Of a DNA stretch of 23,248 bases, positions 1-23,248 are shown one piece after another (within the stretch, counting starts at the first letter, position 1; each line of letters opens with the position of its first letter). The position numbers and the translations under genes were made by a program. Under the pieces are notes generated by a model. It saw only the letters and a program-made list of their open reading frames with translations. It ran no database searches and was not told the DNA's origin. Source of the DNA: a virus; the IMG/VR virus record IMGVR_UViG_3300042898_003334, positions 1-23,248 of that record. One strand, 5' to 3'.

Positions 1-44
1 TTTTGGAAGGTGTGCCGTTCTGGACTCTTAGATATTTTGCTCAT
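1..44 (-). CDS. Possible start of an unidentified gene (cut by window edge)
   Basis: An ATG at 42-44 on the minus strand opens a frame that stays open to the window edge for 14 codons (begins MSKISKSPER). It lies 10 nt after the tRNA-Leu gene, in the same direction. No clear Shine-Dalgarno sequence precedes it, and the fragment is too short to assign a family. It is listed only because the spacing and orientation fit the minus-strand operon. Confidence 0.35.
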   Translation of the reverse strand, partial: MSKISKSPERHTFQ

Positions 45-54
45 GATATAAAAA

Positions 55-138
55 TGGTACGAGTGACCGGAATCGAACCGGTACGCATTACGCGGCAGAT
101 TTTAAGTCTGCTGGGTCTACCTATTCCCCCACACTCGC
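55..138 (-). tRNA. tRNA-Leu (anticodon UAA), CCA encoded
   Basis: On the minus strand the acceptor stem GCGAGTG pairs with CACTCGT (last pair G-U), followed by discriminator A and an encoded CCA. The T arm is ACCGG-TTCGATT-CCGGT. The anticodon arm is GCAGA-CTTAAAA-TCTGC, giving anticodon UAA, which reads UUA leucine codons. The 84-nt length including CCA suits leucine. The gene is probably processed from the transcript that starts upstream of tRNA-Arg. Confidence 0.93.
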
Positions 139-142
139 ATTG

Positions 143-301
143 TTAGCCGCCGCGACCAGTGACCTTTTTAACAGGTTTGCCCACTGGTTGTGGTGCTGTT
201 TTCTTAACTGACTTGGAACCTTTGGCAGGTTTTGCATCAGGATGTTGTGCGGCATGCTTTTTCTCCAGTGCCGCTTTTACTGCTGTGATATATGAAGCCA
301 T
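143..301 (-). CDS. Small Lys/Pro/Ala-rich basic protein (52 aa)
   Basis: The frame starts MASYITAVKAALEKKHAAQ and ends VKKVTGRGG. A good Shine-Dalgarno (AGGAG) lies 7 nt before the ATG. The first 15 or so residues could form an amphipathic helix. The rest is a low-complexity, strongly basic tail of repeated Lys, Pro and Ala, which looks disordered and would suit nucleic-acid binding (inference). It lies between tRNA-Arg and tRNA-Leu in the same direction and stops 4 nt before tRNA-Leu, so the three are probably co-transcribed. I do not recognise a named family. Confidence 0.75.
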   Translation of the reverse strand: MASYITAVKAALEKKHAAQHPDAKPAKGSKSVKKTAPQPVGKPVKKVTGRGG

Positions 302-335
302 GGTGTTCTCCTAGTGTATATTATTTAAGAGGGAT

Positions 336-410
336 TGGTCCAGCCACTAGGAATCGAACCTAGATTGATAGCTTAGAAGGCTACTGTATTATCCATTATA
401 CTATGGCCAG
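336..410 (-). tRNA. tRNA-Arg (anticodon UCU), CCA encoded
   Basis: On the minus strand the acceptor strand CTGGCCA pairs with TGGCTGG (two G-U wobbles), followed by discriminator A and CCA. The anticodon loop is CTTCTAA, giving anticodon UCU for AGA arginine codons. The T arm CTAGG-TTCGATT-CCTAG is perfect. T4-type phages often carry a tRNA for AGA, a codon that is rare in many hosts. Confidence 0.9.
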
Positions 411-426
411 ATAACGTATGCATTGT

Positions 427-455
427 ATTATACAACAAAATGCATTAGGCGTCAA
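427..455 (-). promoter_or_regulatory. Sigma70-type promoter for the tRNA-Arg operon
   Basis: On the minus strand TTGACG (450-455) and TATAAT (427-432) are separated by exactly 17 nt. Transcription would begin near 420, about 10 nt before tRNA-Arg. The -35 half lies inside the last codons of the radical SAM gene upstream. Confidence 0.85.
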
Positions 456-2406
456 TAACGTCTGGTGCAGTCCTTGCCCAATTTCCAGTTATAGTATCCT
501 TGAACACAAATCCGTAATTATTGTGCTCACTGTCCGATAGACTCTGAAAGTGGTGACTTACTAATTTTATGTCAAAATCGGCTCTCCAGTTTCCGTCAGC
601 ATCAATATCAAAACTATATACTGCATCAAAACTACTCTTGTTATCAACCAGTGCTCTCCATTGTCCAAACTCAGCGCGATCTCTTTCTTGATCGTATGTT
701 ACTGAAATTTTGTAAGGTCCCATGGCCAACCAAAAAATTCTAAATAGCGGCCACATCTCGTTGATAATACCATCTGCAAGTGGATTGATGTTGAGTTTAA
801 CTATGTTATAATCAAATGCCAATTCATATGGAGGATAGTTTACCCAGTTAGCAGGATCGTATTCTAAGGTGTAATGCGATTCCATAGTTGGCCAGGCCAA
901 CTGGTGTCCGTGATATTTTGTATGATGCCGCCGGAAATGATTCATCATGATGTTGGCTGATTTGAATCGTATAATACGATTCACAATGGTGTTTTTCCAA
1001 TCCTTGCTACGCCAGTTGCCGCCGTAGTTCTCTTTGCTTATTCCAAACTTATCTCGTTCAAGATGAATCGGAGTATCTATACTAATATTGCAAGTGCCAA
1101 ATCCAAAATAACCAGCACCGCCATCGCGTATGCGCCAGAGCATGGTCAGTGTTTGTGCAACATCTGTTAACTCTTCGCCAGGGAATCCCATGAACCATGT
1201 GGTAAAGGATTCTAGCATGCCTAGTTTGGCAAGATCCCGGAAGTTGCGTTCAACGTCGGCAGTGAGTACATTCTTCTTCATGAGATCAAGAACTTTTTGA
1301 CTGCCAGACTCAACCCCAAATGCCAGTTGTGTGCATCCACTATCTCGCAAGACTTTAAGAAACTCATAGTCCATACGACCATCATTACGACAATACCCGT
1401 TCCATTTTACTTTTATATCACGCTCGATTAATCCTTGCGCAAATGCTCGTAGTTCTTTTAAGTTGCCGTTGACCAAGCTGTCAATAAACATCACATGAGT
1501 AATTCCAAAAGTTTTGTAATAGTATTCTACTTCGTCTAATACATTGTTACTTTGGCGTCCGCGATATTTCCAAAAAGTTGTTTCACTGCAAAATTGGCAT
1601 TTGGCAATACAGCCGCGGCTAAATTCTGTGTTGACTGCATTAAACAAGTAATGATTTTTAACAAGATCAGTATAGTCTGGACGCGGCATATCGTCAAGGT
1701 TAATACGCTCTGCTTTGTCTTGTATAAGTAGTTTGGATAAAGTATTACCAGTACCGCTTTCGTAGGCTTCGAGTATCTTTAAGAACATCAGCTCGCCTTC
1801 GCCTTGTACAACATGATCCGCAATAGTTGTATCATCTACTTTGCCCTGTATTGCACTTGGCCCGCCAAATATAATTTTAGCGTCAGGAAGTCGAAGTTTT
1901 AGTTGTTTAACCAACCAATTGGTACATCGATTGTTACAATAATAAATGGTGAAGCCAATGATGGTTGGTGCGAATGCCACAATCTCTTCAATTTTTTCTT
2001 GGAGAATAAATTCAATTTGTGGATGAATTTCTGTTTCATAGGCATCACTGGCCCACTTCCAGTCTGATTGATTGCTCCAGTACTTTTGAGGACCACGATT
2101 ATAGCATTCAATGTTTATATCCCATACTCCACAAGCAAATCCACTTTCTCTTGCTAGTGCTGTTAATCGAGCAAGTCCATACGGTGCCGAAAGTGGTGCC
2201 CATTCTGGAGCCAATATCATGGCCACACGTTGTGTTCGTGTGACGTTATGCATGATTGGAACAACTGTAAGATTCTTCTGTGGCCTTTTGCGCACACTAG
2301 GATCAGCCATCATCAGTTCCATCATTTTCACATGCTTGTCGTCACCGTTGGAAAAGTCGAGCGGAGCAGAATCAACTTTTTGAATTGGAATTATGGTTGA
2401 TGTCAT
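445..2406 (-). CDS. B12-binding-type radical SAM protein
   Basis: This 653-residue protein has the layout of cobalamin-binding-type radical SAM enzymes. An N-terminal Rossmann-like part (about 58-205) includes VAMILAPEWAPLSAPYGLA near 61-79 and IIFGGPSAIQG near 178-188. A radical SAM barrel then begins with C266-x3-C270-x2-C273, where the 4Fe-4S cluster would bind. The usual cobalamin motif DxHxxG is not visible; the matching place reads DINIECYN, so B12 binding is uncertain. Substrate unknown. I chose ATG 2404-2406 over an in-frame ATG at 2433 because a late-type box CTAAATA lies 4 nt upstream. There is no Shine-Dalgarno. It lies between two tRNA units. Confidence 0.85.
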   Translation of the reverse strand: MTSTIIPIQKVDSAPLDFSNGDDKHVKMMELMMADPSVRKRPQKNLTVVPIMHNVTRTQRVAMILAPEWAPLSAPYGLARLTALARESGFACGVWDINIECYNRGPQKYWSNQSDWKWASDAYETEIHPQIEFILQEKIEEIVAFAPTIIGFTIYYCNNRCTNWLVKQLKLRLPDAKIIFGGPSAIQGKVDDTTIADHVVQGEGELMFLKILEAYESGTGNTLSKLLIQDKAERINLDDMPRPDYTDLVKNHYLFNAVNTEFSRGCIAKCQFCSETTFWKYRGRQSNNVLDEVEYYYKTFGITHVMFIDSLVNGNLKELRAFAQGLIERDIKVKWNGYCRNDGRMDYEFLKVLRDSGCTQLAFGVESGSQKVLDLMKKNVLTADVERNFRDLAKLGMLESFTTWFMGFPGEELTDVAQTLTMLWRIRDGGAGYFGFGTCNISIDTPIHLERDKFGISKENYGGNWRSKDWKNTIVNRIIRFKSANIMMNHFRRHHTKYHGHQLAWPTMESHYTLEYDPANWVNYPPYELAFDYNIVKLNINPLADGIINEMWPLFRIFWLAMGPYKISVTYDQERDRAEFGQWRALVDNKSSFDAVYSFDIDADGNWRADFDIKLVSHHFQSLSDSEHNNYGFVFKDTITGNWARTAPDVIDA

Positions 2407-2410
2407 CAAG

Positions 2411-2418
2411 TATTTAGT
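2411..2418 (-). promoter_or_regulatory. Late-type promoter box ACTAAATA
   Basis: ACTAAATA on the minus strand lies 4 nt before the ATG of the radical SAM gene. It resembles the T4 late box TATAAATA, and near-identical boxes precede other genes in this window that lack a Shine-Dalgarno. If it is used, the transcript would have almost no leader. Confidence 0.55.
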
Positions 2419-2443
2419 GAGCAGTATTTTCACTAAATCTAAT

Positions 2444-2520
2444 TGGTGCGCCCACCTGGACTTGAACCAGGGACCAAAGGTTTATGAGACCTCTGCTCTG
2501 ACCAACTGAGCTATAGGCGC
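2444..2520 (-). tRNA. tRNA with anticodon CAU (Met or lysidine-type Ile2), CCA encoded
   Basis: The gene reads GCGCCTATAGCTCAGTTGG at its 5' end and closes with GGGCGC, discriminator A and CCA. The anticodon loop is CTCATAA, so the anticodon is CAU. The first pair is a normal G-C, so it is not an initiator tRNA. The variable-region and T-arm sequence around TTTGGTCCCTGGTTCAAG resembles bacterial tRNA-Ile2(CAU) more than elongator tRNA-Met (from memory). If so, it would read AUA after lysidine modification. Identity is therefore open. Confidence 0.93.
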
Positions 2521-2528
2521 AAAACTAT

Positions 2529-2557
2529 ATTATATAGGAGCAGTTACTTATTGTCAA
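2529..2557 (-). promoter_or_regulatory. Consensus sigma70-type promoter for the CAU tRNA
   Basis: On the minus strand there is a perfect TTGACA (2552-2557), a 17-nt spacer and a perfect TATAAT (2529-2534). The start point would fall within a few bases of the tRNA 5' end at 2520. The -35 box lies inside the C-terminal codons of the upstream small gene. Confidence 0.88.
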
Positions 2558-2768
2558 TGCCTAATGTTGCCGGAGCATGATCTATTTTGTCTTGGAATTC
2601 GTCCCGGTAGAAACAAGCATCCTCATCGTCGATTGTGACTGTGAGATCACTGTGGCGTAAATCATAGTCTACAAAGTTGTGTTCAGCATCGTACACTCGA
2701 AACACCACAGTACCATCAATTAAGTTTAACAGGTGTCCACGAACACCATTGGCTGATTTAATAGTCAT
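2544..2768 (-). CDS. Small acidic protein of unknown function (74 aa)
   Basis: The frame begins MTIKSANGVRGHLLNLIDGT and is acidic toward its end (TIDDEDACFY). The alternating hydrophobic pattern suggests a small beta-rich fold. Its ATG overlaps the stop of the 2765-2971 gene by 4 nt (ATGA), indicating translational coupling, and its last codons hold the -35 of the tRNA promoter. No family recognised. Confidence 0.75.
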   Translation of the reverse strand: MTIKSANGVRGHLLNLIDGTVVFRVYDAEHNFVDYDLRHSDLTVTIDDEDACFYRDEFQDKIDHAPATLGIDNK

Positions 2769-2971
2769 TTGAATGGGAGATTGTATGTTTTTAAAATGGC
2801 TTCACCATAGGTGCCGCCGCCTTGCTTGTACACATGATTGACTTGTTTGGCACAATCACGAATCAACAATTCTGCAAACTTTTCTTGATCAAAGTTTTCG
2901 TAACTGGCACCCCATCCGTATTCTTCAATAGTGGTCGCTTGGCCAATTAGTTCTTTAATTCGTGAATGCAT
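2765..2971 (-). CDS. Small protein of unknown function (68 aa)
   Basis: The frame begins MHSRIKELIGQATTIEEYGW. The start is supported by TAGGAG about 6 nt upstream. The protein looks mostly helical with a conserved-looking stretch ELLIRDCAKQV near residues 34-44. It resembles short uncharacterised proteins of T4-like phages, but I cannot name a family. It is coupled to the next gene by an ATGA overlap. Confidence 0.78.
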   Translation of the reverse strand: MHSRIKELIGQATTIEEYGWGASYENFDQEKFAELLIRDCAKQVNHVYKQGGGTYGEAILKTYNLPFK

Positions 2972-2980
2972 TGTATACTC

Positions 2981-3280
2981 CTATAGCCAACGATGGGCTG
3001 TGTACTTATTCAAGTATTGTACACTAGATTTTCCTTTACTAGCAAAGTATTTGGCACAAAAGTCGCTGTAGGCACTGCTCCATTTTTTCTGAATTGGTGT
3101 TGGGGCATGGCAAGCAAGATAATGTAGTCGCTTGAATGTTCTTCCAATGGTCTGGTGATTGCTTTTCCAGCCAGCTGGATACCACTGAACACGAGATCGA
3201 AAACTAAAACTCTCACTGCGACCAATCTTTAATCGCATGCGCATGATAAACCTTTTGCTGGTGCTACTGGGTCTAAACAT
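2981..3280 (-). CDS. Small basic aromatic-rich protein of unknown function
   Basis: The frame reads MFRPSSTSKRFIMRMRLKIG and continues basic and rich in Trp, Tyr, His and Lys to its end (NKYTAHRWL). I placed the start at ATG 3278-3280, 2 nt after the stop of the preceding gene. An in-frame ATG at 3296-3298 would add six residues and overlap that gene. Neither has a clear Shine-Dalgarno. Basic, aromatic composition would suit nucleic-acid binding, but this is only inference. Confidence 0.62.
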   Translation of the reverse strand: MFRPSSTSKRFIMRMRLKIGRSESFSFRSRVQWYPAGWKSNHQTIGRTFKRLHYLACHAPTPIQKKWSSAYSDFCAKYFASKGKSSVQYLNKYTAHRWL

Positions 3281-3282
3281 GG

Positions 3283-3591
3283 TTATGCTATTATCCATTT
3301 ATTGGATTCTTTGAGTTCAATGCTCTCTGAGCCATCGTACTCGTTAATTTTAAACAGTGAGCCTTCGGGAACCCAGGCAATGGCCAAGTCCTTCATGCCA
3401 CCCAGAAAGATATTTGGGTACTTGAGTGTGACATAGGTGTGCAACTCTGCCAATTGTTCATTTTCTACAAACTTTACAATAGCAGGATCAAATATGATTT
3501 CCGGCACTCCTTGATTCCAAGTGCTCCAGCCTGCACCGAACCCCGGCGAGTATAGCACTGCCACTTTACCGTTGTCGACCAACTTATTCAT
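3283..3591 (-). CDS. Conserved-looking phage protein of unknown function (102 aa)
   Basis: The N-terminus MNKLVDNGKVAVLYSPGFGA is followed by GWSTWN, a combination I recall from uncharacterised proteins of T4-like phages. The rest looks like a compact alpha/beta domain with no catalytic motif I can name. The chosen ATG (3589-3591) overlaps the stop of the upstream gene by 8 nt. An in-frame ATG 12 nt earlier (MTKNMNK) is a possible alternative. Confidence 0.75.
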   Translation of the reverse strand: MNKLVDNGKVAVLYSPGFGAGWSTWNQGVPEIIFDPAIVKFVENEQLAELHTYVTLKYPNIFLGGMKDLAIAWVPEGSLFKINEYDGSESIELKESNKWIIA

Positions 3592-3988
3592 ATTCTTTGT
3601 CATAGTCAGCGTCCGTTTCAATATCCACATGTCCAAATCTGAGTAGGCCTAGGCTTACCTTTCTAACTTCAAATGGTTGTGCAAATTCTACAATGGCCCC
3701 CATACTCTCAAGGTCATTGTAAGTGGTGTCGCGAATGTCGTTGATCTGGATACAGCCGATACTGCCCGAGTCCACCATGTGTTCGGTACCAATGTTGCTG
3801 TTGTATGTGCCGTCACCCCAGGCTGTGCCAAAGCTGGCAAAACGACGACCGTCCTTTAGTGTAAACTCACCTTCGATACCACGACCACTTTGATAGGTAG
3901 GGAAGAACAAGGAACATGCCTCGTCCCATTCATCGTGCATGACATAGCACAGGTCACCAATATAATATCGTCCTGCGGGCATGGTCAT
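3584..3988 (-). CDS. Uncharacterised phage protein with a GRYYIGDLCYV start
   Basis: The protein begins MTMPAGRYYIGDLCYVMHDE, followed by WDEAC. This N-terminal block recurs, as I recall, in hypothetical proteins of phages and some bacteria. Later stretches such as GTAWGDGTYN and DSGSIGCIQI suggest an all-beta domain. I chose ATG 3986-3988 because AAGGAG lies about 10 nt upstream; a GTG at 3997 is less likely. It overlaps its downstream neighbour by 8 nt. No catalytic residues can be assigned. Confidence 0.8.
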   Translation of the reverse strand: MTMPAGRYYIGDLCYVMHDEWDEACSLFFPTYQSGRGIEGEFTLKDGRRFASFGTAWGDGTYNSNIGTEHMVDSGSIGCIQINDIRDTTYNDLESMGAIVEFAQPFEVRKVSLGLLRFGHVDIETDADYDKEYE

Positions 3989-3990
3989 TT

Positions 3991-4221
3991 TTACCACTCC
4001 TTCTTGTCGCCATTGGCTTCGTTGTCGCGATAGCCTGCGGTGTAGGCCACAATCTCTTGGGCAGTCATCTGCGCCATGTCAATTCTGGGACTACGGTGAG
4101 TGTCTCTCACGAAGTAATGCGGCATATAGTCACGACCGTAGTAGCTGTCTGCCATGCCACGATCGTAAGGACCGCCATGGCGTTGATCGTAATATCCGGA
4201 TTGTGTGTGTTCTGCAATCAT
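3991..4221 (-). CDS. Small His/Tyr/Gly-rich protein of unknown function (76 aa)
   Basis: The frame begins MIAEHTQSGYYDQRHGGPYD, with AAGGAG 8 nt before the ATG. The first half is low-complexity and rich in Tyr, His, Gly and Arg. The second half (MTAQEIVAYTAGYRDNEANG) looks helical. It is the first gene behind a strong early-type promoter at 4251-4279 and heads a run of small genes down to 2544. Confidence 0.75.
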   Translation of the reverse strand: MIAEHTQSGYYDQRHGGPYDRGMADSYYGRDYMPHYFVRDTHRSPRIDMAQMTAQEIVAYTAGYRDNEANGDKKEW

Positions 4222-4250
4222 CTTTGTCTCCTTGTTTCTTACATACTTGT

Positions 4251-4279
4251 ATTATACAAAATTAATGAATTTTGGTCAA
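4251..4279 (-). promoter_or_regulatory. Early-type promoter (TTGACC-17-TATAAT)
   Basis: On the minus strand TTGACC (4274-4279) and TATAAT (4251-4256) are separated by 17 nt. The -35 box overlaps the last codons of the gene at 4276-4698. It would drive the genes from 4221 down to 2544. Confidence 0.85.
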
Positions 4280-4698
4280 TCTAAAGGAATGATCCTGGGG
4301 TTGTTGGCCAGTACCTTTTTGGCACTTGCAAGGAATTTGGTATCACGGTTGAAATCCTTAAGACGGCTTTCAGGATAAAACTTAACAGTGAGTTGATCAA
4401 TATTATGGTGTGCTTTCTTAATTTGATCTGCTACCTTGTAGTAAGGCAGTGTCTCTAGCTGTTTGATAAGGGACTGTTCTTTGGCAACAGCCTTTTCAAA
4501 TCTAGTTTTGTCTTTGTGATAAGTTGCAATGTAGTCTGTTCTGAGTTTGACATTGGTGTGGCACATGGCCATACCCCATTGTAGATGATGCTGGGCTTCT
4601 GCCAGGTTTTTGTACTGCCGGGGCGTCTTACGCTCAGTCCAACCCATATCATTGACCTGCAGATATGTACCATTGTCTAGTAGAATAGTGTGTTTCAT
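4276..4698 (-). CDS. Helical basic protein of unknown function (140 aa)
   Basis: The frame begins MKHTILLDNGTYLQVNDMGW, with AAGGAG 6 nt before the ATG. An N-terminal beta-rich segment is followed by a long charged, probably helical or coiled region (about 28-115) rich in Lys, Gln and His. No enzyme motif is visible. It follows the 4708-5085 gene by 9 nt and is probably transcribed with it from the promoter at 5116-5144. Confidence 0.78.
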   Translation of the reverse strand: MKHTILLDNGTYLQVNDMGWTERKTPRQYKNLAEAQHHLQWGMAMCHTNVKLRTDYIATYHKDKTRFEKAVAKEQSLIKQLETLPYYKVADQIKKAHHNIDQLTVKFYPESRLKDFNRDTKFLASAKKVLANNPRIIPLD

Positions 4699-4707
4699 TG
4701 TTGCTCC

Positions 4708-5085
4708 TTAAGCCGCTTTGCGGAAATATTGATAGGGCAAGCCCAGGCTCCACGCAAGGAAGTCATTGTCACCTTGTGTGCCTTCGGCTTCGTGCATCCA
4801 ACGCATGGCCATGTCGTAGTCTTTGGCACCGATAGAGATCATCTCTGCAACACGACGCTCAAACTTCTCAATGGCAATGGCTTCTTCAATGCCTTGTCGA
4901 ATCTCGTTGGCTTTCATGATCTCGCCCAGTTCTGCAAACTCACGCTCAAAGTCTGCAAGTGTCCAAGCAGAAGTGTCAATATGGCGTGGACGGAAATTGT
5001 GAGTGTCCTTGTACATATCCCAAAAAGTAGCCTGGGCTTGTTCCAAATCGCTCAGCTCGTCCCAAGATTTAAATTCTGTAGTCAT
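4708..5085 (-). CDS. Conserved phage protein of unknown function (125 aa)
   Basis: The protein begins MTTEFKSWDELSDLEQAQAT, followed by FWDMYKDTHNFRPRHID. I recall this block from hypothetical proteins shared by many phages and some bacteria, none with a known role. The composition is helical and acidic. I chose ATG 5083-5085 over an in-frame ATG at 5115 because the latter lies in the promoter leader and AAGGAG is about 7 nt upstream of the chosen one. It is driven by a near-consensus extended -10 promoter. Confidence 0.85.
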   Translation of the reverse strand: MTTEFKSWDELSDLEQAQATFWDMYKDTHNFRPRHIDTSAWTLADFEREFAELGEIMKANEIRQGIEEAIAIEKFERRVAEMISIGAKDYDMAMRWMHEAEGTQGDNDFLAWSLGLPYQYFRKAA

Positions 5086-5089
5086 TTGT

Positions 5090-5146
5090 GGCTCCTTATT
5101 TCTTACTATGTTCATATTATAGCAAATTGGTAATTATTGGTCAACC
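5090..5146 (-). repeat. Early-promoter repeat, copy A
   Basis: This is the first of three almost identical 57-bp leader/promoter segments (others at 5374-5430 and 5758-5814). Copy A differs from the other two at two bases between the -35 and -10. On the minus strand it carries TTGACC (5139-5144), a 17-nt spacer with an extended TGC, TATAAT (5116-5121), and the leader with Shine-Dalgarno AAGGAG. Confidence 0.95.
5116..5144 (-). promoter_or_regulatory. Early-type promoter, extended -10
   Basis: TTGACC, a 17-nt spacer and TGCTATAAT on the minus strand. Initiation near 5109 would give a leader of about 24 nt with AAGGAG before the ATG at 5085. Confidence 0.9.
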
Positions 5147-5150
5147 AAAT

Positions 5151-5369
5151 TCAAATTGCTTGGGAGTACCAGCCTTCACGCTCAATCTTGCGATTGGCAC
5201 GGAGAATAGTATTACGGGCTTTGTCAACACCGGGGGTCGAGCGTGAAGCATATATGCTACCGTTGGCTTGAAGAAACGCAACCGCATTGTGCTTGGCCTG
5301 ATATGTTTTCAGTGCCACTGCAGGGATCAACATTGTACGACCGTTTACAGGGGTAAAAGTAACTTTCAT
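5151..5369 (-). CDS. Small basic protein of unknown function (72 aa)
   Basis: The protein begins MKVTFTPVNGRTMLIPAVAL and carries a basic stretch (RNTILRANRKIEREG) near the C-terminus. The start at 5367-5369 is chosen because AAGGAG lies upstream in the repeat leader; an in-frame ATG at 5417 would lie within the promoter. It is a single gene behind promoter copy B. Confidence 0.78.
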   Translation of the reverse strand: MKVTFTPVNGRTMLIPAVALKTYQAKHNAVAFLQANGSIYASRSTPGVDKARNTILRANRKIEREGWYSQAI

Positions 5370-5373
5370 TTCG

Positions 5374-5430
5374 GGCTCCTTATTTCTTACTATGTTCATA
5401 TTATAGCAAATCGGCAATTATTGGTCAACC
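5374..5430 (-). repeat. Early-promoter repeat, copy B
   Basis: Second copy of the 57-bp promoter and leader segment, identical to copy C at 5758-5814. On the minus strand TTGACC is at 5423-5428 and TATAAT at 5400-5405, with a 17-nt spacer. The -35 side runs into the last codons of the upstream gene (5425-5754). Confidence 0.95.
5400..5428 (-). promoter_or_regulatory. Early-type promoter, extended -10
   Basis: TTGACC, a 17-nt spacer and TGCTATAAT on the minus strand, serving the 72-residue gene at 5151-5369. Confidence 0.9.
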
Positions 5431-5754
5431 TCTTGCAATACGATAAGTTATACCCTGATCTGTTACTACTTTAGTAATACCACCCTCGACCGTGTAATCT
5501 TGCTCTAATAGAGCTAGAGTTTTGCGATCTTTAATGCGAGCTTGGTCTAGCTTGATTGTAATGAACTTTTTACGATAAGTGATGTAAGACTGTTTGAACG
5601 CATACACCAGTTCGAGTCCTAGCTTCATGCGCTCTGCTCGCACCTTTTGAATCTCTGTGTAGAGTGTGCTTGCGGCATAGCTTTTTATAGCGGCATCTCT
5701 TGCCGCAACCCAGGCAAATGGTGCTGATTTTGTGTCTAATTCTGTTGCTTGCAT
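5425..5754 (-). CDS. Helical basic protein of unknown function (109 aa)
   Basis: The frame begins MQATELDTKSAPFAWVAARD, with AAGGAG 6 nt before the ATG. It looks mainly helical and is rich in Lys, Arg and Tyr through residues 24-75, ending in a short beta-like part (GGITKVVTDQGITYRI). It is a single gene behind promoter copy C. No family recognised. Confidence 0.78.
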   Translation of the reverse strand: MQATELDTKSAPFAWVAARDAAIKSYAASTLYTEIQKVRAERMKLGLELVYAFKQSYITYRKKFITIKLDQARIKDRKTLALLEQDYTVEGGITKVVTDQGITYRIARG

Positions 5755-5757
5755 TGT

Positions 5758-5814
5758 GGCTCCTTATTTCTTACTATGTTCATATTATAGCAAATCGGCA
5801 ATTATTGGTCAACC
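5758..5814 (-). repeat. Early-promoter repeat, copy C
   Basis: Third copy of the 57-bp segment, identical to copy B. On the minus strand it carries TTGACC (5807-5812), a 17-nt spacer, TATAAT (5784-5789) and the AAGGAG leader for the gene at 5425-5754. Confidence 0.95.
5784..5812 (-). promoter_or_regulatory. Early-type promoter, extended -10
   Basis: TTGACC, a 17-nt spacer and TGCTATAAT on the minus strand. It lies just beyond the stop of the 5817-6008 gene. Confidence 0.9.
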
Positions 5815-5816
5815 GA

Positions 5817-6008
5817 TTAAAACGCAAACTCACGAACCCAATCAAACTGAGTGCTAGCAGGCACCCAGCGAAATTGGCTCTTTTTGCGTTCTGCTTGTTC
5901 AAAGTCAAAGCATACCATGACCCAGCCACGCTCGGATGAGAATGCAACTGTGTCAGCAACCCGAACAACCTCAACCACTCTGTCATTCATCTTTGCGACC
6001 ACTGTCAT
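5817..6008 (-). CDS. Small protein of unknown function (63 aa)
   Basis: The frame begins MTVVAKMNDRVVEVVRVADT and ends FDWVREFAF. The pattern of alternating hydrophobic residues suggests a small beta-barrel-like domain. The ATG overlaps the stop of the GIY-YIG gene by 4 nt (ATGA), so it is translationally coupled and probably shares that promoter. No family recognised. Confidence 0.75.
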   Translation of the reverse strand: MTVVAKMNDRVVEVVRVADTVAFSSERGWVMVCFDFEQAERKKSQFRWVPASTQFDWVREFAF

Positions 6009-6343
6009 ACAACACCTCTTACATCTGTATTCAAATTAGGCTTCATGCTACGGATCAAGCCACGCTCAAGGTTATGAGCTTCTGTCTTGCCACGCACTAC
6101 ATCCAACACACGAACAGTGAAACTGTCAGTACCACGCTCACGCATGGTCTCGTAAAGCATCCATGACTTGTCTTCTGAACGCATACGATAGACATGCTTG
6201 TTGCAACGAACCAACACACTCTTTTTAACGGTGCTCATTGTCTTGGCTGTGACACCAATATAGAAGTCCGAACCGCTTTCAATCATGTAAATGATGTGAG
6301 TGCGATCGGTGCGTTTTTTGCGTGTTTGCTTTTTAAGTTCCAT
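6005..6343 (-). CDS. GIY-YIG domain nuclease
   Basis: This 112-residue protein shows a GIY-YIG nuclease core: IIYMI at 17-21, FYIGVT at 27-32, a conserved-looking R46, then a helix with the likely metal-binding Glu in NLERGLI (E93), and the typical close KPNLNTD (101-107). It cuts DNA if active. It has no extra DNA-binding domain, so it may be a stand-alone homing-type or degradative nuclease; the sequence does not decide. The ATG at 6341-6343 lies only 6 nt after the -10 box, with no Shine-Dalgarno, implying a leaderless mRNA. It is coupled to the 63-residue gene downstream. Confidence 0.82.
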   Translation of the reverse strand: MELKKQTRKKRTDRTHIIYMIESGSDFYIGVTAKTMSTVKKSVLVRCNKHVYRMRSEDKSWMLYETMRERGTDSFTVRVLDVVRGKTEAHNLERGLIRSMKPNLNTDVRGVV

Positions 6344-6349
6344 ACAAGT

Positions 6350-6378
6350 ATTATAGCAAAACGGGAAATTTTGGTCAA
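6350..6378 (-). promoter_or_regulatory. Early-type promoter abutting the GIY-YIG start codon
   Basis: On the minus strand TTGACC (6373-6378), a 17-nt spacer and an extended TGCTATAAT (6350-6355 for the -10). Only ACTTGT separates the -10 from the ATG, so transcription would start at or next to the start codon. Confidence 0.87.
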
Positions 6379-6388
6379 CCAAAATTGC

Positions 6389-6495
6389 TGTGGTAAAAAA
6401 GCCACAAAAACACAGTAATACTTGAGTATTACTTTGGGGATTATCGATAATATTATTGGGGATTATATGGATATTATCGATAATCCCCAATAATA
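6389..6495. other. Hairpin array with two mutually exclusive stems
   Basis: The 107-bp gap between the 6505-6762 gene and the GIY-YIG promoter holds several inverted repeats. TGTGG/CCACA is at 6389-6406. AGTAATAC/GTATTACT is at 6414-6433. An 18-bp perfect stem joins 6436-6453 to 6471-6488, and a 16-bp perfect stem joins 6451-6466 to 6480-6495. The last two share sequence and cannot form together. TTATCGATAA occurs twice. It may act as terminator, attenuator or protein-binding site; there is no classic GC-stem plus T-tract terminator. Confidence 0.8.
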
Positions 6496-6504
6496 ATGTT
6501 GTTT

Positions 6505-6762
6505 TTAGAACACAGTTCCTTTAAACTGCTCGTAATCGTAAAATGCTACTAAAGTATTATCTCGAAAATACACTGTGATACCGCCCAAATCCTCGCGAGC
6601 ATCCCATGCTGTCTGTTCCAAAATGACATTAGTAGCACGAACTTCTAGCTCGTCCATTAAGTCCTCGCCTGTGTCCCGGTAGCTTTGCAGGGCTTCTGCC
6701 TCATAATCTAAAGTGTATACTTCAGTATTATTAATTTGTGCGCTTTGTACATCTGTAAGCAT
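6505..6762 (-). CDS. Small acidic protein of unknown function (85 aa)
   Basis: The chosen frame begins MLTDVQSAQINNTEVYTLDY and is acidic, with a helical middle (ALQSYRDTGEDLMDELEVRA) and a beta-like end. The ATG at 6760-6762 has AAGGAG 6 nt upstream. An in-frame ATG at 6783 lies in the leader and is less likely. It is a single gene between its own promoter and the hairpin array. Confidence 0.77.
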   Translation of the reverse strand: MLTDVQSAQINNTEVYTLDYEAEALQSYRDTGEDLMDELEVRATNVILEQTAWDAREDLGGITVYFRDNTLVAFYDYEQFKGTVF

Positions 6763-6789
6763 AGTGGCTCCTTGTGTTGTCAAGCCCTA

Positions 6790-6818
6790 ATTATAGCAGT
6801 TTGGGAATATTCAGTCAA
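6790..6818 (-). promoter_or_regulatory. Early-type promoter (TTGACT-17-TATAAT)
   Basis: On the minus strand TTGACT (6813-6818), a 17-nt spacer and TGCTATAAT (6790-6795 for the -10). It follows the design of the promoters at 5116-5812 but differs in its leader. It marks the upstream end of the minus-strand early block. Confidence 0.87.
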
Positions 6819-6880
6819 CAAAAACCCTACTCTGAATCAGGTCAATATCAGTAGAAACCATTAGTAAGTTTTCACTACTG

Positions 6881-6888
6881 TATAAATA
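6881..6888 (+). promoter_or_regulatory. T4-type late promoter box TATAAATA
   Basis: A perfect TATAAATA on the plus strand lies 28 nt before the ATG at 6917, leaving room for a leader with AAGGAA. A 6-bp inverted repeat (CAGTAG 6849-6854, CTACTG 6875-6880) ends directly before it. This is the best late-promoter match on the plus strand. Confidence 0.75.
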
Positions 6889-6916
6889 TCTCAGTATAAA
6901 CACTAAGGAAACCAAA

Positions 6917-7069
6917 ATGAAACTATTAGAATGGATCACAAGTCTATTTGACCAACGCCTATACCAAACTGGCGTCGAAAGATATGTAGCAAGCAAACAC
7001 CCAACCAATGTGGCAGAGGTTGAGTATTGGATTCGCAGATATGACCAACGCAAGGAGTGGACACTATGA
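6917..7069 (+). CDS. Tiny protein, DUF3563-like (50 aa)
   Basis: The frame begins MKLLEWITSLFDQRLYQTGV. Its central stretch ERYVASKHPTNVAEVEYWIR resembles DUF3563-type short proteins, where an aromatic 'RYLA' block is followed by a 'DLE' helix; this is a tentative match from memory. AAGGAA lies 6 nt before the ATG and a TATAAATA late box further upstream. Its stop overlaps the next ATG by 4 nt. Function unknown. Confidence 0.72.
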   Translation: MKLLEWITSLFDQRLYQTGVERYVASKHPTNVAEVEYWIRRYDQRKEWTL

Positions 7070-7161
7070 AAAAGTTATTTGATTCAATAAACGACCTGCT
7101 GATAGCTTGGAGTAAATATCGCCAACAAATGGCGTTACAGAACCGCAACGAAATGTATTGA
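7066..7161 (+). CDS. Tiny protein of unknown function (31 aa)
   Basis: A 31-residue frame, MKKLFDSINDLLIAWSKYRQ and 11 more, is coupled by an ATGA overlap to the 50-residue gene. It looks like a single amphipathic helix with a basic C-terminal half. Short size makes it uncertain, but the coupling and shared late promoter support expression. Confidence 0.55.
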   Translation: MKKLFDSINDLLIAWSKYRQQMALQNRNEMY

Positions 7162-7215
7162 AATAATACCCTGCGCTTTTTCTTGCTGGGGTCCACGGCT
7201 AAAATAAGTAGATGC

Positions 7216-8289
7216 ATGTCCCAAGACCTTTACCATGCAATTTACAACAGTGAAGTATTTGAAAAAAGCCAATGCATTTGGCACGAAAATACTTTGATGA
7301 GTTTCTTTCAAAGCCAATTGATCAAATTAGGCTACGAACCAGTTCGAGAAGGAAACAAAACCTGGCGACGCGGCGACAAGACTGTGGTGATATGTTTGGT
7401 TGATGACTACATCTCAACAACGGACAATTATGAAACAGAAGTGGCCTATAAATTTGATCGCAACACAACAGTGATCACCGACAACTATGTCACTAGCCCT
7501 ACCTTGTACAAGGTGTTTCAATTACCGTCTAGCTTTTTTGGCATTTACAATTACCAGCCAGCACTGACTGATTTTAAACCCACTCGTAGATTTAATTTTT
7601 CAGTCAACAGAATTGACTCACGACGCATGCTGATGCTGTTGGAAATAGTCAAACGATTAAGTGACTATCCCAACGCTGATACCTTGGACTTTGTGAACTT
7701 TAACTGCTGGTCCTGGGACGGTGACAATTCTACAGAACAAGGTCTGCGCAAAAACTTTGCTGATGCATTTGAACAACTGGAACCTCAGTACAAAGAAATG
7801 TATGCTGATGCCTATGCTGAAATAGCAGAGTCAATGCCGTTTAGAAATCATGACATGAGCATGGAACAGGCACATTTGTCGGCGTTTGTAAATGTGGTCA
7901 TGGAAACCTATGCGTCAGACACAACTGTGGCCTTGAGTGAAAAAACATTTAGAGCACTGGTAACGCCTGCTCCATGTATCTTGTATTCTGGCAAGCATAC
8001 TGTATCGTACTTGGCAAGTTTGGGATTTGACACGCTAAACGACATTATTAATCACAGGTACGATGTTCTTGTTGATAATAAAACTGCTTCGTTTGGGGAC
8101 AAGTTTGTGGAGTATTTGTTTACGGGTGCAGACGCCTATAACACACTCAGTAGCATGGATCCAACTCAGCTCAAGCATCGTTGTCAGTTGGCCAGCAAAC
8201 AAAATCAAGCAGTGCTTGAACAAATGAGTCAGCGTTGGCCTACAGATTTTGCTGCCTGGTTACCAGCGGTGATTGACCACATCAAATAA
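7216..8289 (+). CDS. Glycosyltransferase-like protein (paralogue of 9003-9959)
   Basis: This 357-residue protein ends in a pattern typical of fucosyltransferase- or exostosin-like glycosyltransferases: VNVVMETYASD, then LSEKTFRALVTPAPCILYSG, then LASLGFDTLNDIINHRYDVL (about residues 220-286). In that fold these segments bind the nucleotide sugar. The N-terminal 200 residues are less recognisable. The ATG at 7216-7218 is chosen over a TTG at 7183 because the protein then starts cleanly and a CTAAAATA box lies 9 nt upstream; there is no Shine-Dalgarno. It converges with the ParB-like gene, overlapping its end by 8 nt. Acceptor unknown. Confidence 0.72.
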   Translation: MSQDLYHAIYNSEVFEKSQCIWHENTLMSFFQSQLIKLGYEPVREGNKTWRRGDKTVVICLVDDYISTTDNYETEVAYKFDRNTTVITDNYVTSPTLYKVFQLPSSFFGIYNYQPALTDFKPTRRFNFSVNRIDSRRMLMLLEIVKRLSDYPNADTLDFVNFNCWSWDGDNSTEQGLRKNFADAFEQLEPQYKEMYADAYAEIAESMPFRNHDMSMEQAHLSAFVNVVMETYASDTTVALSEKTFRALVTPAPCILYSGKHTVSYLASLGFDTLNDIINHRYDVLVDNKTASFGDKFVEYLFTGADAYNTLSSMDPTQLKHRCQLASKQNQAVLEQMSQRWPTDFAAWLPAVIDHIK

Positions 8290-8977
8290 ACTGCGCCCAG
8301 TCAATGCATTGATCAAACCAATCAGGGGCAAACATAATGTCAGGGTGTTGTTTTACATAATTCACAAACTGTGTAACACATTGATCAGTGTTTAAGGTCA
8401 CAGTCTTAGTCAACGGACTATCGTACTCGTACCAATACAGTCCATATGGTGCATCAGGGTCTGTTAGTCTGAAAATAAACTTTTGTTCAGGCACGCCTTT
8501 ACATATTTTGGCCAATTGATCAAAAGATTCAATTGTTTGCAGGTCTGGATATAGATGTTTACGATCACTGGTGGTGCTGACAAATGCCGGAATAGCTGTG
8601 ATCTCAGGCATGCGTTCAATTGCACGGAGACGAGTTTCTCCATTGCCTGTGATAAAAGTTTCATTGCCCTCATCCAGGATCAAGCAAGGTTTTACAATCC
8701 CCTGACGCCGGATATCGTGTAACATGATGTTGATTCTAACAAAATTGGCCATGTCATTATGGTTTTCAGGATTTTCTGCAAATAGATTAATGCCATCATA
8801 GAACATCCATTCGTTGCCCCAACGACACAGTTCTTCTAACGATCTACTGGTTCTGAGCAAGCTAACAGGAAATTTAGGATTGTAAAGTAAACAGTGTTTC
8901 CCGTCATGCAAGCTGTCACGGATCGGGTCTTGTGTAGACGGCCATTGTAGTTCGATTAAGGGGTTATTCCAATACAT
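8282..8977 (-). CDS. ParB/sulfiredoxin-like domain protein
   Basis: This 231-residue protein has a ParB/Srx-like core at about 76-133: a helix ending in DIRRQGIVKPCLI, then the conserved GNGETRLRAI (111-120), where the family binds nucleotide. There is no helix-turn-helix as in true chromosome-partition ParB, so a DNA-segregation role is unlikely. It might instead be a phage nuclease, ATPase-type modifier or regulator (inference). The start at 8975-8977 has no Shine-Dalgarno; an ACTAAGTA box ends 8 nt upstream. It is divergent from the second glycosyltransferase-like gene, with 25 nt between their ATGs. Confidence 0.72.
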   Translation of the reverse strand: MYWNNPLIELQWPSTQDPIRDSLHDGKHCLLYNPKFPVSLLRTSRSLEELCRWGNEWMFYDGINLFAENPENHNDMANFVRINIMLHDIRRQGIVKPCLILDEGNETFITGNGETRLRAIERMPEITAIPAFVSTTSDRKHLYPDLQTIESFDQLAKICKGVPEQKFIFRLTDPDAPYGLYWYEYDSPLTKTVTLNTDQCVTQFVNYVKQHPDIMFAPDWFDQCIDWAQFI

Positions 8978-8985
8978 ATGTTAAA

Positions 8986-8998
8986 TACTTAGTAAATA
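8986..8998. promoter_or_regulatory. Divergent late-type boxes in a 25-bp intergenic space
   Basis: ACTAAGTA on the minus strand (8986-8993) faces the ParB-like gene, and AGTAAATA on the plus strand (8991-8998) faces the glycosyltransferase-like gene, overlapping by 3 bp. The plus-strand box is 4 nt from its ATG and the minus-strand box 8 nt from its ATG. Both genes lack Shine-Dalgarno sequences. Confidence 0.5.
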
Positions 8999-9002
8999 CA
9001 AT

Positions 9003-9959
9003 ATGAACTATCAATATTTTATTGAGGATACCCTCCTTCGATTGGCCTTTAATGTTGTGGCAGTAAACAACTGTTTCAAATCATCTTATTCAGCGACCAC
9101 TGGGTGGGATCTAGATCTACCTGATGTGGAGTTTAATTCTAGAACATTGGTTTGGTTACATTTTCAAGATTTTGTAACACCCGGAGATACAATAAAAGAA
9201 CTTGAAAAAGTTGAACAAAAGTATGGTCCGAACTCCAATCAGGTGCTGGTCACTTATTGGTCTCACGGACTACCAAAATACTACAATGGTCCCGTAAACC
9301 TTATTGAATACAGTGGTCATAATTATGAAACCTGTATTAGCATTAGTCGTCGAATGTCTGAATGGCAGCCGCATTTCAAGATGAGAACTACTGCATGGCA
9401 AAGTTTAAACGGTAGAAAAACACCACATCGTGATCGTGTGGTTGATATTTTAAAAAATTGGCCAGAAGGTATTCTCAGTTATGGCAGCGAAATTCCTTTG
9501 CCCGAGTGGGATTACTCCACTTATCGTGGAACTGAAAATGATGAAAACTTTGTGAGACTTGCTCCAATATACATGAACACAAGAGTGAATGTTGTGACTG
9601 AAACTCAATATGATCGTGCACCAGGAATTGTGTCTGAAAAAACATTACAGGCCATGATAGCATGCCAGATACCGATTGTGATTGGTCACCAGGGTATTGT
9701 TCGAGACTGCGTTGAATTAGGGTTTGATATGTTTGACGACATAGTAGATACCAGCTACGATTCATTGCCAAACGAAACTCGAGTAGAGAAAGCGTTGTTG
9801 CTGAACAAGGATGTGATTTTAGGAAGAGCACCTATTCCGTTGAACCTGACACAAAGATTACAACAGCAAAGAAATTATGTGTTAAACACCTACCCTGATC
9901 TCATTGACAAAAAGTTCAACGAGCAGGCCATTGCATTGGCAAAAAAATTATTGCCTTGA
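9003..9959 (+). CDS. Glycosyltransferase-like protein (paralogue of 7216-8289)
   Basis: This 318-residue protein shares the C-terminal signature of the 7216 gene: VNVVTETQYD, VSEKTLQAMIACQIPIVIGH, then CVELGFDMFDDIVDTSYDSL (about 197-258). This points to the same glycosyltransferase-like fold. The N-terminal half (MNYQYFIEDTLLRLAFNVVA) differs, suggesting another acceptor or a diverged duplicate. The ATG lies 4 nt after AGTAAATA with no Shine-Dalgarno, so the message may be leaderless. Its end overlaps the converging 9948 gene by 12 nt. Confidence 0.7.
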   Translation: MNYQYFIEDTLLRLAFNVVAVNNCFKSSYSATTGWDLDLPDVEFNSRTLVWLHFQDFVTPGDTIKELEKVEQKYGPNSNQVLVTYWSHGLPKYYNGPVNLIEYSGHNYETCISISRRMSEWQPHFKMRTTAWQSLNGRKTPHRDRVVDILKNWPEGILSYGSEIPLPEWDYSTYRGTENDENFVRLAPIYMNTRVNVVTETQYDRAPGIVSEKTLQAMIACQIPIVIGHQGIVRDCVELGFDMFDDIVDTSYDSLPNETRVEKALLLNKDVILGRAPIPLNLTQRLQQQRNYVLNTYPDLIDKKFNEQAIALAKKLLP

Positions 9960-10310
9960 CAACATCTTTAGCCATTTCTCCAGGTCACCATACAGCGCAA
10001 ACATGGTGGCTTCCTTGCTGCCAAACAGCGTGAGCTGTGGGGCTTTTCCATAACTCACATAGTATGGGCAAGTTAATTTGTGAGTCAGAGTGATCAATTG
10101 GCCGGGCCTGGCCGGCAGACTTGGCGGTACATCAAACACATATCGGCTAATATTTAATTGTGTGAATATGTTGAATCCTTCTCGACTCAATCTTAGACCT
10201 CCAGTGGGTCTAATGTCCTGCCACCATTCTTTGATTGCTGTATCAAGCCCGATTTGATCTTCATTGGGCAATAGCTTCAATAGCTCTCGAGTATAATCAA
10301 CTTTGTTCAT
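9948..10310 (-). CDS. Conserved phage protein of unknown function (120 aa)
   Basis: The protein begins MNKVDYTRELLKLLPNEDQI and has a recognisable middle, EWWQDIRPTGGLRLSREGF, followed by TCPYYVSYG and ending GDLEKWLKMLSRQ. I recall this arrangement from uncharacterised proteins of T4-like phages. The start at 10308-10310 overlaps the upstream gene by 14 nt; an in-frame ATG at 10349 is possible but lies deeper in that gene. It is the last gene of the long operon. Confidence 0.8.
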   Translation of the reverse strand: MNKVDYTRELLKLLPNEDQIGLDTAIKEWWQDIRPTGGLRLSREGFNIFTQLNISRYVFDVPPSLPARPGQLITLTHKLTCPYYVSYGKAPQLTLFGSKEATMFALYGDLEKWLKMLSRQ

Positions 10311-10596
10311 CGGGGTACACACGATCCCCGGTTTTGAGTAGCACAACACTGAACTTGTCTGTTTTGAATTGTGCGTTGAGTTTACGAGCTAGATTTTTAG
10401 CATGTCCGGGATTGCTAAAAGATACTTTTTTATATTTAGGTCCAGGATACTGCGTCAACATGTTGGATGTTTTTAGATTGATAGGATGGTTATCATAAAA
10501 GACTGCCCACACCCCTTCCGACGCCAGCACTTGCTCGGTTTTATAAGTTTGTTTGTTTGTGTGCTCGATCAGCACTTGTGGTTTAGGTCTTGACAT
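10297..10596 (-). CDS. Small basic protein of unknown function (99 aa)
   Basis: The frame begins MSRPKPQVLIEHTNKQTYKT, and the stretch GHAKNLARKLNAQFKT suggests a basic helix. TAGGAG lies 8 nt before the ATG and a perfect TATAAATA late box starts about 24 nt upstream, so this gene and the next can be expressed late even though the operon upstream looks early. No family recognised. Confidence 0.8.
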   Translation of the reverse strand: MSRPKPQVLIEHTNKQTYKTEQVLASEGVWAVFYDNHPINLKTSNMLTQYPGPKYKKVSFSNPGHAKNLARKLNAQFKTDKFSVVLLKTGDRVYPDEQS

Positions 10597-10612
10597 AGAT
10601 AAACTCCTAGTT

Positions 10613-10620
10613 TATTTATA
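10613..10620 (-). promoter_or_regulatory. T4-type late promoter box TATAAATA
   Basis: A perfect TATAAATA on the minus strand lies 16 nt before the ATG at 10596, with AGGAG in between. It sits in the gap between the 10628-10840 and 10297-10596 genes, the only real gap in the lower part of the operon. Confidence 0.8.
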
Positions 10621-10627
10621 TCAAAAA

Positions 10628-10840
10628 CTACGCAGATTTAAAACTGCCACCGGTGATTTCTACTCTGATTGGCTCGTTTTGAGTGTCCGATTGTGTTCGT
10701 AAAGTTTCAATCACCAGCAATAGCTTGGTTATATCTGCGTGTAGATCCTTGGCATCTCGCAAGGGAATGACAATATCTTTGCCTCCTCGACTTTCCTGTG
10801 CCTTGATTAGATCAATGAATCGATTAATGTGTAAACTCAT
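10628..10840 (-). CDS. Small helical protein of unknown function (70 aa)
   Basis: The frame begins MSLHINRFIDLIKAQESRGG and looks like two helices around IPLRDAKDLHADITKLLLVI. A short polar tail ends in GGSFKSA. The ATG overlaps the stop of the MazG-like gene by 4 nt (ATGA), so the two are translationally coupled. Similar short proteins beside phage replication and nucleotide genes are known to me only as hypothetical. Confidence 0.78.
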   Translation of the reverse strand: MSLHINRFIDLIKAQESRGGKDIVIPLRDAKDLHADITKLLLVIETLRTQSDTQNEPIRVEITGGSFKSA

Positions 10841-11208
10841 GGTTTTTTCAAGAATGGTTGTAAATCAGGTGCAGTCCATCCCATCGGTTTGAGTACCTTG
10901 CCATCTTCACGCTTGCGCACCTTGCCAGTCTCTCGATCAATTTTGGCAAAGTTAGTACGCATGACTTCTTTCCAGGCACCTTCGCCATCTGCTCCTAGCG
11001 AATGAATTGCTCCAATAGTAACAACTAAAATATCAATGAGAGCATCAAGTTCTTCTACACGATCTCCTTGTGCCACTGCGGCGTTGAGCTCTGCAGTTTC
11101 TTCAGATATTAAATCTCGGTATAATTTATATTGTTCTTCGTTGCAGATGGTGACACTTTGGTCACATGCTCGCATGAATTTTTCTTGATCACGAAATAGA
11201 TTTGACAT
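10837..11208 (-). CDS. MazG-like nucleotide pyrophosphohydrolase
   Basis: This 123-residue all-helical protein has the MazG-type metal site: E36-E37-x2-E40, then E52, D55 and D59 in VEELDALIDILVV. Such enzymes release pyrophosphate from nucleoside triphosphates and may clean the dNTP pool or affect host alarmone signalling. The GADGEGAWKEVMRTNFAKID block and the C-terminal GKVLKPMGWTAPDL are typical of the phage subfamily. It overlaps its upstream neighbour by 20 nt and is coupled to the 70-residue gene below. Substrate not decidable from sequence. Confidence 0.88.
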   Translation of the reverse strand: MSNLFRDQEKFMRACDQSVTICNEEQYKLYRDLISEETAELNAAVAQGDRVEELDALIDILVVTIGAIHSLGADGEGAWKEVMRTNFAKIDRETGKVRKREDGKVLKPMGWTAPDLQPFLKKP

Positions 11209-11638
11209 TGGCTTCTTCTTTGGTGTGAAAAGGTCCTTGATATGTATAGCGTTCTAGTACAATCAATTTGGGATTATGTTGTAGTTTCCAGTTGCGGTGT
11301 TGTTTGACCCAATACCAGCCGGCTGCAAACCACGACTTGGACTTGTTACCTTTAGTAAACAATGGAAGTCGGTGTTTAAGATCCCACATGCCATTGTATG
11401 CTCTACAGCCAGTGACATATCCATGCACCGAATCTGTTGATGGTTTTGACTTTTTTTCTAGTGTTTCAAACTCAATTCCTGTGATTTTTCGAACCATAGG
11501 TATGGTTTTAAAACTGTCAACCCTGTCTAGGATCTTTACTGTGTAACCATCAGGGCCTGCTTGAATGTTACCAATCTTGGTATCATTTTGTTTGAGAATC
11601 CAATATTGATTAGCTACCACTGGTTTTGCTTGTATCAT
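11189..11638 (-). CDS. Conserved phage protein of unknown function (149 aa)
   Basis: The protein begins MIQAKPVVANQYWILKQNDT. Its second half contains GNKSKSWFAAGWYWVKQHRN, then NPKLIVLERYTYQGPF, a combination I recall from T4-like and cyanophage hypothetical proteins. It is basic and rich in aromatic residues and looks beta-rich; a nucleic-acid role is possible but unproven. Its start overlaps the exonuclease gene by 29 nt. Confidence 0.82.
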   Translation of the reverse strand: MIQAKPVVANQYWILKQNDTKIGNIQAGPDGYTVKILDRVDSFKTIPMVRKITGIEFETLEKKSKPSTDSVHGYVTGCRAYNGMWDLKHRLPLFTKGNKSKSWFAAGWYWVKQHRNWKLQHNPKLIVLERYTYQGPFHTKEEANVKSIS

Positions 11639-12632
11639 TTAATACTCCTTGGTAAGTTTGATTGAGCCAACGACTAATCTGATCAGCACTATCGCTGAGT
11701 TTGTTTAGTTCATATTTGCCACAGAATTTTAGAAAATGTGCGCCCACTTGTCCTACATCTCTATGGCTGATTTGTTCACAAATGGCAGTGTCTACCATGT
11801 CTTTAATATTCTGTGGTTGTGCATTCAGATCAACCAATGCACAGTTTCGTTCATAATCATCTAATACTCTATGTTCGAGACCATTGTGGTCTGACCAACG
11901 CTGAAGCATGAGGTTGTTCCATGAGTATCCGCGTTTGTCTCTGTCGGCAAAGGCCTCACGGAGACCAACTTTATTCTTTGTCCCTTTTTCACGAACTCCC
12001 GGATAAGCACTAAAGATGTTGTCGGAGGTGTCTCCACGCATACACTTCTCAAATAGTAGCCAGGCCGGATCCGGTGCGGCTTTTGGGAGTTTAGTTTTTT
12101 TATCAGTAACCAGTTTATCTTTGGCATCAAAAATACCTTCAAGGGTGATAAGTTCGTCTGTGATTCCGTTGTATTGCTTGACAGTTGGAGAGATCAACTG
12201 CACAAAATCTGTGTCGCTTGAAATTACTACATGTTCGTCTTGGGGGTGTGTAGCAATCCAACGAGCAATGACATCGTCTGCTTCTGCTTCGGGGTGTCGG
12301 ATAACGCTACAATTTGTTTTCGTTGACAAGTATTTAGTCAGTTCATCATAGGTCTCCCAAAACAGCTTGTCGTCCTCAGCCTCTTGTTCAGTCATCTTTC
12401 CACGAGCCACAGCACGATTCTTCTTGTAGGGCTCATAGTAGTCCTTGCGCCAGCTACGACCTTCCAGTGCGAAAACCACATGATCTGCTTGAAATTTACG
12501 AGCAACTTTGTTCACACTCATCATTGTGACATGCAGTGCAAACCCCAATTTAGTCCAAGTGTCGCTTGCTCTGTGTGCTGAGTGTCTAGCACGAAAGAAC
12601 ATGTTGGCAGTGTCAATAAGCAGGTATTTCAT
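11610..12632 (-). CDS. Phage 5'-3' exonuclease / RNase H-type flap nuclease
   Basis: This 340-residue protein belongs to the FEN/PIN-like 5' nucleases, like T4 RNase H (305 residues), which removes RNA primers and flaps during lagging-strand synthesis. Metal-binding acids are in place: D7 in LIDTANMFFRA, the cluster E115, E117, D119, D120 in EAEADDVIARW, D140 and D142 in SSDTDFVQL, and D201 and D204 in GDTSDNI. A helix-hairpin region follows (YPGVREKGTKNKVGLREAF). It is slightly longer than T4 RNase H at its C-terminus. It overlaps both neighbours by 20-29 nt. Confidence 0.93.
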   Translation of the reverse strand: MKYLLIDTANMFFRARHSAHRASDTWTKLGFALHVTMMSVNKVARKFQADHVVFALEGRSWRKDYYEPYKKNRAVARGKMTEQEAEDDKLFWETYDELTKYLSTKTNCSVIRHPEAEADDVIARWIATHPQDEHVVISSDTDFVQLISPTVKQYNGITDELITLEGIFDAKDKLVTDKKTKLPKAAPDPAWLLFEKCMRGDTSDNIFSAYPGVREKGTKNKVGLREAFADRDKRGYSWNNLMLQRWSDHNGLEHRVLDDYERNCALVDLNAQPQNIKDMVDTAICEQISHRDVGQVGAHFLKFCGKYELNKLSDSADQISRWLNQTYQGVLNDTSKTSGS

Positions 12633-13341
12633 TGGGCTTTAATAGTTGGTTGTGTTTAATGTATTGTAACAGATATTCGCCCCAAAAGCAATGGGCATCT
12701 TGCCCAAAATGCCAACTATTTGGATTTACCGTTTTAAAATCTCGGCCTCTTAGTACAGCATCATAGGTCATTTGGGCATCGTAAGGATGCATGTAACTGG
12801 TGCCCCAGTCCTTTTGGTCGACTATATCACCAAAATGATTGTTACCATTGAACATCAAATGTCTAACGCCTTGCTCTTTGAGTTCTTGATGAAATGTCCA
12901 AATTTCACTATGTGCTTGGTCTCTACACTGATCCCAATCTACATCAACAACAAATTGTTTATAGCGGTGTTGCAAGGCATCTGGAACATCATCGATGCCA
13001 CTGGCATTGACTTGAAAATCGTGTCCTTCGTGCCACCACTCTTGTCGTTCCCAAGTGGTCCACTGTATGACCATGAATGTGTCTTTGACAGCATCTGCAT
13101 GATCTTTGATCCACTGGCGAGTGGTGCGCATTATTCTGGCATTGGAACATCCCGCCTGTGCATCTAGATACAGCACAGCAATTAACCAATTGGCTAACTC
13201 ACACCCAAAGCTGACCTTTTCATTGTCTGGATGAGGCTGTCTGCCCAATCCCCAGAACAACCCATCGTCCATGGCCCATGCATGTGGGTTAACTGCTTCT
13301 GCGGCAGCGGCATGACTGTCGCCATTTACATAGAGAATCAT
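12613..13341 (-). CDS. SGNH/GDSL-like hydrolase-type protein
   Basis: This 242-residue protein opens MILYVNGDSHAAAAEA, matching the block-I GDSH variant of SGNH hydrolases (nucleophile S9). An Asn-containing loop LMFNGNNHF (about 162-170) and a C-terminal HFGQDAHCFWGEYLL, with the Asp-x2-His of block V, complete a plausible catalytic set. Members of this fold act on esters; some marine phages carry such a protein of unknown substrate. It lies 2 nt below the cytidylyltransferase and overlaps the exonuclease gene by 20 nt. Hydrolase activity is likely but unproven. Confidence 0.75.
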   Translation of the reverse strand: MILYVNGDSHAAAAEAVNPHAWAMDDGLFWGLGRQPHPDNEKVSFGCELANWLIAVLYLDAQAGCSNARIMRTTRQWIKDHADAVKDTFMVIQWTTWERQEWWHEGHDFQVNASGIDDVPDALQHRYKQFVVDVDWDQCRDQAHSEIWTFHQELKEQGVRHLMFNGNNHFGDIVDQKDWGTSYMHPYDAQMTYDAVLRGRDFKTVNPNSWHFGQDAHCFWGEYLLQYIKHNQLLKPNEIPAY

Positions 13342-13343
13342 TA

Positions 13344-13817
13344 TTACTGTTTTAAAAGTTTTGATGTTTCTGCTTCTGCGACTCGTTTGCGCAAACTGCT
13401 AGAACTAAAACTATGGTCACGCCGATTAAATATAACCATTATACCACGACCAGCACCTTCATTACGGCCTGTAAAGTTTTTGTCCTCATACTCTACACCC
13501 AAAATACGAACATCCAGTGGCAGGATCAACAACAAGTCAATCAAGTCTTGTTCCGTTTGGTAAACAACTACCTCGTCAACATAGCGGCAAGCACTGAGTT
13601 GAATCTGTCGTTCCACAATGCTTTGAATTGGTTTGTTTTTGGTGTCGGGTCTATCAATAGTTGGATCAGTTTGTAATCCACAAATTAGATAATCACAATG
13701 ATTTTTTGCTTCGCTCAACATGGCAACATGGCCAGCATGCAACATGTCAAAGGTTGAGAATGTGATGCCAATCTTTTTACCTTGTGCTTTTAGTTCTTTG
13801 ATGTGATTGAATATCAT
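13344..13817 (-). CDS. Cytidylyltransferase-like nucleotidyltransferase
   Basis: This 157-residue protein has the nucleotidyltransferase signature FDMLHAGHVAML, with the H27-x2-H30 pair that contacts the NTP phosphates, and a C-terminal SSSSLRKRV (about 137-145) matching the ISSTxxR motif. Such enzymes (TagD-like glycerol-phosphate cytidylyltransferase, RfaE-like) activate sugar or polyol phosphates as CDP or ADP derivatives. With glycosyltransferase-like genes in the same operon it may supply an activated group. The start overlaps the upstream stop by 4 nt. Confidence 0.88.
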   Translation of the reverse strand: MIFNHIKELKAQGKKIGITFSTFDMLHAGHVAMLSEAKNHCDYLICGLQTDPTIDRPDTKNKPIQSIVERQIQLSACRYVDEVVVYQTEQDLIDLLLILPLDVRILGVEYEDKNFTGRNEGAGRGIMVIFNRRDHSFSSSSLRKRVAEAETSKLLKQ

Positions 13818-14224
13818 GATACTTCGCTACGGCCTCCGCCAATATCTCTCTGATTAATAAATTGTCCGCTCATGCTTTTTGCAATTGCTTGTTCTTGTTC
13901 CCAGGTTTCCATGACCACATGTCGGCACACATTCTGGAACCACCGATCCACAATATCTGCATCGTCGTCATCTTTCTTGATCATGTATCCTGCTTTGACC
14001 AGTCTAGAGATAAAGATTTCATTCCAGTCCAGTTCAAAGCTACCTTGATGCAAATTGGCAGGATCAATATCCATTTTAAGAATGGCCACATATGGCTCAC
14101 CTTTTTCAGTGGCCAATTCTTTTTCTGTTTTCTTAGCAGGCTCTTCTTTGGGTGGCTTAATCTTGACCACTGGAGGAGACTCTAGTGCTTTTGCAGGTTT
14201 TTTCTTTTTGAACCATTCAAACAT
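13814..14224 (-). CDS. Conserved phage protein with basic N-terminal tail (136 aa)
   Basis: A Lys/Pro-rich N-terminus (MFEWFKKKKPAKALESPPVV, to about residue 38) looks disordered. It is followed by a folded part starting GEPYVAILKMDIDPANLHQG and continuing SFELDWNEIFISRLVKAGY and VDRWFQNVCRHVVMETWEQE. I recall this second part from hypothetical proteins of marine T4-like phages; its role is unknown. It is coupled to both neighbours by short overlaps. Confidence 0.83.
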   Translation of the reverse strand: MFEWFKKKKPAKALESPPVVKIKPPKEEPAKKTEKELATEKGEPYVAILKMDIDPANLHQGSFELDWNEIFISRLVKAGYMIKKDDDDADIVDRWFQNVCRHVVMETWEQEQAIAKSMSGQFINQRDIGGGRSEVS

Positions 14225-14426
14225 CTGTTCGTCCCCACTTGACTTTTAACCAAATGCGTTCATGTATGTAATAATCCACGCTTAACAACACATGCAATGC
14301 TGTAGCAAAGCCTGCTGAATTTCCTAGATTACCTGTAAACATGTAGGTCCAAAAGATTGTAAACAACCATGCGGTCAATCTATAGGTAAGCATTCTAACT
14401 ACTGTACGTTTTTTTGTTTCGCTCAT
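14217..14426 (-). CDS. DUF2061 small membrane protein
   Basis: This 69-residue protein begins MSETKKRTVVRMLTYRLTAW and has two hydrophobic helices (about 17-33 and 38-50) ahead of YYIHERIWLKVKWG. The basic start followed by a 'YR.TAW' block and the closing HERIW match DUF2061, a small inner-membrane family of unknown function. The ATG at 14424-14426 overlaps the QueE stop by 4 nt; a longer in-frame start would run inside queE. Confidence 0.85.
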   Translation of the reverse strand: MSETKKRTVVRMLTYRLTAWLFTIFWTYMFTGNLGNSAGFATALHVLLSVDYYIHERIWLKVKWGRTDV

Positions 14427-15289
14427 TTGCCCCATCCATTTCCCCACAAGTCCACATGCAATCGTGGTGTGTAATAGTATCCACGCTTGAGTGCCCAGTC
14501 TGCAACATTAACACGATTTTCTGCATAGGGTGCAACCACACCACCTTGTGGCATGACATACACAACACCTTTAAAACCTATTGAACGATATTCTGCTACT
14601 GCACGATCAATTTCATCAAAGTGTGCTTCGCTGTCAATCACAAACTTGAGATACACAGTACCTACATCTTGATATTCTGCCACAATCTTGGGTTTAATTG
14701 CTTCCTCCCACTTCTCTCCACTGGCACTAAGTTTAGGACTTACACTGAATGTAACTTCTCTGCTGGTAAATGGAGGATTCAGCGCCCATTGATCTAAGAA
14801 CAATTTAAATTCTGGAGTTAATTTTTGAGTACCGTTTGTCTCAAATGTAATATTCTTGATACGAAGCATGTGATCATGATTAAGCAAATCTGGATATGCT
14901 CGCTGCCAGCCCAGCAATGGCTCGCCTCCGGTGATCACAAGATGTGTGTCGTTGCCTGTACGATTGGTCCACTTGCGATCAGGAATCAAGTCTAGCATTT
15001 TGTTTACCAGCGCATCAATCTCGTATGTGGGACTGAGTTCTTTGAAGTCCGGATGCCAGCTTGCATAGCTGTCACACCCTGTGTTCACCAGCGGAAGCTC
15101 TTCAAATGTTTTGTACAAGTGTACATTCTTGGCAACTTCGTCTGCTTCTACAGACAGCTCACCGGGCTTGCAACCAAACCCTGCGCAGGTAAAGTTACAG
15201 CCAAATGTTCTCAAAAACACACTGGGTACGCCAATAAAGCGACCTTCGCCTTGTGCAGAATAAAATAATTCACTTACTTTTAGTTTCAT
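14423..15289 (-). CDS. queE: 7-carboxy-7-deazaguanine synthase (QueE), radical SAM
   Basis: This 288-residue protein matches QueE, which rearranges 6-carboxytetrahydropterin to 7-carboxy-7-deazaguanine using S-adenosylmethionine. Visible features are FYSAQGEGRFIG VPSVFLR (9-27), the cluster region GCNFTCAGFGC (C31, C35, C40), a second conserved-looking Cys in NTGCDSYASW (C72), and LVITGGEPLLGWQ (SAM-binding GGE). The cysteine spacing is C-x3-C-x4-C, not the usual C-x3-C-x2-C. I chose ATG 15287-15289, which overlaps the methyltransferase by 20 nt. It works with QueD five genes upstream. Downstream enzymes (QueC and DNA insertion) are not in the window. Confidence 0.92.
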   Translation of the reverse strand: MKLKVSELFYSAQGEGRFIGVPSVFLRTFGCNFTCAGFGCKPGELSVEADEVAKNVHLYKTFEELPLVNTGCDSYASWHPDFKELSPTYEIDALVNKMLDLIPDRKWTNRTGNDTHLVITGGEPLLGWQRAYPDLLNHDHMLRIKNITFETNGTQKLTPEFKLFLDQWALNPPFTSREVTFSVSPKLSASGEKWEEAIKPKIVAEYQDVGTVYLKFVIDSEAHFDEIDRAVAEYRSIGFKGVVYVMPQGGVVAPYAENRVNVADWALKRGYYYTPRLHVDLWGNGWGK

Positions 15290-15884
15290 TTTTAAAATAT
15301 CTTTCAATAACACTACGGGGCCACAAACTCATTCTTCTTGGCAGATGCCCAGGAATCCAATCCTCAATGCTGTCAATTGGAGTTTCAAAGTTGTATGGTG
15401 CCTTGGTAAAATCAACTGATCTAAAATCACCAGTTTGAATGTTACGATTGTTGCCACTGTGATGACTGGTGATCATAACATATTTTACACTACTGCGAAC
15501 TATGTTGTCAAGCACTTTGTCAATATCTTCCAGACTCAAATGGAACAAACAGTCTCGGCAAAACAACATATCAACATCAGGGATAGGGTCAGTGGTCAAA
15601 TCAAACACTCTAAAATCCACATCAGGATAGTCTTTTTTGTTCTGTTCAATCATGAACTCCACAATGTCTCCACCTTGATATTTGAATCCTACTGGAAACT
15701 CAATCAAATTCATCCAACTGTAATCACCACACGGAGCATCAAACATCGATGTTATGTTGTGTCGTTCCAAAAAGCCTGGTAGTTCCTGCCGCAATGGTTC
15801 AGTATAGGCAACGGTACTGCCTGACCCACAAGTGACATCTTGCCAGCGCCTGTGAGTTATAATATCTTCGAATATTTCTTTCAT
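15270..15884 (-). CDS. Class I SAM-dependent methyltransferase
   Basis: This 204-residue protein has a Rossmann-type SAM pocket: motif I FDAPCGDYSWM (48-58), a following YQGGDIV (acidic residue for the ribose), then FDLTTDPIPDVDMLFCRDCL, where the family binds the adenine and positions its substrate. A loop HHSGNNRNIQTGDF follows. The substrate cannot be read from sequence; small-molecule and sugar methylation are both possible. It lies between a glycosyltransferase-like gene (1-nt overlap, TAATG) and QueE. Confidence 0.87.
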   Translation of the reverse strand: MKEIFEDIITHRRWQDVTCGSGSTVAYTEPLRQELPGFLERHNITSMFDAPCGDYSWMNLIEFPVGFKYQGGDIVEFMIEQNKKDYPDVDFRVFDLTTDPIPDVDMLFCRDCLFHLSLEDIDKVLDNIVRSSVKYVMITSHHSGNNRNIQTGDFRSVDFTKAPYNFETPIDSIEDWIPGHLPRRMSLWPRSVIERYFKNETKSK

Positions 15885-16606
15885 TATATTCTGATCAACT
15901 GTTTCATGAAATTTAATTTGACATCAATATCTCTGCTGGAATGCACATGTAAAATGGCACAGTTGTTGACATGAATGCCGTTCCATAGATCTTGCCGCCA
16001 TACCTCGACGCCTGGCAACCATTGTGCTTGATATGCCAATGGTGGCACAAGTGCATGTTCAAGTTTTACTCCCTGACTCCACAGCATCTTGTTCAAGATA
16101 ATTTGTTCAGTGTTGTAGTCAGTGAAGTCCCAGTTCTTGACCATGTCTATGCCCAACTGCCAAGTTTCTTCTTTCATGGTGGCAGGGAAGTACCTTACAC
16201 CTGCATTGAAAAAGTGCGGAAAGGATTCGTTGTAGGAATTGGCAGTGTAAAAACTCTTTGGATCAGAGTAATTGAACATCATAAAATCATTGTATTTGCC
16301 CCAAATGTCAATGGGTGCAACCGCAACTGTGTCAGGGTCAGTGTACAAAATATTGCAAGGACCGTGTTCCAGCCAGAGTTGACGAATCTTGTGAAAGGTC
16401 TCGTGCAGGGCCTGATGAATGGTGTCAAACTGACCAGATACAAATGCAAATTCCCAGTCGCCTTTTAAGTGCTTTTTAAAACTGCCAAGACTGATCTGAT
16501 GGCATTCTACATATTTTTTATACAGATCTGTTTCGGCACTGCGATCTTTGACACTCCAGTTTGGGTCTTTGATTTCAAACAGACTTTTGACTAAAATATT
16601 TTTCAT
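15884..16606 (-). CDS. Glycosyltransferase-like protein with DxD motif
   Basis: This 240-residue protein contains NILYTDPDTVAVAPIDIW with the D90-P91-D92 motif that binds metal and nucleotide sugar in GT-A glycosyltransferases. FFNAGVRYFPA and a C-terminal ILHVHSSRD are also typical of nucleotide-diphospho-sugar transferase folds (GT8/GT32-like). Start ATG 16604-16606 overlaps the upstream stop by 4 nt; a longer frame to 16669 would run inside the methyltransferase gene. Sugar and acceptor unknown. Its neighbours on both sides are methyltransferases. Confidence 0.78.
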   Translation of the reverse strand: MKNILVKSLFEIKDPNWSVKDRSAETDLYKKYVECHQISLGSFKKHLKGDWEFAFVSGQFDTIHQALHETFHKIRQLWLEHGPCNILYTDPDTVAVAPIDIWGKYNDFMMFNYSDPKSFYTANSYNESFPHFFNAGVRYFPATMKEETWQLGIDMVKNWDFTDYNTEQIILNKMLWSQGVKLEHALVPPLAYQAQWLPGVEVWRQDLWNGIHVNNCAILHVHSSRDIDVKLNFMKQLIRI

Positions 16607-17343
16607 AATTTGGGAGTAATGTATAACCAGGTCATGGTACTGGGACGGCCTTCGTGCACCAATGCCCACTTATCACAATCTGACAGATCTTTCAAGAAAT
16701 CAAACTGATAAGGATCTTTTGTGGTCTGTGACATCAGCTGAACAGTGTGTGTTTCTTCAAATCTCTGTGTCAAAGTATCTGTGATGCCCGGGATAGCACA
16801 ATCGTGACACTCTACCAAGATTGAACACTTGGACAAGGACGGTACCTTGACAGGATCCAACAGTGTTAGTTCTGCGCCCTCACAGTCAACAATCAACAAT
16901 GGTTTCTTGGGCAAGTGGCATTTGTCTTCAATCCATTCGCAAGTGATCTCGTCCCTGGTGGTATTGAGTCCAGTGACATTGTTGGCAAGACTATTTTCAT
17001 GACAAATTTCAATAGCTGTAGGACTAATATCTACTGCGTCTGCTGTGACATGGGGTAACAATCTGCACAGGCCAACAATATAATATCCTTCAGCACAGCC
17101 GATGTTCAGCAGATAATCTGGTTTGGCTTTTACTGCATGATCCACAAATTCATGAAGTTCATTTTCGTATACACCCAACAGCTTGGCTGGGGTATCTCCA
17201 TCACCCCAACAGGTGCGTGGCACAATGGTCATTCCTGCAAATGGGCCAGTCTGTACTCGACCCCCTGTGTATTGAAATAACAAAGGCATTAGTTCTAATC
17301 GTCTGAGATTGGCAATGTCTTGGAGGTGTCGTTGTAAGTTCAT
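16603..17343 (-). CDS. SAM-dependent methyltransferase (FkbM-like)
   Basis: This 246-residue protein has motif I YLLNIGCAEGYYIVGLCR (about 94-111), then ADAVDISPTAIEICHENSLA, and LLIVDCEGAELTLLDPVKVP, the 'DxEGxE' region seen in FkbM-type methyltransferases. Such enzymes often methylate sugar hydroxyls, which suits the surrounding glycosyltransferase-like genes. It overlaps the GT2 gene by 1 nt and the next gene by 4 nt. Substrate not determined. Confidence 0.87.
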   Translation of the reverse strand: MNLQRHLQDIANLRRLELMPLLFQYTGGRVQTGPFAGMTIVPRTCWGDGDTPAKLLGVYENELHEFVDHAVKAKPDYLLNIGCAEGYYIVGLCRLLPHVTADAVDISPTAIEICHENSLANNVTGLNTTRDEITCEWIEDKCHLPKKPLLIVDCEGAELTLLDPVKVPSLSKCSILVECHDCAIPGITDTLTQRFEETHTVQLMSQTTKDPYQFDFLKDLSDCDKWALVHEGRPSTMTWLYITPKL

Positions 17344-18191
17344 CAGGCTACTTTCTGCATGCCATGCGGGTTTTGAAATTGTTTCATTTGATTGTTGACA
17401 TCATTTTCTTTGAGTTTGACCCAGGGATCCTGTGTACCTCTAAATACATCAGCAAAGAACTTCATGCTCATGCCGCGTTCTTTTTCCAGATACTGTGCCA
17501 GTTTTGCACACTCAGTGTGCCGCAACTCAATGTTCTGTGTGCTGTGGAAGTCTCTAGGGTCCGATGGATTTCCTTCAAATATCACACGCTTCTTGAATGT
17601 GTCATCTTGATTGTTGCCAGTGAGATCGTATCTATCGTGATCAACCCACACAGGAATACGCTCATAGATATCCAGTAGATACGCTTGTTGGCTAAGCCAT
17701 GCATCGTTCAATTGATGGTGACTCAAATGACCCAGAGCCTTGAGCCAATCTTGAGGCACAATAGGGAAAATACTGTACGGGTGGTCGTTGTGAGTATGAA
17801 ATGCCAATAAACGGAACTGGCCGTCCCATTTCATGATTTCAAGATCCCAGTCCTGAGTCTGCATTACTGCATCGTCGTTCCAGAATACCATCCAGCGACC
17901 ATCGCTGTTGCGAGCCAATTCGTTCACATACTCGTGCAGTCTTCCGTACCCATAAGGTTCAAAACTCAATGCAGTGTATTCGATCTCAGCAGAATCAAAC
18001 CAAGGTTGAATCTTTTCTTCAAAGTGTTTGAGTCCAACTTGATCATCGTTATCGAACCCAAACAAAAATTGAATCTTTTTAAGGTTGCCTGATAGTCTTG
18101 TTAGGCTTTCCAAACTGCGTTCGAGCATGTCTGCCCGCCCACGAGTTGGCAATAGTATTGAAATATCAAATTCAGGGGTTGATTCTATCAT
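17343..18191 (-). CDS. Family 2-like glycosyltransferase
   Basis: This 282-residue protein starts with the GT2-type N-terminus ISILLPTRGRADMLERSLES (about 10-29), binding the nucleotide. It has an acidic GFDNDD stretch, and WMVFWNDDAVMQTQDWD (about 99-115) carries the metal-binding Asp pair. Later NIELRHTECAKL may be part of the acceptor region. GT2 enzymes transfer sugars to lipids, proteins or, in phages, DNA bases. It is coupled to QueD by a 4-nt overlap, which is suggestive but not proof of a DNA-linked role. Confidence 0.83.
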   Translation of the reverse strand: MIESTPEFDISILLPTRGRADMLERSLESLTRLSGNLKKIQFLFGFDNDDQVGLKHFEEKIQPWFDSAEIEYTALSFEPYGYGRLHEYVNELARNSDGRWMVFWNDDAVMQTQDWDLEIMKWDGQFRLLAFHTHNDHPYSIFPIVPQDWLKALGHLSHHQLNDAWLSQQAYLLDIYERIPVWVDHDRYDLTGNNQDDTFKKRVIFEGNPSDPRDFHSTQNIELRHTECAKLAQYLEKERGMSMKFFADVFRGTQDPWVKLKENDVNNQMKQFQNPHGMQKVA

Positions 18192-18694
18192 GAAAATAAA
18201 TCCTCATTCCATTCACGATGACCTTCACGGAAAGCCATGTTGGCTTGTGTTTCTCGTACTTCTACACGATAGCACCACAGACGTTTGCTTTCACCTTCGC
18301 CCCACATGTCCGGAATGTAAACACCATTCACATACTTGTACAGCATATCACTCAATGCTTCACAACCTAGTGCAGGAAGGATTGTTAGTTTGGCTAACTT
18401 GCGGCGTTCCATTTCTTTGTAGAATTCTAGTTCTGGATCATCTGCACTGACTAGGGTAGTGTGATCAAATTGATCTTCTAGGATTTTCTTGAGCTCCTTG
18501 AGTCCGCCATAGTCAGCGGCCCAATTGCGAACATCCAGATCATTGGTGCCAAAGTAAAATTTCATTGAGAAACTGTAACCATGATTTAGATTGCAATGGC
18601 TATCAGCTCTCCACTGTCTGTATGCGCAGGGAAATGCGTCGTGATATTCTTTTGTTGATGTGTACTTGTAGAGTACGGGTTGTAGTTGTGCCAT
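18188..18694 (-). CDS. queD: 6-carboxytetrahydropterin synthase (QueD)
   Basis: This 168-residue protein matches the QueD/PTPS fold, which converts 7,8-dihydroneopterin triphosphate to 6-carboxytetrahydropterin. Catalytic Cys34 and His38 lie in SHCNLNHGYSFSMKF, D77-H78 in EDQFDHTTLV, and a Glu in VRET near the C-terminus. The usual HGH zinc motif reads HGY here, and C23 in FPCAYRQW may replace the first zinc histidine; I recall this from a proteobacterial/phage subfamily. Start ATG 18692-18694 has TAGGAG upstream. It is the first gene of the 16-gene operon. Confidence 0.9.
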   Translation of the reverse strand: MAQLQPVLYKYTSTKEYHDAFPCAYRQWRADSHCNLNHGYSFSMKFYFGTNDLDVRNWAADYGGLKELKKILEDQFDHTTLVSADDPELEFYKEMERRKLAKLTILPALGCEALSDMLYKYVNGVYIPDMWGEGESKRLWCYRVEVRETQANMAFREGHREWNEDLFS

Positions 18695-18712
18695 TATTTT
18701 CTCCTATGTTGT

Positions 18713-18741
18713 ATTATAGCATAGGCAGCAGAATTTGTAAA
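18713..18741 (-). promoter_or_regulatory. Sigma70-type promoter of the queD operon
   Basis: On the minus strand TTTACA (18736-18741), a 17-nt spacer and TATAAT (18713-18718). It lies inside repeat copy 1. It would drive the run of overlapping genes from queD down to 9948. Confidence 0.85.
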
Positions 18742-18766
18742 GCGGGATGATGCTCTAAAGACCGCT
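18717..18766. repeat. 50-bp direct repeat, copy 1
   Basis: Exactly identical to 19764-19813, same orientation, 1047 bp apart. It covers the -35, the spacer and about 25 bp upstream of the queD promoter. The upstream half has a short inverted repeat (AGCGG/CCGCT on the minus strand), which could bind a regulator. Confidence 0.97.
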
Positions 18767-18770
18767 CAAA

Positions 18771-18797
18771 TACGAATATGAATTATTCATATTCGTA
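18771..18797. terminator. 13-bp inverted repeat after the dioxygenase gene
   Basis: A perfect 13-bp palindrome with a 1-nt centre lies between the dioxygenase stop (18817) and repeat copy 1. It is AT-rich and followed on the minus strand by only TTT, so terminator activity is uncertain; a protein-binding site is equally possible. A 10-bp palindrome (TGAAATTTCA) lies next to it at 18799-18808. Confidence 0.6.
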
Positions 18798-18816
18798 CTG
18801 AAATTTCAATGTCGTT

Positions 18817-19737
18817 TTACATATCAAAACTGTATCTATGTAAAATTCTATCTTCCATCATTGCTGGATCTTTAAGCACTCGTTTGTGCAATGTCAACAA
18901 TTGCTCCATGATCACAATGTCGCCAGGTTCCCACATGTGTGTGTAGATGAAGTCTTCTTTTAAACAATGAGCTTTTAAAATTTCTAATAATTCAGGATCT
19001 GACGGAATGGTACAATCATTTAAAAAATGAAAATATAGTCCCTTGTTTCCGTTGTATTCATTTACATTTACCAGTGGTGTGGTATATCCTTTTGTTTCGT
19101 GGCCAGTCTTTTCGCCAGTGATAAACTCAAACATCCATGATGGCAGTCCTTCTCCCCATATGGCAGGATTATATTTGAAATGAGCTGTTACTCCTTCACA
19201 TCTTGCTTTTATAGAGTCGTCTAATGCCGCATAAGCTCTTGTGGTGTCCAAAAACGATGTTCCTGTGTCTTTAACCCCCGACACCGCCTGTAGTGCAACA
19301 CCTCGTCTTGGGCCTCTTGTGGCATCCCAGGGACCATTTATATTGTTATGCCAATCTAGATCAGGTTGTGGGAAAAATCCTGTGTCTTTGTTATCTATTT
19401 TTTTCCCAGTTACTCGTTGTACCCAAAATTTATTATCTGGTCCCGAATAGGTAAATGGGTCAGGAACCACATCATGCCAAATGCCCTTTTCATGATTGGC
19501 ACCGGGTTGTAAATTACCATCTGAGTCCCACCAACAGCCGTTCCAGTTAGCAATACCTTTGCCCGAGCGTAAACATAACTTGGCGAAAGGAATTACCTCA
19601 ACTGGTTGGTTTCTAAAAACCACAATCAAGTGGTCGTCGTATATGTCTTTTATTTCTTTGTAGTCTAATTCAGACAATTTAGTAATATCAACATCTAAAA
19701 TTTCTACCCCAACATTGTCCAAGTGCTTGATTTTCAT
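18817..19737 (-). CDS. TauD-like Fe(II)/2-oxoglutarate dioxygenase with altered metal motif
   Basis: This 306-residue protein follows TauD-family order. The N-terminal GVEILDVDITKL, then IYDDHLIVVFRNQ, a block GVALQAVSG...TSFLDTTRAYAAL, and the C-terminal GDIVIMEQLLTLHKRV with distal iron ligand H284 and 2-oxoglutarate-binding Arg near R297 (RILHRYSF) are all present. At the usual HxD site it reads DWHNN (H130, N132), so the acidic iron ligand is replaced by Asn. In related halogenases loss of the acid frees a metal site. Start ATG 19735-19737 has TAGGAG upstream. It lies alone between two 50-bp repeats. Substrate unknown. Confidence 0.8.
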   Translation of the reverse strand: MKIKHLDNVGVEILDVDITKLSELDYKEIKDIYDDHLIVVFRNQPVEVIPFAKLCLRSGKGIANWNGCWWDSDGNLQPGANHEKGIWHDVVPDPFTYSGPDNKFWVQRVTGKKIDNKDTGFFPQPDLDWHNNINGPWDATRGPRRGVALQAVSGVKDTGTSFLDTTRAYAALDDSIKARCEGVTAHFKYNPAIWGEGLPSWMFEFITGEKTGHETKGYTTPLVNVNEYNGNKGLYFHFLNDCTIPSDPELLEILKAHCLKEDFIYTHMWEPGDIVIMEQLLTLHKRVLKDPAMMEDRILHRYSFDM

Positions 19738-19759
19738 AATGATTCTCCTAATGTGTTAC

Positions 19760-19788
19760 ATTGTAGCATAGGCAGCAGAATTTGTAAA
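19760..19788 (-). promoter_or_regulatory. Sigma70-type promoter of the dioxygenase gene
   Basis: On the minus strand TTTACA (19783-19788), a 17-nt spacer and TACAAT (19760-19765). It is the repeat-borne twin of the queD promoter, with a weaker -10. The leaders also resemble each other (TAGGAG before both ATGs). Confidence 0.78.
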
Positions 19789-19813
19789 GCGGGATGATGC
19801 TCTAAAGACCGCT
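19764..19813. repeat. 50-bp direct repeat, copy 2
   Basis: Exact copy of 18717-18766 in the same orientation. Together they bracket the dioxygenase gene, so recombination between them would remove or insert one promoter-gene unit of 1047 bp. Confidence 0.97.
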
Positions 19814-19825
19814 TGTTTGATCAGA

Positions 19826-19859
19826 TATTTAGTTGTGGGTATTACTGTGTAACTAAATA
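19826..19859. promoter_or_regulatory. Divergent pair of ACTAAATA late-type boxes
   Basis: ACTAAATA occurs on the minus strand (19826-19833, facing the dioxygenase) and on the plus strand (19852-19859, 5 nt before the ATG of the radical SAM gene). The dioxygenase could therefore have both early- and late-type promoters. The plus-strand copy would give a transcript starting at the ATG. Confidence 0.6.
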
Positions 19860-19864
19860 ATTGC

Positions 19865-20719
19865 ATGTCTAAAATACACATGAGAGGTTTAGAATTTTAC
19901 ATTACCAACGTGTGTAATCTAACATGTGAAAATTGTAGAAGTTTTAATAATTATAAATTTTCTGGCCTCTATGAATTTGATCAACCAGCGATACAAGCCT
20001 GGGCAGAAAAAATTCATATCACTGATATCTCAATATTAGGTGGTGAACCAACTTTACATCCCAGACTTGAACAATGGGTTGCTGGGTTAAGAGCTGCCTG
20101 GCCCTTGTCCAATATTCGATTAACTACCAACGGCACATATCTTAACAAGGTTCGCGGCCTGCATGATATGCTTGCAAAGTATCGCTGTAACATTCAGATA
20201 TCCTCTCACAGTTACGAATTACGCAATTTGATTGCAGATGAAATGTTTGCGGCCTTTGGCGAATGTGAAATACTTCCAATGAAACCAACTTCATCACAAC
20301 ACTATCAAGGAGTGAATAGTGTCTTTTTTAAAACTGATAAAGGCGTTGTAATAGATTTACAAAATAACAATTTTTTACAAGATATTTGTTTTGTTGACGA
20401 TCAATTTACTTTAAGAAACAATGACCCTGTTAAAGCACACAACAGTTGTGGTATAGCCAATTGTCATCACATGATAGACAATAAAATTTACAAATGTTCT
20501 GTGGTAGGGTTATTGCCAGAATTTTTAAAACAACAAAAAAAAGACACAACAAATTTATTACCGTATCATGGATTGCCAGTTGAAGAAGTCACGCAAGAAA
20601 CTATCGACCAATTGGTTAATCCAATGCCTCATTGTAGTATATGTCCTGAATCTAATAGATACCAACCTATCAAATCCTTCTTGAAAAAAGATCTAAAATT
20701 TAGTAAGGATACTCTTTAG
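19865..20719 (+). CDS. Radical SAM protein with SPASM-like cysteine-rich C-terminus
   Basis: This 284-residue protein has the radical SAM motif TNVCNLTCENCRSF (C17, C21, C24), a GGE motif ILGGEPTLHP (57-66) and RLTTNGTYLN. The C-terminal half has further cysteines C195, C200, C211, C257 and C260 (NSCGIANCHH, KCSVVG, HCSICPES), as in SPASM/twitch enzymes with extra iron-sulfur clusters that modify peptides or sugars. The ATG sits 5 nt after ACTAAATA with no Shine-Dalgarno. Its end overlaps the converging beta-rich gene by 20 nt. Substrate unknown; the adjacent small protein is one candidate partner. Confidence 0.85.
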   Translation: MSKIHMRGLEFYITNVCNLTCENCRSFNNYKFSGLYEFDQPAIQAWAEKIHITDISILGGEPTLHPRLEQWVAGLRAAWPLSNIRLTTNGTYLNKVRGLHDMLAKYRCNIQISSHSYELRNLIADEMFAAFGECEILPMKPTSSQHYQGVNSVFFKTDKGVVIDLQNNNFLQDICFVDDQFTLRNNDPVKAHNSCGIANCHHMIDNKIYKCSVVGLLPEFLKQQKKDTTNLLPYHGLPVEEVTQETIDQLVNPMPHCSICPESNRYQPIKSFLKKDLKFSKDTL

Positions 20720-21125
20720 TCACCCAATAAGATACAGGGGTATAAAAATTAAATGTTAATACACCATCACACCCTACCACTGTATTAAACTCTTCCTCTG
20801 TCTGCTCACCGAATCCATTGAAGTCGTGAATGTATTTTCCTTTGATCATTGGCAATACATCAATGTTGTTGAAATTTAATTTTTTAATTTCTAACACAGT
20901 ATCCGAATCATCTAAGGTGTCTATTAATTTTCTTTTGCCATCAATAACTAATCGAAACACATGTTGAGTTACAACAGTTTCACTGTATGCAACATCAACA
21001 GTCATTGGAATATCACTAGAACTGCCACTGAAATAACATTGGTCATCTATTAGAATATCAACATTTAGTGGGCGAGCTGATGACATTAAAAATTCAAGTT
21101 TAACTGTTTTTGATGATTGTGTCAT
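20700..21125 (-). CDS. Beta-rich protein of unknown function (141 aa)
   Basis: The frame begins MTQSSKTVKLEFLMSSARPL and shows alternating hydrophobic residues throughout, suggesting a beta-sandwich. A Gly/Asn-rich turn IHDFNGFGEQTEEEF and a conserved-looking end FYTPVSYWVTKEYPY stand out. It may be a ligand- or carbohydrate-binding module, but I do not recognise it. The ATG overlaps the stop of the acyl-CoA-dehydrogenase-like gene by 4 nt, so the two are translated together. Confidence 0.75.
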   Translation of the reverse strand: MTQSSKTVKLEFLMSSARPLNVDILIDDQCYFSGSSSDIPMTVDVAYSETVVTQHVFRLVIDGKRKLIDTLDDSDTVLEIKKLNFNNIDVLPMIKGKYIHDFNGFGEQTEEEFNTVVGCDGVLTFNFYTPVSYWVTKEYPY

Positions 21126-22099
21126 AGTGTGTCGATATTTGCAAATTGGCTCAATAGTACTTGTTCATAGTATGGTTTTCCATGCGATGACCAAACAAGG
21201 GCATCTCTAAATCGTTGACTAAATTGAGTGTTACTATCATAGAACCGGCTGCTGCCAATTTCGATAGTTAATTTAAGCATATTGGTCAAACATTGTTTGG
21301 TTTGGGTGTATTGAGTATCGTGCCAAGTCCAATATTTTTGATCCAGTGTGTGTAGTTTAGCAAGATCAAAGTTATCACTCCAACTTCTCTTTAACAGAAT
21401 CAATTGAGATTCAATGGGTTTTAATTGATACTCGAGATGATAATTTTTTTGAATTGAAATTTGCAGAAGAGCATGATAAAGACCAACTGCACATCCTAAA
21501 AAATTAGTTAGGAATCCATACTTTAAAAAACTTAACAAGGAGTTTTGCGAGTCTTGTATGCAAAATGGTCCTTGATGCAATATCCATTCTTTGGGAAAAT
21601 CCTGGGTGTCTAACATTAAACTCATTGGACTAGCCACCTTTAGCCCGATTGGGTTATATCCATTGTTTTCAATTTTATGATCGACTTCTTTGAGATCAAT
21701 GAATAATAAACAGCGAGTTGGATTGCTATGATGTCCAACTTTGCAAACAAGATAGTCTGCTTGATGAATGGAAGTAATCCAATGTTTTGTTCCTGAGATA
21801 CCATGATTATCTATTTTGATAGTATCAATGTCATGATACACACTAAAAGACCCTAGTTGTTCCTGGTACTGATAATTTAGCTTATTAGAAACATTTAACG
21901 AGTTTCTTGAACTTTGATGCTGATTAATACAGTGAGCAATTCCTACATCAATTTTGGCAACTTGATAAAGATTTTCAAACCATTGCTGACACTCACTTGG
22001 AGTTGCTGTTACAAAATCAAGATCAAAATATGGTTTTAGTTCTACAAGAGTGTCTTTATCAAACCCTGTAGGTCGATAGTCATTGATAGGAAAGATCAT
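21122..22099 (-). CDS. Acyl-CoA-dehydrogenase-fold flavoprotein (divergent)
   Basis: Segments match acyl-CoA dehydrogenase-fold proteins in order: an N-terminal helical part AKIDVGIAHCINQHQSS (48-64), the middle-domain signature ISGTKHWITSIHQADYLVC (101-119), and a C-terminal EIGSSRFYDSNTQFSQRFRD (280-299) followed by ALVWSSHG. At 325 residues it is shorter than the usual 380 or so. No clear catalytic Glu can be placed. It could be a flavin monooxygenase of the DszC/group D type or a pseudoenzyme. It has no Shine-Dalgarno; AATAAATA lies 7 nt before the ATG. It is coupled to the beta-rich gene. Confidence 0.7.
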   Translation of the reverse strand: MIFPINDYRPTGFDKDTLVELKPYFDLDFVTATPSECQQWFENLYQVAKIDVGIAHCINQHQSSRNSLNVSNKLNYQYQEQLGSFSVYHDIDTIKIDNHGISGTKHWITSIHQADYLVCKVGHHSNPTRCLLFIDLKEVDHKIENNGYNPIGLKVASPMSLMLDTQDFPKEWILHQGPFCIQDSQNSLLSFLKYGFLTNFLGCAVGLYHALLQISIQKNYHLEYQLKPIESQLILLKRSWSDNFDLAKLHTLDQKYWTWHDTQYTQTKQCLTNMLKLTIEIGSSRFYDSNTQFSQRFRDALVWSSHGKPYYEQVLLSQFANIDTL

Positions 22100-22106
22100 T
22101 GAGAAA

Positions 22107-22114
22107 TATTTATT
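22107..22114 (-). promoter_or_regulatory. Late-type promoter box AATAAATA
   Basis: AATAAATA on the minus strand lies 7 nt before the ATG at 22099 and 3 nt after the HIT stop codon. It is the only start signal visible for the acyl-CoA-dehydrogenase-like gene. Confidence 0.55.
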
Positions 22115-22117
22115 GTG

Positions 22118-22522
22118 TTATACACCAGGAGTGGTATAACTGCCATTGCGATAGTTACCTTGCCCTGGAATGGTATTACGAACTCCGCCAACAGGATCTG
22201 CACAATCTCCAACTCGTCGAGGAATAAGATGCACATGTGGATACATCACAGTTTGCCCAGCTGCCTGGCCCATGTTGATGCCAACATTGTAAGCATCACA
22301 TTCGCCAGCGTTTACCATTCGATTGCCTTCGTGTAGTGCTGAGGTAAATGCTTCTCTTACCAGCCCTGGAGTATCCTGAGTGGGCACAAACAACAAATGT
22401 CCTTTGGTAACAGGGTACTTGTCTCTGAACACAACCACATGAAAATCTCTCCATAGCACTTGTTCTTCAGCCCAAGGTGCAATACCTTTTTGTTGTGCTT
22501 CGTCTAATGATTCAAAATTCAT
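22118..22522 (-). CDS. HIT-family nucleotide hydrolase/transferase
   Basis: This 134-residue protein has the HIT layout: VVVFRDKYPVTKGHLLFVP (29-47), YNVGINMGQAAGQTV (78-92) and MYPHVHLIPRR (93-103). H96 and H98 are the second and third His of the HIT triad, including the usual nucleophile; the first is Tyr94. HIT proteins cleave nucleoside phosphoramidates or dinucleotides. I chose ATG 22520-22522, 8 nt after the upstream stop, over an in-frame ATG at 22549 inside that gene. Confidence 0.88.
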   Translation of the reverse strand: MNFESLDEAQQKGIAPWAEEQVLWRDFHVVVFRDKYPVTKGHLLFVPTQDTPGLVREAFTSALHEGNRMVNAGECDAYNVGINMGQAAGQTVMYPHVHLIPRRVGDCADPVGGVRNTIPGQGNYRNGSYTTPGV

Positions 22523-22530
22523 AATATTTC

Positions 22531-23013
22531 TTAATTTGGAAAAGGCCACGATTTACTAGGATCTGGGCGTGTCTTTAGTTTTACATTTTCTTCAATCACT
22601 GTGCCATCTTCATCACACAGGTCAATTTGATATGGTGCAATGATGTGTACTGCGGCATCTTCTTCCGACCAATCATGTTCACCATCATACAGCCAACCAG
22701 CACCACCTTCGTAGTATGCTTCTTTTAGTTCTTGTTGTTCAAGTTCAGTTATATCGTCACTGAATTCCCATTCAACACTACAACTGTCATCAAACTCGCA
22801 ACCCCAACCACAATCGGTTCTAGCATAGGCCACAGGATCACCAGACCAGGGAAGGTTGCAGTCTAAGTCACCTTCCACAAAGCCTTGTCCCCAGCGATAG
22901 GTTTCGTCGATGTTAAACCAACTGACGCTGTCATCAGGGTTTGTACGATACATTTCTACATGGTAGACAATGCTTTTCTTTTCCAGAGGTTTGATAAGAT
23001 AAACTTGACTCAT
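22531..23013 (-). CDS. Acidic phage protein of unknown function (160 aa)
   Basis: The frame begins MSQVYLIKPLEKKSIVYHVE and is strongly acidic with many Trp and Cys (GWGCEFDDSCSVEWEF). A middle part DITELEQQELKEAYYEGGAG is helical, and the end is a polar tail. I recall it only as a hypothetical protein of marine phages. Its ATG directly follows the stop of the membrane-protein gene (TAAATG), so they are one operon. A paired-Cys metal site is possible but unproven. Confidence 0.82.
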   Translation of the reverse strand: MSQVYLIKPLEKKSIVYHVEMYRTNPDDSVSWFNIDETYRWGQGFVEGDLDCNLPWSGDPVAYARTDCGWGCEFDDSCSVEWEFSDDITELEQQELKEAYYEGGAGWLYDGEHDWSEEDAAVHIIAPYQIDLCDEDGTVIEENVKLKTRPDPSKSWPFPN

Positions 23014-23190
23014 TTAAATTCCCTTGTAAGCATCAAGAATAAGAACACCACCAATTGTAAATCCTACTATTGCAAGCCCGTAATCGCCGTTAATTAACGA
23101 ACTTAATCCTGCTAACAAGTTTACACCCCCAATGGTAAGGCTGATTTCTTTTCTATTTCGACCAACCCATATAAAAAATTTATCTAACAT
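23014..23190 (-). CDS. Small two-helix membrane protein (58 aa)
   Basis: The frame begins MLDKFFIWVGRNRKEISLTI and continues with two hydrophobic stretches: GGVNLLAGLSSLING and YGLAIVGFTIGGVLILDAY. The basic WVGRNRKE loop before the first helix suggests insertion with the N-terminus facing the cytoplasm. AAGGAAGA precedes the ATG, which overlaps the upstream stop by 1 nt. Similar small membrane proteins occur in marine T4-like phages; function unknown. Confidence 0.75.
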   Translation of the reverse strand: MLDKFFIWVGRNRKEISLTIGGVNLLAGLSSLINGDYGLAIVGFTIGGVLILDAYKGI

Positions 23191-23248
23191 CATTCTTCCT
23201 TTACAAAATCGTAAGTGCGTTCAAAGATCGGACCATCGCAAATATACA
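23190..23248 (-). CDS. C-terminal end of a gene cut by the window edge
   Basis: An open minus-strand frame from the window edge ends in YICDGPIFERTYDFVKEE and a TGA at 23190-23192, which overlaps the next ATG by 1 nt. The coupling makes it likely to be the end of a real upstream gene. The fragment is too short to identify. Confidence 0.6.
   Translation of the reverse strand, partial: YICDGPIFERTYDFVKEE

Follow-up and report, generated by a model that had tools for sequence, protein, structure and literature searches.

In a 23.2-kb fragment from IMG/VR of a virus of aquatic bacteria (hereafter the window, meaning the whole of this stretch), we found a compact cassette whose core comprises a gene for a radical SAM protein (rSAM) and a convergent gene for a small protein with a predicted beta-sandwich fold. 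These two genes are inherited together in a convergent arrangement, and the gene upstream of the beta-sandwich gene is exchanged between lineages. We tentatively favor a reading in which the beta-sandwich protein is an accessory (adaptor) subunit of tailoring enzymes, deployed from a horizontally acquired late cassette. The features of the cassette, given by their positions in the window, are as follows:

19853..19859, plus strand: CTAAATA late-type box, ending 5 nt before the ATG of the rSAM gene
19865..20719, plus strand: radical SAM protein of 284 aa, recognized by the Pfam Radical_SAM domain and its cysteine pattern
20700..20719, no strand assigned: stretch of 20 nt in which the 3' ends of the two converging genes overlap, from the ORF coordinates
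20700..21125, minus strand: beta-rich protein of 141 aa, a predicted CBM60-like beta-sandwich belonging to a family of rSAM partners, from an AF2 model and neighborhood statistics
21122..22099, minus strand: divergent ACAD-like protein of 325 aa in a swappable slot of the cassette, from weak collinear middle-domain similarity and a relative in contig L002
22107..22113, minus strand: ATAAATA late-type box, ending 7 nt before the ATG of the ACAD-like gene
19853..22113, no strand assigned: low-GC cassette running from box to box, probably imported (34% versus 42% GC)

The three ORFs, the overlap of their stops, the late-type boxes and the lack of a Shine-Dalgarno sequence are exactly as an earlier note on this DNA had described them, and so is the coupled pair, in which the stop of the ACAD-like gene overlaps the start of the beta gene as ATGA. 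No purine-rich Shine-Dalgarno sequence lies between box and ATG at either the rSAM or the ACAD-like start of the window. In the homologous loci of L003, L005 and L007 a late-type box likewise precedes the start of the rSAM gene by 5-6 nt, and another lies upstream of the ACAD-like homologue of L002; the presence of the boxes at equivalent places in these four contigs indicates that they are no chance match. T4-type late transcripts start a few nucleotides past the box. With the boxes 5 and 7 nt from the starts, a T4-type late transcript would therefore be almost leaderless, which is in keeping with the absent Shine-Dalgarno sequence, and the boxes themselves point to expression late in infection.

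The trio stands out as a sharp low-GC island (34.3% versus 42.1% GC in the rest of the window), a feature that the earlier note had not mentioned: every other stretch of 2235 nt in the window has a higher GC content, and the edges of the island lie close to both late boxes. Judging by the common low GC content and the flanking boxes, the three genes may have arrived in this genome together. In L003, L004, L005 and L007, too, the rSAM/beta cassette is the lowest-GC stretch of its contig, as is the lone ACAD-like gene in L002, which has its own box. The simplest reading is that each low-GC cassette would be an imported unit bringing along its own late-type promoters, with the 2.2-kb island of the window being a horizontally acquired cassette of two convergent, late-expressed and near-leaderless operons.

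The rSAM protein is a member of the Radical SAM superfamily: it scores 32.1 bits with PF04055 (Radical_SAM) against the Pfam cut-off of 29.5 and displays the CxxxCxxC motif at residues 17-24 (C17, C21 and C24). Four more cysteines are found in the C-terminal part (C195, C211, C257 and C260), and all seven are invariant in 12 relatives. As judged from the sequence, the C-terminal cysteines are consistent with a SPASM/twitch-like layout compatible with one auxiliary cluster. The description of the protein as SPASM-like by the earlier note stands insofar as the C-terminal cysteines are invariant; however, the SPASM-domain model gives no match, NF033640 (N_Twi_rSAM) is not reached (23.6 bits versus a cut-off of 170), and no equivalog or subfamily model of NCBIfam scores above its cut-off. 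It shares with the Twitch/SPASM rSAMs (NF033640, MoaA and peptide maturases) the CxxxCxxC core, the Radical_SAM domain and the four C-terminal cysteines, but differs from them in that its partner is a beta-sandwich protein and not a precursor peptide. PADLOC reports a match of the same protein to the prokaryotic viperin, pVip (E 4.8e-9). The likeness to pVip is that of the generic rSAM core, whereas the C-terminal cysteine set is typical of SPASM/twitch proteins; with NF038283 scoring 28.5 against an equivalog cut-off of 180, we rejected an identity as viperin.

A pattern scan showed that relatives of this rSAM are encoded by at least 439 viral stretches, and an IscU-like gene is found within three genes of the rSAM in 28 of 80 loci. 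The nearest relative in a cultured phage comes from the cyanophage S-SCSM2R, where it sits among genes for five glycosyltransferases, two 2OG-Fe(II) oxygenases and one inosamine amidinotransferase; an HMM search detected no beta domain in this cluster.

Convergent rSAM/beta genes are present in four divergent phage lineages, namely those of the window, L003/L004, L005 and L007, loci that were ascertained via the rSAM search and among which L003 and L004 are near-identical. The 3' ends of the two genes overlap by 20 nt in the window, 4 nt in L003, 23 nt in L005 and 53 nt in L007, and the rSAM of L003/L004 is 60% identical to that of the window. The four lineages form one clade both in a tree of 55 rSAM sequences (support 98/89) and in a tree of 51 beta proteins (support 100/99), in the latter of which the row for L174 is a wrong 41-aa fragment whose placement is disregarded. 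The branching within the clade, ((window,L003),(L005,L007)), is identical in both trees, and L006, the next rSAM relative outside it, has no adjacent beta gene. The slot upstream of the beta gene holds the ACAD-like gene in the window, a tRNA-Leu followed by other ORFs, among them a small unassigned one, in L003, and in L005 and L007 a common, ATGA-coupled ORF that is called glycosyltransferase-like by a VTEK-like motif only, with no family match. At the level of whole contigs the co-occurrence of window-type rSAMs and beta proteins is partial (5/34 and 7/30), as is to be expected if the beta protein pairs with many kinds of enzymes. Different rSAM/beta cassettes are also seen beside the same uvsX-like recombinase gene in L005 (805-4094), L007 (2884-6286) and L175 (2925-6014), marking a cassette hot spot.

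A search with a degenerate DNA pattern and an HMM recovered the beta family in about 35 further contigs; among cultured phages there was no usable match, with the hits at E 0.4-0.9 being chance. Most of the contigs carry a copy at a fixed place, in the order ClpA-like, a protein of ~230 aa, one of 54 aa, the 121-aa YDGSS-motif protein, beta, nucleotidyltransferase-like and GT-like. In nearly all contigs the conserved ~121-aa protein with its YDGSS/NYYRG motif is encoded ahead of the beta gene at this place (for instance L122 4263-4625, plus strand); it matches PHROG 13657 (E 3e-6). These fixed-place copies are usually without an adjoining rSAM, an exception being L096, where a Twitch rSAM lies 23 nt downstream.

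The beta-rich protein of the window matches no Pfam, PHROG or NCBIfam model, in agreement with the earlier note's label of unknown family; its own family is a large one among phages. Its AF2 model, obtained from an alignment of five sequences, is a beta-sandwich (pLDDT 80.7, pTM 0.77). The best structural match by VIA-align is vCBM60 (PDB 2xfd and 2xhh) with a Z of 9.8, the next match having 5.8; 103 of 109 residues superpose with an rmsd of 3.0 A, and Foldseek gives an E of 3e-3 for the same comparison. Three proteins without a name, from uncultured phages, also match the model, with E values of 1e-8 to 4e-6. The protein is hence predicted to have the CBM60 fold; as neither it nor anything else in the window matches PF16841 (CBM60), we class it as CBM60-like in fold only and not as a CBM60 member. 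It resembles the Ca-dependent CBM60 and CBM36 modules in the predicted fold across the whole domain and in being a small accessory domain that accompanies an enzyme or is fused to it, whereas its identity to them is 7-8% and their partners are xylanases, its own being radical SAM and other tailoring enzymes. Within the family certain polar loops are conserved, and G, K and W residues occupy invariant positions. The fixed copy has a conserved HDFNG/GCNG loop; many of the rSAM-linked copies have it only in degraded form, and sugar binding may therefore not be conserved.

Second copies of the beta gene, which were found by the beta profile and not through rSAM, were examined together with their flanks. 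Most of them adjoin rSAM genes, mostly overlapping them: of the 12 non-fixed copies in 11 contigs, 9 have a Radical_SAM domain no more than 800 bp away, where random placement gives a mean of 1.18 (P<=1e-5), and none of the 10 fixed-place copies has one. Since some of the second-copy contigs are related (G016/G026 and G002/G045), this corresponds to about seven independent rSAM-linked configurations. The neighbor is, by Pfam or NCBIfam, a B12-rSAM in L174 and L175, an rSAM without a B12 match in L177, and a Twitch or SPASM rSAM in L180, L181 and L183; those of L096, L181 and L183 reach NF033640 (Twitch-rSAM). In L086, found by the beta search, a SPASM-type rSAM overlaps the beta gene by 1 nt. 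In L176 the two are fused in a 664-aa ORF with a B12-binding domain (82-160), a Radical_SAM domain (211-376) and a C-terminal beta domain from about residue 500; an exact-pattern scan found no further copies of this fusion. Other copies follow an amidinotransferase-like gene, in L179 with an E of 8e-4 to arginine:glycine amidinotransferase and in L178 by resemblance only. A B12-rSAM, a beta gene and an IscA-like gene occur in a row in L174 (3387-5867) and L017 (9187-11462). Several contigs are very rich in rSAMs, G012, G016, G029 and G045 having 12-19 Radical_SAM hits each in 213-349 kb.

These neighborhoods bear on whether the beta protein might be a virion protein, such as a lectin-like decoration of the tail or head, with the rSAM and ACAD-like genes being independent cargo in the same hypervariable spot. 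Its fixed-place copy is near-constant in these phages beside the YDGSS-motif protein and the ClpA-like gene, and cargo does cluster in hot spots, as in the cassettes of L005, L007 and L175 that adjoin the uvsX-like gene. However, the extra copies adjoin rSAMs far above chance while the fixed ones do not, the co-inheritance persists across rSAM divergence down to ~40% identity, and an rSAM-beta fusion exists in L176. Moreover, the window protein has no PHROG structural match, and its relatives match known structural families no better than chance (e.g., a tail assembly chaperone at E 0.1). We consider a virion protein with unrelated cargo unlikely; as for the known structural protein that the earlier note had named as a refutation, the predicted fold matches CBM60 and no known head or tail protein.

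The enzyme fusion, the neighbors of unrelated chemistry and the fold of a sugar-binding module lead us to favor the adaptor reading. In this reading the beta protein would be a dedicated adaptor subunit. It would bind the acceptor, for which a glycan or glycosylated molecule is the most plausible candidate, and hold it out to the matching tailoring enzyme much as a CBM serves the catalytic domain to which it belongs; the swappable enzyme slot would in this phage be filled by the ACAD-like flavoprotein. We infer that the rSAM and the beta protein form a physical complex, that the acceptor is a glycan and that the ACAD-like protein may act on the same molecule. The case for a glycan is helped by the glycosyltransferase/oxygenase/amidinotransferase block of S-SCSM2R, with a further hint from the amidinotransferase-like neighbor in L179. 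A more sweeping and more doubtful proposition is that, in large T4-type phages of aquatic settings, a family of small proteins with the CBM60 fold would provide interchangeable recognition subunits to rSAMs (Twitch, SPASM and B12) and other tailoring enzymes. Every extra copy would have an enzyme to itself, and the target would be a glycoconjugate of the phage or the host, modified late in infection by a hitherto undescribed two-component system of adaptor and radical enzyme.

Alternatively, the beta protein might be the substrate itself, a small virion or secreted protein modified post-translationally by the rSAM and other enzymes in the manner of a maturase and its precursor. Maturases and their substrates are usually encoded in just this way, with a Twitch/SPASM rSAM beside a small protein; peptide maturases are among the weak NCBIfam matches of these rSAMs, and the beta family's polar loops and its invariant G, K and W could be the modified sites. 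On the other hand, a domain fused to the C-terminus of an enzyme, as in L176, would be unusual for a substrate, as would partners of chemistries as unrelated as those of amidinotransferase-like, ACAD-like and B12-rSAM proteins. The beta protein is modeled as a compactly folded sandwich that has neither leader nor core peptide, which would likewise be unusual, its fixed-place copies are without an adjacent rSAM (0/10), and 29 of the 34 contigs with such a copy have no close relative of the window rSAM. A role as substrate hence appears somewhat unlikely.

Our literature search returned no description of an association between rSAMs and such beta proteins, and no function for the radical SAM genes of these phages, of which there are up to 19 per contig. 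The variable regions of pelagimyophages carry rSAM cassettes for which no function was given (PMC7029224), and rSAMs of Lake Baikal phages were linked to PQQ (PMC7678222). The parts of the cassette are of known kinds, while the pairing of a phage rSAM with a partner of the CBM60 fold appears to be undescribed. A recurrent partner, in one case fused to the enzyme, offers a handle on what some phage rSAMs act on: were it an adaptor that binds glycans, a phage program of chemically unusual glycan tailoring would be indicated, and were it the substrate, a class of rSAM substrates made up of folded proteins would come to light.

The ACAD-like protein of the window has no Pfam match and scores 13.8 bits with NF045552 against an NCBIfam cut-off of 470; its relative in L002 scores 12.2 with PF02770 against a cut-off of 33.3. 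An hhalign comparison of residues 89-175 with eight ACADs gives a weak match to the middle domain (Prob 54%, P 1.3e-4), as against a Prob of 0.3% in a control comparison with the rSAM, and the C-terminal half weakly matches a C2 oxygenase. It weakly resembles the group-D flavin monooxygenases and acyl-CoA dehydrogenases in this collinear middle domain (SGTKHWITS..AD), but at 325 aa it is shorter and lacks the TEP..GSD flavin motif. The AF2 model, from two sequences, has a pLDDT of 32.7. The ACAD fold assigned by the earlier note is thus plausible though weakly supported, no curated family being reached.

The L002 protein (68% identity) is its single relative in the IMG/VR viral collection, and a pattern scan of bacterial genomes found none. 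That the ACAD-like flavoprotein, the rSAM and the beta protein form one pathway acting on one molecule is suggested by what the three have in common, a low-GC island with two boxes, and by the ATGA coupling of the ACAD-like and beta genes. Against this, the L002 contig has neither partner, and its ACAD-like gene is itself a solitary low-GC gene preceded by a box. Nor does the gene occur in any of 38 contigs that carry a member of the rSAM or beta family, one match of 25 aa that contained a stop having been discounted. Such a three-member pathway is in our view quite improbable. The trio that the earlier note had regarded as a module is accordingly not conserved, and homologues of all three were not found together outside the window; what survives of that proposal is the co-inherited rSAM/beta pair and the linkage of the beta family to several kinds of rSAM, including a fusion. 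The simplest view of the ACAD-like gene is that the cassette of this phage carries it as an exchangeable passenger, whose product may act on the same molecule as the pair. In L002 it directly precedes a QueD-like gene.

Elsewhere in the window, a 662-aa B12-binding rSAM is encoded at 445-2433 on the minus strand (Radical_SAM E 2e-16, B12-binding E 2e-6); it is related to the beta-linked B12-rSAMs and has a long C-terminal extension, in which, as in the rest of the protein, an HMM search found no fused beta domain. QueE-like and QueD-like genes at 14423-15313 and 18188-18694 on the minus strand (PHROG E 7e-55 and 3e-35) might be involved in 7-deazaguanine DNA modification. Just outside the cassette, the minus strand encodes a 2-oxoglutarate dioxygenase of the TauD family at 18817-19737 (Pfam E 3e-24).
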